Assembly (NCBI GenBank): GCA_947627875.1
Contig: CANQXS010000010.1
Span: 1-64,000, forward strand
Direction: 5' to 3'
Source: an uncultured Clostridia bacterium
Lineage (GTDB): Bacteria > Bacillota > Clostridia > Oscillospirales > Ruminococcaceae
DNA: 64,000 nt
Shown here: piece by piece, positions 1 to 64,000 of the stretch
How positions within the stretch are numbered: the first letter of the stretch is position 1
Layout of the letters: the number at the start of each line of letters is the position of its first letter
Notes under the pieces: model-generated
What the model saw: the letters and a program-made list of their open reading frames with translations, nothing else
Databases searched by the model: none
Told to the model about the DNA's origin: nothing
Translations under genes and position numbers: made by a program

Positions 1-53
1 TCGGAATAGTGTAGTGCTGGCGGTCTATCTCTTGTTTTCGGTTGCTTGCTTCC

Positions 54-193
54 TTACCGTACATGAGCATTCGCGCCGGGGTTGTCGTTGCCGTAGCCCT
101 CCAGCAGATTGATCGCACCCCAGATGCCGAGGCCCGCGCCGAGGCTACCACAAGGGTCTGAAGCACAGTTACCGCACTGTTGAAAAACGCCAT
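54..193 (-). pseudogene. Maff2-type conjugative element membrane protein, frameshifted and 3'-truncated
   Basis: Maff2 proteins are short membrane proteins encoded beside the coupling protein and VirB6 genes of Tn1549/CTn-type elements. From the ATG at 193 the minus strand reads MAFFNSAVTVLQTLVVA. One base is then missing at about 142; a one-frame shift restores GAGLGIWGAINLLEGYGN, the family core. Resemblance ends after NDNPGAN near position 75, and a stop follows at 54-56, so the 3' half is replaced by unrelated sequence. Either the element is decaying or the assembly has an indel here. The family call rests on memory of the consensus. Confidence 0.6.
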
Positions 194-220
194 AAATCTT
201 TTCCTCCTTGAAATGTGTGG

Positions 221-246
221 GGCAGGGCTTTCCTTTTTGCCCTGCC
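221..246 (-). terminator. Hairpin between the 59-residue gene and Maff2
   Basis: GGCAGGGC (221-228) pairs perfectly with GCCCTGCC (239-246) around a 10-nt loop. On the minus strand it lies just ahead of the Maff2 ribosome site and has no clear U-run. It may limit read-through or protect the messenger; the function is inferred. Confidence 0.35.
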
Positions 247-397
247 GGTGTTTGGGTTTTGTGGTATCAAAAAAGGGCGTCCCCGCCCGATACCGTCAGC
301 CCGCCCGGTGAATGCCTGTCCCTTCATCTTTTGCCAACAGCTTCACTCTGGACGGGCAATATCCCGCATCAGGGGAAAACGCCCTTGAAAATGGGAA

Positions 398-435
398 AGG
401 CTCCCTTTATCGCCCGATCACAGGGCAAGGAGCCT
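398..435 (-). terminator. Hairpin directly after the 59-residue gene
   Basis: AGGCTCC (398-404) pairs with GGAGCCT (429-435), with further pairing inside (GCCC with GGGC). It begins one base past the stop codon of the small gene on the minus strand. There is no strong U-run, so it may be a weak terminator or a messenger-end stabiliser. Confidence 0.35.
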
Positions 436-615
436 CTACGGATTGGAGCTTTCCGGTTCCGCGCCGAGAACGTCAGGCAGGTACTTTGCCTCTGCCTCCA
501 CATTCTGGCCGTTGTCCAGCTCAATCCAGATGCTGCCGAACGTATCCGGCGGCGTGACCGTCAGCACACGGTCAGCGTTGATATAATACTTCCCGATGGA
601 CACAAACCGCGCCAT
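436..615 (-). CDS. Small conserved element protein, 59 residues
   Basis: This small gene follows the coupling protein gene by 12 bp in the same direction. The product begins MARFVSIGKYYINADRVLTV and ends GAEPESSNP; it has no membrane segment and no recognisable catalytic motif, and is acidic towards the C-terminus. The start ATG (613-615) is preceded by GGAGGGATGGGGA, a good ribosome site. Small proteins in this position are common between VirD4 and Maff2 in Tn1549/CTn-like elements, but their function is unknown. The reading is supported by position, ribosome site and an intact frame. Confidence 0.6.
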   Translation of the reverse strand: MARFVSIGKYYINADRVLTVTPPDTFGSIWIELDNGQNVEAEAKYLPDVLGAEPESSNP

Positions 616-627
616 TCCCCATCCCTC

Positions 628-2391
628 CTAATCCATCTGCACAACGTCATAGACATCCTTCTTTTTGAGCCGCATCTTGTGGTTCAGGAACGCCTCTATA
701 TCGAAAGCGTTCTTTTTGTCGAAATCTGCGGTCAGCTTGAACAGCGGATGCTTTGTCAGGTCATACTTGTCCGACAGGAAAGGCCGGACGCCCCGAAGCT
801 GCAGGATACATTTGCCGCCGTCCAGAACCGCAAGTTCATCGACGGAGGCCAGCTCATGCCCGGTTTTCTGGTAATTCAGGCTGTGGGACTGCTGGCTGCC
901 CCGGCTCTCCCCGGTATTGAACATATCAATCGTTTCCTTGCCGAGTGCCGCGCTCAGTTCCTTTAATGTCGTAGGCTCCGAGCCGCCGAGGAAAAGCCTC
1001 GCGTCCATGTTGCCGATGATGGTGTCCGCATTGTCCTTGTAGATTGCCTTGAGCTGGCTCTGCGCCTGAAGGACAAGGCAGGCCGAGATTTCACGGCTGC
1101 GGATTGTCGCCACCAGCTTCTCCAGATTGGGAATCTGCCCGATGTTCGCACACTCATCAATGAGGCATCGCACATGGACGGGCAGCCTTCCGCCATACAC
1201 ATCGTCCGCTTTCTCGCACAACAGGTTGAAAAGCTGCGTGTAGACCATCGAAATCAGGAAATTGAACGTGCTGTCCGTGTCGCTCATGATAAGGAACAGC
1301 GCCGACCGCTTATCTCCGAGGGTATCCAGTTGCAGCTCGTCATAGGCCGTGATTTCCCGCAGCTCCTGAATGTCAAAAGGCGCAAGACGCGCACCGCAGG
1401 AAATCAGTATGCTTTTCGCAGTCTTGCCGGCAGCCAGCTTGTAAAGTTTATATTGCCGCACGGCGAAGTGGTCTGGCGATTTCTGCTCCAGCGCCTTGAA
1501 CATCAAATCTACCGGGTTTTCAAAGGTTTCATCGTCCTCGCGCACTTCCATCGCGTTCAGCAGGGTGATGAGCGTGGCAAAATTCTGTTCCTCCTTCGGG
1601 GCAACGAAGTGGATATAAGCAATAAGCGCCGTGTAAAGCAGCTTCTCCGCCTTCTCCCAGAACTGGTCGCCGCCCTTGCTCTCGCCCTGCGTGTTCGCCA
1701 TCAGCGTCGTCACCAGCTTCAAAATGTCCTTCTCGCTGTGGATATAAGCGAATGGGTTATAGTGCATGGACTTCCTGAAATTGATGGTATTGAACACTTT
1801 TATGCGATACCCGTAGTGCTGGAGGGCGTTCCCGCATTCAATTAAGACCCCGCCTTTCGGATCAGTAATTACAAATGATGTCGGATAGGTCTTTGACGTA
1901 CACTGGAGCAGGTTTGGCTTCAGCCAGAACCTCGTCTTGCCGGAACCGGAGCCACCGATGATAAGCACGTTCTTGTTCCGTGCCGTTTTCGGGTCTGCGG
2001 GGCGGTTGTTCATGGTCAGGGATTCCGTGCGCGTCAGGATAACATTGTTCTCAAACACCGGGTCGGCGAACGGCTCAATGTCCTTCGCGGTTCCCCAGCG
2101 GGCCGAACCGTATTCCTCATTGTGCCGGTACTTCTTTGCGTTCTTGCTCCGCACATAGACGATGAGCCGGAAGATGCCCCCGGCCGCAATACCGATGCAG
2201 AGGTCGAACGGGTGGAAGCTGGGGACGGGATTGGAAAACGCCGTACCCAGTGCGGAGAGGAATCCGAGAATCTTTTCCCCGATGTCTGCACCGGCAGCGA
2301 TACGCCATGCCTCGCCCACATTGGTGCAGATAAGCCCGATGACCATATACGGGATATTCAGGATAAGGAGCTTTTTCGTTTTCTGGTTCAT
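628..2391 (-). CDS. VirD4/TraG-type conjugative coupling protein
   Basis: Type IV coupling ATPases dock the relaxase-bound DNA strand to the conjugation channel at the inner membrane. This 587-residue protein has two hydrophobic N-terminal segments (about 8-24 and 62-80), a Walker A motif GGSGSGKT at 146-153 and a Walker B region LIDECANIG near residue 412, the usual layout of VirD4/TraG proteins of Gram-positive integrative elements. Its start overlaps the stop of the PcfB-like gene by 4 bp, so the two are probably translationally coupled. No frameshift is seen, so the gene appears intact although neighbours are decayed. Confidence 0.93.
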   Translation of the reverse strand: MNQKTKKLLILNIPYMVIGLICTNVGEAWRIAAGADIGEKILGFLSALGTAFSNPVPSFHPFDLCIGIAAGGIFRLIVYVRSKNAKKYRHNEEYGSARWGTAKDIEPFADPVFENNVILTRTESLTMNNRPADPKTARNKNVLIIGGSGSGKTRFWLKPNLLQCTSKTYPTSFVITDPKGGVLIECGNALQHYGYRIKVFNTINFRKSMHYNPFAYIHSEKDILKLVTTLMANTQGESKGGDQFWEKAEKLLYTALIAYIHFVAPKEEQNFATLITLLNAMEVREDDETFENPVDLMFKALEQKSPDHFAVRQYKLYKLAAGKTAKSILISCGARLAPFDIQELREITAYDELQLDTLGDKRSALFLIMSDTDSTFNFLISMVYTQLFNLLCEKADDVYGGRLPVHVRCLIDECANIGQIPNLEKLVATIRSREISACLVLQAQSQLKAIYKDNADTIIGNMDARLFLGGSEPTTLKELSAALGKETIDMFNTGESRGSQQSHSLNYQKTGHELASVDELAVLDGGKCILQLRGVRPFLSDKYDLTKHPLFKLTADFDKKNAFDIEAFLNHKMRLKKKDVYDVVQMD

Positions 2392-2867
2392 CGCTCACGC
2401 TCCTGTTTCTTCTCATGCACCTTGCCCGGAATGTCCTTGACCAGCCCTTTGAGCTTTTGGAGCATCTTTCGGACGCTGGGACGTTTCTCCTGATGGTTCA
2501 GCTCTGCGGAATATTCCTTGAAAGCCGCCGTCAGCACATCCGCGTCCTTTGCCTTGAAAAAGACCATATACCGGGGCGGGTCCTGCGTCACATCCTTACG
2601 GAGCGCATAGTCCACGCCGTAGCTGTTGAGGATGCGCTCAAAATCCCGGATGCCGGTATTGGCAATATCGAGCTGCTGCGCGCCCTGTCCCTGCCCGACA
2701 AGCTGCTCCACGGACATTTTTCCGTGCGCCGCGTCAGCCGCTTTCCCGGCCTTCACCTGCGCCCGGTGCTGGAGATACTTCCGGAACGCACTTATCAGGG
2801 TGCGCCCGGTCAGCTTGGTCGTGCTGATGGCAAGATTCACTGTCCTGTTTTCAACTTCTTCCTGCAA
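2388..2867 (-). CDS. PcfB-like (DUF3801) conjugation accessory protein
   Basis: PcfB of enterococcal pCF10 and its relatives in clostridial integrative elements act with the relaxase and coupling protein during conjugative DNA processing. The 159-residue product begins MQEEVENRTVNLAISTTKLT and contains the typical GRTLISAFRKYL segment; the C-terminal third is basic, fitting DNA or relaxosome contact. It lies immediately upstream of, and overlaps by 4 bp, the VirD4-like gene, the same order as pcfB-pcfC. The assignment comes from sequence feel and gene order. Confidence 0.8.
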   Translation of the reverse strand: MQEEVENRTVNLAISTTKLTGRTLISAFRKYLQHRAQVKAGKAADAAHGKMSVEQLVGQGQGAQQLDIANTGIRDFERILNSYGVDYALRKDVTQDPPRYMVFFKAKDADVLTAAFKEYSAELNHQEKRPSVRKMLQKLKGLVKDIPGKVHEKKQERER

Positions 2868-2897
2868 TGACCGCCACCTTCCTTTCTTTTCTCATAC

Positions 2898-3209
2898 TCA
2901 CCGCGCCGTCTCTTTCCGGTCATAGTGGAGGTTCCCGTGGTCAACGCGGGCATGGCTGATGATCTTGATATGCCCTTTCTCCTGATTTTCCAAAGACCTG
3001 CGGTAACCTTCCTCCGTGAGATAGGCGCGGGTGCGTTCCCCTTTCCAGCCGATGGGGGAATCATGGGTCAGCACATCGAAGATAATCATGTGGCGCGTAT
3101 CGTCGGCAAAGCGTTCCAAATCCATATAGGAATGCCCCGCGTACTCCTGCGCCCCGGCCTTGATGCGCATTTCCTCAATCAGTTCGCCTATCGTTTTCTG
3201 CTTCTCCAT
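2898..3209 (-). CDS. Conserved conjugative element protein of unknown function, 103 residues
   Basis: I do not recognise a named domain. The 103-residue soluble protein begins MEKQKTIGELIEEMRIKAGA and contains the phrases YMDLERFADDTRH and LTHDSPIGWKGERTRAYLTE, followed by a basic, His-containing tail. It sits between ParB-side genes and PcfB in the same direction with short gaps (30 bp downstream, 9 bp upstream), so it is probably cotranscribed with the conjugation module. Nothing in it suggests membrane location or secretion. Confidence 0.7.
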   Translation of the reverse strand: MEKQKTIGELIEEMRIKAGAQEYAGHSYMDLERFADDTRHMIIFDVLTHDSPIGWKGERTRAYLTEEGYRRSLENQEKGHIKIISHARVDHGNLHYDRKETAR

Positions 3210-3218
3210 AGCGGCACC

Positions 3219-3794
3219 TCACAGGATAAAGGCAGGGAAGTCAGTACCGTCCGCGCAAAGTGTGACCGTGTGGTCGGCAAAGTAGACGATGGCGGCCATG
3301 ACTTCCTCGGCATCCAGGGAGATGCTGTCGCCATCGCCGTCACTGGCGTACACAATGACAGGCCCGATGATATAACGCTCGCTGCCCAGCTTCAGGACGT
3401 TGCGGGGATCATAAGCAGCTTTCAGATCGTAAGCGCAGAGGTCAGGCACACTGATGGTGTGTACGGAGCAGAATTCGCCGTACCGCTCGACCGCATCGTA
3501 GCACTCGCTTTCCGTCATGACCTCCGGTGCTTTTCCGGGCCTCATAACTGCCACGATGGAATCAATGTCCTCGTCCTTTGCTCCGTTCCCATATTGTTCA
3601 TATTCGTCAGAGGTGTCGTTCAAGAAATCCTCAACTGCCCGCACCAGCGCCTGATAGCCTTCGCTGGAAACGGTGTTTCCCGTATCCTTGGCACGGCAAG
3701 GCTGGCCGTCCATGGACTTTACCAGCCTGGAGGCTGATTCCGGGGAAACGGTGATATGAAAATCACCGTGAAAATGGATGGTAATGGAATCCAT
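3219..3794 (-). CDS. Hypothetical protein of the conjugative module, 191 residues
   Basis: The start chosen is the ATG at 3792-3794 (MDSITIHFHGDFHITVSPES), because AAAGGAG lies at a proper distance; the frame is open 24 codons further upstream but without a better site. The protein is acidic and soluble. Its C-terminal half contains GPVIVYASDGDGDSISLD and an ADHTVTLCADGTDFPAFIL-like end, giving two similar aspartate-rich turns, but I recognise no catalytic family. It lies between ParB and the 103-residue gene and is probably part of the same transcript. Function unknown. Confidence 0.65.
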   Translation of the reverse strand: MDSITIHFHGDFHITVSPESASRLVKSMDGQPCRAKDTGNTVSSEGYQALVRAVEDFLNDTSDEYEQYGNGAKDEDIDSIVAVMRPGKAPEVMTESECYDAVERYGEFCSVHTISVPDLCAYDLKAAYDPRNVLKLGSERYIIGPVIVYASDGDGDSISLDAEEVMAAIVYFADHTVTLCADGTDFPAFIL

Positions 3795-3849
3795 TGAAAT
3801 CTGTTCTCCTTTCATTTTGGAGCCGGAAAAGGCGCCCGGCAGGGGTGCC

Positions 3850-4722
3850 TCATCTGGCCTGGTCACGTTCCCTCCGGCGCTGGTACTGTTCCAGCAGCCG
3901 AAGAATCGTATCGCTCATCTGCTTCGGGGTGTAGGACTTCGGGAAAAAACGCTGGATGTCGCTGGTCTTGAAAGAAATCCTCCCCATATCGTCCTTCTTG
4001 ATCTCGTCCATGACATCACACATGGCATCAAGAGAGCAGCCTCCGTCCTGGCTGAGTTTTTTCATCCGCTGCGCCTGGGAGAGGGACGGGGCGGCCTGTG
4101 CGTAATCCATCGCCTCAATGAAATGCCGCTGTTCCTCCGGCTTGAGATACGAAAGCTCCACAGCAGGGTTAAAGGCGATTTTCTTTTCGTCCACCATATC
4201 CAGCACTTCGGGGATAAGGTTCGTCAGACGGATATACCGCTTCACCTGGGTCTGGCTGTCCCCGGCATCCTCCGCAATTTTTTCCGCAGCAGTCAACCTC
4301 GGACCAACTTGGTCTGAAGTCAGGTCCGTGCGCTGTCCCTGATGTTTGATGGCGTCCATCTTCATCTTGTAGGCGTAGGCCCTTTCGCTGGGCAGGATGC
4401 TTTCCCTCTGGAGATTGGAATCTACCATCATAATAATGGCGGCATCATCGTCCATCTTTCTGACAATGCAGGGGACAGTTTCCATGCCGGAAAGTTCCGC
4501 CGCATGGTGGCGGCGATGTCCGGAAATGATCTCATAGCCGCCGTCCGGGTCAGGCCGCACCAGAAGCGGGGTGGTGATGCCGTAATCCCGGATGCTCTCT
4601 ACCGTCTGCGCCATCGCATCGTCATCCAGCACCTTGAATGGATGCCCCTCAAAGGGATGCAGCTCGGAGATGGGAATCCCCTGCACCTGTTCCGGGGCTT
4701 TTAATGTCTTGTCATTTTCCAT
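3850..4722 (-). CDS. ParB/RepB/Spo0J-family partition-like protein
   Basis: ParB-type proteins bind centromere-like DNA sites and, with CTP, spread along DNA; element-borne copies are common in Tn1549-like elements even without a ParA. This 290-residue protein has the ParB N-terminal nuclease-like fold signature (ISELHPFEGHPFKV near 18-31, then SGHRRHHAAEL near 67-77) and a central helix-turn-helix region with EDAGDSQTQVKRYIRLTNLI. No ParA gene is visible in the window. Its start overlaps the SpoVG gene stop (TGATG), so the two are coupled. Confidence 0.9.
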   Translation of the reverse strand: MENDKTLKAPEQVQGIPISELHPFEGHPFKVLDDDAMAQTVESIRDYGITTPLLVRPDPDGGYEIISGHRRHHAAELSGMETVPCIVRKMDDDAAIIMMVDSNLQRESILPSERAYAYKMKMDAIKHQGQRTDLTSDQVGPRLTAAEKIAEDAGDSQTQVKRYIRLTNLIPEVLDMVDEKKIAFNPAVELSYLKPEEQRHFIEAMDYAQAAPSLSQAQRMKKLSQDGGCSLDAMCDVMDEIKKDDMGRISFKTSDIQRFFPKSYTPKQMSDTILRLLEQYQRRRERDQAR

Positions 4723-5126
4723 CAGCGCCCTCCTTTGTCCGCACCCCTGTTCCTGTCGGGAGAGGGCGGTTTTACCTCGGCCGCCTTCTGCTTAACGGCA
4801 TCCAGCACCGAATCGCGGTTCTCGGTCTTTGACATTGCCCGCTGGTACTCGCCCAGGACAGCGCTGTTTACCGCCTTGCGCATCTCCGCAGTCGTGGGGA
4901 AGCAGATGTCCTTATACTCGCCCTCCGCAGTTTTTCGCTGGGGCATGGACACGAACGCGCCTTTCTCGCTGTTCATCACACGCACACCCCGGATGGCAAA
5001 ACACCCGCCGATCGTCACGGAGGCGTTCGCCAACAGGTTCTTCCCGTCCTGCACAGGATAGACCTTAACGCTGATGTCCAGCTTTTGCCCGCTCTGCGCA
5101 GACGGTTCCCTCGCAGTGTTACTCAT
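4722..5126 (-). CDS. SpoVG-family protein encoded on the conjugative element
   Basis: SpoVG proteins are small nucleic-acid-binding regulators; many clostridial integrative elements carry an extended copy. The 134-residue product has the SpoVG core in its first 100 residues: LDISVKVYPVQDGKNLLANA, then IRGVRVMNSEKGAFVSMPQRK and EYKDICFPTTAEMR. A basic, Pro/Asp-rich tail extends beyond the usual 85-100 residues. It is the first gene of the left-going run, behind a hairpin-rich leader (5175-5285). It overlaps the ParB start. Confidence 0.88.
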   Translation of the reverse strand: MSNTAREPSAQSGQKLDISVKVYPVQDGKNLLANASVTIGGCFAIRGVRVMNSEKGAFVSMPQRKTAEGEYKDICFPTTAEMRKAVNSAVLGEYQRAMSKTENRDSVLDAVKQKAAEVKPPSPDRNRGADKGGR

Positions 5127-5174
5127 TTACATTCACCTCGCTTTCTCAAATCTCTTTATGGCGAAAAACAAAAA

Positions 5175-5285
5175 AGGCGTGTATCCCGGTCCCGTAGTGG
5201 AGCAGAATACACGCCTATGTAATCCGTAAAACACAAAAAGAGCGGATACCGCCTGACGGATTTCTCCGGCAGCGATACCCGCTCT
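5175..5285 (-). promoter_or_regulatory. Two tandem hairpins in the leader before the SpoVG-ParB-coupling gene run
   Basis: AGGCGTGTAT (5175-5184) pairs perfectly with ATACACGCCT (5207-5216). A second stem, AGAGCGG (5239-5245), pairs with CCGCTCT (5279-5285). Both stand in the gap upstream of the SpoVG-family gene. They could be attenuators, or the remains of an element end. No decisive U-run follows either stem on the minus strand, so the regulatory role is inference. The rest of the 5127-5365 gap holds nothing else I can name. Confidence 0.45.
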
Positions 5286-5365
5286 ACGAAATCATAAATA
5301 TTTGATTGATGGGCACCCTATCCTCCTTTACGCTGCCCTTGCGCATTTTAATCGTCTGTTTTGGG

Positions 5366-5991
<626 letters not shown>

Positions 5992-6002
<11 letters not shown>

Positions 6003-7436
6003 ATTCATTTCTCCTTTTTTCTTTGCTGTTCTCTCTTGATTGATTGTTCGCTTGTTCAGCCTTATATTTGATTTGCCAAAGCCTTTTGACCTCCTCGCGC
6101 ACCGCCGAAAATTGATTTTGAATATCTTCAAAATCTTTTTGAAGCTGTGCCTTCTCATTTCTCCAAGCACTGATCGGCAGCTTGCCACCCTTGAAATATG
6201 GGCGAAGTTTCCGCTCTGCCATATGGTAAAGCCGCAGCGCGTTTTCGTTTTCAGCTTGAAATTTTTCACGTTTCGACTTCCATTTTATTTTGGATAATTC
6301 ATCAGCAATAGGCTTGTTTTCAGCATAGTGCTGCGCCCAAAGTAACAAATTGTCTATCTCCTTAAGCCGTGCAGATTTCTTGCTCGACCGTTCCTTAAAG
6401 TCGTCAATCTTTTTGTTCAACTCGTCCAATTTACCTTGCAAATCCTCGAAAGATTCGATTCCATTCGCTTTCAAGAAGTTGATGTCAGCTGTTAGCTCTT
6501 TCAAGTTTTTGACTTTGGCAGTCTGACTGTACGCTCCCGCGTTACGGAGTGAGTTGTAGGCATTTAGCGATTGAATAAGTTCCGATTGGCGATTCTCGCT
6601 GATCCAATTTTTCATAGCTGATACCTTTTTCTCGGCAGCTAAAATCATCTTATTGGTTGCCTTAATCCACCTGTTCAAGTTGCCTTTTTCAGTTGCAATC
6701 CCGCGCTTCTCCATTGCTCTGACGGTCGGGCCTTCGTGAACGGTCGGCAAAAGTTCAATACCCTGCCGTTCATAACATCGGGGTCGATTCGCTCATCAAG
6801 ACCTTTTTCGGCAAACTTTGAATTGCAAAGGTCGCACCAAGCCTTGCGCCAATGCTCCAAAGTTTCGGGTTTGCCCCAATCGGTCGTGGGAACGGCGTTG
6901 AAAACAAACTCGCCTGATTTGTCGCGCATTCGCTCGCCATGCTCATCAAGGACATATTCTCGCCGCTGCTTTGTTCCCCACTGCCCATTTTCGTCGAGCG
7001 GTCGCATCGGGCAGAGGACATGAAAATGCGGGTTTTGTATGCCGTCCTTACGGTCGGGCAGATGAACGGCGAAGTCGCAAATCATGCCACGACTGACAAA
7101 CTCATTCAACAAAAATTGCCTTGCAAGTGCGATATTCTCCTCAATGGAAAATTCGTTCTGCAGGGCGATGTCAAAGCTATATGCAAGTTGCGCTTTAGGG
7201 TGTGGTTCCGCTTTGTCAACCGCGTTCCAAAGTGTCTGGCGATTGGAGTATTCGAGTGGAGCGTGGGCGGGTAAAAGGATTTCCGTGTGGACGATTCCGC
7301 GTTTTCTGGTGTAGTCGCTGACCTCGCCATAGTAGTCGGAATATAACTTTTCTCCCGACCGATAGGCGGCGCAAGCTACTGCCGACTGCCCTTTGCTGCG
7401 CTTGATTTGGGTGACGTGAAAATGATAAGCTGCCAT
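5992..7436 (-). pseudogene. MobA/MobL-family relaxase, split by a frameshift
   Basis: Relaxases nick oriT and lead the transferred strand. The N-terminal part (7436 down to about 6780) starts MAAYHFHVTQIKRSKGQSAV and carries AYRSGEKL, the histidine-rich metal motif QNPHFHVLCPMRPL and a YVLDEHGERMRDKSG segment, all typical of MobQ-class MobA/MobL proteins. At 6780-6784 a base is missing after the ERID codons; the other frame resumes with YERQGIELLPTVHEGPTVRAM-like sequence and continues as a long helical, lysine-rich tail to 5992. Joined, the protein would be about 480 residues, a normal length. Without frameshifting it is broken; an assembly error is possible. Confidence 0.82.
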
Positions 7437-7702
7437 TAGTTCACATCCTTTGCAATCAGGTTTTTCACTTCGGGCAAAGCGAAAATTTTCTCGGCAAGCT
7501 CGTAAAACTCGACCTCGCTCAACGTTTTGATTTCGGGCATGATACTCTCGATTGCTGCTCCGCGAGTGATAAGGCGGTGAGCGCGTTTCTGCCGTTCACC
7601 GTTTTCATAGTAGGTCTTGCGGTTTTTGAGCCGCGCGAGGTTGTGAGTTTCCTGCTCAAGTTCACGTTCGGCTTCTTTGATTTTGGTTTCGATTTCGTTC
7701 AT
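7436..7702 (-). CDS. DUF3847-family small protein of the mobilisation module
   Basis: DUF3847 proteins are short helical proteins found just upstream of MobA/MobL relaxase genes in Firmicutes elements. The 88-residue product starts with a charged coiled coil (MNEIETKIKEAERELEQETH) followed by the family core RLKNRKTYYENGERQKRAHRLITRG and an acidic end. It overlaps the relaxase start by one base and is preceded by GGAGG. It may help the relaxase at oriT; that role is inference from position. Confidence 0.85.
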   Translation of the reverse strand: MNEIETKIKEAERELEQETHNLARLKNRKTYYENGERQKRAHRLITRGAAIESIMPEIKTLSEVEFYELAEKIFALPEVKNLIAKDVN

Positions 7703-7829
7703 ATTTCCTCCTTGAACATAAAAATACCGCCTGTGCGGCAGACGGCTTCAAACTATTGGGATAGCACGTTAGGGCGCAAGGGGCTTGGCTGTTGCTGCCT
7801 GCGACCCGCACTCCTTGACGGAGCTTGCG

Positions 7830-7990
7830 ACGAAAATGCCCTGACCTCGACGGTCAGGGCAAGCGTCTCGGCTGTCGCCTCGGTCGGTGCTTCTGCCTAC
7901 GGCAGAGGTGTCCACCGGACACCCGCACCGCAGAGCGCACATACCCCCAAACGGGGGATATAGAAGTGCGCACTTCGTGAAAATACGCTT
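7830..7990. other. Candidate origin of transfer (oriT) with five inverted repeats
   Basis: The 315-bp gene-free stretch 7703-8017 lies directly upstream of the DUF3847-relaxase pair. It contains TGCCCTGACC/GGTCAGGGCA (7837-7846, 7852-7861), CTGCC TAC GGCAG (7893-7905), GGTGTCC/GGACACC (7907-7913, 7917-7923), CCCCC/GGGGG (7944-7948, 7953-7957) and the perfect palindrome GAAGTGCGCACTTC (7963-7976). Dense inverted repeats next to a MobQ relaxase gene are the usual look of oriT, and AAGTGCGCACTT resembles the AAGTGCGCCCT type of nick region known for MobQ plasmids. The exact nick site is not proven. Confidence 0.6.
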
Positions 7991-8017
7991 AGGTTATTAA
8001 TTGTACTTGTCTATAAA

Positions 8018-8830
8018 TTACTCTTCAAAAACAAATTCTATTTCGTTTCTATATTTTCTTGCATCATTCCTATATTCATTCACGGTCGTTCCAAACTGTT
8101 CAATGTTTCCCGGAAGGGTTAAACAAAGATCATAGAAAGCGGATGTTGTGGTATAATAGTCTTTTAAACTGGCATAATACTCATAATCCGAATATTCGTT
8201 ACTTAACTGTTTCAGTATGGCTTTTGCATTATCTAATGCTGTCTTTGCATCAGAAATTTGGTTGTTTACTGCATAAGAACAAATTACAAAGTATGAACAA
8301 GTTGATTGAAATGAGTCCTTAGAACCCATTGTTATTACCATCAAATCTGCATTTGTCCTCCATAATTCTTTATCTTCCTCAGAAGCATTTTCCCATATTT
8401 CATACATCTTATCAGATATTTGTTTAAAATCTTCAATTTGCGCAACTGAATCCTCTTCCAATTCTTCTGATAATCCCAATGAGCCCACAATCAAAAATGC
8501 TATCCCTTCTGCAAGTTCCTCTTCGGTTAACTTTAGATGTTTTGAAAGATATTCTGTGCCACCGTTAATGACATCTTTTTTGTAAAGGGCTCCCTCTCGC
8601 CCAGCTTGATAAATATCATCGCCAAGATTTTCTATAATATCATATGCGGTATTTATATTATCATATGCCTCTTTAGAAAGTTCATATGCTTCATTATTAG
8701 AGTTTTGCTCTTGGCTCGTTGTTTGATTGTCCTCGCTCTCGCTTTCACTATTGCTAAGGCTTTTCCCGCAAGCACCAAGCAGTAGTGCAAAAGATAATGC
8801 TAAAACTATTATTAGTTTTTTATTATTCAT
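8018..8830 (-). CDS. Predicted lipoprotein, helical, unknown function
   Basis: The start at 8828-8830 (MNNKKLIIVLALSFALLLGACG) has AGCAGGTG upstream; an ATG 10 codons earlier would spoil the signal peptide. The N-terminus is a lipoprotein signal with lipobox LLGAC, so the cysteine at about residue 21 would be lipidated and the protein tethered outside the membrane. After a Ser/Glu/Gln linker (24-47) the 270-residue protein is mostly helical, with no recognised domain. It is AT-richer than the chromosomal genes to the right and sits with another lipoprotein gene inside the mobile region, so it is probably cargo. Confidence 0.75.
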   Translation of the reverse strand: MNNKKLIIVLALSFALLLGACGKSLSNSESESEDNQTTSQEQNSNNEAYELSKEAYDNINTAYDIIENLGDDIYQAGREGALYKKDVINGGTEYLSKHLKLTEEELAEGIAFLIVGSLGLSEELEEDSVAQIEDFKQISDKMYEIWENASEEDKELWRTNADLMVITMGSKDSFQSTCSYFVICSYAVNNQISDAKTALDNAKAILKQLSNEYSDYEYYASLKDYYTTTSAFYDLCLTLPGNIEQFGTTVNEYRNDARKYRNEIEFVFEE

Positions 8831-8872
8831 TTTTACACCTGCTTTTAACATATTATGCATCGCTTATAATGA

Positions 8873-10105
8873 CTATTTCAGCACCTTGTCCGAATACATA
8901 TCTACCCACATTGCAAAATATGGATTTTCCCAAGTATTTCCGTCAAAATCATCATAGCTTACGACGATGGCTTTAAATGTAGCTATCCCGCTCTTTTCAT
9001 CTATAGCGTATCCCTTTCCGCTGCCGCAGGTAGCCCCGTCTACTACATTTGCATTTTCAAATTTGCATCGTTTAACATACGCGCCATCAATATCAACACC
9101 GCTGTTATATATTTTAACAGGGAAATTGTTTTTATCCCATGCCACAAACGCAATTACTATGTTTTTTACATCTGTGCCGGAGTTGTTTTTCACTATAGCT
9201 TGCAGCATATCAGGATACAATGCTTTAAACCTATCGTCCTGAACAACATATTTGGTAGATTCTACATACATTGGCTGCTCTAATAGTGCTGCGTCAAGTT
9301 CCTCGGCAGTCAGATTTTCCTGAAGTTCGCTTGTGCTTTCCAGTGGTGAATTGTCAGAGTCATCAACACTCTCTGGCAATTTTATCCAAAGACTTGTAAA
9401 GTTGTTATTTTCATCAGTGTACTGCAATTTAAGGTATGCAAAATTCATGTCCCCAGTTCCGTTAGAGCTTTCAAAATTAACATCATATGTGCCCCCAGGA
9501 TATACCCAGCCTAAACTGATACTAAAATTATCTTCTTCGTATGGTGCGATTAAAGCGTTTTCTTCGCTCAAAGTAGCCGTAAGAAAATCAGCATATATTT
9601 TGAAGTCTACTTTTTCTTCTGTCGAATCACATTCAGCCGATATTTCACCGCGAACAATAATTCGGTCTACGCCGTTATCATGAGCGGCATAACTTGGGTA
9701 TCCCTTAGCTACTCTATCGCTGTCCCATACTTCGGTTAAATGTATGGTATATTCAACAATGTCATAATGGGAGGAATCAAAAAAATCATATACTCTATTT
9801 TTTATTTTGATCTCGTCTGTAAAATTGTATGGATTAGCTCTGGTGCCGATTTTACTCTCAGCTTTAACAGGTTCTGTTGTTACGTGAGATTGCTCTGTAG
9901 AAGCCTCAGTAACAGGAACGGTCGTTTCGGCTGCCGATTCAGTTGTTTCCTCCGTTGCGTCCTGCGTAGCATCATAAACCGGTGCGCTCGTTTCGATGGC
10001 TTTGTCAGAATCATTCTTTTCGCCAGTGCTAATTTCAACTTGGCTGCATGCACAAAGCGAGCAAATTAACATTATTATCAGCGTAAATAACATAATTTTT
10101 TTCAT
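8873..10105 (-). CDS. Predicted lipoprotein with Thr/Glu-rich linker and possible DUF5780-like end
   Basis: The 410-residue product starts MKKIMLFTLIIMLICSLCAC, a lipoprotein signal with lipobox SLCAC. A Thr/Glu/Ala-rich linker spans about 30-80. A middle beta-rich domain (about 90-250) precedes a C-terminal domain containing ALYPDMLQAIVKNNSG and NIVIAFVAWDKNNFPVKI, which I associate with DUF5780 of Firmicutes surface proteins, with moderate certainty. It would face outward on the membrane. It lies 42 bp upstream of the other lipoprotein gene and the pair may be cotranscribed. Its AT-rich composition fits acquisition with the element. Confidence 0.75.
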   Translation of the reverse strand: MKKIMLFTLIIMLICSLCACSQVEISTGEKNDSDKAIETSAPVYDATQDATEETTESAAETTVPVTEASTEQSHVTTEPVKAESKIGTRANPYNFTDEIKIKNRVYDFFDSSHYDIVEYTIHLTEVWDSDRVAKGYPSYAAHDNGVDRIIVRGEISAECDSTEEKVDFKIYADFLTATLSEENALIAPYEEDNFSISLGWVYPGGTYDVNFESSNGTGDMNFAYLKLQYTDENNNFTSLWIKLPESVDDSDNSPLESTSELQENLTAEELDAALLEQPMYVESTKYVVQDDRFKALYPDMLQAIVKNNSGTDVKNIVIAFVAWDKNNFPVKIYNSGVDIDGAYVKRCKFENANVVDGATCGSGKGYAIDEKSGIATFKAIVVSYDDFDGNTWENPYFAMWVDMYSDKVLK

Positions 10106-10146
10106 AACTAATTTCTCCTAAATGATAAATGTTTTAATCCGCAAAT

Positions 10147-10320
10147 TTATTTTTTCTTTTTTCGCCCCGGACAAGAAGCATTTCTGGGAATCAGCCATTT
10201 ATTGCCTCTCTTTTCCGGACGGATAGTCAATACTATCTTACCGTCGGCACACCATTTGCGCACCGAGGACATCGAATAACCCCATAATTCTGCTGCTTCC
10301 TTAACTGTCATGTATTCCAT
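10147..10320 (-). CDS. Excisionase-like helix-turn-helix protein, 57 residues
   Basis: The minus strand encodes MEYMTVKEAAELWGYSMSSV followed by RKWCADGKI, then a basic end PGRKKKK. The pattern MTVKEAAELWGYS..VRKWC..GKI is the winged-helix signature of MerR-like/excisionase (HTH_17) DNA-binding proteins. AAGGGAG lies 9 bases before the ATG at 10318-10320. Such proteins direct excision or act as small regulators in integrative elements; the gene follows the resolvase gene in the same direction after 189 bp. The trailing lysines are unusual and suggest strong DNA binding. Confidence 0.75.
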   Translation of the reverse strand: MEYMTVKEAAELWGYSMSSVRKWCADGKIVLTIRPEKRGNKWLIPRNASCPGRKKKK

Positions 10321-10418
10321 GATGTCAAACTCCCTTCTTACAAGAAATTGTACATTTTTGCCAAGGAAATTTTATGGAAATCTTTCGGCAAAATTCTCAA
10401 ATTTAAGCTTGAAAATAC

Positions 10419-10447
10419 TTGATTTTTGTTCAGATATGTAGTATAAT
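10419..10447 (+). promoter_or_regulatory. Promoter of the candidate small RNA
   Basis: TTGATT (10419-10424), a 17-bp spacer and TATAAT (10442-10447) form a good plus-strand promoter. No coding gene follows on that strand; a hairpin plus T-run does, about 60 bp on. Confidence 0.6.
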
Positions 10448-10453
10448 AAAAGC

Positions 10454-10531
10454 AGTAAATTTTAGCTTAAGGTTTACAAAAAGGTACACATTGTTGTAAA
10501 ACCGGTCTGCTACAAAATAGCAGACTTTTTG
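10454..10531 (+). ncRNA. Candidate small RNA antisense to the 3' end of the resolvase gene
   Basis: Transcription from the TTGATT-17-TATAAT promoter would start near 10454 and end at the intrinsic terminator GTCTGCTA CAAAA TAGCAGAC (10505-10525) followed by TTTTTG, giving a transcript of about 78 nt. An upstream stem can form between GGTTTACAA (10471-10479) and TTGTAAAACC (10494-10503). There is no start codon with a usable frame. The last 22 nt are complementary to the end of the resolvase messenger, whose stop codon is at 10510. The call is from promoter and terminator pattern only. Confidence 0.5.
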
Positions 10532-11112
10532 TAAATTTCTGCCCTGTAACGAAACGTCGAAAGCGGCATATTACAGGCTTTTGCGGCTGCTGTGCCCGTG
10601 ATTTTGCCTGCCCGCCACCGTTGATAATTGCTATAAAAGTTCTCGGGCAATGGCTCTGGCGGTCTGCCGAAGCGGACACCTCTTGCTTTCGCCGCCGCGA
10701 TGCCCTCCGCTTGCCTTTGCCTGATATTTGTGCGCTCGTTCTCCGCGACGAATGACAAAACCTGCAGAACAATATCGCTCAAAAAAGTCCCAACAAGGTC
10801 TTTCCCACGGCGAGTATCAAGCAAGGGCATATCTATTACGCAAATATCCACGCCCTTATCTTTCGTAATAATTCTCCACTGTTGCTGAATCTCCTCATAG
10901 TTGCGCCCAAGACGGTCGATACTTTTTACATAAAGCACGTCATCGCGCTTGAGCTTGCGGAGTAGCTTTTTATAGTTCGGTCTGTTGAAGTCCTTGCCCG
11001 ACTGCTTGTCCATAAAAATGTTTTCGGGCGGGACTTTTGCCTCGCGCATCGCAATCAACTGCCGATCCTCGTTCTGTTCCTTGGTGCTTACCCTGATGTA
11101 GCCGTAAATCAT
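10510..11112 (-). CDS. Small serine resolvase/invertase
   Basis: Small serine recombinases cut DNA through a serine phosphodiester and invert or resolve short sites. The start ATG (11110-11112) has AAGGGGC upstream and gives MIYGYIRVSTKEQNEDRQL; the catalytic serine is in YIRVST. The 200-residue length, the VKSIDRLGRNYEEI motif, the E-helix ENERTNIRQRQAEGIAAAKA and a C-terminal helix-turn-helix (FYSNYQRWRAGKI..AAKACNM) are all standard. It overlaps the preceding 71-residue gene (TGATG). It could resolve cointegrates of the element or be a site-specific switch. Confidence 0.93.
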   Translation of the reverse strand: MIYGYIRVSTKEQNEDRQLIAMREAKVPPENIFMDKQSGKDFNRPNYKKLLRKLKRDDVLYVKSIDRLGRNYEEIQQQWRIITKDKGVDICVIDMPLLDTRRGKDLVGTFLSDIVLQVLSFVAENERTNIRQRQAEGIAAAKARGVRFGRPPEPLPENFYSNYQRWRAGKITGTAAAKACNMPLSTFRYRAEIYKKSAIL

Positions 11113-11324
11113 CGCTTGCCCCTTTTCTGCCACACCAATTCATAGCCGAGGACGTCTGCCAATTCCTTTGCTTCGCTGTATCGCAGACTTCCGCGTTGGA
11201 GTTTGCCGGAGAAGTTCGGCACACTACTACTCCAACAATATTCTTCTGCAAGCCGGTCAACGACTTCGCTCATTGTCAGCCCTTCACGGACGATGTAAGA
11301 TTTAATTTCATTTCTGATGTTCAT
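11109..11324 (-). CDS. Small HTH-like protein coupled to the resolvase, 71 residues
   Basis: The ATG at 11322-11324 follows a strong AGGAGGT at 4 bases spacing. The product MNIRNEIKSYIVREGLTMSE continues VVDRLAEEYCWSSSVPNFSGKL and LRYSEAKELADVLGYELVW, an arrangement of helices like a short XRE-type fold with the recognition part SVPNFSGKLQRGSLRYSEA. Proteins of this kind are frequent in clostridial mobile elements. Its stop overlaps the resolvase start, so the two are coupled; it may modulate resolvase expression or DNA binding. Confidence 0.75.
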   Translation of the reverse strand: MNIRNEIKSYIVREGLTMSEVVDRLAEEYCWSSSVPNFSGKLQRGSLRYSEAKELADVLGYELVWQKRGKR

Positions 11325-11826
11325 TTTACCTCCTAATTTTTGTATTTGCTTGATTGTAAATGCCGTTCGCTTCCTCACGAATCGGCAACGTCATCAAGTG
11401 TATTTTTCTGATTTTACTTATCTTTTCAGTTTTCCTTTGCGCGTATACCTGTTCAATCTTGGCATAGTCAGTTTTGCTGCTTTGCGTGATTTTTCACTAA
11501 ATTGTGAATATCCGCACGGTATAACAAATGCTGTACACTGTTCAGCGTTACGCGGTTTGATATAGTTATCCGCATATAACCGTAAACAAATTCGCCATTT
11601 CGCGATTGCCCTGTTTTTGCCGCTTCCTTGAAAGCCGTTCCTGACCCGGTTTTCGCTTCCGAATCGTTGCCGCTTATCTTGGTTCGCTCAGTCGTTAAGA
11701 CTTTCGTCGCAAACTTAACCGACGGGCATATCACTTTCTCGCGGTCATTCAATTTTCAAGCTGTTCGTCTTTCGACAATTACAGTATAGCGAAAAAACGC
11801 AGGCTCTCCCGTATGTCCATAAAGAT
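11325..11826. other. Gene-poor stretch between the resolvase pair and the XRE regulator
   Basis: This stretch of about 500 bp separates divergent genes. The minus strand holds an open frame at 11468-11752 (94 codons, MNDREKVICPSVKF at its start) but it lacks a ribosome site, has low-complexity content and no family resemblance, so I do not call it a gene. No clear tRNA, riboswitch or terminator is visible. Confidence 0.4.
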
Positions 11827-11890
11827 GGAAATTTGCGTTTTTTGAGCAAATTTCCACGCTCTTGGAAATTCAGCGAAAGTGTGATATAAT
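11827..11890 (+). promoter_or_regulatory. Promoter and palindromic operator of the XRE regulator gene
   Basis: TTGGAA (11862-11867), 17 bp and TATAAT (11885-11890) form the promoter. Immediately upstream, GGAAATTTGC (11827-11836) and GCAAATTTCC (11846-11855) form a perfect 10-bp inverted repeat with a 10-bp spacer. A third partial copy, GGAAATT, overlaps the -35 box at 11864-11870. This layout suggests that a dimeric repressor, most simply the XRE protein encoded downstream, binds and represses its own promoter. Confidence 0.7.
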
Positions 11891-11908
11891 GAGCTCGGAG
11901 GCGATATT

Positions 11909-12736
11909 ATGTATGCAAAACTTACGATTCCCGAAAGATTGAAAGATTTGAGAGTAATGGAGAAACACATGACTTTAGAGGAGTTGGCAGAACAAACCGG
12001 TCTATCCAAGTCCGCACTTGGAAAATATGAAACCGACGAATATAAGGACATCAGTCCGTTTGCGATAGTGACTTTGGCTGAGTTCTACGGAGTGTCTACC
12101 GATTATTTGCTTGGTCTGACCGAAACAAAAAATCACCCAAACACAACTCTTGATGAGCTGCATTTGAGTGATGAAGCGATAGATATTTTGAAGAGTGGAA
12201 AGCTGAATAACCGACTAATTTGTGAAATTCTCTGTCATGAGCATTTCAGGAGACTGCTTGTTGACAGCGAGATTTACGTTGACAGGATTTCCGAAATGCA
12301 CACCGGAGAATTAACTGCGATTATGGAGGTCGGCAGGGTCAAGGTCTTGGAGAAAACAGGCGACGAGAACAACTTGGACGCACGGACTTTAGAGATAGCC
12401 GAAGAAATGGACCGACACTACATCAACGGCGTTTTGATACAGGACTTGCTTTCGATTCTTAACGACATCAGAGAAAAGCATTTTACGGACAGCACAACAG
12501 CTGACGCGCCATACACGGCAGACGAAGCTCAGAAAAAGATCGACGAGGTTATGAACTTCAAGGGCAGCGCGCAGGAAAAGCAGTTGTTCCTCGTCTGCAA
12601 TCAGCTTCAGATTCCGTATGATAAACTCAAACCTGAGGAGAAGGCAGCGCTTCTGAGTGCGCTGTCAAAATCAAAGCTGCTTGGAATGTTGGGAAAGCAC
12701 GGCAGAGGCAACCGCAAAAGCAAGCATAAAAAATAG
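11909..12736 (+). CDS. XRE-family transcriptional regulator
   Basis: The 275-residue product begins MYAKLTIPERLKDLRVMEKH and has an N-terminal XRE/Cro-type helix-turn-helix (TLEELAEQTGLSKSALGKYE at about 22-41), then ISPFAIVTLAEFYGVSTDYLLGL, the standard end of the HTH-3 fold. The remaining 200 residues are helical and of unknown type, probably for dimerisation or signal sensing, ending in a basic tail (HGRGNRKSKHKK). GGAGG sits 8 bases before the start. It is transcribed away from the resolvase operon and has its own promoter with a palindrome, so autoregulation is likely. It may hold the mobile region silent. Confidence 0.9.
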   Translation: MYAKLTIPERLKDLRVMEKHMTLEELAEQTGLSKSALGKYETDEYKDISPFAIVTLAEFYGVSTDYLLGLTETKNHPNTTLDELHLSDEAIDILKSGKLNNRLICEILCHEHFRRLLVDSEIYVDRISEMHTGELTAIMEVGRVKVLEKTGDENNLDARTLEIAEEMDRHYINGVLIQDLLSILNDIREKHFTDSTTADAPYTADEAQKKIDEVMNFKGSAQEKQLFLVCNQLQIPYDKLKPEEKAALLSALSKSKLLGMLGKHGRGNRKSKHKK

Positions 12737-12757
12737 AGCAAGGTAAACCTTGCTCTA
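12734..12757 (+). terminator. Hairpin at the XRE gene stop codon
   Basis: TAGAGCAAGG (12734-12743) and CCTTGCTCTA (12748-12757) form a perfect stem with loop TAAA. It includes the stop codon TAG itself. A U-run is lacking, so termination may be weak. Confidence 0.6.
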
Positions 12758-12855
12758 TTGCCAAATTCCGCCTGACGGGTGACGTAAATTGATTTTTGAT
12801 TGAATACTTCTTTATGGACACACGCCATTGAGGAAAGCTTGTTAAAGAGAATAAG

Positions 12856-12893
12856 AACAAAGCCATACCCGATTGCTCGGATATGGCTTTGTT
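12856..12893. terminator. Strong hairpin near the right end of the mobile region
   Basis: AACAAAGCCATA (12856-12867) and TATGGCTTTGTT (12882-12893) pair perfectly, with CCGA/CGG further inside. It stands between the convergent XRE and DUF378 genes and probably insulates both. The stretch 12758-12978 holds nothing else I can identify. Confidence 0.65.
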
Positions 12894-12978
12894 TAGCACC
12901 CTTTTGGCAGACTGCCGCATTAAAATTTTTGTTTTGCTGTTTTATGCGGGACTGCATGAAGGCGCCCTTTGCCGGAGG

Positions 12979-13188
12979 TTACTCCTCGATGAGCTTTGAA
13001 TTTCTGAAATAAAGCGATACGCACCAAACCGCGCAGAGCGCTACCAAAACATAGATGATCCTCGAGATGAGCCCCGCCGAACCGCCGAACAGATAGGCGA
13101 CAAGGTCGAACTTGAATATCCCGACCAGTCCCCAGTTTACGCCGCCCACAATAAGCAGAAACAGCGCTATTCTATCCAGTATTTTCAC
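12979..13188 (-). CDS. DUF378-family small membrane protein
   Basis: The 69-residue product has two transmembrane helices (about 5-30 and 38-62) and the family signature IVGGVNWGLVGIFKFDLVAYLFG followed by SRIIYVLVALCAVW. DUF378 proteins are common small inner-membrane proteins of unknown role. It is the first gene that looks chromosomal to the right of the mobile region, with its own short unit. GGAAGGTC lies upstream of the start. Confidence 0.9.
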   Translation of the reverse strand: MKILDRIALFLLIVGGVNWGLVGIFKFDLVAYLFGGSAGLISRIIYVLVALCAVWCVSLYFRNSKLIEE

Positions 13189-13339
13189 TTTTAAGACCTT
13201 CCTTTCATATTAAGGGTCCCTATATGCCAAGGTTTAAAGTAACGCCAAAAATGAACGCCTGCGTTCATAATCGGTCGATTTTAGTTTTGCCGCCCGCGCG
13301 GATTTTATACGCTTCGATTAAAAAACATCAAAAATTTTG

Positions 13340-13368
13340 TTTACAAATCCGTTGAGATATTGTATACT
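13340..13368 (+). promoter_or_regulatory. Promoter of the cellobiose phosphorylase gene
   Basis: TTTACA (13340-13345) and TATACT (13363-13368) are 17 bp apart, 36 bp before the start codon. No operator or riboswitch is evident in the 13189-13403 gap. Confidence 0.65.
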
Positions 13369-13403
13369 TACTTTGACCTTATATTATATTGGAGGCTGTA
13401 GAT

Positions 13404-15842
13404 ATGAAATTCGGTTTTTTCGACGACAAAAACAGAGAATATGTTATAACGAGCCCGAAAACCCCTTACCCCTGGATAAACTATCTCGGGACCGACGGCT
13501 TTTTCTCGCTGATATCAAACACCGCCGGAGGCTATTGCTTTTACCGCGACGCGCGTCTTCGCAGAATAACCCGCTACCGCTATAACAACGTCCCCGTAGA
13601 CGCGGGCGGGCGCTGCTATTACATCAACGACGGCGGCTCGGTATGGAGCCCGAGCTGGGCGCCGGTAAAAGCCGAGCTCGAAAGCTATTCCTGCCGCCAC
13701 GGGATAGGCTACAGCGTTATCTCGGGCGAAAGGGGAGGATTAAAAGCCGAAATCACCTTCTTTGTCCCCGTCGGCGGGAGCTGCGAGCTCCATAAAGTAA
13801 AGCTGAAAAACACCTCCTGGCAGAAAAAGAGCTTTTCGCTGTTCAGCTTCGTCGAGTGGTGCCTTTGGGACGCCAACGACGATTCCCTGAATTTCCAGCG
13901 CAATTTCAGCACCGGCGAGGTTGAGATCGAGGGCTCTACGCTCTACCACAAGACCGAGTACCGCGAGCGCCGAGATCATTATGCGTTCTTCAGCTGCTCC
14001 GAGCCGATATCCGGCTTCGACACCGACCGCGAAGCCTTCCTCGGGCTTTACAACGGCTTCGACCGCCCCGACGCGGTATTTGAGGACCGCTCCCGCTGCT
14101 CCGTCGCTCACGGCTGGTCTCCGATAGCCTCTCACCGCGTCGAAATCACCCTCGAACCCGAAGAGGAAAAAGAGCTTGTGTTTATGATAGGCTATGTTGA
14201 AAACCCCGTAGAGGAGAAATTCGCGCCGGACGGAAGCCTGAACAAAGCCCGCGCCCACAGTCTTATAGAGCGCTACGGCTCCCCCGAAAAAGCCGACGCC
14301 GCCCTTAAAGAGCTCGGCGCCTACTGGGATTCGCTTCTGTCGCGCTATTCGGTAAAATCTCCCGACGAGCGGCTCGACAGAATGGTAAATATCTGGAATC
14401 AGTATCAGTGCATGGTCACCTTCAATATGTCCCGCTCGGCTTCGTATTTTGAGAGCGGAATAGGCAGGGGAATGGGCTTCAGGGATTCCAACCAGGATAT
14501 CTTGGGGTTTGTCCATCAGATACCCGAGCGCGCCCGCGAGAGGATAATCGACCTTGCCTCGACCCAGAAGCCCGACGGCACCTGTTACCACCAGTATCAG
14601 CCGCTCACCAAAAAGGGCAACGCCGAGGTCGGCGGGCAGTTCTCCGACGACCCGCTCTGGATGATACTTTCGGTCGCGCAGTATATAAAGGAGACCGGCG
14701 ACTTTTCTATCCTCTCGGAGCAGGTCCCCTACGACAACGACCCCTCGCTTGCGGCTCCTCTCTTCGACCACCTCACCGCGAGCTATAAGCGAGTTACCTC
14801 GAACCTCGGACCTCACGGACTGCCGCTTATTCAGCGCGCCGACTGGAACGACTGCCTCAACCTCAACTGCTTCTCGACGGTTTCGGGCGAGAGCTTCCAG
14901 ACCACCGAATCGAAGGACGGCAAGGTCGCGGAATCGGTGCTTGTGGCGTGTATGTTCACCTTTATCGTTCCGGAATACATAAAGATCTGCCGCCGCCTCG
15001 GGAAGAACGCCGAAGCCGAAGAGGCTCAGGCAGAGGTCGATAAAATGGCGGAAGCCGTTATGCGCGACGGCTTTGACGGCGAATGGTTCCTAAGAGCCTA
15101 CGACGACTTCGGAAGAAAGGTCGGCTCGAAGGAATGCGAGGAGGGAAAGATATTCATCGAGCCGCAGGGCTTCGCCGTTCTTTCAGACCTCGGCAAAAAG
15201 CAGGGCGCAGATATAAGGGCGCTCGAAAGCGTGAGGAAATACCTCAACTGCGAGCACGGGCTCATTTTGCAGCAGCCCGCATATTCGCGCTATTACGTCG
15301 AATACGGCGAGATCTCTACCTACCCCGAGGGCTACAAGGAGAACGCAGGAGTGTTCTGCCATAACAACGCCTGGATAATCTGCGCCGAGGCTCACGTCGG
15401 GCACGGCGACAGGGCTTTTGAATACTACTCTAAAATCGCCCCCGCGTTTTCGGAGGACATCTCCGAGATACGCAGGCTCGAGCCTTATGTTTATGCGCAG
15501 ATGATAGCCGGCAGAGACGCCAAGGGTCGCCCCGGCGAAGCAAAGAACAGCTGGCTCACCGGCACCGCCGCCTGGAATTTCGTCGCCGTTTCGCAGTATA
15601 TCCTCGGCGTTGTGCCGGATTACGACGGCTTAAGGCTCGACCCCTGCATTCCCTCGGACTGGGAGGGCTTCGAGGTTTCGCGCCTGTTCCGCGGCGCAAG
15701 ATACGATATAACCGTAAAGAACCCCGACGGAGTATGCAAGGGCGTTAAGTCGGTCGTGTGCGACGGCGTCCGCCTTAAGGGGAACCTTTTGCCCGATTTC
15801 CGCGACGGAGAAAGCCATTCCGTAGAGGTAGTTTTGGGCTGA
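13404..15842 (+). CDS. Cellobiose phosphorylase (GH94)
   Basis: This cytoplasmic enzyme splits cellobiose with phosphate into glucose 1-phosphate and glucose, saving ATP during cellulose-derived sugar use. The start ATG at 13404 has GGAGG 8 bases upstream and gives [20 protein letters not shown], very close to clostridial cellobiose phosphorylases (about 811 residues; here 812). The N-terminal beta-sandwich contains [10 protein letters not shown] and [10 protein letters not shown]; the (alpha/alpha)6 barrel carries the catalytic-acid motif DWND at 480-483 ([10 protein letters not shown]) and [12 protein letters not shown]. It stands alone between the DUF378 gene and a converging operon, with no transporter beside it. 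Confidence 0.93.
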
Positions 15843-16028
15843 TGATAAGTCAAAAACCGCCCCTTGCGGGAATATTCCCCTCGGTAATAATTTAACACAT
15901 TAACCAAGCCCGCTGTTGAAAACTTCCCCTCGGTCAACCGATACCTCAACGAAAAAAAGGGAGTTTGTCAACACTTTCAACAGTTTTTTCAACACAAACC
16001 CCGTCTATACTTTCGGTAAAACAAAAAG

Positions 16029-16059
16029 CTCCCGCCCGACAAACAACCTCGGGCGGGAG
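16029..16059. terminator. Bidirectional terminator between cellobiose phosphorylase and the Gld-type operon
   Basis: CTCCCGCCCGA (16029-16039) pairs perfectly with TCGGGCGGGAG (16049-16059). It is followed by TATTTTTT on the plus strand and by a T-rich run on the minus strand. It most likely ends the long minus-strand transcript whose last gene stops at 16075. The rest of 15843-16074 holds nothing identified. Confidence 0.85.
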
Positions 16060-16074
16060 TATTTTTTATCAATT

Positions 16075-16347
16075 TCAGCCTCGGCTGCCTATCCAGTCGT
16101 AGGCGAGGTCGAGAGCCTCGAAGAGCGAAGGCTTCTCGGCGGTTTTTGTGATCCGCTGCATCGGCGGGACGTTTTCGTCGGTCAGCATTCTGTAGAGCCT
16201 GACCTTTGTTGCGGTCTCTACTCCGCCGACCTCCTTTTTGCCGACGAGCTGCATATAAACGACCTCGGGGTCTCCCATCGAGCCGTAATATATTTCGCTG
16301 CCCTTTCTGACGAGCGGCAGCCCCTTGAATTCAAAATACTTTGCCAT
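16075..16347 (-). CDS. Small protein of unknown function at the end of the operon, 90 residues
   Basis: I do not recognise the family. The soluble 90-residue product begins MAKYFEFKGLPLVRKGSEIY and includes YYGSMGDPEVVYMQLVGKKE, looking like a small beta barrel with a helical end (EALDLAYDWIGSRG). AGGAT-type sequence precedes the start. It follows the DUF4340 gene by 37 bp and is the last gene before the terminator at 16029-16059, so it is probably cotranscribed with the exporter set. Confidence 0.7.
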   Translation of the reverse strand: MAKYFEFKGLPLVRKGSEIYYGSMGDPEVVYMQLVGKKEVGGVETATKVRLYRMLTDENVPPMQRITKTAEKPSLFEALDLAYDWIGSRG

Positions 16348-16384
16348 AGCTGATCCTCCGTTTCATATGGTTATACGCTTGGAT

Positions 16385-17857
16385 TTACCAAATCTCCTGA
16401 AGCTCATCCGCTCCGGCGCCGTTCTTGAAGTCCTCTATATTCTTTTTCAGAACGTTGAGGTAGTTTCTCGGCTGGCTGAACGAAACGGTGCCGTTGAATT
16501 TTATTCCGACTCTGTTCGAGCCGATGTCGTAGAATTCGAGCAGGTCGCCGTCGCCGTCGGCGCGGTGGATCTCTATCCTCGCGACGAGCGCGTTTTCATC
16601 GACCTCGTCCATATAAACGTCGTCTATCGGGCATTTTAAGATATACTGATAGAGTATCTTAAAGGTTTCGGGGTCGAAGGCGCTGCCGTCGACGGTTCCC
16701 GCAACGGTCTGCTCGTCGATATCGCCGGTTATGTCGAAATGGTAGAGGGCGGGATCGTCGAAGTATTCGACGTCGATGTAATCGAGGGCATAGATATAGT
16801 TACCGGTCATAAGCGAGGTAAGAATGTCGATAGGCATAAACGACGCCCAGGGGACCTCGCTCGCGGCGAAGGTATATATAATGTCTATGCCGTTGAAATA
16901 GCAGTAATACTCGGCGGGGGTTGCGGTCGGTTCGCCGTTTTCGTCGGGCTCATATTTAGAAACGTTTCCAATGTCGAGGTGGTAGTTTACGAGCTCGGCG
17001 TCGAGGTCTACGGTGCAGAACGGGTCGTCTAAGCCGTATTCCTTGAAGTCCTCCTCGGTCGGGTGGACCTTTATAACGTCCGAGGCGGTGAGTCCCCAGA
17101 GACCGTACATTATCGCGTTGGAATTCGAGATGTCGAGGTGGGCGTAAATCGGGGCGATCATAACCTGCGACGACGCCAGCGAGACTTCGCCCTCGGCGTA
17201 GTTTTTGGAATCGTCCTCGAATTTTATGTCGTAGTCGAGATCCTTGCGGGTAACGGTCATATAGTCGATTACCGGCGCGGTGTTGTTATTTGTGAGCTCG
17301 TCGGTCACGGCGAGACTGATGAAATCGTCTTCGCGGTTATAGAAGTAGCCCGAGCTGTTGAGGAGAACGGTATAAACGTCGTTTGAATCGGCGAGGCGGA
17401 CATAGCGGGTCTTGCCGTCGGGGGCGTCTATTCCGTAGAAAACGCTGAACTCTCTGCCGTCCTTTAAGACCACGTCGCATCTTGCTTTCGGGGAATCCTC
17501 GGCGAGCCCGTATTTGCCGAGGTCCTGAGCGTTTTCCTCGACGAGAGCCTGAGCCTTGAGCTCGGCGACGCATCTTCCCGCGGCGGCGAGGGTGGTGGAA
17601 TTGAGGCGGAACTCCGCGTATTCGTCGATGGTGAAGCCCTGAACGCCGTTGCGTACGGTAAAGCTGCCGTTTTCGTTGGTTATCGTCATATTTGCGACGT
17701 TGTCGCGCCCGTAGTTCGTTAAAACAACGGTAGTGTCCGTAGCGACGTCTTCCTCGGCTTCGTCCTTCGGCTGGGTGAGGATAAGAACGAGAAGGACTAT
17801 CGCCATACTGAGGATAAACAGACCTATGACAAGGAGGTTTCTTACTCTTTTGCTCAT
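16385..17857 (-). CDS. DUF4340-family membrane-anchored protein of the Gld-type exporter set
   Basis: DUF4340 proteins are encoded beside GldA/F/G-like ABC exporters in many bacteria and are thought to be extracytoplasmic partners. This 490-residue protein has one N-terminal membrane anchor (LLVIGLFILSMAIVLLVLIL, 8-27) and then repeated beta-rich segments outside, including GQ-type FTIDEYAEFRLNSTTLAAA and the repeat-like YGLAEDSPKA and YGLDDPFCTV, the two short DUF4340 signatures (about 115 and 275). It starts one base after the GldG-like gene stops, so it is coupled to it. Confidence 0.88.
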   Translation of the reverse strand: MSKRVRNLLVIGLFILSMAIVLLVLILTQPKDEAEEDVATDTTVVLTNYGRDNVANMTITNENGSFTVRNGVQGFTIDEYAEFRLNSTTLAAAGRCVAELKAQALVEENAQDLGKYGLAEDSPKARCDVVLKDGREFSVFYGIDAPDGKTRYVRLADSNDVYTVLLNSSGYFYNREDDFISLAVTDELTNNNTAPVIDYMTVTRKDLDYDIKFEDDSKNYAEGEVSLASSQVMIAPIYAHLDISNSNAIMYGLWGLTASDVIKVHPTEEDFKEYGLDDPFCTVDLDAELVNYHLDIGNVSKYEPDENGEPTATPAEYYCYFNGIDIIYTFAASEVPWASFMPIDILTSLMTGNYIYALDYIDVEYFDDPALYHFDITGDIDEQTVAGTVDGSAFDPETFKILYQYILKCPIDDVYMDEVDENALVARIEIHRADGDGDLLEFYDIGSNRVGIKFNGTVSFSQPRNYLNVLKKNIEDFKNGAGADELQEIW

Positions 17858-17858
17858 A

Positions 17859-19415
17859 TTATCTGTGTCTCCTTCCCAGCCATACCGCAGTGCCGACAGC
17901 CAAGACCGCGACGGGGATTATAAGCGCAAAGATAAGGGTTAAAGTTCTGGTCTGCGCCTCGGTGATGTCGAAATGCCCCGCCTCGACCACCTTCGGGGTA
18001 ATGGTTATTCCCTCGGTTTTGCCGGTTATGTCGTTGATAACGCTTATAAACAGGCTGTCGTTGTTGTAATAGGGGCTTGTGAGAACGGTCGGGTCTACCA
18101 TAAGGTCAGAGCCGAAAACAAGGACATAGGTGTAGGTTGAAATATGAGTGTCCTGATTTATCTTTTTCTGCTTGCCTATCGCGAGGGTGTTGAAAACTCC
18201 GCGCTCCTCGGCGGTCTCGGGGGTCCAATCCGGGTCGTTCACGAACATATCCTTCAGAACTGCCGAACCCGCCGAAGCGATGAGCGGCTCGCAGGACTGC
18301 ACCGAATCGACGTTCTGGAATCTTAAGGTCAGGGGGCGTGCGTCGGCGACGAAAACGGGGAGATCGGGGTTGGTAACGTCGTCGAGGTGCTCCTCGGTAA
18401 CGATATCCTGGAAGGTATAGGTGTCGAGGCTCGAATAGCGCGAGGTAGAGGTTTCGTGGATTATCTTCGGCTCAACGGTTATGCCGTATTTATAGAGCAG
18501 ACCGTCGAGGTTCGGGGTCTGCGGCTGCTCCGACGAGGCGATGTAAATAAGGTCCTTTTCGAGCATTCCGCCGCCCTCGAGCCATTTTTCGAGCTTTGAG
18601 ATAACTTCGGTAGAATAGTCTACCTTCGGCGCGGGGATTATCGCGAGGTCGATGTCGTCGGTAAGCTCCTCCGCCTGGATATCAACGTTGGTTATCATAT
18701 AGCCGTTGGTGTCCAAAAGATCGGTGAAGCCCGAGATATTAGCTTCGTTGGCGCCGGGGTAGGAGAGCACCGCAACGATTATCGGGTTGGCGTCGGTTAC
18801 CGCCATTATCGCCGAAGTAAGAGCCTGCTCGGCGTTGGAGGACTGAATGTAGTTATAAGCCGCAAACATCGAATGGGCGTAAGCCGCGCCCTGCATCTGG
18901 GAGTAATAGGTCAGATACTGCTCATAGTCCTCGGGGACGACGATTATATCCGTCATCGAAACGACCTTTACGCGGTCGTGTTTTCCGTTGTCGAGCTCAA
19001 CGATTATGTCGCCGTTCTCAAGGTCCTGAGAATAATTCGCAACGAAATCGGGGTTCGAGAGAAGGTCAATAAATCGGAGCGAAATGCCGCTGTTATAGCG
19101 GGTGTAGTTTTTCATCAGCTCCGCGCACTGCGCAGTATAATTGCTGACCGAGCGGTATTCGTCTTCGGTGGAGAGAACGGTTATCGAAACGGGAGCGGTT
19201 ATCCCCGAGATGTATTCGATAGTCTCCTCAGAGGCTGTGTAGATCGAGCCCGAGGTGAGGTCGAGGGTTATCGGGAAGCGGTCGAAGAGCATCGTCGCGA
19301 CTATGTTCACCAAAACGATGGCGGCTATAAAGAGCGCCGTGAGCGCCGTTGCGAACGAGCCGTATTTCAGCTTGCGCGGGTTTATATGCTTTTTAAGCGA
19401 TTCGGTTAGTTTCAT
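17859..19415 (-). CDS. gldG: GldG-family ABC exporter auxiliary protein
   Basis: GldG-like proteins accompany an ABC-2 permease (GldF) and ATPase (GldA); in gliding bacteria they are needed for motility, elsewhere the substrate is unknown. The start at 19413-19415 (MKLTESLKKHINPRKLKYGS) has AAGGAGG upstream and is preferred to a start 12 codons earlier. A first membrane helix lies at about 20-42, the extracytoplasmic region contains FPITLDLTSGSIYTASEET, the typical GldG entry, and a second helix lies near the C-terminus (TLTLIFALIIPVAVLAVG). Total 518 residues. The motility name should not be taken literally in a Clostridia host. Confidence 0.85.
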   Translation of the reverse strand: MKLTESLKKHINPRKLKYGSFATALTALFIAAIVLVNIVATMLFDRFPITLDLTSGSIYTASEETIEYISGITAPVSITVLSTEDEYRSVSNYTAQCAELMKNYTRYNSGISLRFIDLLSNPDFVANYSQDLENGDIIVELDNGKHDRVKVVSMTDIIVVPEDYEQYLTYYSQMQGAAYAHSMFAAYNYIQSSNAEQALTSAIMAVTDANPIIVAVLSYPGANEANISGFTDLLDTNGYMITNVDIQAEELTDDIDLAIIPAPKVDYSTEVISKLEKWLEGGGMLEKDLIYIASSEQPQTPNLDGLLYKYGITVEPKIIHETSTSRYSSLDTYTFQDIVTEEHLDDVTNPDLPVFVADARPLTLRFQNVDSVQSCEPLIASAGSAVLKDMFVNDPDWTPETAEERGVFNTLAIGKQKKINQDTHISTYTYVLVFGSDLMVDPTVLTSPYYNNDSLFISVINDITGKTEGITITPKVVEAGHFDITEAQTRTLTLIFALIIPVAVLAVGTAVWLGRRHR

Positions 19416-19428
19416 CGGTACCGCCTCC

Positions 19429-20133
19429 TTATGACCATCTGCGGCGCTCAATGACGCGAATGGTCAGGAACAGGAATATTACCGCCGCGCTGATAAAGAA
19501 CAAAACGTTTGAGAAGTCGAACACTCCGTAGGTAAAGGGGCTGTAGCGCTCGCCAAACGAGAGGTTGGCGAAGATATTAGCTATCCACCTCACCGGAATT
19601 ATCGAGGCTATAGCGCTTATAAGGAAGAGCGCGAGCATGCTCGCGAAGCCGCCTATCGCCGCTATCACCTGGTTTTCGGTCAGCGAGGAGATCAGCATTC
19701 CGACCGCGATATAAGCCGCCCCGAGGAGCAGCAGTCCGACTACGTTTCCGAGAACGGTGAGCCAAGAAACAACTCCGTAAAACGATACGACCACTGCATA
19801 AACGAGGGTCATGCAAACGCCTATCGAATAAATCAGCATCGCCGCAAGGAATTTTCCTATTACGAGCGCGGGAATGCTTATCGGCGCGGTGAGAAGGAGC
19901 TGGTCGGTCTTCTGACGCTTTTCTTCCGAAAGGGTGCGCATCGTGAGTATCGGGATCAGCACCAAAAGAATGTAGAACAGTCCGGAATACATTCCCGACA
20001 TATCGGTCGAGCCGAACTGCAAAGAGCTTACGCTGAACAGGACTCCCGAGCCCGCAAAGAACGCGGTCAGGAAGATATAGCCTATCAGCGAATCGAAGTA
20101 GGCGCGGGTCTCGCGCTTTAAAATTGCCGTCAT
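19429..20133 (-). CDS. gldF: ABC-2 type permease, GldF-like
   Basis: The 234-residue membrane protein has about six hydrophobic helices and begins MTAILKRETRAYFDSLIGYI, the usual opening of GldF-like ABC-2 permeases in which a cytoplasmic amphipathic helix precedes the first span. A family phrase, ILTMRTLSEEKRQKTDQLLLTAP, lies in the second cytoplasmic segment at about 63-85. Its start overlaps the ATPase stop by 4 bp. It probably forms the channel of the exporter with the ATPase encoded upstream and the GldG/DUF4340 partners encoded downstream; substrate unknown. Confidence 0.88.
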   Translation of the reverse strand: MTAILKRETRAYFDSLIGYIFLTAFFAGSGVLFSVSSLQFGSTDMSGMYSGLFYILLVLIPILTMRTLSEEKRQKTDQLLLTAPISIPALVIGKFLAAMLIYSIGVCMTLVYAVVVSFYGVVSWLTVLGNVVGLLLLGAAYIAVGMLISSLTENQVIAAIGGFASMLALFLISAIASIIPVRWIANIFANLSFGERYSPFTYGVFDFSNVLFFISAAVIFLFLTIRVIERRRWS

Positions 20134-21128
20134 AGCGCTTCCTCCTTATAATGTTCTTCGAGGTCGTTCGCCTTTCCCGAGAGAAATTCCGTTACGCTTT
20201 CGCCCATAGTGAGTTTTAAGAAGATATCCTCAAGCGAAAGCTCGCTCGAACGGAGCCCTAATATATACCAGTTTCTCGACATAAGCCTGCGGTTGAGCTC
20301 GCGCCTTATGTCGGTCCCTTCAACGGCTTCGATGTTGTATTCCCAAACGCCCCTTTCGCGCTGCATATCGGCTACAATCGAAACAACGCCGGGAATGGTC
20401 TGGACAAGCTTTATTACCTCGTCCTTCGGTCCGTCGATTCGGGCGATAAGCTTGTGGTCGGCGGTGAGCTCGCGCGAGAGATTGTCGGCGGTGTCGTCGG
20501 CGACTATCTTCCCTTGGTTTATTACCACGATCCTGTCGCATACCGCCTGGACTTCCGACAGAATGTGAGATGACAGGATTACGGTGTGGTTCTTGCCGAG
20601 CTTTTTGATGAGGGTCCTTATTTCGATTATCTGCTTCGGGTCAAGACCTACGGTCGGCTCGTCGAGGATAAGAACGTTGGGGTTCCCCACGAGCGCCTGA
20701 GCCAGTCCGACGCGCTGCTTATAGCCCTTTGAGAGGTTGTTTATGCGGCGGTCGAAAACGTTGTCGATCTTTACGAGCTCGCATATCTCCTTTAAATGGG
20801 TGTTGCGCGGCAGGCGGCAGCCCTTGAGCTCGTAGACGAAATAAAGGTATTCCTTTACCGTCATATCGAGGTAGAGCGGCGGAAATTCCGGAAGATAGCC
20901 TATCTCTTTCTTCGCGGCGATGGGGTCTTCCAAGATGTCGTGGCCGTTGATGCTCGCCTCGCCCGAGGTCGAGCTTAGGTAGCCGGTCAGAATGTTCATC
21001 GTTGTGGACTTTCCCGCGCCGTTCGGACCCAAAAAGCCGAGTATCTCGCCGTCGTTGGCTTTAAAGCTTATGTCGGCGACGGCGTGCTTATCGCCGTAGG
21101 TTTTTACCAGATGTTTAACTTCTATCAT
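20130..21128 (-). CDS. gldA: ABC exporter ATPase, GldA-like
   Basis: The cytoplasmic ATPase powers the exporter. The ATG at 21126-21128 (MIEVKHLVKTYGDKHAVADI) is taken as start because GGAGGG lies upstream; an ATG three codons earlier abuts that site. Walker A GPNGAGKST (about 36-44), signature LSKGYKQR, Walker B VLILDEPTVGLDP and H-loop SSHILSE are intact. The 332-residue length includes an extra C-terminal domain of about 110 residues, as in GldA/CcmA-like exporters. The region just upstream repeats the start of this gene (21121-21346). Confidence 0.93.
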   Translation of the reverse strand: MIEVKHLVKTYGDKHAVADISFKANDGEILGFLGPNGAGKSTTMNILTGYLSSTSGEASINGHDILEDPIAAKKEIGYLPEFPPLYLDMTVKEYLYFVYELKGCRLPRNTHLKEICELVKIDNVFDRRINNLSKGYKQRVGLAQALVGNPNVLILDEPTVGLDPKQIIEIRTLIKKLGKNHTVILSSHILSEVQAVCDRIVVINQGKIVADDTADNLSRELTADHKLIARIDGPKDEVIKLVQTIPGVVSIVADMQRERGVWEYNIEAVEGTDIRRELNRRLMSRNWYILGLRSSELSLEDIFLKLTMGESVTEFLSGKANDLEEHYKEEAL

Positions 21129-21346
21129 TAAAAGCATCCCTCCAATATGGGAAATTTAGGAACAGTAAGAAAACGGCAGTATCACCGTCGGGCAAAGCCC
21201 GTTGCGCGGAGCGCACGAGGCGAGTCGTAATGCCGAGAGGGCTTTGCGGAGCGGCGCTGACGGAAGTGCGCGGCTTATCAATGCTTGAGCGCCGCTTACT
21301 TCAATCATTTAGTGTAATCCCTCCAATATGGGAAAATTAAGAAACG
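21121..21346 (-). repeat. Duplicated 5' end of the ABC ATPase gene enclosing a palindrome-rich insert
   Basis: The motif ATCCCTCCAATATGGGAAA occurs at 21136-21154 and again at 21317-21335, 181 bp apart. Weaker similarity extends to both sides (about 21121-21165 and 21301-21346). On the minus strand each copy carries the same leader, GGAGGGAT and an ATG followed by codons for MIEV. The distal copy runs on as a 50-codon dead-end frame (MIEVSGAQALISRALPSAPL...) that stops just before the real gene. The insert contains GCAAAGCCC/GGGCTTTGC and AGCGGCGC/GCGCCGCT inverted repeats. Between gltX and the ATPase gene (21129-21372) nothing else is visible. Confidence 0.7.
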
Positions 21347-21372
21347 AATCAAAACGCGACGTGCCGCAAAAA

Positions 21373-22824
21373 TCAGGCTTTCAGCATCTCTATCGAGCGC
21401 TTCATTCTCGACAGCGTGTCCGCCTTGCCGATAATGTCGGCGACCTCGAGCGCGCCGCCCGGGGTGAACTGCTTGCCGCTTATCGCGACTCTCACCGACC
21501 AGAGAACGTAGCCGTTTTTAACGCCCATCTGCTCAATGAGCCCGAAGAGCGCCGAATGGAGCCCCTTGACCGTCCAATCGTCAAGGGCTTCGAGGACCGG
21601 CAGAGCCTTTTCGAGGACCTCGAGCGCGGTGTCGCGGTTGGTCTTCATCTTTTTGTTTTCATAGAGCGAGAGGTCGTAGTCCGGCATTTCGTCGAAGAAA
21701 TCGACCTGATCGGGTATCTCTGAGAGGACCTCGGTTCTCGGCTGCAAAAGCGCGGCCATCTTAGAGATGTCGATATCCTCGCGCTTCACCTTTTCGCGGA
21801 TATAGGGCTCGGCGTATTCGGTGAACTTCTCTGGGGTCAGCGCGCGGATATATTCGCCGTTTATCGCCCTTAATTTGAGCGGGTCGAATATGGCGGGCGA
21901 CTTCGAGAGCCCCGCGATGTCGAACTCCTCAACGAGCTCGGGCAGCGAGAAGATCTCGCGCTCGCCCTTCGGCGACCAGCCCAGAAGAGCGATGTAATTC
22001 ACTATCGCTTCGCTTAAATATCCCTTTGCGATGAAGTCCTCATAAGAGGCGTCGCCGTCGCGTTTCGAGAGCTTATGCTGCTTGTCGCGCATAATGTGCT
22101 CGACGTGGATATAAACGGGCTCCTCCCAGCCGAACGCCTTATATAAAAGAGTGTATTTCGGCGCAGAGGCGAGGTATTCGTTGCCCCTCACAACGTGGGT
22201 TATACCCATCGTGTGGTCGTCGATTACGTTGGCGAAGTTATATGTCGGCAGACCGTCGGTTTTTAAAAGGACCTGGTCGTCGAGGGTGGAATTTTCAACG
22301 GTTATGTCGCCGTAGAGGACGTCGTGGAAGGTGGTCGTCCCCTCGAGCGGGACCTTCTGGCGGATAACGTAGGGTACTCCCGCCTCAAGCTTGGCTTTTA
22401 CCTCTTCGGGGGAGAGGTCGCGGCAGTGCCTGTCATACATCGGGTTCACGCCCGACGCCTCCTGAACGGCTTTTAATTCGGCAAGGCGTTCCTTGTCGCA
22501 GAAGCAGTAATACGCGCCGCCGAGCTCGACCAACTTTTCGGCGTATTCCTTATAGAGCCCGCGCCTTTCGGTCTGGATATAAGGTCCGTAGTCGCCGCCC
22601 ACGTCGGGACCTTCGTCCCAGTTGAGCCCTACGGCTCTGAGAGTGCGGTAGATGACCTCGTTCGCGCCCTCAACGTATCTCTCCTGGTCGGTGTCTTCGA
22701 TTCTGAGAATAAATTTTCCTCCCGCCTTTTTGGCGATGCAATAGGTAAACAGCGCGGTGCGGAGCCCGCCGATGTGAAGATAACCCGTCGGGCTGGGCGC
22801 AAACCTCGTTCTGACTTCGTTCAT
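21373..22824 (-). CDS. gltX: Glutamyl-tRNA synthetase
   Basis: Charges tRNA-Glu (and often tRNA-Gln in Firmicutes) with glutamate in the cytoplasm. The 483-residue class I enzyme shows the HIGH-type motif PSPTGYLHIGGLRTALF at about 10-26 and the KMSKS-type motif KLSKRDGDASYEDF near 245. Between them are EDTDQERYV and the anticodon-side helices. Its start overlaps the ribF stop by 4 bp. The gene is part of the rimP-to-exporter string, an unusual but plausible partner of ribF. Confidence 0.96.
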   Translation of the reverse strand: MNEVRTRFAPSPTGYLHIGGLRTALFTYCIAKKAGGKFILRIEDTDQERYVEGANEVIYRTLRAVGLNWDEGPDVGGDYGPYIQTERRGLYKEYAEKLVELGGAYYCFCDKERLAELKAVQEASGVNPMYDRHCRDLSPEEVKAKLEAGVPYVIRQKVPLEGTTTFHDVLYGDITVENSTLDDQVLLKTDGLPTYNFANVIDDHTMGITHVVRGNEYLASAPKYTLLYKAFGWEEPVYIHVEHIMRDKQHKLSKRDGDASYEDFIAKGYLSEAIVNYIALLGWSPKGEREIFSLPELVEEFDIAGLSKSPAIFDPLKLRAINGEYIRALTPEKFTEYAEPYIREKVKREDIDISKMAALLQPRTEVLSEIPDQVDFFDEMPDYDLSLYENKKMKTNRDTALEVLEKALPVLEALDDWTVKGLHSALFGLIEQMGVKNGYVLWSVRVAISGKQFTPGGALEVADIIGKADTLSRMKRSIEMLKA

Positions 22825-23687
22825 AGCTCAAATAACTCCTTTGCTCTTTTTATATCCTTCGCGACGGCTTCCCCGAGCTCGTCAAGTCCGCCGAAGCGCT
22901 TTTCTTCTCTTAAAAAATCCGTGAGCGCAACAAAAACGCTCTTTCCGTAAACGTCGCCCTCAAAGCCGATTATATGCGTTTCTATAACTATCTTTCCGTC
23001 GGAATGGACCGTCGGGCGGGTGCCGATATTAGTGACCCCGGGGAAGATTTCGCCGTCTATTTCAGCTCTCGAGGCGTAAACCCCCTTTTTCGGGAGCGCC
23101 CGCCGAGGGTCAAAGGCTGTGTTCACGGTTTTGATACCGATTTTTCTGCCGATGCCCGAGCCGTGCTCGATAATTCCTCCGAAGCCGTAGCAATAGCCCA
23201 AAAGCCGGTTTGCCTCGGAAATATCTCCGCTTTCAATGAGCCCGCGTATCCTCGTTGTGCTTATCGGGAGCCAGCCGTCGCATACCGTCGGGACGACCGA
23301 GGTCTCTATCCCCGAGCCGCGGCAGAGCTCACGAAGTACGGTCGCATCTGCTTTTCCGCCCCTTCCGAAGCGGAAATTCTCGCCGCAGATAACTCTTTTT
23401 GCCCGAAACTCATTTAAAAGTATCTTTTGAACGAATTCCTCGGGCGAGAGGTCTTTTATCTCCCCGAAATCCCGAGAGATAACTCTGTCGGCGCCGAGCG
23501 AAATAAGCCGTTCCTTTTTTTCGGAGTCGGTCATAAGCAGCCCGCGCTCGCCCTTTGTGGTCATCGAGGCGGAGTTGAAGGTAAAGACGGTTTTTTCGCC
23601 GCCGCATTTCAGCAGCTCCTCCACCGCGCGCATATGCCCACGATGGAGCCCGTCGAACAGCCCGAGCAGGACGTTTATGTCACTCAT
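22821..23687 (-). CDS. ribF: Bifunctional riboflavin kinase/FAD synthetase
   Basis: Makes FMN and then FAD from riboflavin and ATP. The N-terminal nucleotidyltransferase half shows GLFDGLHRGHMRAVEELL (9-26) with the HxGH motif, then VICGENFRFGRGGKADA and STTRIRGLIESGDISEANRL. The C-terminal kinase half (from about 175) begins IGRKIGIKTVNTAF and contains the GVTNIGTRPTVHSDG segment. Length 288 is slightly short for the family (about 310). It overlaps truB by 8 bp upstream and gltX by 4 bp downstream. The truB-ribF pairing is common in Bacteria. Confidence 0.95.
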   Translation of the reverse strand: MSDINVLLGLFDGLHRGHMRAVEELLKCGGEKTVFTFNSASMTTKGERGLLMTDSEKKERLISLGADRVISRDFGEIKDLSPEEFVQKILLNEFRAKRVICGENFRFGRGGKADATVLRELCRGSGIETSVVPTVCDGWLPISTTRIRGLIESGDISEANRLLGYCYGFGGIIEHGSGIGRKIGIKTVNTAFDPRRALPKKGVYASRAEIDGEIFPGVTNIGTRPTVHSDGKIVIETHIIGFEGDVYGKSVFVALTDFLREEKRFGGLDELGEAVAKDIKRAKELFEL

Positions 23688-24546
23688 TTTCCGCCTCCCG
23701 AAAGTTCTTATAGGGTCTCACGGTCCCTCCCGAGACCTTCGCTATCCCTATGAACTCCTTCCCGAAGACTCTTGCGAGCCCGTCGGGCAGCGTAGCTTCG
23801 AGCGTTACGCCGTTGAGATATAGGCGCTCGCGCTTGGAATCGAGGTCGAGCCTCGGATAGGCTTCAAAGCAGCGCTCAACCGGTATGATATATTTTTCCG
23901 CGCCGCTTTCGAGCCGGGAAAGCGTTACGCATTGAGATACCGAAAACCCCTGCGAGCGGGTCCTGCGGAGCGCGGTCATCGTCCCGAGGGTTCCGAGGCG
24001 CTCGCCCAAGTCGTTTATCAGCGTTCTTATATAGGTGCCTTTAGAGCAGTCTATTTCAAGGACGCCGCTTTGGTTTTCTTCGTCGAAATCCTTGAGAATG
24101 AAGCGGTATACCGTTATTTTTCGCGGCTCCCGCTCGACGGTCCTTCCCTCTCTTGCGAGGTCATAGAGCCGCCTGCCGTTTATCTTTACCGCCGAATACA
24201 TCGGCGGGATCTGTCTTATTTCTCCGGTAAAGCCCGCGAGCGCGTGCTCTATTTCCGACCTTTCGGCGCGCTTTTCGCTCCTCAGAAGAACGCTTCCGGT
24301 TATATCCTGAGTGTCGGTCGAGAAGCCGAGCTTAAATTCGGCGCGGTAGCTTTTATCGGTGTCGGGCAGGATATCTACCGCCCTTGCCGCCTTTCCTATA
24401 AACAGCGGCAGAACGCCGGTCGCCATAGGGTCGAGGGTACCGGAATGACCTATGCGGCGCTCTTTTAAAATCCCGCGGCACTTCGCGACGACGTCGAACG
24501 ACGTAAAGCCCTCCGGCTTGTCCACAGGTATTACGCCGGAAATCAT
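23680..24546 (-). CDS. truB: tRNA pseudouridine(55) synthase
   Basis: Converts uridine 55 of tRNA to pseudouridine. The 288-residue protein shows the catalytic motif RIGHSGTLDPMATGVLPL with the nucleophile aspartate at about residue 41, then DKSYRAEFKLGFSTDTQD and the thumb region; the motif SKGTYIRTLINDLG lies near 170. The C-terminal PUA-like part is short. The start overlaps the nrnA stop by 4 bp, and the rbfA-nrnA-truB-ribF order is typical of Firmicutes. Confidence 0.96.
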   Translation of the reverse strand: MISGVIPVDKPEGFTSFDVVAKCRGILKERRIGHSGTLDPMATGVLPLFIGKAARAVDILPDTDKSYRAEFKLGFSTDTQDITGSVLLRSEKRAERSEIEHALAGFTGEIRQIPPMYSAVKINGRRLYDLAREGRTVEREPRKITVYRFILKDFDEENQSGVLEIDCSKGTYIRTLINDLGERLGTLGTMTALRRTRSQGFSVSQCVTLSRLESGAEKYIIPVERCFEAYPRLDLDSKRERLYLNGVTLEATLPDGLARVFGKEFIGIAKVSGGTVRPYKNFREAENE

Positions 24547-25493
24547 AGAAACTCCGCCGCCGCTTCGGTTATAATTCTTTCCGATTCCTCGCGGTCGTCG
24601 GTCAGGGTGCAGCCTGCGGCTCTTATATGACCCCCGCCGCCGAAACGCTTGGCTATCGCCGAGGCGTCGGCAGAGACTGTTCTGATCGAGGCTTTATAAA
24701 CGCCCTCGGGCTGCTGCTTCAGGGTGATACCTATTTCTACGCCCTCTACCGTGAGGGGAATCCCCGCGAAGCCGTCGAGGTCGGCTCTGTCGACCCCGCA
24801 GCCGTCGATCAGCTCGTTGGTAACGGTTATGAGCGCGATCTTTCCCCCGCCCGCGAATTTCATTTCGCCGATGGCTTTTTGCTCGGCAAAGAGCCTCCCG
24901 CGCGATTTTACCTGGAACATTTCGCGGTTTATCTCGGAAGCTTTTGCGCCCGCCTCGACGAGAGCGGCGGCGGCGCGGTGAGCCTCGGGAGAGGTGTTTT
25001 CAAACATAAAGCAGCCGGTGTCGGTCGCGATGCCGGTGTAAAGGCAGCAGGCTATCCGAGGGGTTATCTCTGCGCCGAGCTCTTTGAGAAGCTCGAAAAT
25101 TATCAGGCAGACGGCGCAGGAACCGCCGTCGACATAGCTGTCGCGCGCGGGCATTCTGTTGGAAAAATGGTGGTCGATGCAGAGGTCTATCTTATCGGCA
25201 TAGCCGAAAAGACCCTCCCCCAAAAGCTCCTGCGCGGCGACGTCGACCGAGATAACGCTCTCGGGCTCGAAATCCTGCGGCTCGTAGTCTTTATATAAAA
25301 ACGCGAATTTTTCGGGGAACGGCTCGGAATTGAGCACGTTTGCCTTTATCCCGACGCTTCTTAGGTAATAGCAGAGCCCGAAGCCTGCTCCCAAGGTATC
25401 GCCGTCGGGGTGGGCGTGGGTGAGTATCGCCGCGCTGCGGCAGTTTTTAAGCTTTTGCGCCAGCGCGGAAATGTCGGTCAGTATCAAATTCAA
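24543..25493 (-). CDS. nrnA: DHH-family phosphoesterase, NrnA-like nano-RNase/pAp phosphatase
   Basis: NrnA degrades 2-5-mer RNA and removes phosphate from pAp. The 316-residue protein has the DHH-domain motifs ILTHAHPDGDTLGAGFGL (about 23-40), VISVDVAAQ and LCIDHHFSNRMPARDSYVDG. It also has the C-terminal DHHA1 motif FGGGGHIRAAGCTL near 285. All metal-binding aspartates and histidines are in place. It lies between rbfA and truB, as usual in Firmicutes. Confidence 0.92.
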   Translation of the reverse strand: MNLILTDISALAQKLKNCRSAAILTHAHPDGDTLGAGFGLCYYLRSVGIKANVLNSEPFPEKFAFLYKDYEPQDFEPESVISVDVAAQELLGEGLFGYADKIDLCIDHHFSNRMPARDSYVDGGSCAVCLIIFELLKELGAEITPRIACCLYTGIATDTGCFMFENTSPEAHRAAAALVEAGAKASEINREMFQVKSRGRLFAEQKAIGEMKFAGGGKIALITVTNELIDGCGVDRADLDGFAGIPLTVEGVEIGITLKQQPEGVYKASIRTVSADASAIAKRFGGGGHIRAAGCTLTDDREESERIITEAAAEFL

Positions 25494-25515
25494 GCCTCTT
25501 TTCCTGTGGTTTGGG

Positions 25516-25881
25516 TCATTCTCCGTCAGAGTCTTCGGGAAGGTTGAGCTCTTTGAGCATCTTCGAGATGTGAGCCGAATACTCTGCCGAGTCGTCGGGG
25601 ATAAATCTCAGCTCGGGAGCCTTTCTTATCCCCAATACCGCGACTATCTCGTGCCTTAAAAGCCCCGAGGCGCTCTCGAGCCCCTTTACGGCTTCCTTTG
25701 CGGCGCTCATTCCGCCGAGGTGGGAGACGTAGACCCTTGCCACCGAGCGATCGCGCGAGACCTCTACCCTTACGACGGTCATCTTTTCGGCGTCGATGCG
25801 CGGGTCTTTAAGGTCTCTGAGCTTGCCGCCTATTATCCTCTGAATGTCGGACGAAAGCCTTGCCGCCTTGAAATCAGCCAT
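25516..25881 (-). CDS. rbfA: 30S ribosome-binding factor A
   Basis: RbfA helps mature the 5' end of 16S rRNA in the small subunit and is important in the cold. The 121-residue protein has the KH-type fold with RLSSDIQRIIGGKLRDLKDP, MTVVRVEVSRDRSVARVYVS and a C-terminal RKAPELRFIPDDSAEYSAHI segment. It follows infB by 27 bp and is followed by nrnA; this order is conserved. Confidence 0.95.
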   Translation of the reverse strand: MADFKAARLSSDIQRIIGGKLRDLKDPRIDAEKMTVVRVEVSRDRSVARVYVSHLGGMSAAKEAVKGLESASGLLRHEIVAVLGIRKAPELRFIPDDSAEYSAHISKMLKELNLPEDSDGE

Positions 25882-25908
25882 AGTCTTATCCTCCGTTGGA
25901 ATTTTAAT

Positions 25909-28362
25909 TTATCTTTCTTCCTCGCTCATAATGTAGCCCTCGAAGATGTCTCCCTCCTTGAAGTCGCTGAACTTCTCGAGGGTGATGCCGCATTCAAAGC
26001 CCGCCGCAACGTCGCGGACGTTGTCTTTGAAGCGCTTGAGGCTCGACATCCTGTCGTCGGCGATGATAATGCCGTCGCGGACTACGCGGACCTGGTCGTT
26101 GCGCGAGATCTTGCCGTCGAGGACGTAGCACCCCGCGACCGCTCCGACGCCGGTGATCTTGTATACCTGGCGGACTTCGACTCTCGCGGTGTCGACCTCG
26201 CGGAATTTCGGCGCGAGCATTCCCTTCATAGCGGTCTGAATCTCTTCGATGGCGTCGTAAATGACGCGGTAGAGGCGGATATCAACTCCGTCGCGCTCGG
26301 CGTTTGCCTTCGCAACGGGGTCGGGTCTTACGTTGAAGCCGACTATAATGGCGTTTGAAGCCGAGGCGAGCATAACGTCGCTCTCTGAAACCGCGCCGAC
26401 TCCTCCGTGGATCACCTTTACCCTTACTTCGTCGTTCGAGATCTTTTCGAGCGACTGCTTTACGGCTTCAACAGAGCCCTGAACGTCGGCTTTTACGATT
26501 ATCGGAAGCTCCTTCATCTCGCCCTCCGAGATCTGGCTGAACAGATTGTCGAGAGTTACCTTCTGATATTGCTTGAATATCTCTTCCTTGGCTTCCTGCT
26601 TGCGCTGTTCAACGAGCTCGCGGGCGAGCTTTTCGTCGGCTACGGCGTTGAACACGTCTCCCGCCGCGGGGACTTCGTCGAGACCGGTTATCTCGACCGG
26701 CACTGCGGGTCCGGCAGAGCTTACGCTCCTGCCCTTGTCGTCGGTCATAGTCCTTACCCTGCCGACGGAGGTTCCGGCGATGATTATATCGCCCGATTTA
26801 AGGGTGCCGTTCTGAACGAGGACGGTAGCGACCGGTCCTCGCCCCTTGTCGAGCCTTGCTTCGATTACCGAGCCCTTCGCCAGGCGGTGCGGGTTGGCTT
26901 TGAGCTCTAAAACGTCGGCGACGAGGAGGACGTTCTCCAAAAGCTCGTCGATGCCTTCGCCGGTTTTCGCCGAAACGGGTACGCATACAACGTCGCCGCC
27001 CCACGCCTCGACGACGAGGTCGTGCTCGGTGAGCTGCTGCATTATCCTGTCGGGGTTGGCGCCCTCTTTATCCATCTTGTTTATCGCAACGATTATCGAA
27101 ACCCCCGCAGCCTTGGCGTGGTTTATCGCCTCTACGGTCTGGGGCATTATTCCGTCGTCAGCCGCGACTACCAAAATCGCGATATCCGTTACCATCGCTC
27201 CTCTGAGCCTCATGGCGGTGAAAGCTTCGTGACCCGGGGTGTCGAGGAAGGTTATGTCGCGCCCGTTAATCGATACCCTGTAGGCGCCGATATGCTGAGT
27301 TATGCCGCCGGCCTCGGTCGCGGTAACGTTGGCGTGGCGTATCTTATCCAAAAGCGAGGTCTTGCCGTGGTCGACGTGTCCCATGACGACAACGACGGGG
27401 CTTCTCTCCTCGAGGTCCTCTGCCTTGTCCTCTTCGTCGACGATGAGCCTTTCCTCAATGGTCACGACTACCTCGCGCTCCACCTTTGCGCCGAGCTCTT
27501 CGGCGACGAGCGCCGCGGTATCGAAGTCGACGGTCTGGTTTATGGTCGCGAAAACGCCGAGCGACATAAGCTTTTTGATGACCTCGGTCGCTGCGGTCTT
27601 GAGGCGGGTGGCGAGCTCGCCTACGGTTATTTCGTCGGGGATGGTTACCTTGAGCTGCTGCTTTCTTGCGCGCTCAAGCTCGAGCCTGCGGAGCTTTTCC
27701 GCCTCGGTCTCGCGCTTCGTTGAAAGCTGCTGCTTCTTCTGCTGCTTCGACTTCTGAACGAGCTTCTGCTTTTTCTGATAGTTTTCGTTGTTCTTCCTGC
27801 CGTTTTCGGCAAGGTTGTCGTAGCGGTCGTTATATTTGTCGATATTTACATAGCTTCCCCTCGTATCGACGACGCGCTGCTTTTCGTTCGCCGCCGAAGA
27901 AGCCCCCGTTCCGCTCGTAACGAGCTTCTGGCGCTCGCCGCGGTCCTGCTTTTTGGCGGGCTGCTTCTTTTCCTCGCGGCGCGCGGGCTTAGGCTGCTCA
28001 GCGGGCTTGGGCTCCGGCTTTTTAGCCTCGGCGGGCTTCTCCGCGGGCTTCTCCTCGGGCTTGGGTGCCTCCTTGGGCTCGGCGGGCTTTTCCGCCTTCG
28101 GCTTCTGAGACTGCGCCTTCGGCTTTTCGACCTTCGGCTTCGGCTCGGGCTTTTTCGAGGCGGTCTTATCGGCAAAATACGGCTCGAAGCTCTCTACCTC
28201 GTTCCGGCGGGTAAACAGCTCCAATACATAGTTCACCTCGTCGGGCGTAAGAGACATCGCCGCCTTTTTCTGCCCGAATTCCGCGCTCAGAGCTTCGATT
28301 ATCTCGGCTGGCTGAAGCTTAAGGTCCTTTGCGAGATCGCTCAGTTTGTATTTTGTAATCAT
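25909..28362 (-). CDS. infB: Translation initiation factor IF-2
   Basis: IF-2 is the GTPase that brings fMet-tRNA to the 30S subunit and joins subunits. Start ATG at 28360-28362 ([16 protein letters not shown]) is favoured by AAGGGG spacing; an ATG two codons earlier is too close. Residues 1-55 form the small N-terminal helical domain. About 65-160 is a Lys/Pro/Glu/Ala low-complexity linker. The IF2 N-domain follows near 250, the G domain has [23 protein letters not shown] and [11 protein letters not shown], and the C-terminal domains complete 817 residues. Confidence 0.97.
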
Positions 28363-28386
28363 AGGCATAACCCCTTATTAGTTGTA

Positions 28387-28689
28387 TTATTTGGCGGAAA
28401 GCTTTTTTGCGACGGCTTCGGCAAAGCCTTTATCCGTCACCGACATAACGCCGCAGCGCTTTCCCACCGCCGCCGCGATATCGTCCATAGTATCCGGAAG
28501 ATTTATCATCGGTATCTTTGACCTCACGCATACGCGCTCGATCTCTTTAAGAGAATTGTCCGAAAAGTCGCGGGCGGTGAGAACGCACCTTGCCTCGTGC
28601 CTTAAGCAGGAGCCTTTTACCTCGTCCATTCCGAGGACGAGCCTGCCGGCTTTGCGGCACATCGACAGTAAACCGCTTATATCAGCCAT
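28387..28689 (-). CDS. ylxQ: L7Ae/L30e-family ribosomal-associated protein YlxQ
   Basis: YlxQ-type proteins resemble ribosomal L7Ae and bind kink-turn RNA. The 100-residue product begins MADISGLLSMCRKAGRLVLGMDEV and has LRHEARCVLTARDFSDNSL and IPMINLPDTMDDIAAAVGK, matching the L7Ae fold. It sits between rnpM/ylxR (overlap 8 bp) and infB (gap 24 bp), its conserved place in Firmicutes. Its precise task in the cell is not settled. Confidence 0.9.
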   Translation of the reverse strand: MADISGLLSMCRKAGRLVLGMDEVKGSCLRHEARCVLTARDFSDNSLKEIERVCVRSKIPMINLPDTMDDIAAAVGKRCGVMSVTDKGFAEAVAKKLSAK

Positions 28690-28963
28690 TCGGCGTCACC
28701 CTGCTTTCAAGCTCTTTTTCGAGAGCCGCGTAGACCTCTTCCCCTATTTCGCATTCAAGGCTTTTTTCGAGCCTCTTTGCCTTTCTTGCCTTTCTGAGGC
28801 ATTCCGGGTCGGGGCAGATATAGGCTCCTCTGCCCGCCTTTTTCCCGACTGGGTCGAGGCTTATTTCGCCCTCGGGAGAGCGGACTATTCTTATAAGCTC
28901 CTTTTTGGGCTTCGATTCAAAGCAGCCCACGCAGGAGCGCATCGGAATTTTTCTCTGCTTCAT
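28682..28963 (-). CDS. rnpM: RNase P modulator RnpM (YlxR)
   Basis: YlxR, now called RnpM in Bacillus, binds the RNase P RNA and modulates its activity. The 93-residue protein has the family signature RSCVGCFESKPKKELIRIVR (about 9-28), then GKKAGRGAYICPDPECLRKARK and a charged C-terminus. Start ATG at 28961-28963 overlaps the nusA stop by 4 bp. The gene order nusA-rnpM-ylxQ-infB is one of the best indications of a Firmicutes host here. Confidence 0.92.
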   Translation of the reverse strand: MKQRKIPMRSCVGCFESKPKKELIRIVRSPEGEISLDPVGKKAGRGAYICPDPECLRKARKAKRLEKSLECEIGEEVYAALEKELESRVTPNG

Positions 28964-30009
28964 TCTTCCGCCTTCTCGTCGGGCAGAATGTCTATCTTAT
29001 AGCCCGTAAGCCTTGCGGCGAGCTTGGCGTTCTGCCCCTTGTTTCCTATCGCGAGGGAGAGCTGGTTTGCCGGAACGATTACCGTGCAGCTCTTCGTTCC
29101 GTCGTCGGCGAGGGTAACGCTCTTTACCTCAGCCGGAGCAAGCGCCTTCGCGACGAATTCGGCGTCGTCCTCGCTGTAGGGAATGAGGTCTATCTTTTCT
29201 CCGCCGAGCTCCGAAACTATCGCCGATATCCTCGAGCGCTTCGGACCTATGCAGGAGCCGACGGCGTCGACGTCGGGGTTCTTAGAGCAAACGGCTATCT
29301 TGCTTCTTGAGCCCGCCTCGCGGGAGATGGATTTTATCTCGACTGTCCCGTCGTAGATCTCGGGGACCTCGCGCTCAAAGAGGCGCTTCACGAAGTCGCG
29401 GTGAGAGCGCGAGACCTTTACCGTCGGCTTCTTATCGGGATTTACCACTCCGACGACGTAGACCTGGATCATGTCGCCGGGCTTAAACCTGTCGCCGGGT
29501 ATCTGCTCCGTCCGCGGGAAGTATATCTCGTCCTTGTCGATAGTGATTATCGCGTTGCCGGTTAGGGGCTCTATCTTCTGGACCTTTGCGGAAACGAGCT
29601 CGTGCTCTTTGTCTTTATACTGCTCAACGAGCTTGTCGCGCTCAAACTGCTTTATGTCGGAGCGTATCGACTGCTTTGCCGAGCTCGCCGCAACGCGCCC
29701 GAAAGTCGCGGGGTTGAGGACGATCTCGCAGGTCTGCCCGACGGCTATATCGGGCTGATGAGTTCTCGCCTCGTCGAGGGATATCTCGTTGGCGGGGTCT
29801 TCGGGCTCGCCCTCGACGACGGTCTTTAAAAGAGCCATTTCAAAGGTTTCGGTCTCGGGGTCGAGGTCGATCCTTATGTTTTCGGAATCGGGGTAATCCC
29901 TCTTTACCGCCTTGAGTATGCCGCTCTTTATCTTTTCAATGAGGTCGTCTATAGGTATGCCGTTCTGCTGCTGCATTATCTTCAGCGCTTCAAAAATTTC
30001 CTTGCTCAT
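28960..30009 (-). CDS. nusA: Transcription termination/antitermination factor NusA
   Basis: NusA binds RNA polymerase and nascent RNA to control pausing and termination. The 349-residue protein has the N-terminal polymerase-binding domain (1-125), an S1 domain (about 135-200; [11 protein letters not shown] to IQVYVVGV) and two KH domains. These carry [20 protein letters not shown] and [19 protein letters not shown]. The C-terminal acidic repeats of proteobacterial NusA are absent, as normal for Firmicutes. It follows rimP by 42 bp. Confidence 0.97.
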
Positions 30010-30051
30010 AGTTTTGTGACCATTCCTTCCCGTTATTATATAATAGTAAGT

Positions 30052-30525
30052 TTATTCGCTGTCGGTGAATGAAAAATCCGAGTCGTCGTCGAGCCTGACA
30101 AAAGCGCATTCCGACAGCGGGATCTTTTCGCCCGAAACGGTTATCTCCCGCTCGGAATATTCCTCGAGCACTCCAGAAGCTTCTTTGGAGCCGTTTTTCG
30201 GCTCGAAGAACCTCAGCTTTACCCTGTCGCCGATGCAGACCTCGAAATGCTCGGGGCGTTCGAGCTTTCTGCCGAGCCCCGGCGAGCTCACCTCTAAGAT
30301 ATAGCTCTGGGGTATAGGGTCGCATTCGTCGAGGAGCCTGTCGAGCGGGCGGTGGAGCGCCTCGCAGTCGTCGATAGTAATTCCCCCGTCGCTGTCGATA
30401 AACACCCGAAGGTACCAATTTGCGCCGTCTTTTTCAAACTTAACGTCCCAAAGGAAGAGCCCGAGCTCATCGCAGAGCGGCTGAGCCAGCTCGCGGACTT
30501 TTTTGACGGTTGCGCTGTCTGCCAT
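30052..30525 (-). CDS. rimP: Ribosome maturation factor RimP
   Basis: RimP assists early 30S subunit assembly. The start ATG at 30523-30525 (MADSATVKKVRELAQPLCDE) has AAGGAG 7 bases upstream, so upstream ATGs in the same frame are rejected. The 157-residue protein has the alpha/beta N-domain with LFLWDVKFEKDGANWYLRVF, DSDGGITIDDCEALHRPLDRLLDE and EVSSPGLGRKLERPEHF, then a C-terminal SH3-like domain. It is the first gene of the minus-strand translation operon. Confidence 0.95.
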   Translation of the reverse strand: MADSATVKKVRELAQPLCDELGLFLWDVKFEKDGANWYLRVFIDSDGGITIDDCEALHRPLDRLLDECDPIPQSYILEVSSPGLGRKLERPEHFEVCIGDRVKLRFFEPKNGSKEASGVLEEYSEREITVSGEKIPLSECAFVRLDDDSDFSFTDSE

Positions 30526-30557
30526 TGTCATTCTCCTTTTCGGCATCTTCAAACAAG

Positions 30558-30585
30558 AAAGGTCGGAACACTCATTCCAACCTTT
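30558..30585 (-). promoter_or_regulatory. Attenuator-like hairpin in the rimP-nusA-infB leader
   Basis: In the minus-strand transcript AAAGGUUGGAA pairs with UUCCGACCUUU (30575-30585 with 30558-30568) around a UGAGUG loop, followed by UCUUGUUUG. It starts about 23 nt after the predicted transcript start and ends 32 nt before the rimP start codon. Leader terminators are common ahead of nusA operons, where NusA can feed back on its own expression. That link is inference here. Confidence 0.6.
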
Positions 30586-30607
30586 CCCATAAGCTTATTA
30601 CGGTAGT

Positions 30608-30636
30608 ATTATAGCGCGTTTTTTCGGGGTTGTCAA
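30608..30636 (-). promoter_or_regulatory. Consensus sigma-A promoter of the rimP-nusA-infB operon
   Basis: TTGACA (30631-30636) and TATAAT (30608-30613) are both perfect and separated by exactly 17 bp. The expected start site is about 7 bp past the -10 box, near 30601. This is one of the strongest promoters in the window, as expected for a translation operon. Confidence 0.92.
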
Positions 30637-30680
30637 GGGCTTTAAAGAAAAATCCGGCGAAAAATACGCGGTTTTAAGGC

Positions 30681-32060
30681 TCAGAAGCCTATTTTTTCGG
30701 CGATGTAGTCTCCAACCTCGGCTATCGGCATTCTTACCTGCTCCATAGTGTCGCGGTCTCTTACGGTAACGCAGCCGTCGTTCTGGGAGTCGAAATCGTA
30801 GGTAACGCACCACGGCGTGCCGATCTCGTCCTCGCGGCGGTATCTCTTGCCGATAGAGCCGGTTTCGTCGAAATCGGTCATAAAGCGGGCGGAGAGCTGC
30901 TCATAGACCTTTAATGCGTCCTCCGAGAGCTTTTTGGAGAGCGGCAGAACGGCGCACTTATACGGCACGACGGCGGGGCTTAAATGCAATACCGTTCTTA
31001 CGTCGTTCTTTTCGGCGTCGATGACCTCTTCGTCGTAAGCCTCGCAGATGAGCGCGAGGACGGTTCTGTCGAGACCGTAGGTAGATTCTATTATATAAGG
31101 AATAAATCTCTCGTTGGTCTCGGGGTCGAGATAGCTCATATTTGTTCCGCTGTATTCCTGATGGCGGGTGAGGTCGAAATCGGTGCGATTGTGGGTGCCG
31201 TTTATTTCGCCCCAGCCGAACGGGAACAGGAACTCGATGTCGCAGGCGGCTTTTGCGTAATGCGCGAGCTTTTCATGGTCGTGGAACCTTAAGTGCTCGG
31301 AAGCGAGACCGAGGTCTTCAAAGTATTTTTTTCCGTAGCCCTTGAAGTATTCGTAGAGCTCGCCGTCGGAGCCCTCCTTGCAGAAGGTCTGGAACTCCAT
31401 CTGCTCGAACTCTATCGTGCGGAAGGTGAAGTTGCCGGGGGTTATCTCGTTTCTGAAAGCCTTGCCGATCTGACCGATAGAAAAGGGCAGCTTTGCGCGC
31501 ATCGTGCGCTGAACGTTCAAAAAGTTCACATATTCGCCCTGGGCGTTTTCGGGGCGGAGGTAGATAACGCTCTTCGAGTCGTTGGTAACTCCGCGGTAGG
31601 TCTGGAACATAAGGTTGAATTCGCGGATATCGGTGAAATCGTGCTTGCCGCATTTCGGGCAGGGGATATGATGGTCCTTTATATATTGGAACATCTCCTC
31701 TTTGGTCATTCCGTCGGCGTGGGCGTCAGGGTCGAAGGAATCAATAAGATTGTCGGCGCGGTGGCGGGTCTTGCATTCGCGGCAGTCAAGAAGCGGGTCA
31801 GAGAAGCTCGCAACATGCCCCGAAGCCTCCCAAACTCTCGGGTGCATAAGTATATCGGCGTCGACCTCATAAGAATTCTTGCGCTCCTGGATAAAGCGCT
31901 TGCGCCAGGTATCCTTAACGTTGTTTTTCAGGCGGGAGCCGAGCGGACCGTAATCCCAGGTGTTGGCAAGACCGCCGTAGATATCCGAGCCGGGGAAGAT
32001 AAAGCCCCTTCCCTTGCAGAGCTCTACTATTTTCTGCATGCTTTTTTCGGTGTTTTCCAT
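30681..32060 (-). CDS. glyQS: Glycyl-tRNA synthetase, single-chain dimeric type
   Basis: Charges tRNA-Gly. This 459-residue class II enzyme is the alpha2 form: it begins with KIVELCKGRGFIFPGSDIYG, contains TSQ-type motif 1 near 60 and motif 2 IGKAFRNEITPGNFTFRTIE (about 200-219). Motif 3 GLDRTVLALICEAYDEE lies near 340, and the anticodon-binding domain ends the protein. The metal-like cluster C-x2-C (LLDCRECK; HIPCPKCGK) is present. It has its own promoter and a leader of only about 40 nt, so no T-box fits. Confidence 0.96.
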   Translation of the reverse strand: MENTEKSMQKIVELCKGRGFIFPGSDIYGGLANTWDYGPLGSRLKNNVKDTWRKRFIQERKNSYEVDADILMHPRVWEASGHVASFSDPLLDCRECKTRHRADNLIDSFDPDAHADGMTKEEMFQYIKDHHIPCPKCGKHDFTDIREFNLMFQTYRGVTNDSKSVIYLRPENAQGEYVNFLNVQRTMRAKLPFSIGQIGKAFRNEITPGNFTFRTIEFEQMEFQTFCKEGSDGELYEYFKGYGKKYFEDLGLASEHLRFHDHEKLAHYAKAACDIEFLFPFGWGEINGTHNRTDFDLTRHQEYSGTNMSYLDPETNERFIPYIIESTYGLDRTVLALICEAYDEEVIDAEKNDVRTVLHLSPAVVPYKCAVLPLSKKLSEDALKVYEQLSARFMTDFDETGSIGKRYRREDEIGTPWCVTYDFDSQNDGCVTVRDRDTMEQVRMPIAEVGDYIAEKIGF

Positions 32061-32101
32061 ACAATACTCCTTTAAAATTTGATAGCGGATTTTACGGATA
32101 T

Positions 32102-32130
32102 ATTTTAGCGCGGCGCGGCGGATAAGTCAA
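32102..32130 (-). promoter_or_regulatory. Promoter of glyQS
   Basis: TTGACT (32125-32130), 17 bp, TAAAAT (32102-32107), placed about 40 bp before the glyQS start with AAAGGAG between. The short leader leaves no room for a T-box riboswitch. Confidence 0.85.
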
Positions 32131-32349
32131 TAGATTTTTTAAAAACCCATTCCGCGAGCCCGACTCGCGCGATTTTTTCGTCAAAATAAATAAACCGAGG
32201 TGTCAAAAAACGGAAAACTGACTAAAATCAATAAAAACGCTTGACATTTTAATAAAATTGTGGCAAGATTTAATCGTGGGTCATTGCCGCAAGGCTTTGC
32301 CGTGCAGCAACGCCCGGAAAAATGAAAGAATGATTTAGGAGGTCATTAT

Positions 32350-35300
32350 ATGATGAGGAAAATTTTGTCAGCAGCGCTGGCATTGCTTTTGGTCCTCTCC
32401 AGCGTCACGGGCACCGTGTTGTTTGAACACGTCCATGCTAATGCTGCGGATGATCTTATAGCGGCTCCCGAAGGCTACAAGACATCTTGGGAATGGGATT
32501 GCAAGAACACAGCCATGACCGGATGGCTTTGCCTTAATAGCGCAGATGTTGCCTCGCTGCCGGCTACTACTTTTGCCGAGAAGCTAAGGCAAGACGGCGC
32601 AATACTGCTTGTTAAAGTGGGCGACGGAGCCGTGCTCAGATGGTTCGGAGCTCAAGACTCGGCAGGTATATATCGTCTTTCAGCTGATCAAGTACAAGCG
32701 GAAGACGTCGGCGCCGGAACTTGGGATAAAGCCACCGGAATTTTCATGGCTGACCATGAAAACGCCGTAAAGCTTGCACTTGATTCTTACTGGAATATTG
32801 TTTGCAGCGGCGAAGGAACCATTACTGCTGTTTCTATCTGTGTTCCCGATACTGCTGAGCCCGATCCCGAGCCCGAGGGTGTTCTGGTTACGCTCATAAA
32901 GGACGGCAAGAGCGTTGCCGGTGGCGACTTTAGCGGACCCAAAATAGGTTGGGGTACCAAAATAATCGATAACACGTCTGCCGAGTGGGCGGATTTTGTG
33001 AAGGCTGTTAATAACAAGGACGCAAAATTCGTTTTGAAATACACCGTAACCGGCGAGGTCGCAAATGAAGAATACGGTTGGTGGAATATCTTACAGGTAG
33101 ATACCCCCAAGGGCGGACTTGGTCATATCACCATTGCCAACCACAGCGGTGAAGCCGCCAAGTTTGTCGACACTCTCGACGGCAAAGTTATGAGCAATCA
33201 GTGGAGCCTTCTCCACATCGGCGAACATGTCGTTACTTACAGCGCCGCCGATTTTGCAAATCTTCTTGCAACGCATACCTGCACGCACGAAGATACTGAT
33301 AATCCCGATAACAGCTACGCTCATGAAGCGGGCGATACCGCTGTAGAAAAGATAACCGCGCTCTTCTCTCAGTCCGGTTTGGCAGATACCCTCTCGGTTT
33401 CTGTCAGCAGCCTTGTTATTGAAGGTCCCGAGACCGGAACGCCCGAGCCTGAAGACAAGCCCGACACCGGCGATCATCCCAAGGGCGAAAAGGAAATTGC
33501 CGTTGACGGCGTTGATTATCCTCTCAACGACGGCGGCGCTCACACCTATGCTATCACCGGTCAGGAGCTCGGCAAGACCGTTACCGTTCACCTTGTAGGT
33601 ACTACCGGCGGCGACTTCAGAGTTTGGCTGTCTCATGGCGATTGGGACAGAATGAGCGAAATAAAGACCGTTTCTTATGATACTCTCGAAGACGGCAAGT
33701 TCGACGTTACATATGAGCTTACCGTTGCCGATGCCGACAGCAAGAATGTTGACATCGCGAGCCATGTTCAGGTTAAGGGTCCGAGCGGCGGCTCTCTTAA
33801 GGACTTCACCCTCACTCACCTCGGCGTTGTTTATCCCGCTGCCGAAGCGGTAGATCACCCCGAGGGCGAAAAGGAAGTTGAGATCACCGATAAGACCGTT
33901 TCCAAGCTCGGCGCCAACGAGGTCGTTATTGCCGACGGAAGCGTTACCTCGAGCGCGAACCAGTTCGCTATCCTTCTCCCCGAAGCGGCAAACGTTAAGG
34001 ATAAGATCACCGTTCACGTTAAGGGCACCACTACCGGCGACTTCAGAATGTGGGCAGGTCACGAAGACGGCGCCTACACTATGAGCCCCGATCCCGCCTG
34101 GAAGGCAAGCGAGCGCGGCATCACCGTTCCCACACCCGATGGCGAGGAATTCGACTTCACCTACACTCTTACCGTAAACGATAAGGACACCGTAGGCTGC
34201 TCCGAAGCCGACTGCATCATCTTCAAGGCTCCTTCCTACAACGAGAGCCTTAAGGACCTCAAGATAACCCACTTCGGCTACACCATTGAAAAATATTATG
34301 CCGAGCCCGCGGGATATGTTGAAGACGCAACTCTTACCGAAGCCACTGTCGAAGAGGCTGACGGAAATGTTGTCATCACTCCCGAAGGCGACGTAACGAC
34401 CGAAGGTCTTCTCATTTCCCTTGAAGAGCCCGCTGCCGCAGACGGCAAGGTTACCGTTTCCTACGGCGCTGAGCCTCGTGCAGACGGCAAGACCGACGAC
34501 GACGGCGACGGCTACATCGAAGAATTCGCTTGGTCAGGAGAATTCCTGATGCACGAGTGGCACAATGTTAAGGATATAATCGGCGAGTCTTCCTTGTCCG
34601 ATTTCATCACTGCCATCAACCTTTCCGGCGCTGTTCTCGAAGTTTCCTTCGAAAACGACAGCCAGTACGGCAATATGACCAACGTTGTATTCGCTTGGGG
34701 CGGACCGAGCATGTCGCTCGGAAATTATCCTGTAGGCAAGCAGACCCTTAAGAAGCCTGTTGCCGATTCCGGCGCAACTCCCGGCTCTATCGCCGAGTGC
34801 ATATTCCAGTTCGATATTTATCAGCACTCCGAAGTTGACGTTAAGATCACCGGTATAAAGGTTTACTCTCCCGTTCCCGAGACTCCCGAGGATATCGTTG
34901 TAGAATTCAAGGCGGGCGATATGTACATCGAAGTCCCGACCTCTGCCGCAAAGAAGTCTGCAATCAAGTCTATCACCATTGAGCCCGCTACCGCTGTCGG
35001 CGGCAAGGATAACGTTGCAGCCGTTAAGGTTAAGAAGCCCAAAGATGAGACCAAAGCTCTTGCTTCGCTCAACGGCTATGCGATCCAGCTCGGTGAGGAT
35101 TACCACGGATTCCTCTTCATGGGTCATATGATTACTATGCCTCATACCTTCGGCGCCGACAACATCTGCACCGCTTGCGACTACGAAAGAATAGTTGTTG
35201 AAGAAGGCGACAGCGATAAGCCCGCCAAGCCCAAGCTCACCACCCTTGACCAGGGCGACGCCTGCGTCATCGATATCTCCAACCTCGGGCTCAAGTCCGG

Positions 35301-35562
35301 CGACACCGTTCATATCTCCATCGCCGGCACCGTGAACACTTCCGTAAGCGCGCTTCGTCTCTTCCTCGCGACCGAGGGCGTGTTTAACAACAACGCTTCC
35401 GACATCGTAAACGCTGAACTCGACGGCAGCTCCTTCACCTATGAAGGCGACCTCACTGCACAGGGCAGCATTATGTACATCTACATCAAGTCCCAGGCAG
35501 GCGGTCCCGCTCTTCATCCTTCGGACTTCGATTTCACCGTTTTCACGGCTGAAAAGAAGTAA
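32350..35562 (+). CDS. Large secreted modular protein with repeated beta-sandwich modules
   Basis: The 1070-residue product has a signal peptide (MMRKILSAALALLLVLSSVT, cleavage probably after AHANA near 34). Two modules share the pattern DHP(K/E)GEKE, VTVHL.GTT.GDFR.W..H, DVTYELTV-like and SLKD..(L/I)TH.G (about 376-500 and 502-655). A third, weaker copy is at about 965-1070 (TLDQGDACVIDISNL onward). These look like carbohydrate- or cell-surface-binding beta sandwiches. An Asp-rich stretch (TDDDGDGYIEEF) and a short Cys motif (ADNICTACDYE) are also present. There is no LPXTG, SLH or dockerin sequence. GGAGG precedes the start. Function is unknown. Confidence 0.8.
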   Translation: MMRKILSAALALLLVLSSVTGTVLFEHVHANAADDLIAAPEGYKTSWEWDCKNTAMTGWLCLNSADVASLPATTFAEKLRQDGAILLVKVGDGAVLRWFGAQDSAGIYRLSADQVQAEDVGAGTWDKATGIFMADHENAVKLALDSYWNIVCSGEGTITAVSICVPDTAEPDPEPEGVLVTLIKDGKSVAGGDFSGPKIGWGTKIIDNTSAEWADFVKAVNNKDAKFVLKYTVTGEVANEEYGWWNILQVDTPKGGLGHITIANHSGEAAKFVDTLDGKVMSNQWSLLHIGEHVVTYSAADFANLLATHTCTHEDTDNPDNSYAHEAGDTAVEKITALFSQSGLADTLSVSVSSLVIEGPETGTPEPEDKPDTGDHPKGEKEIAVDGVDYPLNDGGAHTYAITGQELGKTVTVHLVGTTGGDFRVWLSHGDWDRMSEIKTVSYDTLEDGKFDVTYELTVADADSKNVDIASHVQVKGPSGGSLKDFTLTHLGVVYPAAEAVDHPEGEKEVEITDKTVSKLGANEVVIADGSVTSSANQFAILLPEAANVKDKITVHVKGTTTGDFRMWAGHEDGAYTMSPDPAWKASERGITVPTPDGEEFDFTYTLTVNDKDTVGCSEADCIIFKAPSYNESLKDLKITHFGYTIEKYYAEPAGYVEDATLTEATVEEADGNVVITPEGDVTTEGLLISLEEPAAADGKVTVSYGAEPRADGKTDDDGDGYIEEFAWSGEFLMHEWHNVKDIIGESSLSDFITAINLSGAVLEVSFENDSQYGNMTNVVFAWGGPSMSLGNYPVGKQTLKKPVADSGATPGSIAECIFQFDIYQHSEVDVKITGIKVYSPVPETPEDIVVEFKAGDMYIEVPTSAAKKSAIKSITIEPATAVGGKDNVAAVKVKKPKDETKALASLNGYAIQLGEDYHGFLFMGHMITMPHTFGADNICTACDYERIVVEEGDSDKPAKPKLTTLDQGDACVIDISNLGLKSGDTVHISIAGTVNTSVSALRLFLATEGVFNNNASDIVNAELDGSSFTYEGDLTAQGSIMYIYIKSQAGGPALHPSDFDFTVFTAEKK

Positions 35563-35603
35563 TCATTATTTGACATCATCGTAATTGTATAAACCACTTC
35601 TTG

Positions 35604-35635
35604 CAGCAGGGGCGTCCTTCGGGGCGCCCTTGCTG
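35604..35635 (+). terminator. Hairpin after the large secreted protein gene
   Basis: CAGCAGGGGCGTCC and GGGCGCCCTTGCTG form a long stem around TTCG. It lies 41 bp past the stop codon. The T-run after it is poor, but the stem is strong. Confidence 0.65.
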
Positions 35636-35708
35636 TATCCGAACGATTCTTCGGCGTTTCACACAAATTTATCAATTCTGTGTGCTAAAAGTTTTTGTCT
35701 TTCGCAGG

Positions 35709-35737
35709 TTGACACCTGTCCGCGTGTGAAGTATAAT
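35709..35737 (+). promoter_or_regulatory. Consensus promoter of serC-serA
   Basis: TTGACA (35709-35714), 17 bp, TATAAT (35732-35737), both perfect. It is followed by a leader of about 55 nt and GGAGG before the serC start. No leader peptide or riboswitch is obvious. Confidence 0.9.
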
Positions 35738-35797
35738 TTAGACAATCGCAATGTATAATTCACTATGCCAGATTATAATTTCACAGGAGGAAGATTT

Positions 35798-36877
35798 ATG
35801 AGAGTTTACAATTTCAGCGCAGGTCCGGCGATGCTTCCCGAGGAGGTCCTCAAAAGAGCGGCTTCCGAGATGCTCGAATACGGCGAGAGCGGTCAGTCGG
35901 TAATGGAGATGTCGCACCGCTCGAAGGAATACCAGGCGATAATCGATTCCGTCGAGGCAAAGCTCCGCAAGGTAATGTCGATCCCCGACAACTACAAGGT
36001 GCTGTTTTTACAGGGCGGCGCTTCGAGCCAGTTCGCAATGATCCCGCTCAACCTTATGAACGGCTCAGGCAAGGCGGATTTCGTCCTCACAGGTCAGTGG
36101 GCAACTAAGGCATATCAGGAGGCTTCGCGCTACGGCAAGTGCAAGGTCGTCGCTTCCTCCAAGGATAAGACCTTCAGCTATATTCCCGAGCTTGACCCCA
36201 AGGAATTCACTCCCGACGCCGATTACTTCCACATCTGCTATAACAACACCATCTACGGCACCAAGTTCAACGAGCTGCCCGACACCGGAAGCGTTCCCCT
36301 CGTAGCGGATATGTCGAGCTCTATCCTCTCCGAGCCCGTCGACGTCTCTAAGTTCGGTATGATCTATGCCGGCGCGCAGAAGAATATGGGTCCTGCGGGT
36401 CTGACGGTTGTCATCATTCGCGAAGACCTCATCGGTCACGCCCGCGACATCACCCCGACGATGTTCAACTATCAGATCCACGCCGACAACGGCTCGATGT
36501 ATAACACCCCTCCGACCTACGGGATCTACATCCTCGGTCTCGTCCTCGACTGGATAGAGGAAAAGGGCGGTCTTGAGGCGATGGCTAAGCTCAACGCCGA
36601 AAAGGCTAAGCTCCTCTACGATTTCTTGGACAGCTCTAAGCTCTTCAAGCCCACCGTTCAGGGCAAGGACCGCTCGCTTATGAACGTCCCGTTCGTAACC
36701 GGCTCCGACGAGCTCGACGCGAAGTTCGTCTCGGAGGCGAAAAAGGCGGGGCTCATCAATATCAAGGGTCATCGCTCTGTGGGCGGAATGAGAGCTTCAA
36801 TCTACAACGCCATGCCCGTTGAAGGCGTAAAGAAGCTCGTCGCGTTTATGAAGCAGTTTGAAGCCGAAAACGCATAA
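35798..36877 (+). CDS. serC: Phosphoserine aminotransferase
   Basis: Converts 3-phosphohydroxypyruvate plus glutamate to phosphoserine, step two of serine synthesis. The ATG at 35798 (MRVYNFSAGPAMLPEEVLKR) is preceded by GGAGG at 7 bases; the longer frame lacks a site. The 359-residue class V aminotransferase shows LFLQGGASSQFAMIPLNL, ADMSSSILSEPVDVSKF and the PLP-lysine region IYAGAQKNMGPAGLTVV (lysine at about 194). It is 11 bp from serA and cotranscribed. Confidence 0.96.
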   Translation: MRVYNFSAGPAMLPEEVLKRAASEMLEYGESGQSVMEMSHRSKEYQAIIDSVEAKLRKVMSIPDNYKVLFLQGGASSQFAMIPLNLMNGSGKADFVLTGQWATKAYQEASRYGKCKVVASSKDKTFSYIPELDPKEFTPDADYFHICYNNTIYGTKFNELPDTGSVPLVADMSSSILSEPVDVSKFGMIYAGAQKNMGPAGLTVVIIREDLIGHARDITPTMFNYQIHADNGSMYNTPPTYGIYILGLVLDWIEEKGGLEAMAKLNAEKAKLLYDFLDSSKLFKPTVQGKDRSLMNVPFVTGSDELDAKFVSEAKKAGLINIKGHRSVGGMRASIYNAMPVEGVKKLVAFMKQFEAENA

Positions 36878-36888
36878 GGAGAATTGAT

Positions 36889-38043
36889 ATGTATAAGATT
36901 CTGACTTTGAATAAAATTGCCGCATGCGGCACCGACATCTTCGACAGGTCGAGATACGTCGTCACCGATATGGAGAGCGAGCCCGACGGAATTATGGTCC
37001 GCTCGGCGAATATGCTCGAAGAACAATTCGCGCCCACCCTTAAGGCGATAGCCAGAGCCGGCGCGGGAGTGAATAACATTCCCGTTGACCGCTGCTCCGA
37101 AGAGGGCATCTGCGTGTTCAACACCCCCGGAGCGAATGCCAACGCCGTTAAAGAGCTCGTTATTGCGGGGCTTCTGATGACCTCCCGCAAGGTCGCAGCC
37201 GCTATCGACTGGGCAAAGACCTTAAAGGGCAAGGGCGACGAGGTTTCTAAGCTCGTCGAAAAAGGCAAGGGTCAGTTTGCCGGACCCGAAATCATGGGCA
37301 AGACCCTCGGAATCGTCGGTCTCGGCGCGATAGGCGTTAAGGTCGCAAACACCGCTCTCTCCCTTGGTATGGAGGTAGTCGGCTACGACCCGTTCCTCTC
37401 GGTCAACGCCGCCCTCAGCCTCAAGCCGAACGTAAAGGTCGTTAAGACCCTCGACGAGGTCTACGCCGCTGCCGATTACATCACCCTACACCTGCCCTAT
37501 AATAAAGACACCAAGGACACCGTCTCTGCCGAGAGCCTCGCAAAGATGAAGGACGGCGTTCGCATTCTCAACTTTGCAAGAGGAGAACTCGTCAACACCG
37601 AGGCTATTCTCGCGGCTCTTGAGAGCGGCAAGTGCGCGGCGTATATCACAGACTTCCCGAACGACGCGCTTATAGGAGTCGACGGAGTTACCGCCATTCC
37701 TCACCTTGGCGCTTCTACCCCCGAATCCGAGGACAACTGCGCGGTTATGGCGGCTCAGGAGCTTATCGCATACCTCGAGAACGGTACCGTTAAGAACTCG
37801 GTCAACCTTCCCGACTGCGAGCTTGCAAAGACCGCCGATTGCCTCGTCTGCGTTATCCATAAGAACGTCCCGACGATAATCAATCAGATCACCGGCGCGA
37901 TTTCCGCCTGTGGCGGCAACATCGAGAACATCGCATCGAAGTCCAAGAAGGACTGGGCATACACGATGCTCGACGTGACCGGCGCTGTCGTACCCGCCGA
38001 CATCGAAAAGATCGACGGCGTCAGCGGCGTAAGAGTCCTCTGA
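36889..38043 (+). CDS. serA: D-3-phosphoglycerate dehydrogenase, short ACT form
   Basis: Oxidises 3-phosphoglycerate to 3-phosphohydroxypyruvate, the first step of serine synthesis. The 384-residue enzyme has the catalytic and NAD domains (GIVGLGAIGVKVANTALSLG at about 140-160, ARGELVNTEAILAAL, ITAIPHLGAST-type catalytic His with PESEDN). It ends in an ACT-like segment (GNIENIASKSKKDWAYTMLD). It lacks the intervening allosteric domain of longer SerA proteins. It follows serC in one operon and ends at a strong terminator. Confidence 0.95.
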   Translation: MYKILTLNKIAACGTDIFDRSRYVVTDMESEPDGIMVRSANMLEEQFAPTLKAIARAGAGVNNIPVDRCSEEGICVFNTPGANANAVKELVIAGLLMTSRKVAAAIDWAKTLKGKGDEVSKLVEKGKGQFAGPEIMGKTLGIVGLGAIGVKVANTALSLGMEVVGYDPFLSVNAALSLKPNVKVVKTLDEVYAAADYITLHLPYNKDTKDTVSAESLAKMKDGVRILNFARGELVNTEAILAALESGKCAAYITDFPNDALIGVDGVTAIPHLGASTPESEDNCAVMAAQELIAYLENGTVKNSVNLPDCELAKTADCLVCVIHKNVPTIINQITGAISACGGNIENIASKSKKDWAYTMLDVTGAVVPADIEKIDGVSGVRVL

Positions 38044-38056
38044 TTGCATAAAAAAT

Positions 38057-38091
38057 CCGCAGGAGCCGAGCGGTTCCTGCGGTTTCTTTTT
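38057..38091. terminator. Bidirectional terminator between serA and the deacetylase gene
   Basis: CCGCAGGA (38057-38064) pairs with TCCTGCGG (38075-38082) and is followed by TTTCTTTTT. On the minus strand the same stem is followed by ATTTTTT. It serves both convergent genes. Confidence 0.9.
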
Positions 38092-38094
38092 AAC

Positions 38095-38916
38095 TTAAAG
38101 CTCGATGAGCGCGCCGGGCTCAACGGTAACGGCTTCGTCGGGGCGGCGTTCGAGCCAGACTTTAGTCGCCGTCGGGTTGTAGACGAATCTTCCGTCGGCG
38201 GAGTATTCGAGCGCCTTTGCCGCGAGGTCGTACTCGCAGATTTCGATGTTGGTCGCGAACCAAATATCTTCGCGCCCCGAGACCTTCGCGAGGATATCCT
38301 CGATAAGCCCCCAGTTTTTGTCGCGGCGGAATTCCGGCGTATGACCCCAGATATAAAGCATTCTCGGGTCGCGCGGGGTCTCGCCGAGGAATTTGTCGAC
38401 GAGCTCGGGGAGCTTCGGGTCGGCGTGGTGAGCCGTCGGACGGAGGCGCAGCCAGTCGGAGGGCATATTCAGCGAATAGTCAGACCAAACGGTGCGGCAG
38501 TATTTTATCCCGCTGCGCCTTAAGGTCTCGACGGCGCGGTCGTCAAAGGTCCCGTAGGGGTAGGCGGCGCCGCGGATTACGGTCGAGAACATATTCTCGA
38601 GGTTATGTTTGTCCGACATTATCTCGTAAACGAGTTCGGGCTCGGTTATCTTGCAGAAATCGCGGTGGGTAACGCCGTGAAGCGCGACCTCGATGCCCTC
38701 GCGCTTGTAGTTTTCGGTCTCTGCGCGGGTCATTCTGGGCCAATAGCCCTCGGGCTCGGTTCCGTCGGGGCGGTAGAGCTCGGAGCTGATATTAAAGGTC
38801 CCCTTGATATTCAGGCTTGACATCAGCTCCATAAGTCTGATATCATCATAACAGCCGTCGTCGTAGCTGAGGGTGAACGCCTTTTTTACTCCGTTGGGGA
38901 ACAGTGTTTTTAACAT
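38095..38916 (-). CDS. Polysaccharide deacetylase-family protein
   Basis: Carbohydrate esterase 4-like proteins remove acetyl groups from peptidoglycan or other glycans. The 273-residue product has the NodB-type motif FTLSYDDGCYDDIRLMELM (14-32) with the paired aspartates, then the metal histidines in VALHGVTHRDF and RGAAYPYGTFDDRAVETL. There is no signal peptide, which is unusual for a cell-wall enzyme, so the substrate may be cytoplasmic or the export non-classical. It is a single gene, divergent from tatD. Confidence 0.87.
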   Translation of the reverse strand: MLKTLFPNGVKKAFTLSYDDGCYDDIRLMELMSSLNIKGTFNISSELYRPDGTEPEGYWPRMTRAETENYKREGIEVALHGVTHRDFCKITEPELVYEIMSDKHNLENMFSTVIRGAAYPYGTFDDRAVETLRRSGIKYCRTVWSDYSLNMPSDWLRLRPTAHHADPKLPELVDKFLGETPRDPRMLYIWGHTPEFRRDKNWGLIEDILAKVSGREDIWFATNIEICEYDLAAKALEYSADGRFVYNPTATKVWLERRPDEAVTVEPGALIEL

Positions 38917-39001
38917 TTTTCATCTCTCCTTTCAGATTCTGATTACAGTATACGATATTTCGGCGGAAAATTCAACTGTTTTTTGGAAAGAAGGCTTATT
39001 T

Positions 39002-39775
39002 ATGGCAGATTTTTCGCATATTTTCGACACGCATTCGCATTACGACGACGCCCGCTTCGAGGGCAGGGGAGACGGGCTGATAGAGTCGCTGTTTAAAAGC
39101 GGTGTTTCGGGGATTATCCACGCGGCGACTGATTTTGAATCGGCGGAGTTCGGGCTTAAGATGTCCGAGAGATTCCCGAGGTTTTTCGCCTCCGTCGGGC
39201 TCCACCCGGAATTTGCCGACCGCTTTTCTGAGGAGGATATTCCACGACTTGAAAAGCTCGCCAAGTCGTCGGAGAAGGTCGTCGCGATAGGAGAGATAGG
39301 TCTCGACTACCATTACGAGGGTTTCGACCGCGAGCGCCAGACAAGGCTTTTTGCGGCGCAGGTGAGGCTTGCGAACCGCCTCGGGCTGCCGGTGATAGTC
39401 CACTGCCGCGACGCCGTCGGCGACTGTATGGATATACTGCGCGAGCTTAAGCCTCGGGGAGTTATGCATTGTTTTTCGGGGTCGGTCGAGACCGCGAAAG
39501 AGGCAATCTCGCTCGGAATGTATCTCGGCTTTACGGGCGCGCTGACCTTTAAAAACGCCAAAAAGGCGCAGGAGGTCGTTAAGGCGATGCCGCTCGACAG
39601 GCTGCTTTTAGAGACCGACTGCCCATATATGGCTCCGGAACCCCATAGGGGCGAGGCGAGCAACAGCGGAATGATAGAGTTTACGGCGGCGAAAGCTGCC
39701 GAGCTCAAAGGGCTGAGCGTGGGCGAGCTTTTAAAAGCCGCAGAACAGAACGCCGAAAGGCTCTTCGGAATATAA
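39002..39775 (+). CDS. tatD: TatD-family metal-dependent DNase/hydrolase
   Basis: TatD proteins are TIM-barrel hydrolases with 3' exonuclease or deaminase-like activity. The ATG at 39002 is preceded by GAAGG and starts MADFSHIFDTHSHYDDARF. The metal ligands are visible in FDTHSHYDD (8-16), GEIGLDYHYE, LPVIVHCRDA and LLLETDCPYMAPEPHRGE. The 257-residue length is normal. It is transcribed alone, back to back with the deacetylase. Confidence 0.93.
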   Translation: MADFSHIFDTHSHYDDARFEGRGDGLIESLFKSGVSGIIHAATDFESAEFGLKMSERFPRFFASVGLHPEFADRFSEEDIPRLEKLAKSSEKVVAIGEIGLDYHYEGFDRERQTRLFAAQVRLANRLGLPVIVHCRDAVGDCMDILRELKPRGVMHCFSGSVETAKEAISLGMYLGFTGALTFKNAKKAQEVVKAMPLDRLLLETDCPYMAPEPHRGEASNSGMIEFTAAKAAELKGLSVGELLKAAEQNAERLFGI

Positions 39776-39778
39776 AAA

Positions 39779-39807
39779 AGCAGGGCGCGGAAAATCCGAG
39801 CCCTGCT
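39779..39807. terminator. Terminator between tatD and the transglutaminase gene
   Basis: AGCAGGGC (39779-39786) pairs with GCCCTGCT (39800-39807), followed by AATTTT on the plus strand and by a T-rich run on the minus strand. It serves both converging genes. Confidence 0.8.
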
Positions 39808-39818
39808 AATTTTGCGGC

Positions 39819-41498
39819 TTAGTTCTGCCTTAGTCTGTAGGTGATGGTGCGGGTCTTCTTTATATCCGAGCTGCCGTCGTGGTGGGTAGCGGTGGTGTAG
39901 CGCTTAGAGGTTATGCCCGCAAGAATGTTCTCCTGGAAGCCCACTCTGTTGTAATCCGCAACGACTCTCTCGAACAGCTCGTTGGTGCTGAGCTGAATTC
40001 TGACGTATACGAAGTCCGAGGTAGTGTCTTTAACGGCTTCGCGTGCCTTGGCGTCGAGGATTCCTGCAACTTCGCTGTAGCTTGTCGCATAGCAGTTGTT
40101 GAGCTTATACCAGTTGAGGTCGTCAGAGGTCGCGGAGGGCATTGTGTAATACTTTGACAGGTCGGTGACCGACGCCCTCGTGTTCCTCATATAATCGTCG
40201 TTGACGCAGAGGAAGTCGTAGCAGACGTAGTTGTAGTCGAAGATGTTGCTGAAATCGGGGTCGCCCCAGGTGGTGTCAACGTTATACCACTTGCCGTTTA
40301 TTTTGACCTTTACCCAAGCGTGGTTCTGATCGGTGCCGTAGCCGGTCGCGTAAACAACGTCGAAGCCCGCCTTCGAGAGCAGATAGAAGGTTCCCTCTGC
40401 ATAGCCGAGGCAGTTGGCGCCGCCCGCCACGATCGAGCCGTAGGACGAAGACTCATAAGTTCCGCCGTAGGTGTTGTTGGTGCAGAGCCACTCATAGATG
40501 TATTTGACCTTGTTGTAATCCGAGTAACCGCTTATCCTGCTTACGACCTTGTTTGCGGCGCTTTCGAGGTCGCTGACCATTCTCTGCGCGGTGTTGTAGT
40601 CGTCGGTGAAGTAGGTGAGGTTCATAGTTGTGCCGGAAACGGAGGATACGCCCTTGAAGTAGCAGTAGCCCGTGCCGACCATCTGAACGATATTTGAGGC
40701 GATTTCAACGGCTTCTTCGTGGCTGAGGTATTCGCCGACCGAAACGCTCGGAGCCATAACCTCAACTGCGCCCGCAATTTTATTGAGAGCGTCCTGATAT
40801 CTCGAATCGGTGAAGAGGTTATACATATATCTTACGCCGTTTATATCTACCCAGTCTCCGACCACGGGCTCTTCGATATCCGGGTTTTCGGTTACGGTCC
40901 CGGGATTTTCTATCGGTTCGTCGTCAACGACTTCTCCTGCGGAGGAAGCGGGAGTCTCGCTTACAGCGGGCTTGGCGGTTGTGACCGCGGCGGCGGGAGC
41001 CTTATCGGTGATATAGATGTTGCTTACATAGCCGGTTTCGCCGTCTACCGAGACCTGATACCAGCCGGTCGAAGCGCGCCCCGTAACGGTAACTGCTTCG
41101 CCTTCGTCGAGGGTGGCGATGCGCTCAAAGTCGGTCGAGGGACCGCTTCTGACGTTGAGGGAGATCGTCGCATACATCTTCGCCGACATCGGCTCAACCG
41201 TGAAGGCGTTGGGGTCTGCCTTGGTCGTCGTGGGCGCGGGAGTGGTCTCGGGCGCGGGGGTAGTGACGGGCTCGGCGGTAGTTACCGGCGGCTCAGCCGT
41301 TGTGACCGGCGCGGGAGTGGTCTCGGGCGGAAGAGTGTCGGGCGCGGGAGTGGTCACATCTTCAACGGTTATCGAGGGATCGATGGTTCCCGTGGGGGGA
41401 GTATCGGGGTGCTCGTCGGGGACCTGTCCGCAGGCGGCGAAGACGCTCAGCGTCATCATCAGCGCGACTAAGAACGCCGAAATTCTTTTCAAGTTCAT
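39819..41498 (-). CDS. Lipoprotein with SH3-type and transglutaminase-like domains
   Basis: Start at 41496-41498 (MNLKRISAFLVALMMTLSVF) has GGAGG upstream and gives a lipoprotein signal with lipobox FAAC, so the protein is outside and membrane-bound. A Thr/Pro linker (about 30-105) is followed by a bacterial SH3 domain (SLNVRSGPSTDFERIATLDEG...GYVSNIYI, about 115-170). A transglutaminase-like cysteine protease core lies in the second half: GGANCLGYAEGTFYLLSKAG with Cys, QNHAWVKVKINGKWYNVD with His, and TTWGDPD with Asp. SH3b domains often bind peptidoglycan, so a wall peptide substrate is plausible. Confidence 0.85.
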   Translation of the reverse strand: MNLKRISAFLVALMMTLSVFAACGQVPDEHPDTPPTGTIDPSITVEDVTTPAPDTLPPETTPAPVTTAEPPVTTAEPVTTPAPETTPAPTTTKADPNAFTVEPMSAKMYATISLNVRSGPSTDFERIATLDEGEAVTVTGRASTGWYQVSVDGETGYVSNIYITDKAPAAAVTTAKPAVSETPASSAGEVVDDEPIENPGTVTENPDIEEPVVGDWVDINGVRYMYNLFTDSRYQDALNKIAGAVEVMAPSVSVGEYLSHEEAVEIASNIVQMVGTGYCYFKGVSSVSGTTMNLTYFTDDYNTAQRMVSDLESAANKVVSRISGYSDYNKVKYIYEWLCTNNTYGGTYESSSYGSIVAGGANCLGYAEGTFYLLSKAGFDVVYATGYGTDQNHAWVKVKINGKWYNVDTTWGDPDFSNIFDYNYVCYDFLCVNDDYMRNTRASVTDLSKYYTMPSATSDDLNWYKLNNCYATSYSEVAGILDAKAREAVKDTTSDFVYVRIQLSTNELFERVVADYNRVGFQENILAGITSKRYTTATHHDGSSDIKKTRTITYRLRQN

Positions 41499-41578
41499 AA
41501 ATAAAACCTCCGTATCTTTTGTCTGTATATGCGCGCGGCGGCGAATCTCATTCCGCAGTACCGCGGTTAGTCCTAAAA

Positions 41579-42874
41579 TCACTGCTTATGCTTGAGGGTG
41601 ATTATTATAGTGAGCGGACCTTCGCCGTCTTTATGGGCGGAGTAGCGCTCCCAGGAGCCGTCGTTGAAATCCGAGCCGTATTTTTCGTTGGCTTCCTTCA
41701 TAAGCGTCTGGATCTCGCCGTCGTGAGCCTTCATAAACAGGTTCTCGTTGACCTCGGTATAAACGGCTTCGTCCGACATTCTGAGGTAGATATAATTTGT
41801 GCCGTTCTTGGCGCAGAGCTCGAGCTGCTTCTCGGTGGCGGCGTAGGCCTCTTCATAGGTGGTGCAGTAGTAGCCCATAACGTTGTGATAGCTGAGCTCC
41901 ATCGAATCCGCGGTGGGGATAACATAGTAATAGGGCTTGCCGTCGCGCTGTTCGTAATATGCGTTGTCGAACTTCATCGCGTGGTCCTGCAAAATAACCT
42001 CGTCAGAGATCATAAAGTAGTCGTAGCAGATATAGTTCGGGTCGGTCTTGCCGGTCGGGTCAGACCATGTCGGGTCTACGATATACCATTTTCCGTCGTC
42101 GAGCTTGACGTAGTTCCATTTATGGGTGTAGTTGATATTATCGCCTCTGCCTATAGTGTAGCAGGTCTCGAAGCCCGCCCTCGAGAGCAGAAGATGCATA
42201 GCGTCGGCATAGCCCTGGCAGGTCGCCCAGCCCTCGACGAGGGCTCCGTAAGCAGTGAAGGGGAGCTTGCCCTCTTCGCCGTAGTTGCAGTGTAAAACAA
42301 GGTAGTCGTGGAGATATTTTATCTGCTCCCATTGGGTGCCGTCCGGCATTCCCGCGACTATTTCGTCGAGCCTCGCGTTGAGGTCGGCGGTGAGCTTCTG
42401 ACCGTCCTCGGTGTAGTTCACGACCTCGTGGTTGTAGGGGATATATATCGTCCTCACCATTCCGTCGTCGTCGGCGGGAGCGGTGAACGAGGTCCCGATA
42501 TAGGTGTAGTCCATAGTGCAGTGGTAGGCAAAGTCGAGGAAGCGGTCTTTGTCCTCGGCAGGGAAGCCCACGCTGAGGGTCGCCGCAAGGTCGAGATTTT
42601 TGACCGCATTCAGAAATTCCGCAAGGTTCATCTTTGTGTCGTCGTCGAGCTGGTTCCAGATATACCAAAGACCGTTATCGTCGATGACCGAGGTATCTAT
42701 GGAGTCGAGCGGGTTTGCTTCGACGGGTTCGGTAACGCTGCCGTCGGTAACGGAGGGCTCGGTAACGGTATCTGAGCCGGTCTGAGAAGGCGTGTCGTCG
42801 ATTTTATCTCCGCAGCCCGCGAGCATAACGGCTGCAAGCAGAATTGCGAGGATCAGTGCTGTGATTCTTTTCAT
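41579..42874 (-). CDS. Transglutaminase-like lipoprotein
   Basis: The 431-residue product starts MKRITALILAILLAAVMLAG with lipobox LAGC. A short Thr/Ser/Pro linker precedes a folded domain with the transglutaminase-like triad: WATCQGYADAMHLLLSRAG (Cys), INYTHKWNYVKLDDGKWY (His) and VDPTWSDPTG (Asp). It lacks the SH3 domain of its neighbour. The two genes are 80 bp apart in the same direction behind one promoter, and their similar cores suggest duplication and divergence. The substrate is unknown, probably cell-wall or surface protein. Confidence 0.85.
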   Translation of the reverse strand: MKRITALILAILLAAVMLAGCGDKIDDTPSQTGSDTVTEPSVTDGSVTEPVEANPLDSIDTSVIDDNGLWYIWNQLDDDTKMNLAEFLNAVKNLDLAATLSVGFPAEDKDRFLDFAYHCTMDYTYIGTSFTAPADDDGMVRTIYIPYNHEVVNYTEDGQKLTADLNARLDEIVAGMPDGTQWEQIKYLHDYLVLHCNYGEEGKLPFTAYGALVEGWATCQGYADAMHLLLSRAGFETCYTIGRGDNINYTHKWNYVKLDDGKWYIVDPTWSDPTGKTDPNYICYDYFMISDEVILQDHAMKFDNAYYEQRDGKPYYYVIPTADSMELSYHNVMGYYCTTYEEAYAATEKQLELCAKNGTNYIYLRMSDEAVYTEVNENLFMKAHDGEIQTLMKEANEKYGSDFNDGSWERYSAHKDGEGPLTIIITLKHKQ

Positions 42875-42999
42875 GTTTTTAGTCCTTTCAGGTTGTATTT
42901 GCTTTCACTTCTTTTGCGCCTGCATATATAAAACGCGCGGCGGGGCATAAAAGTTGCAGGGCGGAAAAAATTTATTGCCATAAACCGCCACACTATTAA

Positions 43000-43028
43000 A
43001 TAATACCCTTAAATCGCGATTATGTCAA
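43000..43028 (-). promoter_or_regulatory. Promoter of the transglutaminase pair
   Basis: TTGACA (43023-43028) and TATTAT (43000-43005) lie 17 bp apart, about 125 bp upstream of the 42874 start. The gap 42875-43054 has no other feature I can name. Confidence 0.8.
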
Positions 43029-43054
43029 TATGCTGACGGAAAATTCGGCAAATT

Positions 43055-43948
43055 TTATTGCGAAAGCTCGTCGGCGCAGGAGCGTATCACTTCTTCGAGC
43101 CGCGCGGAAGGGCGCTCGAAGCGCTCTAAGTCGAGCTTGATTATATCGGCGTAGGGGAAATGCTTTCTTATGTCTTCGCGGTCGATATCAGAGCCGCAGA
43201 AAACAACGTCGGGCGCAAGCTCGTAGAGCTCTTCGGCAGAGGCGTAAAAGCTTTCGCTCTCGGACCAAAGGTTATATCCGAACACCGAGAGGAGCCCCGC
43301 GCTGAGGCTACGCGAAGTTGAGAGCATAAGCCCTTCGCCGCTCACGGCTTCGACTATAACGAAGGTCTTTGAGATCCCGAGGTTTTGCGCCGAGGTGAGC
43401 GCGCCGTCGAGCCCCGAGACCGCAGAGGTATAAACGTCGCCGCAGTCGTTGACGCCGTAGAATATCATCGAGAGCTTAAGATATTCGTCGCAGAGCATCG
43501 CAAAGGTTGCCGGCTGCTCAAAATTCAGGACCCTTGTTCCCGCCTGACGAAGCCTTAAAAGGTCGGTTTCGGCTATCGGCGACTGGGTAACCAAGAGCTC
43601 GGGCGCGAGGTCGGCTATTGCGTCGATGTCGGGCTTCGCGGGGCTGCCCAATTTAGCGAGGCTTTCAGCCGCTTCGGGGTAGTCGCAGTAGTCGCTCACA
43701 CCTACGAGCCTGTCCGAAACGCCGATCTCAAAGAGAATCTCGGTAAGAGACGGCGAGAGTGAAGCGACAGTCGCGGGGGCGGAATCGAAGGACTCGTCGC
43801 CGAAGCTTACAGGGTAGTCCTCCCTTACCGGCGCCGTATCGACGGGAGGGGCGGTCGTCTTTTCGGGGGGAGCCCCTATTTCGTCGCCGCAGGCAGTCAG
43901 CAGCAGAGCCGCGCAGACCGCAGCGGCGGCAATTCTGAGAATTTTCAT
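43055..43948 (-). CDS. BtuF/FhuD-type periplasmic-binding lipoprotein
   Basis: Helical-backbone metal-receptor proteins bind cobalamin, haem or siderophores for ABC importers. This 297-residue protein has a lipoprotein signal (lipobox LLTAC near 17-21). Its binding-protein opening is VASLSPSLTEILFEIGVSDRLVG with the typical DYCDYPEAAESLAKLG turn. The second lobe begins after the long central helix (about 150-185). No permease or ATPase is nearby, and the gene is the last of the dusB-tsaD run, so its partner is elsewhere. Confidence 0.85.
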   Translation of the reverse strand: MKILRIAAAAVCAALLLTACGDEIGAPPEKTTAPPVDTAPVREDYPVSFGDESFDSAPATVASLSPSLTEILFEIGVSDRLVGVSDYCDYPEAAESLAKLGSPAKPDIDAIADLAPELLVTQSPIAETDLLRLRQAGTRVLNFEQPATFAMLCDEYLKLSMIFYGVNDCGDVYTSAVSGLDGALTSAQNLGISKTFVIVEAVSGEGLMLSTSRSLSAGLLSVFGYNLWSESESFYASAEELYELAPDVVFCGSDIDREDIRKHFPYADIIKLDLERFERPSARLEEVIRSCADELSQ

Positions 43949-43960
43949 ATAAACACTCCT

Positions 43961-44977
43961 TTAAAGGGAAATATCCTCGAGGGAAAGCGTTGCGGCGGCG
44001 TTGAGGCTCTCGTCGGCGCGCCGACCTGCAATAAAGTCGAAATAGCCCTGAGCGCCTATCATCGCGGCGTTGTCTCCGCAGTATTTCAGCTCGGGGAGAT
44101 AGAGCCGAGCGCCCAACGAGTCGCAGATTTTTTTCATCTTCGAGCGAATCCCGGAGTTTGCCGAAACTCCGCCTGCTACAACGATGTCGCGATAGCCCGT
44201 CGCCTTTGCCGCAAGCGAGAGCTTTTCTCCGAGAATGTCGGCGACCGTCTTTTGAAACGAAGCCGCAACGTCTTCGCGCTTGAGCTCTTCGCCGCGCTGC
44301 TCCGAGTTGTGAACGAGGTTTATAACGGCTGTTTTCAGCCCCGAAAAGCTGAAATCGTATTCGCAGCCCGCCATCTTCGGCTTCGGGAATTTATAGGCGG
44401 TCTTGGAGCCGAGCTTTGCGCAGTCGTCGATATACTTTCCGCCGGGGTAGGGGAACCCGAGCACCCGCGCTACTTTGTCGAAGCATTCGCCCGCGGCGTC
44501 GTCGCGGGTCCTGCCGATAACGCGGTAGCTTGTAAAGCTCTTTACCTCGACGATATGGCTGTGCCCTCCGCTCACTACGAGGCAGAGAAAAGGCGGCTTC
44601 AGGTCGGGGTGGGAGATGTAATTTGCGGCGATATGCCCCGCTATGTGGTGGACGGGGATAAGCGGCTTTTGGGTCATCATCGCGAGCCCCTTTGCGTAGC
44701 TCACGCCCACAAGGAGGGCTCCTATAAGCCCCGGCGCGTAGGTCACGGCTACGGCGTCTACTTCGCCGAGCGTAAGTCCGGCTTCTTCCAAAGCGCCGTT
44801 CACCACTCCGCAGATGCTCTCGATATGCCTGCGCGAGGCTATTTCGGGGACCACTCCGCCGTAGAGCTTATGCTCCTCTATCTGCGAAGCGACGACGTTT
44901 GATAAGACCGTTCTGCCGTCTTCAACGACGGCGGCGGCGGTTTCGTCGCAGGACGATTCGATTGCAAGAATTTTCAA
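43961..44977 (-). CDS. tsaD: tRNA N6-adenosine threonylcarbamoyltransferase TsaD
   Basis: TsaD transfers threonylcarbamoyl to A37 of tRNAs reading ANN codons. The 338-residue protein begins MKILAIESSCDETAAAVVED, with the metal-binding motif VHHIAGHIAAN at about 107-117, LVVSGGHSHIV and the GGVSANSGIRSKM nucleotide region. It lies 29 bp after rimI in the same direction; tsaB and tsaE are not in this window, although tsaB-rimI-tsaD grouping is common. Confidence 0.97.
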   Translation of the reverse strand: MKILAIESSCDETAAAVVEDGRTVLSNVVASQIEEHKLYGGVVPEIASRRHIESICGVVNGALEEAGLTLGEVDAVAVTYAPGLIGALLVGVSYAKGLAMMTQKPLIPVHHIAGHIAANYISHPDLKPPFLCLVVSGGHSHIVEVKSFTSYRVIGRTRDDAAGECFDKVARVLGFPYPGGKYIDDCAKLGSKTAYKFPKPKMAGCEYDFSFSGLKTAVINLVHNSEQRGEELKREDVAASFQKTVADILGEKLSLAAKATGYRDIVVAGGVSANSGIRSKMKKICDSLGARLYLPELKYCGDNAAMIGAQGYFDFIAGRRADESLNAAATLSLEDISL

Positions 44978-45006
44978 GATATCACTTCTTTCGGTAACCG
45001 CAGCGC

Positions 45007-45462
45007 TTAAAAAGGCGCGCTGCCGTAAACTTTTTTCATTATTATCGCGTCCTCAACAGGGGAGCTGTAATAGTCTTTCCTGACATATACTTTGTAAAAT
45101 CCGAGGGATTCATACAGCTTCTGAGCCGCGATATTCGACTCGCGGACCTCCAAAAAAGCCTTTTCCGGGGAAAACATCTCCTCAAGAGCCGAGATCAGCG
45201 CCTTTGCCGCGCCGAGCCTTCGGAATTCCTTCTTTACCGCGACTGAGCCTATTTCGAGCTCGCCCATAACGCAGTTTCCGCAGATATAGCCGATTATCAC
45301 GCCCTCCGAGACGGCGCAGAGCGCGGCGAATATCCCGCTTTCGTCGGAGGCTATCTCTTTGAAGTCGTTTATGCTCCAAGCCTCGGCGCCGAAGCAGCTT
45401 TTTTCTGTTTCATACACCCCGTTTACGTCCTCGGGGAGCATTTTTCTGACGGATATCTTCAT
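45007..45462 (-). CDS. rimI: Ribosomal protein S18-alanine N-acetyltransferase-type GNAT
   Basis: A GNAT acetyltransferase that uses acetyl-CoA. The ATG at 45460-45462 (MKISVRKMLPEDVNGVYETE) is preceded by AAGGA at 6 bases. It has the acetyl-CoA motif SVAVKKEFRRLGAAKALISA (about 76-95) and LEVRESNIAAQKLYESLGF. The 151-residue length and the adjacent tsaD gene fit RimI. It starts 2 bp beyond the rsmI stop. The acceptor, S18 or other N-termini, cannot be told from sequence alone. Confidence 0.88.
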   Translation of the reverse strand: MKISVRKMLPEDVNGVYETEKSCFGAEAWSINDFKEIASDESGIFAALCAVSEGVIIGYICGNCVMGELEIGSVAVKKEFRRLGAAKALISALEEMFSPEKAFLEVRESNIAAQKLYESLGFYKVYVRKDYYSSPVEDAIIMKKVYGSAPF

Positions 45463-45464
45463 CG

Positions 45465-46301
45465 TCATTCCTTTTCCGCGAGCAGGGCGGAATAGAGCTC
45501 GCTCTTTGAAAAGCCCGAGGTCTTGGCTATTTCGCGGCAGGCGTCGGCTCCGCGCATACCGTTTTTGACGAGCTCCTTTACCCTTTCGAGCGCGTCCTCA
45601 AGAGTGGGCTCGGCTTCGGGAATATTCTTTGCGCCCTCTACGACAAGGACGTATTCCCCGCGGGGCTTTCTGAGGTCATCGTCATAGAGGTTCACCGCTT
45701 CGGCGAGAGTAGTGCGGATCACCTCTTCGTGGAGCTTTGTGAGCTCGCGGCAGATGGAGATTCTGCGGTCGCCGAAATATCTGAGCAGGTCGGAGAGGGT
45801 GGATACGAGCTTGTGCGGCGCTTCGTAGAATATAACGGTGCGGGTTTCGCGGGCTGCCGCCGCAAGGGCTTCGTTACGCGAGCTCGGCGAGGTCGACGGG
45901 AAGCCCTCGAAGACGAATTTTGAGGTATCGAGCCCGCTTACGGCGAGCGCGGATATAACGGCGCTCGGTCCGGGGACGACTTCGATCGGCACTCCGTTTT
46001 CGGCGCAGAGCTTAACGAGGTCTTCGCCGGGGTCTGAGATACAGGGCATTCCGGCATCGGTAACAACGGCGCAGGTCTCGCCCGAGAGTATCTTTTTTAC
46101 TATCTCGTCGCCGACGTATTTGCGGTTGTGCTCATGGTAGCTCAGAAGCGGCTTTTTTATCTCAAAATGCTGAAGGAGCTTTCGGGTAACGCGGGTGTCC
46201 TCCGCGGCGATGAAATCGACCGAGCGCAGAGTTTCGACTGCGCGGTAGGTCATATCGCCAAGGTTGCCTATCGGCGTCCCGACGACGTAGAGCTTCGACA
46301 T
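45465..46301 (-). CDS. rsmI: 16S rRNA (cytidine(1402)-2'-O)-methyltransferase
   Basis: RsmI methylates the ribose of C1402 in 16S rRNA. Start at 46299-46301 (MSKLYVVGTPIGNLGDMTYR) is chosen from AAAGGAAG upstream. The tetrapyrrole-methylase fold shows GTPIGNLGD (8-16), IAAEDTRVTRKLLQHFEI and VTDAGMPCISDPGEDLV. PGPSAVISALAVSGL binds the methyl donor. Length 278 is normal. A GC-rich hairpin cluster lies between this gene and the upstream methyltransferase gene. Confidence 0.95.
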   Translation of the reverse strand: MSKLYVVGTPIGNLGDMTYRAVETLRSVDFIAAEDTRVTRKLLQHFEIKKPLLSYHEHNRKYVGDEIVKKILSGETCAVVTDAGMPCISDPGEDLVKLCAENGVPIEVVPGPSAVISALAVSGLDTSKFVFEGFPSTSPSSRNEALAAAARETRTVIFYEAPHKLVSTLSDLLRYFGDRRISICRELTKLHEEVIRTTLAEAVNLYDDDLRKPRGEYVLVVEGAKNIPEAEPTLEDALERVKELVKNGMRGADACREIAKTSGFSKSELYSALLAEKE

Positions 46302-46348
46302 CTTATCACTTCCTTTTTGATATGCGCCTTGGTGAGGGCGAAGCCCGA

Positions 46349-46429
46349 GCCCGCCCCCTTCGGGGCGGGCCTGCGCGCGGCGCAGCCGCGCGCCCCCGCG
46401 CACTCCGTGCGCGGGCGGGCTTCGCCCGC
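46349..46429. repeat. Cluster of four GC-rich hairpins between rsmI and the tRNA methyltransferase gene
   Basis: Four perfect short-loop palindromes stand almost end to end: GCCCGCCCC/GGGGCGGGC (46349-46370), GCGCGCGGC/GCCGCGCGC (46373-46393), CCCGCGCAC/GTGCGCGGG (46395-46415) and GCGGGC/GCCCGC (46415-46429). The GC content is far above the neighbours. This resembles REP/BIME-like intergenic elements; possible roles are messenger protection, attenuation or binding of a DNA protein. Confidence 0.7.
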
Positions 46430-46447
46430 AGGCAGCGGCAAACGCCT

Positions 46448-47158
46448 TTAAAGCCCGTATATCCGCTTCATTTCGCGGGAATATTCCTCTCCCTCCATAA
46501 CAAGGAGGGGGCTTTCTATCTTCATAAATCCTGTTCCGCCGAGCCTTCCTTCAAGGAGAATGAGCCAAGCGGGGGAATCGGCGTTTTTGTGAACGGTCCG
46601 AAGGCGCTTCGGCTCGATCCCGCAGCTTCTCATCGCAGAAATACAGTCGGCAAGCCGCTCGGGTCGGTTGCAGATGCAAAGCCTCCCGCCGAATTTAAGG
46701 CTCCGCTTTGCCGCCTCGCATACATCCCGTATCCCGCACTCGATTTCGTGGCGGGCGAGAGCCTGCGCGGAATCGGCGCTTTTCGCACCCGTTCCGCCGC
46801 GTTTATAGGGCGGGTTGCAGGTGATGAGGTCGAGCGCACGCTCGCTCCGCCATTCCCTGAGGTCTGCGCAGACGGGTTTAAGCCTGTCCGTTCCCGAAAG
46901 TTCCTTCGACATCACCGCGAGGTCGTAAGCCTTTTTTTGGATCTCAACCGCCGTTATCTCGGCGGGAAGGTGATTTTTAAGCATAAGCAGCGCGACGATT
47001 CCGTTGCCTGAGCAGAGGTCGCAGCAAAAGTCCTTATGCCTCGGCGCGGCGAAGTCGGCAAGCAGAAAGGCGTCGGTCCCGAAGCGGTGCTCCTTTGAGA
47101 TCACTACCTTGTAGCCGCTCCCGAGGTCCTCGACCGAGAGGTCGTCATATTGAGGCAT
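46448..47158 (-). CDS. TrmN6/YfiC-type tRNA adenine-N6 methyltransferase
   Basis: Enzymes of this type methylate A37 of tRNA1(Val). The ATG at 47156-47158 (MPQYDDLSVEDLGSGYKVVI) has GAGGAGG inside the 3' end of dusB. The Rossmann core shows FCCDLCSGNGIVALLMLKNH (about 44-63), ITAVEIQKKAYDLA, and the adenine-N6 motif NPPY in DLITCNPPYKRGG (about 116-128). Length 236. It overlaps dusB by 14 bp. The exact tRNA target is inferred from the family. Confidence 0.88.
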   Translation of the reverse strand: MPQYDDLSVEDLGSGYKVVISKEHRFGTDAFLLADFAAPRHKDFCCDLCSGNGIVALLMLKNHLPAEITAVEIQKKAYDLAVMSKELSGTDRLKPVCADLREWRSERALDLITCNPPYKRGGTGAKSADSAQALARHEIECGIRDVCEAAKRSLKFGGRLCICNRPERLADCISAMRSCGIEPKRLRTVHKNADSPAWLILLEGRLGGTGFMKIESPLLVMEGEEYSREMKRIYGL

Positions 47159-48122
47159 TTTCGAGCACCTCCTCGGCAAGCCTTTTTATGTCGTCAAGGG
47201 TGTTGAGCGAGCCCGACATATTGCGGTATTTCGCCGCCCCGCGAACCCCTTTCAGGTACCACGCGACGTTTTTTCTCGCCTCGCGCACTCCCTGTGCCTC
47301 GCCCTTGTATTTTACTATCCTCTCGGCGTGCTCAATCATCACTCTCAGGCGCTCCTCAAGAGGCGGTTCGGGCAGCATTTCGCCCGATTCGAGATACCTC
47401 TTTATCTGCTCAAACACCCAAGGTCTGCCGTTTGAGGCGCGAGCCAGCGAAACGAGGTCGCAGCCGGTTTCGGAATACATTTTAGCGGCATCCTTGCCGT
47501 CTAAAATGTCCCCGTTTCCGATAACCGGTATCTTTACGGCATTCTTCACCGCTTTTATGACCGACCAATCCGACCTTCCGCTGTACATCTGAGCCCTTGT
47601 CCTCGGGTGGACGGCGAGCGCCGAGGCTCCCGCTTGCTCCATCATCACGCCGAAAGGCACCGCGTTGATGTTATTCTCGTCCCAGCCCGCGCGGAATTTC
47701 ACCGTTACGGGGCATTCCGCCCTCGATACCGCCGCTTTTACGAGCTCTGCCGCGAGCTCGGGCGTTTTCATAAGCGCGCTACCTCCCCCGGGATTTACCA
47801 CCTTCGCGACGGGGCAGCCCATATTTATGTCGATGATATCGGGCTTGAAGCGGTTGACGATCTCAACGGCTTTTGCCATATATTCCGGCTCCTCGCCGAA
47901 GAGCTGGACGGCATACGGGCGCTCGGAATCATAGACCTCGCAGAGCTCGAGCGAGCCTGCTCCGCCGTAGCAAAGCCCCTTTGCCGAGACCATTTCGCTG
48001 CAAAGGTAACTCGCGCCGTATTCGCGGCATATCTCGCGGTAGGCTCGGTCGGCTACAGAAGCCATCGGACTTAAGGCGCATGTCCGTTCTATTTTCACGT
48101 TTCCGATAGTTATGAAGTCCAT
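47145..48122 (-). CDS. dusB: tRNA-dihydrouridine synthase B
   Basis: Reduces specific uridines of tRNA to dihydrouridine with FMN and NADPH. The 325-residue protein begins MDFITIGNVKIERTCALSPM and shows the catalytic region IIDINMGCPVAKVVNPGGGS with the active cysteine (about 100), CPVTVKFRAGWDENNINAV, ALAVHPRTRAQMYSG and VIGNGDILDGKDA. The first 62 bp of the gene and its ribosome site occur two more times upstream (48256 and 48451). The gene itself is complete. Confidence 0.96.
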   Translation of the reverse strand: MDFITIGNVKIERTCALSPMASVADRAYREICREYGASYLCSEMVSAKGLCYGGAGSLELCEVYDSERPYAVQLFGEEPEYMAKAVEIVNRFKPDIIDINMGCPVAKVVNPGGGSALMKTPELAAELVKAAVSRAECPVTVKFRAGWDENNINAVPFGVMMEQAGASALAVHPRTRAQMYSGRSDWSVIKAVKNAVKIPVIGNGDILDGKDAAKMYSETGCDLVSLARASNGRPWVFEQIKRYLESGEMLPEPPLEERLRVMIEHAERIVKYKGEAQGVREARKNVAWYLKGVRGAAKYRNMSGSLNTLDDIKRLAEEVLENASI

Positions 48123-48152
48123 TATATCCTCACAAAAAGATATGGCGGCGGT

Positions 48153-48317
48153 TTATATCAAAGTCATGGTCGTCGGCGAGGAGGCAGCAGCCTCCGAGAC
48201 GAAGACGGACGCGGCGGCAGTCTTGAAGTCGGCGGGAAACGCTTGACGCCGCGTTGCCATCGGGCTTAAGGCGCATGTCCGTTCTATTTTTACATTTCCT
48301 ATCGTTATGAAATTCAT
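48153..48317 (-). pseudogene. Truncated dusB-start copy 2, 54 codons
   Basis: From the ATG at 48315-48317 the frame reads MNFITIGNVKIERTCALSPM-A, the same as DusB residues 1-21 apart from Asp2 to Asn. It then departs into TRRQAFPADFKTAAASVFVS and ends at 48153 with MTLI-stop. The ribosome site GTGAGGATATA is retained, so it could be translated as a 54-residue peptide. The foreign tail is identical in layout to copy 3. Confidence 0.75.
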
Positions 48318-48347
48318 TATATCCTCACAAAAAGAGATGGCGGCGGT

Positions 48348-48512
48348 TTATATCAAAGTCGGGGTCGTCGGCGAGGAGGCGGCAGCCTCCGAGACGAAGA
48401 CGGACGCGGCGGCAGTCTTGAAGTCGGCGGGAAACGCTTGACGCCGCGTTGCCATCGGGCTTAAAGTGCAAGTCTTTTCTATTTTCACGTTTCCGATAGT
48501 TATGAAGTTCAT
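48348..48512 (-). pseudogene. Truncated dusB-start copy 3, 54 codons
   Basis: The ATG at 48510-48512 opens MNFITIGNVKIEKTCTLSPM-A, DusB-like with Lys/Thr changes, followed by the same foreign tail as copy 2 with one change near the end (PTLI instead of MTLI). The leader GTGAGGATATA is kept. Base changes in the DusB-like portion show that the copies have been separate for some time or came from different alleles. Confidence 0.75.
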
Positions 48513-48574
48513 TATATCCTCACAAAATGCGGGCTTTACCGGCGCGGCGCCCCACTGCCTGCGAGCGCCGCCCG

Positions 48575-48637
48575 CCCCCACAGCCGCGCCCCAAGGCGCG
48601 CGGCTGTGGGGGTGCACGGCGCCGAAGGCGCCGTGCA
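48575..48637. repeat. GC-rich double hairpin upstream of the dusB-start array
   Basis: CCCCCACAGCCG (48575-48586) pairs with CGGCTGTGGGGG (48601-48612), and TGCACGGCGCC (48613-48623) pairs with GGCGCCGTGCA (48627-48637) around GAA. Both stems are perfect. Similar in style to the cluster at 46349-46429. Confidence 0.7.
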
Positions 48638-48734
48638 GGCGGCGCTTCCGGCAAAAGCTGCCTCTTTCGCAGAATTTTCCTTAAATCTCAGCGCTTCCGC
48701 CGCGCCTCGGGGAGCAAAAGCCGTATGCAAAAAC

Positions 48735-48763
48735 ATTATACCACAGTTTTTTCGGTTTGTGTA
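48735..48763 (-). promoter_or_regulatory. Probable promoter of the dusB gene run
   Basis: TATAAT on the minus strand (48735-48740) has a weak -35 box TACACA (48758-48763) at 17 bp. The leader would then include the GC-rich hairpins and both truncated dusB starts before reaching dusB, so ribosomes would meet decoy start sites first. Confidence 0.5.
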
Positions 48764-48804
48764 GTCTTTTGACAAAATTTAATGAATTTTGTAGAGTCTT
48801 ATAA

Positions 48805-48838
48805 TAAATTGCAAGAGGTTTCGACCTCTTGCAATTTA
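48805..48838. terminator. Perfect bidirectional hairpin at the left border of the phage genes
   Basis: TAAATTGCAAGAGGT (48805-48819) and ACCTCTTGCAATTTA (48824-48838) pair perfectly around TTCG and are followed by TTTTTAT on the plus strand. It separates host and phage transcription. The rest of the 48528-48872 gap has only the features listed above. Confidence 0.8.
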
Positions 48839-48872
48839 TTTTTATCCATATTTTTGAAAGGAGACTCTATAA

Positions 48873-49124
48873 ATGAACGCTCGCTATCTAAATTTTAGCG
48901 ACAGAAAAAAGCTTGAACAAATGTATCTCGACGGTAAAAAGGTTCCTGAGATCGCGGCCGAATTAAAAGTTCATGAATCCACGGTTTACAGAGAGCTTGA
49001 CCGAGGTGCGACCGGATCACTCGACAACAACGGCAGAATCGGCTACAGCTCTGAGCTCGGTCAAATTGCTTTGCAGAGCAGGCTGAAACACCGCCGACTC
49101 AACCTCAGAAAAGCAGATGATTAA
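48873..49124 (+). CDS. Phage helix-turn-helix regulator, 83 residues
   Basis: AAAGGAG lies 9 bases before the ATG at 48873. The 83-residue product contains an HTH like those of IS30-type or resolvase proteins: FSDRKKLEQMYLDGKKVPEI then AAELKVHESTVYRELDRGA (about 8-46). A short basic tail follows. It is the first gene of the phage block and may act as a small regulator. No repressor/Cro pair or integrase is seen here, so lysogeny genes are probably at the other end of the prophage, outside the window. Confidence 0.75.
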   Translation: MNARYLNFSDRKKLEQMYLDGKKVPEIAAELKVHESTVYRELDRGATGSLDNNGRIGYSSELGQIALQSRLKHRRLNLRKADD

Positions 49125-49148
49125 GCTTATCCCGAAAGGAGCAGAAAA

Positions 49149-49529
49149 ATGAAGGAAAAAGTCTATATCAAGATCAGACCGAGCGGCGAAATCTCAAACT
49201 GTCCCTGCGGTGATGACGGTTCGATCACTCTTGAGGAAATGCAGGAAGCCGTCGGAGGATACATCGAGGTCGTCAGATCGGCATTCGACCGTCTTGTAAT
49301 GATCGTGAACGAGGAAGGCAAGCTGCGGGGTCTGCCGTATAATCCCACAGCAACGGCAATCATGGGAGTCGGAGGGCTTCCGGGAGATTACATCGTGGGG
49401 ACGGCGCTGCTTGTATCTGAAAGCGGCGAGGACCTCGTCGGGATAATTCTGAGCGCCGCCGAAAATATTGCCGCTCAGATAAGGCACGCACAGATTGAGG
49501 ATATTCGGGCAGGTGGCTCTCATGAATAA
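49149..49529 (+). CDS. DUF3846-family phage protein
   Basis: DUF3846 proteins are small proteins common in Firmicutes and actinobacterial phages, of unknown role. The 126-residue product includes EEMQEAVGGYIEVVRSAFDR, MIVNEEGKLRGLPYNPTATA and LPGDYIVGTALLV, all in the family order, and a helical end. AGGAGCAGAAAA precedes the start. Its stop overlaps the next gene by 8 bp. Confidence 0.8.
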   Translation: MKEKVYIKIRPSGEISNCPCGDDGSITLEEMQEAVGGYIEVVRSAFDRLVMIVNEEGKLRGLPYNPTATAIMGVGGLPGDYIVGTALLVSESGEDLVGIILSAAENIAAQIRHAQIEDIRAGGSHE

Positions 49530-50001
49530 AATTAAGCCCAAAGGCGGCAGGCGCCCTGCGGTCGAATCAGGCATAAACGAGCTATACCCGGAAGAGCGGC
49601 TCGCGAACGCCGTAATCCTGCAAGCTGTCGATGACTACCGTGCGGCGGTTCGCCGCCTGAAAAAATATCCGAAAGACGAGATCGCCGCCGGCATAAAGAT
49701 ATCGATCGAGGAGTTTTTCGTCTCTCGGGAATTCTGCATATACAGCGAGGCGGACGGCAAAAGCCTCATCGGGCAGATATATGCAAAAGAATTGAACCGA
49801 GCTTGCGACAAAGCAAACGACGTGTTCAGACTCAAGCCCCAGCACAGCGGGTTTTATGCCTCTTATGATATGTGGAGACGCGGCAAAATCGCCAAGAGAG
49901 ACGCAGCCGCGATGTGCAATATGTCGTGTCAGTCGTTCTATGTAAAAGTCAAAAAGTTTGAAGAAATCAAAGGCATAAGGGGAGGAAAAGAGCATGAATA
50001 A
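49522..50001 (+). CDS. Phage protein with recombinase-like C-terminal HTH, 159 residues
   Basis: ATG at 49522 (MNKIKPKGGRRPAVESGINE) with AGGTGG upstream. The first 110 residues are charged and helical and not recognised. The end, FYASYDMWRRGKIAKRDAAAMCNMSCQSF read in pieces, matches the DNA-binding tail of the small resolvase at 10510 (FYSNYQRWRAGKI..AAKACNMPLSTF): Y, W, R, GKI, AA, CNM and F fall in the same places. It may therefore bind DNA as a phage regulator. No catalytic serine domain is present. Confidence 0.65.
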   Translation: MNKIKPKGGRRPAVESGINELYPEERLANAVILQAVDDYRAAVRRLKKYPKDEIAAGIKISIEEFFVSREFCIYSEADGKSLIGQIYAKELNRACDKANDVFRLKPQHSGFYASYDMWRRGKIAKRDAAAMCNMSCQSFYVKVKKFEEIKGIRGGKEHE

Positions 50002-50287
50002 TATTATTCAAACAAGATACGGCTTTGCCGGTGCGTGCATCGGCTTCGGAGCGTCAGCGGTCGGGGTGTGTCACGTCTGCCCGGCAGTTTCAAAGATAAT
50101 CGCTGCTTTTGCAATCGCCTCGTTTGCGGTCTGTGCTTTGACTTTTCTCGCCGAAGCAATCGACGAAAAAAGAAACGAGTCTGCTCTGGCGGAAACGGAA
50201 CAGGCTCGATATGAGAAAAAAATTGATAATTTAAGTATAGCAGAAAACCCCGGTCTTGTCAAGGAGGGTGGCAGCGATGAACCTTAG
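49994..50287 (+). CDS. Small phage membrane protein, 97 residues
   Basis: GGGAGG lies 8 bases before the ATG at 49994. The product MNNIIQTRYGFAGACIGFGA has two hydrophobic segments (about 9-28 and 34-55) separated by a Cys-rich turn (VCHVCPAVSK), followed by a charged, coiled-coil-like cytoplasmic tail. No family is recognised. Position in the early region overlapping its neighbours by 8 and 11 bp suggests tight cotranslation. Confidence 0.65.
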   Translation: MNNIIQTRYGFAGACIGFGASAVGVCHVCPAVSKIIAAFAIASFAVCALTFLAEAIDEKRNESALAETEQARYEKKIDNLSIAENPGLVKEGGSDEP

Positions 50288-50567
50288 AGAAGCAAGAGCA
50301 GCGCTGCGCAGCCATGTGCCGGTTCAGACCTGCGGCTATGTCGACGCCAAGCTCCACGGCAAAATTAAAAATCTTCGGGTTCAGCGAATCTCGGAGAACT
50401 GCGGAAGATACGGTGATATCTATTTCACAGCCGATATTGTTGAAGAATCAAACGGTTGCAGCTTGAGCGTGCTGACTTGTAGAATCGAAAATATAGAAAT
50501 CGCCGATGAGGCTCCCGAAACGCTCAAAGCGCTTTTTGAGAGATGGCACTCAAAAATAGGAAGGTGA
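50277..50567 (+). CDS. Phage hypothetical protein, 96 residues
   Basis: The ATG at 50277 (MNLREARAALRSHVPVQTCG) is preceded by GGAGGG. The product looks like a small beta-rich protein (VQTCGYVDAKLHGKIKNLRV, DIYFTADIVEESNGCSLSVL), perhaps an OB-like fold, with a helical end. No catalytic motif. Function unknown; it is part of the overlapping early gene run. Confidence 0.65.
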   Translation: MNLREARAALRSHVPVQTCGYVDAKLHGKIKNLRVQRISENCGRYGDIYFTADIVEESNGCSLSVLTCRIENIEIADEAPETLKALFERWHSKIGR

Positions 50568-50642
50568 CAGAAAGCGAAATATATTGACCCGACATCTGGC
50601 AAGAAATACTGCGGCATTGAAAGCACAAAAGCAGGATTCTGC

Positions 50643-50777
50643 ATGAAAAGAAAAGCAAATTGCAAAGGCTGCCCGCTGTCCGTCACCCAGAACAAGTCGC
50701 TGGTGGGCTGTAGGATATTTTCAAAGGCTTATCCCGATATGGTCGCGGAGCTCATGGGCTTGAAATTGAGGAGGTAA
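50643..50777 (+). CDS. Short Cys-rich phage protein, possibly 5'-truncated
   Basis: AGGA lies 6 bases before the ATG at 50643, giving MKRKANCKGCPLSVTQNKSL and an end LMGLKLRR, 44 residues. The same frame is open back to 50568 and would encode an extra Cys-containing part (KYIDPTSGKKYCGIESTKAG), but has no standard start there. That portion resembles the other half of a small zinc ribbon, so the present start may be a remnant or use an unusual start codon. Confidence 0.45.
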   Translation: MKRKANCKGCPLSVTQNKSLVGCRIFSKAYPDMVAELMGLKLRR

Positions 50778-50780
50778 GCA

Positions 50781-51206
50781 ATGAAAAAGTATAGATTAAC
50801 ATTAAACTCATTATTGGACGTTCTCCACTTTTTCGACGTTCAAGGTTGCGATGTCTGTCCGCTAAAAGATAAGGCAATAGGAAGCAAATCTTGCTACGAG
50901 TATTGTCAAACCCACCCGGAAGAAGCTGCCGCACTAATCGGGTATGAGATTATCGAGGTTGAATCGAAGCTCACCGAGCAGGAGCTCGCGATCTGCAAAG
51001 CAGTCGGGGCGAAGTGGGTGAGTAGAAACGAGCTCGGCGATACTGTATCTCTTTGGGAATCTAAACCCGTTTTATTCCCCGAAGCAAAGCGCTGTTATTA
51101 CAGTAATGGGAAGTTTATTGCCTGCATGCCTCTGAAACTCTTCCCTTCCCTCAACTCCGGCGACCTCGTGAATGTGGAGGAACTTTTGAAAGAGGCGAAA
51201 GCATGA
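50781..51206 (+). CDS. Phage hypothetical protein with N-terminal Cys cluster, 141 residues
   Basis: GAGGAGG precedes the ATG at 50781. The N-terminal part holds a possible zinc site (CDVCPLKDKAIGSKSCYEYC, about 24-43). The C-terminal half, starting near LTEQELAICKAVGAKWVSRN, resembles small phage proteins that read W-x-G and FPSLNSGDLVNVEELL. No enzyme motif. It overlaps the next gene by 4 bp. Confidence 0.65.
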   Translation: MKKYRLTLNSLLDVLHFFDVQGCDVCPLKDKAIGSKSCYEYCQTHPEEAAALIGYEIIEVESKLTEQELAICKAVGAKWVSRNELGDTVSLWESKPVLFPEAKRCYYSNGKFIACMPLKLFPSLNSGDLVNVEELLKEAKA

Positions 51207-51391
51207 ACAAAATCTACATAAAAACCCACCTGAAAAAGCTGCCTCCGAACTGCGCGGAGTGTGATTTCAGCGAATACAGTTCGACAGGCCGCACGATAAA
51301 TTGCGACTTTTCCGGATATCGTCAGCCGATTATGCTTGATAATAAGCGCCCCGAGTGGTGTCCGCTGGTGGAGGTTAAACAAAATGATTAA
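51203..51391 (+). CDS. Small Cys-rich phage protein, 62 residues
   Basis: The ATG overlaps the previous stop (ATGA). The product MNKIYIKTHLKKLPPNCAEC has four cysteines in two pairs (NCAEC; INCDF; EWCPL), an arrangement fitting a small zinc ribbon. Many Firmicutes phages carry such short proteins in the early region, with unknown roles. Confidence 0.6.
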   Translation: MNKIYIKTHLKKLPPNCAECDFSEYSSTGRTINCDFSGYRQPIMLDNKRPEWCPLVEVKQND

Positions 51392-51755
51392 AAACGTAAC
51401 GGAATTTTGCCCGGGTTGCGAGCGCGAAGTGATATTGAATTGGGATATCGAGCAGGACGGTTTCAGGGCGTTCTGCCCCTACTGCGGCGAGAGGCTCATG
51501 CTCTGCGATGAGTGTCAGCACCGCGACGGCGAACCCGACTGCGACTATGACAGCAAAACCGACAGCTGCCGGTATAACAGGAAGGAGACACGCGCCGTGA
51601 CTAACATGGAAAAGATTAAGAACATGAGCCGCGAAGAGCTGGCGAAGTTTCTTATGCAAATTGATTTAGGCCCTACGCCGTACTGCGGCAGAGAGTGCGC
51701 TGAAAGATGTGAGGGCTGCGCTATTGAATGGCTCGGCGAGGAAGCCAAACGATGA
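51384..51755 (+). CDS. Zinc-ribbon phage protein, 123 residues
   Basis: ATG at 51384 with GGAGG upstream. The protein carries FCPGCEREVILNWDIEQDGF and FCPYCGERLMLCDECQHRDG, i.e. C-x2-C pairs that make one or two zinc ribbons, and a C-terminal helical region with further cysteines (YCGRECAERCEGC). The start overlaps the preceding gene. Probably nucleic-acid or protein binding; no known function. Confidence 0.65.
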   Translation: MIKNVTEFCPGCEREVILNWDIEQDGFRAFCPYCGERLMLCDECQHRDGEPDCDYDSKTDSCRYNRKETRAVTNMEKIKNMSREELAKFLMQIDLGPTPYCGRECAERCEGCAIEWLGEEAKR

Positions 51756-52024
51756 AGAACGAATACAGGAGCCGGGTATATACCGACCGTTCGGCTTACG
51801 CCGATTTTGAAGCTCCGGCGAAATTTCTTGCGATTGAAAGCATAATCGTTCGGCGGCTCAAAGAACACCCGAAAGCGATATGCTCCTATTCGGGAGGCTC
51901 GGATTCGGATATACTTATCGACCTGAGATATCTCAAACCGTTCCGCGACGATGACGTGGAGCTATTTGAAAGAAAAGGCGCGGACGGAAGAACCTACATA
52001 GCCGTTAAAAAGGATTTTTCTTGA
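51752..52024 (+). pseudogene. Truncated PP-loop (PAPS reductase-like) ATPase, N-terminal part only
   Basis: The ATG overlaps the previous stop (TGATG). The 90-residue product contains IICSYSGG-type motif SYSGGSDSDILIDL (45-58), the ATP-pyrophosphatase P-loop of PAPS reductase-like phage enzymes, usually 200 or more residues long. After IDL the sequence changes to RYLKPFRDDDVELFERKGAD and soon ends. The catalytic C-terminal half is missing, so it is either a relic or a recombinant short protein. The new end looks like a normal folded sequence, which suggests recombination rather than random drift. Confidence 0.6.
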
Positions 52025-52041
52025 CCGGGCTTATATGCTCG

Positions 52042-52179
52042 ATGCAGGTGATAGATGAAAAGTTCTGCAAAGAACTGTTTCACATCTTTGAAGTGTGCCA
52101 AGCGTCGCTGATCTTCCGGGCTGAAAAGTGTCTTGATGAGATTGAAACAGACGAGGAGGCAGAGAAATGCGATCAGTAA
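52042..52179 (+). CDS. Short phage open frame, 45 residues
   Basis: ATG at 52042 (MQVIDEKFCKELFHIFEVCQ) runs to 52179; a TTG at 52021 with AAAAAGGA upstream could add seven residues. The frame overlaps the next gene by 13 bp. The product is a helical acidic peptide with three cysteines. Real coding is plausible from the tight spacing but not proven. Confidence 0.4.
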   Translation: MQVIDEKFCKELFHIFEVCQASLIFRAEKCLDEIETDEEAEKCDQ

Positions 52180-52556
52180 ATTCCGAACCCAGCCTTGAAG
52201 GCTGCGTTCAGGCGGCCGAGATGTTGATCAAAGCGATAAACGAAATGTCCGAGCGCTTTGCCGAAGCAGTAGAAAAGACGACAAGGCTGATGAAGCTTCA
52301 AGCCGAGAAAGGGGTTAGAGTTGTGTCTAAAGAAAAACTGCACCGCGACAGTATATGGTTCCGCATGAGAATCCGGCTCAAATTATTTTCTATTTTAAGA
52401 TTCGCCGGAAGCTGTATGAGCTTCGGCTCCGGCTTTGCCTGTGGCTTAAGCCGAAAGCCGACTGTCATTGCTGCTGTCTTATCTGCAAGTATTTTGACAA
52501 CTGCCGGTGGGAGATCGAGCAGGACGCCGACATATAAGCCGCACACCATTATATAA
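52167..52556 (+). CDS. Phage hypothetical protein, helical N-terminus, 129 residues
   Basis: GGAGG precedes the ATG (GAGGAGGCAGAGAA). Residues 1-60 (MRSVNSEPSLEGCVQAAEML and on) form a convincing amphipathic helix pair. The second half is low complexity with no domain, and another frame over the same bases reads as a better protein (52355-52537). A frameshift between the two, or simple overlap, is possible. Confidence 0.45.
   Translation: MRSVNSEPSLEGCVQAAEMLIKAINEMSERFAEAVEKTTRLMKLQAEKGVRVVSKEKLHRDSIWFRMRIRLKLFSILRFAGSCMSFGSGFACGLSRKPTVIAAVLSASILTTAGGRSSRTPTYKPHTII
52355..52537 (+). CDS. Cys-rich phage protein, 60 residues
   Basis: Starting at the ATG at 52355, the frame reads MVPHENPAQIIFYFKIRRKL then YELRLRLCLWLKPKADC and HCCCLICKYFDNCRWEIEQD. 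The alternating basic/hydrophobic helix and final C-x2-C cluster look protein-like, more so than the overlapping frame. There is no good ribosome site, so translation may start further upstream or by coupling with the 52167 gene. Confidence 0.5.
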   Translation: MVPHENPAQIIFYFKIRRKLYELRLRLCLWLKPKADCHCCCLICKYFDNCRWEIEQDADI

Positions 52557-52738
52557 AAAGGGCTTTCCGTCTTGCACGCGGAAAACCCGGACGCAGCGCT
52601 CGCGAACGCAAATCGTCTCTATAATTTTATTATAGCACAGCGGCGTCCGAAAGTCAATAAAGCCGGGGCAGTTCGCCCCTTCACGGTCTTGTATTGTATA
52701 GTATCAATTCAACCGTCAAAGAAAAGGAGACCGCAAAA

Positions 52739-53137
52739 ATGAAAAGTTATGTTGAAAAGTCAGAGTCAAGTCAGGTCGAGTATTCGGGGATGAAACTCTA
52801 TGAGATTTTTGCGAAGGTTCAAAAGCAGATAGATTATGACAGCTTTTTGCCGGGGGATCGCCCGCTCGCCAGAGAGATTGCCCTGATTATTTCAGAAATA
52901 TATCGGCTGCCAGAAAACGCCGACGTAAGAATCGGCGGGATCGTCCTCAGCGCCGGAATGGTCGCCGAAGCTTATGAACAGCTCGGCTACGGCAACGTCG
53001 ACATCGTGATCGCGAGCTTCAAGAAAATCAGCTACCCCGTCCGCAATGTCAAAACATACCTTCGCACAGCCTTATATAATTCCGTCTTCGAGCTCGAGGC
53101 AAGGCTCGAGAATTCCGTGCGCTCCGGCAAGCTCTGA
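52739..53137 (+). CDS. DUF6017-like C-terminal domain of replication initiator proteins
   Basis: ATG at 52739 with AAAGGAG at 9 bases. The 132-residue protein ends with the pattern NVDIVIASFKKISYPVRNVK followed by TYLRTALYNSVFELE, the signature I associate with the DUF6017 C-terminal domain of plasmid RepA-like initiators (I-x-NI-x-AYL-x-TALYN). The N-terminal DNA-binding half of such proteins is missing, and the next gene encodes an HUH-type Rep, so the two probably act together in replication. A gap of 180 bp upstream holds only weak hairpins. Confidence 0.65.
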   Translation: MKSYVEKSESSQVEYSGMKLYEIFAKVQKQIDYDSFLPGDRPLAREIALIISEIYRLPENADVRIGGIVLSAGMVAEAYEQLGYGNVDIVIASFKKISYPVRNVKTYLRTALYNSVFELEARLENSVRSGKL

Positions 53138-53145
53138 GGTGCAGG

Positions 53146-54063
53146 ATGATCAGAGAAAAGCAAACGCGTTCCGGTCCGCTCTTTGAGGTCGATTTTTACC
53201 CGGTATTTTCCGACGGTCGCCGAATGCCGGTGCGTGCCCCGAAGACAAAGCCCTCGACTGAGGAGCAGCAAAGATATAACCGCACTGTTGCGGAGAAGAA
53301 GCTGATCCGGCTCGTCAATGCAAATTTTGACAGCTCTGACTACTGGCTCCACCCGACATATGCGCCGCAGTATGCGCCGCAGGACGAGGAGAAAGCCCGC
53401 CGGGACGTCTCTAACTTCTTTCGCAGGGTGAGAACGAAGCGCGCTGCTGCTCTGAAAGAATGCCGAAAGGAGCTTGCAGCGTTGGAAAAAGCTTATGCGG
53501 CGCCGAACGGATATCTGCTTTCGGGAATCGAAAAGCTCAAAGCAAAGATTGACAAGCTGTCACAGCCGTTAAGATACATATACGTCATGGAGTGTGTGAC
53601 CTATAAACGGGGGAAGCTCGCCGGTCAGAAGAACTTTCACTTCCATATCTTTCTCACCGGTGGGCTCGACCGCGGGGTAATCGAAGATATGTGGCCCTAC
53701 GGTATGAGGACAAACTGCGACCGTTTTCAGCCCGAGCGCTTCGGACCCGAGGCTGCGGCGCTGTATATGTCGAAGGACCCGCAGGGCTCAAAGCGGTTCG
53801 TCTGCTCGCGCAGCATCGTCCGTCCGAAGGAAAGACGGCGCGACGGCAGAATATCTCACGCCGGCGTTAAGCGTATGGCGACAGCGCGCCCGGATGACGC
53901 GAAGTATTGGGAAAAACGCTATAAGGGCTATCGCTTTCTGCGCTGCTATTCAAGATTCAACAGCTTCAACGGTCAGTGGTATGTGTCGGTCGTCATGTAC
54001 CGCGCAGAGGGCGATCCGCCGAAATGGGAAGCGGATGACTGGATCACGGAGGACTATACCTAA
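53146..54063 (+). CDS. HUH-type replication initiator, ORF2/G2P-like
   Basis: Rolling-circle initiators nick one strand at the origin. The 305-residue product carries the metal-binding HUH-type motif NFHFHIFLTGG (His at 165 and 167) and, about 40 residues on, ALYMSKDPQGSKRF with the candidate catalytic tyrosine (about 207), the order of filamentous-phage G2P-like proteins. A long helix bundle (about 85-140) precedes it. It lies 8 bp from the DUF6017-like gene. No DNA primase or helicase gene is seen nearby. Confidence 0.75.
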   Translation: MIREKQTRSGPLFEVDFYPVFSDGRRMPVRAPKTKPSTEEQQRYNRTVAEKKLIRLVNANFDSSDYWLHPTYAPQYAPQDEEKARRDVSNFFRRVRTKRAAALKECRKELAALEKAYAAPNGYLLSGIEKLKAKIDKLSQPLRYIYVMECVTYKRGKLAGQKNFHFHIFLTGGLDRGVIEDMWPYGMRTNCDRFQPERFGPEAAALYMSKDPQGSKRFVCSRSIVRPKERRRDGRISHAGVKRMATARPDDAKYWEKRYKGYRFLRCYSRFNSFNGQWYVSVVMYRAEGDPPKWEADDWITEDYT

Positions 54064-54080
54064 GCGGGAGGAAAAAGCGA

Positions 54081-54565
54081 TTGAAAAAAGAAGCGACACG
54101 GGATTATGTGATCGAGATATTCCGGAAGTACGCCGCTGCCGGATATCCGAGCTATGAGCGGGAGCGGGAGCGGATATATCGCGAAGTCCTTAATGCCTGC
54201 TCAGACCTCAACGGTGAAGCTGCTGTCGTGCAGGCGGAGACGGCTGTCGCGAATAATTCCGCATATCTTACCGATATAGCGGCAGCCGAGGCGACGTTCA
54301 AACTATTGGCTGCCGGCGGGCGAAACGAAATCGTAAACGCGGTTAAGGAATATACTGTGCTGCGCCGCTTCTGTCCTTTCATCGGGGGACTATCACGAAT
54401 CGGGTAATCCGGTTCGCAGCCACTTGCCCTGCAAGCGAATCGCAGATATATCGGTGGCTTAAGTATGCGAGGTTACTTTGCGCTGCCCTTCGCGGGCTGA
54501 GCATTTCCGACCGCGATCGCAAGCTATACCGGATAAGCGAAAAGATGATAGTAGTGCGACCGTGA
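54081..54565 (+). pseudogene. Phage late-gene regulator-like gene, probably frameshifted
   Basis: TTG at 54081 follows GGGAGG and gives MKKEATRDYVIEIFRKYAAA, a 108-residue frame that ends at 54407. In the -1 frame from about 54392 to 54565 the reading continues ITNRVIRFAATCPASESQIY then RWLKYARLLCAALRGLSISD, a helix-turn-helix-like end that suits this gene. Similar phage proteins have both parts in one chain. The break is near 54390. This could be a true mutation, an assembly error or unusual recoding. Confidence 0.55.
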
Positions 54566-54605
54566 TTCCGGCTATAATGGAATCATAGAATAATATTTAT
54601 TCGAC

Positions 54606-54631
54606 CGCCGCCAACAACGGCGGCGTTGTTT
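54606..54631 (+). terminator. Terminator before the HNH gene
   Basis: CGCCGCC (54606-54612) pairs with GGCGGCG (54619-54625) and is followed by TTGTTTT. It ends the early/replication block before the packaging genes. Confidence 0.75.
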
Positions 54632-54641
54632 TGAGGCGGCA

Positions 54642-54959
54642 ATGACTGAAAAATATCTGAATTGGCTCAGAGGGCTGATTGAAGACAACAACCTTGCGCC
54701 CTTCTATCAGTCGCGGGAATTCCGAAGAATCTCCGACCGTGTGCTCAAGGAGCAGAAGGAATGCCAGATCTGCAAGCAGGAACACCGCTACGGTCCGGCT
54801 GAGATCGCGCACCACATATTCCGCGTTCGGGAACATCCCGAGCTTGCCCTGTCGGTCTACACGCCCGACGGCGCGCGAAATATAATCGCGGTCTGCAAGA
54901 AATGTCACAACAAGATTCACTTTCCGAAGCGGAGATATATGAACGCAGAAAAATGGTAA
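54642..54959 (+). CDS. HNH endonuclease next to the terminase genes
   Basis: HNH nucleases beside terminase genes take part in genome end cutting of many cos phages. The 105-residue protein has CQICKQEHRYGPAEIAHHIF with the C-x2-C zinc pair and HH of the HNH motif, and ends NIIAVCKKCHNKIHFPKR, the second zinc pair and final His. Start ATG has GAGG upstream. It sits 157 bp before the small terminase gene. Confidence 0.9.
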   Translation: MTEKYLNWLRGLIEDNNLAPFYQSREFRRISDRVLKEQKECQICKQEHRYGPAEIAHHIFRVREHPELALSVYTPDGARNIIAVCKKCHNKIHFPKRRYMNAEKW

Positions 54960-55115
54960 CCCCCCCGGTCGAAAAAATTAGTATTTTTTGTAAATAAAAA
55001 ACCGGTGGGAAACTCGACAAAACCGATTTTTCGCGCGCACGAGGAAAAATATACTAAATTTTAAAAAGGCGGCGTTGAAAAAAACGCGGGATTTTTTCAA
55101 AAAGTTGGTGAAAAA
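54960..55115 (+). other. Candidate cohesive-end (cos) region between HNH and terminase genes
   Basis: The gap begins with ACCCCCCCGGTCGAAAAAAT, an abrupt C-run then A-run of the kind often seen at this place in HNH-terminase phages, followed by AT-rich stretches and a second GG(T/A)AAA-like run. Such gaps usually contain the packaging cut site. The exact overhang cannot be read from one prophage copy. Confidence 0.45.
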
Positions 55116-55424
55116 ATGGCGGTATCGAAGTCAAAAGTTAAAACATCGCTGCTCGAACAGCTCAGGCTGTTGCAAGCCGACAAGCCGGTCTTTCTCTCGC
55201 TTGTCGATGACTATATGAAGCTGTGGACGACGAAGGAGAAGCTGCTGAAAGATATCGCGACCCGCGGAATCTCGTTTGAGGATTATTCGGCGAACGGAAA
55301 GCTGATGATGAAGCAGAACCCTTCGACGAAGGAGGTCGTCGCCGTCAGCTCGCAGATGCTGAAAATCCTTGAGCAGCTGCACATTTCGACAACGACGCTA
55401 ATTGCCGAAGATGAAATTATGTGA
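55116..55424 (+). CDS. Terminase small subunit, P27 family
   Basis: The small subunit recognises packaging DNA and loads the motor. The 102-residue product MAVSKSKVKTSLLEQLRLLQ has the P27-type middle segment DKPVFLSLVDDYMKLWTTKE and MKQNPSTKEVVAVSSQMLKI. It overlaps the large subunit gene by 14 bp. Length is normal for P27 members in Clostridia. Confidence 0.88.
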   Translation: MAVSKSKVKTSLLEQLRLLQADKPVFLSLVDDYMKLWTTKEKLLKDIATRGISFEDYSANGKLMMKQNPSTKEVVAVSSQMLKILEQLHISTTTLIAEDEIM

Positions 55425-57102
55425 CGAGCTTGAGGAGTATCTTGAAATAGTCGAAGCCCCCGGCGCAATAGTCTGCCCCGAGCAGAAAGCTCTCGCAAAA
55501 TTGGTGCGCCGCGCTTTCGAGCAGGAGGACATCTATGTCGACACCGAGCAGCTTGCAAGATATATGAGCTATCAGCGGTATTTTCCGTTTGAGCTCTACG
55601 CTTGGGAGAAATTCATATTTACGCTGCACTGCTGCACATATCGCCGCGACGGCGGTCTTCCCCGCTGGTCGGCGCTCAAGGGCGTAATCGGCAGAGGGGC
55701 AGGCAAGAACGGATATATGGCGTTTGAGGCTTTTTGCCTGTCGTCTGAGGCGAACGGAATACCGGACTACAATGTTGAAATCTACGCTACCGCCGAAAAG
55801 CAGGCAAAGCGCTCGTTTATGGACATTCACAGAGTTTGTGAGCGAAATCGGAAGCTTTCAAAATTCTATGACTGGAACCTTGAAGTCATCAGAAATTATA
55901 AGACTAATTCGACGATCACATTCAACACTTCGCGCCCCGACTCCAAGGACGGCGGTCGCCCCGGAATCGTGATGTTCGACGAATACCACAAGTACGATAA
56001 TCGTGAGCTGATCAACGTCGCCATAGGTGGGCTCGGGAAGACCAAGCACCCGCGCGAGACCTGGATGTCGTCCAACGGCTACACCCGCGGGGCGGTATTT
56101 GACAGCACACTTGAAGACCTTGAGGCAATTCTCAACGGAGAAATGCCGGACAACGGGACTCTGCCATTTATCTGCCGGCTGAGTGATGCAAAGGAAATCC
56201 ACAACCCCAAAAATTGGGAAAAAGCCAATCCCACACTTCACTACGTCGGAAAATCGGAATACGCCGACACCCTCTTCGCCGAAATGATGCGCGAATACAA
56301 CGAGTATAAGCGCGATCCGATAGCAGGTCGGGATTTCGCCGTAAAGCGCTGCGGCATAACTATGGGCAACATCGAGACGGAAGTCACGTCTTGGGAAAAC
56401 AACACCGCTTGCAGCCGCAGCATAGGAGACATAACCGGCAAATATTGCGTAATGGGAATCGACTACGCTTCGACTCAGGACTTTCTCAGCGCCGGCTATA
56501 TGTTTCTCGTCAACTCCGAAATCCGTTGGCTGACGCACGCCTGGGTATGCAAGCACTCGCAGGACCTGCCGAGAATCAAGTATCCGCTTGAAGAAGCCGC
56601 GCTTCGCGGCGAGCTTACAATCGTCGACGACATAGAAATACATCCGGAGCTGCCGGCTGCCTGGCTGCTTGAGACACGGGAAAAATACCGCCTCAATGTT
56701 CTCGGCGGAGCGATAGACCACTTCCGACATACGCTGCTCGCTAAGGCTCTGAAGGAAATCGGCTATATCCCCGAGCATCGCGAAGGGAGCGAAATAGTTG
56801 GAAATCTCAAGCTTATTCGCCCGTCCGATATTGCGCAGATCGCGCAGGCGCTCTGCCTGGAGTTCGGCAGGAAGAGCATAACCTGGGGCGAAAACAATCA
56901 CACGATGCAGTGGTTCACGAACAATGTCAAAAAGGTCTCCGACTCTCGCGGCAACATAGGCTTCGAGAAAATCGAGCCGAAATCCCGGAAAACCGACGGC
57001 TTTATGGCGCTCGCAGCGGCAAGGACTCAGCTCTATCGCCTTGAGCCCTACAACCGCAGCTCAAGCCTTACACCCGCAGACTTCGGAGTCTGGACATATT
57101 AG
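55411..57102 (+). CDS. Terminase large subunit
   Basis: Packaging motor with ATPase and nuclease domains. The ATG at 55411 (MKLCDELEEYLEIVEAPGAI) is taken over a TTG three codons earlier. Walker A-type GRGAGKNG lies at 94-101, Walker B GIVMFDEYHKYDN at about 185-197, and the nuclease domain starts near YCVMGIDYASTQDFLS. Total 563 residues, typical of Terminase_1-type enzymes that pair with P27 small subunits. Confidence 0.95.
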   Translation: MKLCDELEEYLEIVEAPGAIVCPEQKALAKLVRRAFEQEDIYVDTEQLARYMSYQRYFPFELYAWEKFIFTLHCCTYRRDGGLPRWSALKGVIGRGAGKNGYMAFEAFCLSSEANGIPDYNVEIYATAEKQAKRSFMDIHRVCERNRKLSKFYDWNLEVIRNYKTNSTITFNTSRPDSKDGGRPGIVMFDEYHKYDNRELINVAIGGLGKTKHPRETWMSSNGYTRGAVFDSTLEDLEAILNGEMPDNGTLPFICRLSDAKEIHNPKNWEKANPTLHYVGKSEYADTLFAEMMREYNEYKRDPIAGRDFAVKRCGITMGNIETEVTSWENNTACSRSIGDITGKYCVMGIDYASTQDFLSAGYMFLVNSEIRWLTHAWVCKHSQDLPRIKYPLEEAALRGELTIVDDIEIHPELPAAWLLETREKYRLNVLGGAIDHFRHTLLAKALKEIGYIPEHREGSEIVGNLKLIRPSDIAQIAQALCLEFGRKSITWGENNHTMQWFTNNVKKVSDSRGNIGFEKIEPKSRKTDGFMALAAARTQLYRLEPYNRSSSLTPADFGVWTY

Positions 57103-57110
57103 GAGCAGGT

Positions 57111-58280
57111 ATGAAATTACGGGAAATTTTTAAGCAAAAATTGAAGGTCAATGGCGCCGAAAGCAGCAGTAATCAAGAGCTTCTTGAAGCCCTTGGGCTG
57201 TCAGATTCCGCATATCGGATCGCGCTCGGGCAGTTCTCAATCAACTGCGCAATCTCGCTGATAGCAGGGCTCGTCGCAAAATGCGAGTTCCGAACATACT
57301 GGAACGGCAAGAAAACCAAGGGCGACGAATATTATCTTTGGAACGTCAAGCCGAACCCCTCGCAAAACAGTACACAATTCATTCAGGAGTTCATTCATAA
57401 GCTCTGCTGGAACAACGAAGCGCTTATATATTCCGTCGGCGACGCCATATATGTGGCGGACTCGTTCGTGAAAACAGAATATGCCACCCGTGAGACGGAA
57501 TTCACGAACATTTCCCGAAACGGCTATACCCTCACCCGCCGAAAGTACAAGTCCTCGGACGTGATATATCTCAAGCTCAACGACAAAAATATCGCCGCGC
57601 TCGTGAGCGGGCTTCAGGAAAGCTACAACAATCTGATTTCGGAAGCCTGCGACAGATACGTCAAGCTCGGCGGAGAGAAAATCATTATGAACGTCTCAAC
57701 TCTTGCCCGCGAAAGTCCGACTTTTGAGAAGACGATGAAGCAGTACATGGAAGAATATTTTAAGACATACTTCGGCAGCAAGAACGCCGTCCTGCCGCTG
57801 TTTGAGGGATATAAAATCGACCGGCAGACAAATAGCGAGGGCAAGAAAACGGACGAGGTTTCGGGCATTGCTGCAATTAAAAAGGAAAGTATGGACGCAG
57901 CGGCTCAGGCTTTCAAGATTCCACCGGCACTGCTGCGAGGCGACATTGCCGACGTCGAGAATCTCGTCGACAACCTTCTGACATTCTGCATCGACCCGCT
58001 CTGCTGCCAAATCGAGGAGGCTATCACCGCCACTCGCTACTCGAAAGAGAAATACCTCAAGGGTTGCTATCTTTCCATTGATACGACAACAATCAAGCAT
58101 TTCGACATATTCAGTATGGCGGCGAATGTCGATAAGCTGATAGCCTGTGGGCTTTTCAGCGTTGACGACTGCCTCGAGAGAATTGGCGAGGAACCCCGCC
58201 GGACAAAATTCTCAATGGAGTATTCGAGAACTAAAAACTACGCATCGGAAGGAGGTGACAACAATGTCAATGAAGCTTGA
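57111..58280 (+). CDS. Phage portal protein (HK97 type)
   Basis: The portal forms the dodecamer through which DNA enters the head. AGGAGCAGGT precedes the ATG. The 389-residue protein has KLREIFKQKLKVNGAESSSN, YLWNVKPNPSQNSTQFIQEF and FKIPPALLRGDIADVENLVD, typical of HK97-family portals; the C-terminal wing and clip are present. It overlaps the protease gene by 17 bp. Confidence 0.93.
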   Translation: MKLREIFKQKLKVNGAESSSNQELLEALGLSDSAYRIALGQFSINCAISLIAGLVAKCEFRTYWNGKKTKGDEYYLWNVKPNPSQNSTQFIQEFIHKLCWNNEALIYSVGDAIYVADSFVKTEYATRETEFTNISRNGYTLTRRKYKSSDVIYLKLNDKNIAALVSGLQESYNNLISEACDRYVKLGGEKIIMNVSTLARESPTFEKTMKQYMEEYFKTYFGSKNAVLPLFEGYKIDRQTNSEGKKTDEVSGIAAIKKESMDAAAQAFKIPPALLRGDIADVENLVDNLLTFCIDPLCCQIEEAITATRYSKEKYLKGCYLSIDTTTIKHFDIFSMAANVDKLIACGLFSVDDCLERIGEEPRRTKFSMEYSRTKNYASEGGDNNVNEA

Positions 58281-59127
58281 AAGACTGCGCTTTGACTTTA
58301 AGCAGGAGGCTTCTGCGCCGGAAGTCCTTGAAATCAGGCTCTACGGAGAAATCTGCGGAGACCGCGAAAACTGGTGGACAGGCGAAGTGACCGAGAGCAA
58401 GACAAGTCAGGAGTATTTTGCAAAGAAGCTTGACGAATACAAGGACGTCAAGCAGATAAAGCTCTATATCAACTCCGAGGGCGGAAGCGTCGAGCACGGA
58501 TATGGCATATATGCCAATCTCAAGAGACACCCCGCCGAAAAGACCTGCTATGTTGACGGCTTCGCGAATTCTGTCGCCTCCATAATCGCTATGGCTTGCG
58601 ACAAAATCATTATGTATCCCAACAGCATTATGGGAATCCATAATATTTCCGAAATCGTCTACGGCAACGCGAGCGAGCTCCGCAAGGCTGCCGACGATCT
58701 CGACAGAATTATGGAGGGCAACCGCGAAATCTATCTTCTGCGCTCGAACGGCAAGATCACTCTTAAAGAGCTGACGAAGCTTCTCGACGAGGAAACATTC
58801 CTGACGGCGGCGCAGTGCCTTGAATACGGCTTCTGCGATGAGATAGACGACGGCAATACAGCCGACGACGGAAAAATCAGAACGGCGACCGAAAACATTC
58901 TTGCAAGCGCCGAGGAGCGTCTCAAGACTATCAAGAGCCTCAGAGAAGCCGCTTCCGCCTTCGAGCCCCCTGCCGGAGAACCGCATAAGAGCATTAAGGA
59001 AATCCTTGAGTCGATTGCGGCGGCCCGCGAGGACACGAAGAAAATCACATCAGCCCCCGCACCCAAATTTACGGGTGACGACATGCTCAACTGCATGATG
59101 AAAAATTTTGAAGGAAAGAAGGAATAA
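58264..59127 (+). CDS. ClpP-like head maturation protease
   Basis: Cleaves scaffold parts of capsid precursors. The ATG at 58264 follows AAGGAGG and gives MSMKLERLRFDFKQEASAPE. ClpP-type motifs: VKQIKLYINSEGGSVEHGYG (63-82), the active-serine region GFANSVASIIAM with Ser at 103, and IMGIHNISE with His at 126. After about 210 a charged tail is seen, perhaps a scaffold-like segment. It lies between portal and capsid genes, the usual order. Confidence 0.92.
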   Translation: MSMKLERLRFDFKQEASAPEVLEIRLYGEICGDRENWWTGEVTESKTSQEYFAKKLDEYKDVKQIKLYINSEGGSVEHGYGIYANLKRHPAEKTCYVDGFANSVASIIAMACDKIIMYPNSIMGIHNISEIVYGNASELRKAADDLDRIMEGNREIYLLRSNGKITLKELTKLLDEETFLTAAQCLEYGFCDEIDDGNTADDGKIRTATENILASAEERLKTIKSLREAASAFEPPAGEPHKSIKEILESIAAAREDTKKITSAPAPKFTGDDMLNCMMKNFEGKKE

Positions 59128-59129
59128 GA

Positions 59130-60332
59130 ATGAACATCAATCTCGACAGACTGCGCGAGCAGTTGAAGACCACGAGCGCCTCGCTCATCGAGGCAATAAA
59201 CAGTGGCGACACCGAAAAGGTGAACGCTTGCCTTGAGGAATACGGCAGAGCATATATGTCCGCCCACAGCGACGGCAGCGCTGAAAGAATTATGGAGCAG
59301 CTCAACAGCAACATTCTGACTGCCCGCGGGCTCAAGCCGATGACCGCCGAAGAGCGCACATTCATCAACGACCTCATCAAGGTAAGCAAGTCCGACAACC
59401 CGAGGCAGGCTCTCACCGAGGTGCCTCTTGCGCTGCCCGGGGCAATGATCGATACGATCCTTGAGGATATACGCACCGAACACCCGCTTCTTGCATACAT
59501 CGACCTCAGAAGCACCGAGTTCAACGTTCGCGCTATCTACACCGAAAGCGGCAGCTTCAAGGCAACTTGGGGCCCCATCACCGGCAAGATAACTACCGAG
59601 CTCAGCGCCGAGGTGAAGGCTCTCGACAGCACTCAGCACAAGCTCACCGCGTTCCTGCCCATTCCGAAGCCGTTTATCGACTTCGCTCCCGAATGGGTCG
59701 CCTCTATCGTCTACGCGATACTCGAAGAGAGCTACGCCAACGGTATGGAGGACGGCGTCATCAACGGCACCGGCAAGGACCAGCCGATAGGAATGCTCAA
59801 GGATCTCAAGAAGCCCGTAGCAGAGGGCGTGTATTCCGACAAGGACGTCGAGAAGATCACCGCGATAGATCAGGAGACATATCCGAAGCTCGTCGCGAAG
59901 CTCTCAAAGACCGCAAGCGGCAACGCAAGGACTCTCGACCGCGTTCTCCTGATATGCAACCCCGCGGACTATCTCACCAAGATATGCCCCGCGACTACGG
60001 TCCTCCGCACCGACGGCTCTTACGCTCTTGATGCGTTTCCCTTCCCGACCGTTGCAATTCAGTGCGCGAGCGTTCCGGAAGGCAAGGCTATTCTCGGAAT
60101 CGAGAACGGCTATATCCTGACAATCGGAGTCGGCAAGAACGGCGTAATCGACTACAGCGATCAGGCGCAGTTCCTCGACGACAACCGAGTCTACACCATC
60201 AAGGGCTACGGCAACGGCCGCCCGAAGGACAACAACAGCTTCATCGTGATCGACATATCTAAGCTTGAGGTGCTCATTCAGAAAGTCAAGGTCGTCGGCA
60301 CGGTAAGCACGAAAGAAGAGCCTGCGGTATAA
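59130..60332 (+). CDS. Major capsid protein (HK97 fold)
   Basis: The 400-residue protein begins with a helical delta/scaffold region (about 1-95, MNINLDRLREQLKTTSASLI), then the capsid body with EVPLALPGAMIDTILEDIRT, SSGFKATWGP-like SGSFKATWGPITG, and DGVINGTGKDQPIGML. These match phage major capsid proteins of the HK97 group. It follows the protease by 2 bp with AAGGAATA upstream. Confidence 0.93.
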   Translation: MNINLDRLREQLKTTSASLIEAINSGDTEKVNACLEEYGRAYMSAHSDGSAERIMEQLNSNILTARGLKPMTAEERTFINDLIKVSKSDNPRQALTEVPLALPGAMIDTILEDIRTEHPLLAYIDLRSTEFNVRAIYTESGSFKATWGPITGKITTELSAEVKALDSTQHKLTAFLPIPKPFIDFAPEWVASIVYAILEESYANGMEDGVINGTGKDQPIGMLKDLKKPVAEGVYSDKDVEKITAIDQETYPKLVAKLSKTASGNARTLDRVLLICNPADYLTKICPATTVLRTDGSYALDAFPFPTVAIQCASVPEGKAILGIENGYILTIGVGKNGVIDYSDQAQFLDDNRVYTIKGYGNGRPKDNNSFIVIDISKLEVLIQKVKVVGTVSTKEEPAV

Positions 60333-60356
60333 TTGCCGTGACTAATCAGCAAGGCG

Positions 60357-60656
60357 GTGAAAATCTTGGAAGAAAGCAGAAAGCTCATGCGCGAAATCAA
60401 AAATTATCTCGGCATTACCTGGGACGATAAGGGGACCGATACAAAGGTCGCCGAAATCATCTCGCAGGGCGAGCACAAGATAATGACGCTGACGAATTCG
60501 CCGCGCTCCGATTTCTTTGCGGAATCAGACGCAAGAAGTCTGCTCTTCGATTATTGCCGCCTTGCCTGGGCGGGTGTTCCCGAAAAGTTCGACGAAGTAT
60601 ATAAGTCGGATATAATCGGCGCGAGGCTCGGCAAGATTCTGGGGGTGACGGAATGA
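60357..60656 (+). CDS. Head-tail connector protein
   Basis: The 99-residue protein (gp6-like) has IKNYLGITWDDKGTDTKVAE and ending SDIIGARLGKILGV. It is a helical connector placed after the capsid gene, as in most HK97-like phages. The start could be the GTG at 60357 or the TTG at 60366 (AAGGCGG spacing favours the latter). It overlaps the next gene by 4 bp. Confidence 0.75.
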   Translation: MKILEESRKLMREIKNYLGITWDDKGTDTKVAEIISQGEHKIMTLTNSPRSDFFAESDARSLLFDYCRLAWAGVPEKFDEVYKSDIIGARLGKILGVTE

Positions 60657-60988
60657 GCCTGTATAAGCCCGAAGCCGTAACCTTCAACGACGGTGTGTTC
60701 GACATCTACGCCTGCGACAAGTACGGGCGTAAGACTCGGCTCATCAGCGAAGGAAATCGGTTCGGGGCGAATACGCTCGGAGCGACGAGATTCTATGCCG
60801 CTGCGGCTGCGCTGATCACCGTTACCGACCTTATACGAATCCAGATGGGCGTCGAAGTCTGTGAGGAAAATATAATCTGCATCGGCGGCGAGGATTACTC
60901 AATCAAGCAGATTCAGATTATCCCCGACGGGAATCCGCCTCATAAGCTTCTAACGCTGAGCAGGGAGAGACATCATGACAGGGATTAA
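60653..60988 (+). CDS. Head closure/adaptor protein
   Basis: The 111-residue protein MSLYKPEAVTFNDGVFDIYA has a small beta barrel with DYSIKQIQIIPDGNPPHKLL near the end, like phage head-tail stopper proteins (gp16/SPP1-like). Position between connector and HK97 gp10-like genes supports this. It overlaps both neighbours. Confidence 0.75.
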   Translation: MSLYKPEAVTFNDGVFDIYACDKYGRKTRLISEGNRFGANTLGATRFYAAAAALITVTDLIRIQMGVEVCEENIICIGGEDYSIKQIQIIPDGNPPHKLLTLSRERHHDRD

Positions 60989-61367
60989 CGATTTTGCACG
61001 GGCGATGTCCGCAGCGTTCGAGGAATACAGCGAAGCGGCGGTCGAAGCCAGCAAAGCGGCAATCGACCGCGTCGCGAAAGGCGCCGATGAAGCAATCAAG
61101 GCGCATATGACTTTCAGAGAGCGGGCCGGCAGATATCGGAGAAATATGCGGATAGTCACGTCGCATGAAGGACTCTACGACCGCCGCAAGACATGGTATG
61201 TTCAAGCTCCCGATTACCGACTGACTCACCTTCTGGAGCACGGACATCTTTCGCGCGACGGCACGACCCGCGTCAAACCTTACGAACACATCAGATACGG
61301 CGAGGAATACGTCAGCGAGAATCTTGAAAAAGAGGTGAGACGCAGCTTTGAGCAGATTAGACATTAA
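60975..61367 (+). CDS. HK97 gp10-like tail-joining protein
   Basis: The 130-residue product has a helical N-terminus (MTGINDFARAMSAAFEEYSE) and the gp10 core: YDRRKTWYVQAPDYRLTHLL, EHGHLSRDGTTRVKPYEHIR. The LLEHGH phrase is a reliable mark of the family. It lies in the order connector, stopper, gp10, tail terminator. Confidence 0.88.
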   Translation: MTGINDFARAMSAAFEEYSEAAVEASKAAIDRVAKGADEAIKAHMTFRERAGRYRRNMRIVTSHEGLYDRRKTWYVQAPDYRLTHLLEHGHLSRDGTTRVKPYEHIRYGEEYVSENLEKEVRRSFEQIRH

Positions 61368-61677
61368 GGGGCTTCTGCGCGAAGCAGGCTTCAAGCCCGA
61401 AAGGATTGCCGACACAAGCTTCGGCAAACCGACGCCCCTACCGTATGCCGTATATATTCACGGCAGCTCAAGCCCGTTCAGTGCCGACAACGCGATTCTG
61501 ATTCAGACACATAACATAACGGTCGAAATATATACGGATATGCGCAGAGATCAGGAGTTGATCGGCAGCGTTTCCGAAGTCTTCAAACGCCACGGGATAA
61601 TCTTCGAGACAGCTGAAGACTATATAGAGACCGAAAAAACCTACAGAGTATCATTCTATTTTGAGGAGATGATTTAA
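61348..61677 (+). CDS. Tail completion/terminator protein
   Basis: TTG start at 61348 (MSRLDIKGLLREAGFKPERI) with GAGGTG upstream. The 109-residue protein has GKPTPLPYAVYIHGSSSPFS and VEIYTDMRRDQELIGSVSEV, matching minor tail completion proteins at this locus in Firmicutes phages. It overlaps gp10-like gene by 20 bp and abuts the tail tube gene. Confidence 0.75.
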   Translation: MSRLDIKGLLREAGFKPERIADTSFGKPTPLPYAVYIHGSSSPFSADNAILIQTHNITVEIYTDMRRDQELIGSVSEVFKRHGIIFETAEDYIETEKTYRVSFYFEEMI

Positions 61678-62265
61678 ATGGCAGCAGCTAAGGTGGCTCC
61701 AAAAATAACTTACGGGCTTAAAAATCTCCATTACGCGGTAATGGAGATTGCAGAAGACGGAGCTGTAAGCTACGGCGCGGTCAAAAGCTTTCCGGGCGCC
61801 GTAAAAATCAGTCTCAGCCCTGACGGAGACATATATGAATTCCACGCCGACGACGGCGTGTATTACGAGTGCGACGGAAACGAAGGCTATACCGGCGATC
61901 TCGAAGTGGCGCTTGTTCCGGACGAGTTCAAAATCGACGTTTTCGGTTGGGAGAAGGGCGCAGACGGCATTCTTCACGAAGTGGCAAACGCTCCGCATAA
62001 GCATATCGCTCTTATGGGGCAAATGGCGACTGACGCCGTCGCAAAGAGAGTTGTATTCTACAACGTGTTCTGCGGCCGTCCGAGCCTTGAACAAGAAACC
62101 AAGCAGAGAACGATGAACGTTCTCACTCAGAAAATGTCGCTTACCTGCCGACCGGTTGAGTCCAACGGTAAGAATTACGTCAAGTCCTCCACCACGCCCG
62201 ACGTTTCCGAAGACGCATACAACAGCTTCTTCAAAGCGGTCAAATTGCCGGGAGCTGCGGCTTAA
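61678..62265 (+). CDS. Major tail tube protein, phi13-type
   Basis: Forms the tube through which DNA passes. The 195-residue product MAAAKVAPKITYGLKNLHYA has the phi13-like features SPDGDIYEFHADDGVYYECD, NEGYTGDLEVALVPDEFKID and HIALMGQMATDAVAKRVVFY. It follows the completion gene without a gap. Confidence 0.88.
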   Translation: MAAAKVAPKITYGLKNLHYAVMEIAEDGAVSYGAVKSFPGAVKISLSPDGDIYEFHADDGVYYECDGNEGYTGDLEVALVPDEFKIDVFGWEKGADGILHEVANAPHKHIALMGQMATDAVAKRVVFYNVFCGRPSLEQETKQRTMNVLTQKMSLTCRPVESNGKNYVKSSTTPDVSEDAYNSFFKAVKLPGAAA

Positions 62266-62277
62266 GGAGGCGGCAGA

Positions 62278-62715
62278 GTGGAAAAAGTAATCACGATTGG
62301 AGCGACGCCTGTCCGCTTCAAAACGAACGGTCTCGCTCTGCTCACTTATAAGCGGGAAATAGGGCGGGATCTGATCCCCGACCTATTCTCAATATATGGC
62401 GGAAAAGACGAAATCGAAAAAGCAAATAACGCCCACGAAGTAAACGTTGAAAAGCTGAATGTCGAGGCGATATATAATATTTCCTACGTTTTCGCCAAGA
62501 TTGCCGACAGCTCGATAGGTTCGCGCGACGAATGGCTTGAGAGCTTCGACACCTTCCCGGTTGCGGACATCGCTCTTGAGATAGTTCCGCTTGCGATTGA
62601 ATGCGTCACGAGCGACGCAAAAATAAAAAACCGGTTGGCGACGGTGGGACTACGCTCGAAAGCGACGCCTTTCGGAAGGAAAAAATCATTTTGGAGGCTT
62701 CGCAAGCCGGTCTGA
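62278..62715 (+). CDS. Tail assembly chaperone, short product
   Basis: GTG start with AAGGAGG 5 bases upstream. The zero-frame product of 145 residues (MEKVITIGATPVRFKTNGLA) is the gpG-like chaperone. Its C-terminal part after the slip site is basic and atypical (GLRSKATPFGRKKSFWRLRK), as expected when the meaningful continuation lies in the -1 frame. It lies between tail tube and tape measure genes. Confidence 0.85.
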   Translation: MEKVITIGATPVRFKTNGLALLTYKREIGRDLIPDLFSIYGGKDEIEKANNAHEVNVEKLNVEAIYNISYVFAKIADSSIGSRDEWLESFDTFPVADIALEIVPLAIECVTSDAKIKNRLATVGLRSKATPFGRKKSFWRLRKPV

Positions 62716-62858
62716 CCGTCGCCGATTTTGAGCATATGTCGATTGGAATGATATTCACTTGCATTATAGAATACGCTAACGCATTGGACGAAGCCCGTAA
62801 AAGCTCCGAAAGCGGAGAAGTTCGGGAAGCGACCGACGAGGATTATCTTACATTTTAA
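62278..62858 (+). CDS. Tail assembly chaperone, -1 frameshift product (gpGT-like)
   Basis: At the slip site A AAA AAC (62625-62631) ribosomes may move back one base and continue with KKPVGDGGTTLESDAFRKEK, then SQAGLTVADFEHMSIGMIFT and an acidic end, stopping at 62858. The joined protein has 193 residues: 118 from the zero frame and 75 from the -1 frame. Two overlapping frames joined by a -1 slip at this position are standard in siphophages. The ratio of products cannot be told. Confidence 0.82.
62625..62631 (+). promoter_or_regulatory. Programmed -1 frameshift heptamer A AAA AAC
   Basis: In the zero frame the codons are ATA AAA AAC; the seven bases A AAA AAC are the canonical X XXY YYZ slip sequence. 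A GC-richer stretch follows (CCGGTTGGCGACGG). Confidence 0.85.
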
Positions 62859-62870
62859 GGAGGCGGGGAA

Positions 62871-64000
62871 ATGGCTACCAAGATTCAGGGAATCACCATA
62901 GAAATAGGCGGCGACACTTCGCCTCTTGCGCGAGCGCTGTCCTCGCTCAACAAGTCTATCAATTCAACGCAGTCCGAGCTTAAGGCAGTCGATAAGGCGC
63001 TGAAGCTCAACCCCGACAGCGTCGTGCTTCTGACTCAGAAGCAAAAGCTCTTGGAAGATCAGATTAAAAACACTTCCGGCAAGCTCGACAGCTTGAAGCA
63101 GATCGAGCAGGAGCTCCAAAAGCGCCGCGAGGCGGACCCCTCAAACGAAAATCTCGAAAAGCAGCTCCGCGCGGTGCAAAGGGAACTGCTCAACACCGAG
63201 GCGGGGCTGCAAGGGCTTGAAAACGCATACGCCGAAACAGGCAGCCAAGCCGATAATCTTTCGGCGGGGAGCGAGCGGGCGGCGGAAAGCACCAAGAAAT
63301 CCGCGACGGAAGCCAACGCCGCGATTGAAATCTGGAACCGCTTCGCGAACGCCGTCGGCAACGCCGCAAAAAAGCTGCTAAGCTTCATCACCGACGCGGC
63401 GGAAAAGGCGGATGAGCTCAACACTCTTTCGGCGAAAACAGGTATTGCCACCGAAGAACTTCAAAAGCTTACATACGCCTCGGGGTTCGTTGACGTCAGC
63501 GTCGAGACGATGACGGGCTCGATATCGAAGCTCATCAACAATATGGACAACGCCAAAAAAGGCACCGGCACGGCTGCCGAAGCTTTTCAAAAGCTTCATA
63601 TAAGCGTCACAGACGCCCCCGGAGAGCTTAAAGATGGCAATGAGGTATTTCTTGAAGTGATCGACGGGCTCGGGAAGATATCGAACGAGACCGAACGCGA
63701 CGCCATAGCTATGGACCTCTTCGGCAAGTCTGCCCGCGAGCTCAATCCGCTTATTGCAGAAGGCTCCACACGTCTGAAGGAACTCGGCGTGGAAGCTGAA
63801 AATGCCGGAATAATTATGTCACAGGACACTCTCGACGGCGCCGCCAACTTCAACGATACTCTGGACAGGCTTCGCCTCACTCTTGAGGGAGTCGCGACGG
63901 CAGCCGGCGCAGAGGTCGCGGACAGCCTTACGAGGCTCCTTGAAGCAGTCACACCGATAATACTCGCAATAGCTAAGCTTATCTCGCTTATTGCAGGGAT
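62871..64000 (+). CDS. Tail tape measure protein, 5' part only
   Basis: GGAGGCGGGGAA precedes the ATG at 62871. The visible 376 residues begin MATKIQGITIEIGGDTSPLA, then RALSSLNKSINSTQSELKAV and a long heptad-rich coiled coil (about 20-140), followed by ELNTLSAKTGIATEELQKLT, a typical tape-measure segment. This protein sets tail length and is ejected with DNA. The gene runs off the window end, so its length is unknown. Confidence 0.9.
   Translation, partial: MATKIQGITIEIGGDTSPLARALSSLNKSINSTQSELKAVDKALKLNPDSVVLLTQKQKLLEDQIKNTSGKLDSLKQIEQELQKRREADPSNENLEKQLRAVQRELLNTEAGLQGLENAYAETGSQADNLSAGSERAAESTKKSATEANAAIEIWNRFANAVGNAAKKLLSFITDAAEKADELNTLSAKTGIATEELQKLTYASGFVDVSVETMTGSISKLINNMDNAKKGTGTAAEAFQKLHISVTDAPGELKDGNEVFLEVIDGLGKISNETERDAIAMDLFGKSARELNPLIAEGSTRLKELGVEAENAGIIMSQDTLDGAANFNDTLDRLRLTLEGVATAAGAEVADSLTRLLEAVTPIILAIAKLISLIAG

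Follow-up and report, generated by a model that had tools for sequence, protein, structure and literature searches.

The 5′ leader of dusB in the analyzed window, a 64,000-nucleotide stretch of a contig from an uncultured Clostridia bacterium, contained a tandem array in which copies of the gene's own translation start alternated with a 118-nt spacer. The array was read as a lineage-specific cassette of the leader, an old chromosomal feature and not a scar of the neighbouring prophage, and it probably belongs to the control region of dusB. The further proposal, that its units serve as short upstream open reading frames (ORFs) combined with an RNA element that would set dusB output at the level of translation, was judged to stand an equal chance of being right or wrong. 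The anatomy of the array, its distribution, age, conservation and separation from the prophage were established by comparing the genomes described below.

Organization of the array

The repeated segment of 77 bp was designated D, and the 118 bp between D copies was designated L. The genome of the window was labelled G000, and the genomes of two sister species were labelled G010 and G004. The locus was composed of the following features.

47145–48122, minus strand: dusB, tRNA-dihydrouridine synthase of 325 aa (ORF; Pfam Dus, PF01207, E 1.6e-88)
48061–48137, minus strand: D1, the working dusB start, with GTGAGG at 48133–48128, ATG at 48122–48120 and the first 62 coding bases
48138–48255, minus strand: L1, inner spacer of 118 nt, identical to L2 at 114/118 and to G010 at 112/118 positions
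48153–48317, minus strand: decoy ORF from D2 through L1, 54 aa, ending 30 nt short of the dusB ATG
48256–48332, minus strand: D2, middle decoy start (repeat comparison)
48333–48450, minus strand: L2, outer spacer of 118 nt, identical to G010 at 116/118 and to G004 at 105/118 positions
48348–48512, minus strand: decoy ORF from D3 through L2, 54 aa, ending 30 nt short of the D2 ATG
48451–48527, minus strand: D3, outer decoy start, corresponding by position to the outer D copy of G010 and that of G004
48539–48715, no strand assigned: GC-rich palindromic stretch of the leader, common to G000, G010 and G004
48735–48763, minus strand: likely promoter of dusB, TACACA-17-TATAAT, its second hexamer preceded by TG (sequence pattern)
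48773–48789, no strand assigned: left copy of the 17-bp direct repeat that bounds the prophage (its right counterpart, at contig positions 77036–77052, is outside the window)

In the direction of dusB, the order on the minus strand was promoter, GC-rich palindromic stretch, D3, L2, D2, L1, D1 and the rest of dusB, and the inner D was the source of the DusB N-terminus. The D copies were spaced by exactly 195 bp. Tandem Repeats Finder reported the array with a period of 195, 2.4 copies and a score of 822, and the remaining five rows for the window scored 62 or less. Each D contained 15 nt with the Shine-Dalgarno-like GTGAGG, followed by 62 coding nt from the ATG, which correspond to 20 codons and two bases and not to the 21 codons given in an initial annotation of this DNA. 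The 195-bp step described there for the dusB starts at 48061, 48256 and 48451 was reproduced, but the copies were not exact, with identities of 70/77 for D1/D2, 70/77 for D1/D3 and 67/77 for D2/D3 (87–91%). The tails behind the two decoy starts had likewise been called identical, with early stops. Both decoy ORFs did stop early, at 54 aa and 30 nt before the next ATG, whereas L1 and L2 agreed at 114 of 118 positions.

An artefact of the draft assembly was considered scarcely plausible as the origin of the array. Tandem repeats can be miscounted, and the third copy rested on one assembly; however, the copies differed from each other by several bases each, and the D-L-D arrangement was present in three separate assemblies.

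The GC-rich palindromic stretch may be an insertion element of palindromic type. The dusB leader of another genome, G009, which had no array, contained a stretch whose ends were similar by eye (GAGGCGCGGCGG ... CGCCGCGCCG). Elsewhere in the window, clustered GC-rich tandem repeats of short period (17–21 bp) were located at 41222–41355 within a minus-strand ORF (39819–41582).

Distribution and age of the array

The genomes G010 and G004 each contained one D-L-D between dusB and polA, with steps of 195 and 196 bp, respectively, and the gap from D to D was 118–119 nt in all three genomes. In both sister species the dusB leader joined the divergent polA directly, with no prophage at the locus. When 110 to 752 bases upstream of dusB were scanned per locus at 30 loci of the genus (G007 excluded), three loci contained a further copy of their own dusB start, with 55, 58 and 59 of 62 bases matching in G000, G010 and G004, respectively. 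The other 27 loci had no second dusB start within the scanned stretch, the best match being 29 of 62 bases. polA was absent from the examined stretch at seven of the 30 loci, including that of G000. A BLAST search of 31 genus genomes, among them G007, located L in three.

A tree of 30 DusB protein rows placed G000, G010 and G004 in one clade with a support of 100/99, within which G000 and G010 were grouped with a support of 95/39. Since these three form one clade and were the only ones, among the loci and genomes scanned, with a second start and L, the D-L-D most simply arose once, before the three species parted. Copy number differed between the species, each represented by one genome: three D copies were present in G000, two in G010 and two in G004. 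This variation between species was counted in favour of the initial reading. The third D, that is, one further unit, was most simply gained in the lineage of the window. Filled and empty dusB sites had also been envisaged for comparison; the prophage-free junctions of the sister species already carried D-L-D.

A codon-by-codon comparison of the D copies revealed traces of exchange. D3 resembled the outer copy of G010 (ACT ATC; AAG ACT), and D2 resembled the inner copy of G010 at ACG ATA. D1 of G000 was a mosaic, identical to D3 at codons 5–9 and to D2 at codons 13–16 (CGG ACA TGC GCC). The two D copies of G004 shared codons (AAA, GCG CTG) that were found in neither G000 nor G010. This pattern is a trace of gene conversion or unequal crossing-over between D copies, processes that could also explain the third copy. 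Part of the likeness among the D copies is maintained by gene conversion.

These traces are also what a neutral duplication would leave. In that explanation, slippage or a template switch doubled the dusB start with L as filler, the harmless copies persisted, and recombination kept the D copies alike. The codons common to both G004 copies, the D1 mosaic and the variation between two and three D copies are all in its favour. It is nevertheless a rather unlikely account of the array, because the decoys have retained open frames and ribosome sites and because of the conservation of L, described below.

Separation from the neighbouring prophage

In the contig of the window, the dusB–polA junction was broken by approximately 28 kb. 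The match to G010 extended to 48789 and resumed at 77031. The inserted DNA contained matches to terminase, portal, head, glycosyl hydrolase 25 and reverse-transcriptase proteins, which identify it as a prophage. Its ends shared the 17-bp direct repeat CAAAATTTAATGAATTT (48773–48789 and 77036–77052), one copy of which was present at the junction of the sister species. A 349-aa protein encoded just inside the right end contained HTH_38 and rve domains and matched the phage transposase family phrog_4646 (1.1e-129). This DDE transposase, which we take to be of the IS30 type, is likely the integration enzyme of the prophage. Relatives with 48–62% identity were encoded in 13 IMG/VR loci.

The left repeat was separated by 9 bases from the −35 hexamer of the likely dusB promoter, on its upstream side, and the right repeat was located upstream of polA (ATG at 77125). 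From these positions, the likely dusB promoter was left intact. The array had been placed at the phage-side edge of dusB; instead, 245 bp of host DNA, including the GC-rich stretch and the likely promoter, separated it from the prophage repeat.

The D copies had been explained as end duplications of the kind made by integrases of the dusA-associated type, left by the neighbouring element or by repeated visits of such elements. The start of the prophage 246 bp past the array and the difference in copy number between species would agree with this origin. However, the repeats that bound the prophage, at 48773 and 77036, are separate from D and 17 bp long, the gene at the right end of the phage encodes a DDE transposase and not a tyrosine integrase, and D-L-D is present in sister species without a prophage at the locus. 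In addition, the array was unmatched in the phage and plasmid records searched, and a core of L was absent from viral contigs. For this prophage, the attachment reading is refuted by the junctions of G010 and G004, and copies made by repeated visits of such elements are a highly improbable origin of the array. At the far end of the prophage, beyond 64000, where a matching attachment copy had been looked for, the 17-bp repeat was present at 77036. Most simply, the D-L-D cassette is older than the prophage.

Conservation of the spacer

The L sequence was compared between species with fourfold degenerate sites of the flanking genes, those of polA being taken from its first 300 codons. L2 was identical to G010 at 116 of 118 positions, compared with 109/145 fourfold sites in dusB and 92/145 in polA (Fisher p 2e-8 and 7e-14, respectively). 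The corresponding values against G004 were 105/118 for L2, 71/137 for dusB and 73/142 for polA (p 6.5e-11 and 4e-11). L1 was less conserved than L2, with 112/118 positions identical to G010 (p 7e-6 against the dusB fourfold sites).

A second baseline was obtained from 118-bp windows of BLAST-alignable DNA, in which coding DNA was defined by ORFs of at least 100 aa, chosen greedily. None of 907 noncoding windows outside the array reached the identity of L2 against G010 (mean 0.789). Against G004, 17 of 1180 noncoding windows did so (mean 0.781), all of them near 35.5 kb. When coding windows were included, the identity of L2 was reached by 136 of 32,959 windows (G010) and 2613 of 26,442 windows (G004). 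The best noncoding window against G004, at 48410 (0.898), was composed mostly of D3 and was equalled at 35584. L was thus the best-conserved noncoding stretch in 118-bp windows against G010 and not against G004.

Other parts of the intergenic region were also well conserved. The promoter part was identical to both G010 and G004 at 0.905, and the 72 nt before polA at 0.958 and 0.944, respectively. The GC-rich stretch had identities of 0.898 to G010 and 0.791 to G004. Against G004, L2 (0.89) was below both the promoter part and the 72 nt before polA. The conservation of L is therefore at the level of the promoter part, which is compatible with a functional element.

Compared with fourfold sites and noncoding windows, L appears to be conserved beyond the neutral expectation for a leader. 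For a neutral duplication this is the main difficulty: L was far more alike between species than fourfold sites and nearly all other noncoding windows, and it is present in single copy in G010 and G004, so that conversion within a genome cannot explain the likeness between species. Among the three genomes compared, recent exchange between the species could also have made L alike.

Searches for relatives of L and its structure

BLAST located L in its own genome at the array alone, and 28 of the 31 genus genomes gave no match. A covariance model (R1), with which 118 of the first-look candidates per genome were scored, gave only weak matches outside the known copies, the best with 24.4 bits and an E value of 0.003 in G002. 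An exact 20-base core of L was found in two records of the genome_contigs collection, apparently the contigs of G010 and G004, and in none of viral_contigs. The whole array had no match in 50,697 phage records or 72,556 plasmid records. The genus genomes and the contig, viral, phage and plasmid collections searched thus held no convincing relative of L, and a repeated or mobile element was rejected as its identity.

Three further candidate identities of L were rejected. As a known RNA, nine Rfam matches with E values of 1 or less were obtained in 47900–48900; all remained below the gathering score, and neither L1 nor L2 contained any of them. As a conserved peptide, L was disrupted by a 1-nt insertion in G004, which shifts the frame and the stop. 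As a divergent duplicate of the leader upstream, L aligned with it locally no better than shuffled sequences, of which 781, 486 and 603 of 1000 reached the score. On the plus strand, an ORF within L (MAAVYIKV...) had first residues common to the copies and an end that was not, as compared by eye.

The dusB-sense strand of L gave folding z-scores of −1.5, −0.9, −0.8 and −3.4, and the opposite strand folded as well, with z-scores of −1.9 and −3.2 for the two copies tried. Among four sequences, none of 29 predicted pairs changed on both sides, and the covariation term was +0.38, so that a structure of L was not supported by covariation. In the hairpin at positions 50–88 of L, G004 paired two positions that were mismatched in the other copies, as judged by eye. 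Neither a promoter-like site on the minus strand of L nor any terminator-like site was found.

Comparison with dus-targeting islands

Islands with dusA-associated integrases use the 5′ end of dusA, or more rarely that of dusB, as their insertion site and supply a new 5′ end to the gene, according to the available parts of two reports (PMC4482086; PMC8409611). The att repeats of these islands are 19–28 bp long in the portion of the former report that was available (PMC4482086). The locus studied here resembled such islands in having a second dus 5′ end upstream of the gene. It differed in several respects: only 118–119 nt separated the D copies, with no cargo island, the spacer was conserved, and the D repeats were 77 bp long instead of 19–28 bp. 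In the islands, semiconserved att repeats of 21 bp lie inside the dus 5′ coding region; at the present locus, the direct repeats cover the dusB 5′ end with a length of 77 bp. Tyrosine integrases (PF00589) gave 12 matches in G000, 3 in G010 and 3 in G004, and none of these was on the dusB contigs (C10, C6 and C11). Since no integrase was found on the dusB contigs and L was conserved, the array was not assigned to the dusA-associated integrase islands.

A related possibility is a collapsed island, in which an ancestral insertion near dusB codon 21 supplied a new 5′ end and later shrank to 118 bp. The order D-L-D-rest of dusB is that expected of such a remnant, namely native 5′ end, scar, supplied 5′ end and rest of the gene. 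Furthermore, L resembled the upstream leader no more than shuffled sequences did, so that D-L-D is not evidently a tandem copy of leader and start. This history was nevertheless judged improbable. The dusB contigs of the three genomes had no PF00589 match, no gene or family was recognized in L, and strong conservation would not be expected of a decaying scar. The repeats were also 77 bp long, compared with the published 19–28 bp, and the D copies within a genome were 87–95% identical in DNA, compared with 61% identity between supplied and native N-termini in the available text of PMC8409611.

Likely transcript and proposed role of the decoy starts

The pattern TACACA-17-TATAAT or a near variant was present upstream of dusB at 13 of the 30 genus loci. 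The distance from the −10 hexamer to the ATG was 30–54 nt at seven of these 13 loci, compared with 494 nt in G010, 558 nt in G004 and 612 nt in G000. Long leaders also occurred without an array, with distances of 200, 333 and 400 nt at the three other loci with the pattern. Since the promoter pattern lies 494–612 nt upstream of the ATG, the decoys and L are probably within the dusB mRNA. The Shine-Dalgarno sequence, ATG and open frame were intact in all four decoys (two in G000, one each in G010 and G004). The initial statement that the decoys have retained a ribosome site and form part of the likely dusB transcript was supported, and the decoys are downstream of the promoter-like sequence. 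The distance from the decoy stop to the next ATG was 30 nt twice in G000 and once in G010, and 7 nt in G004, where the stop fell inside the next ribosome site.

The preferred explanation is a cassette in the leader with a role in dusB translation. It supposes transcription through the array, translation of the decoys and an effect on dusB. By the simplest reading of the comparison, the dusB initiation region D was already present twice around the 118-nt L in the common ancestor of the three species, and unequal crossing-over enlarged the array to three D and two L in the lineage of the window. The prophage inserted separately, between the divergent promoters of dusB and polA. The promoter at 48763–48735 would give a dusB mRNA with a leader of approximately 600 nt, on which ribosomes would start at the decoy D copies, translate the short ORFs through L and stop 7–30 nt short of the following start. 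Whether these ribosomes then pass to the real dusB start would depend on the conserved L RNA. The plainest mechanism would be that translation of the decoys unfolds or exposes L and passes ribosomes on to the next start.

A more specific version of this explanation, in which the array is a novel cis-regulatory leader with its own start duplicated as decoys around a conserved RNA, the number of decoys forming an evolvable dial of dusB output and DusB or its tRNA substrate possibly being sensed, is tentative and on the whole unlikely.

Bacterial genes can be preceded by short, translationally coupled upstream ORFs that set the translation of the gene behind them; one such ORF lies upstream of iraD, as described in the available part of PMC5574718. 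By sequence, a short ORF with a ribosome site likewise precedes dusB on the same likely transcript. Unlike the upstream ORFs of the iraD type, as far as the available part of that report describes them (PMC5574718), the upstream starts here copied the gene's own start, were arranged in tandem and bracketed a conserved 118-nt spacer. A limited literature search turned up no leader made from a duplicated translation start, which is a weak indication that none has been described. If the decoys act, upstream-ORF control would have been built by duplicating the gene's own start, with copy number as the dial, before a tRNA-modification gene. Beyond the dusB leaders of this clade, the effect would be small and local. 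The locus also calls for caution in annotation: a doubled gene start beside a prophage mimics an attachment scar, and the sister species have the doubling without a prophage at the locus.

Other features of the prophage

In the available part of its description (PMC5883640), the Lagaffe prophage of Faecalibacterium has an IS30-family transposase, a reverse transcriptase and terminal direct repeats. The prophage studied here was similar in kind, with a DDE transposase, a reverse-transcriptase gene and terminal direct repeats, and it was smaller, at approximately 28 kb compared with the 48.3 kb given there for Lagaffe (PMC5883640).

At the left end of the prophage, an 83-aa HTH_38 protein (48873–49124) resembled the N-terminal part of phrog_4646 (positions 4–82) and is a candidate regulator. 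A protein similar to phage replication initiators was encoded at 53146–54063 (phrog_3584, E 6.9e-65), with weak matches to REP_ORF2-G2P, below the cut-off, and to phrog_3419, named rolling circle initiation. Contig positions 70493–72263 (L002:10494–12264) contained a reverse transcriptase (RVT_1, phrog_1423) and two similar stretches (58/70 bases) separated by 265 bp, one of which was located at the 3′ end of the gene for a 559-aa phage protein. Over 100 bases of these repeats, 12 of 30 mismatches were on A of the presumed template, which is suggestive at most of a candidate diversity-generating retroelement.
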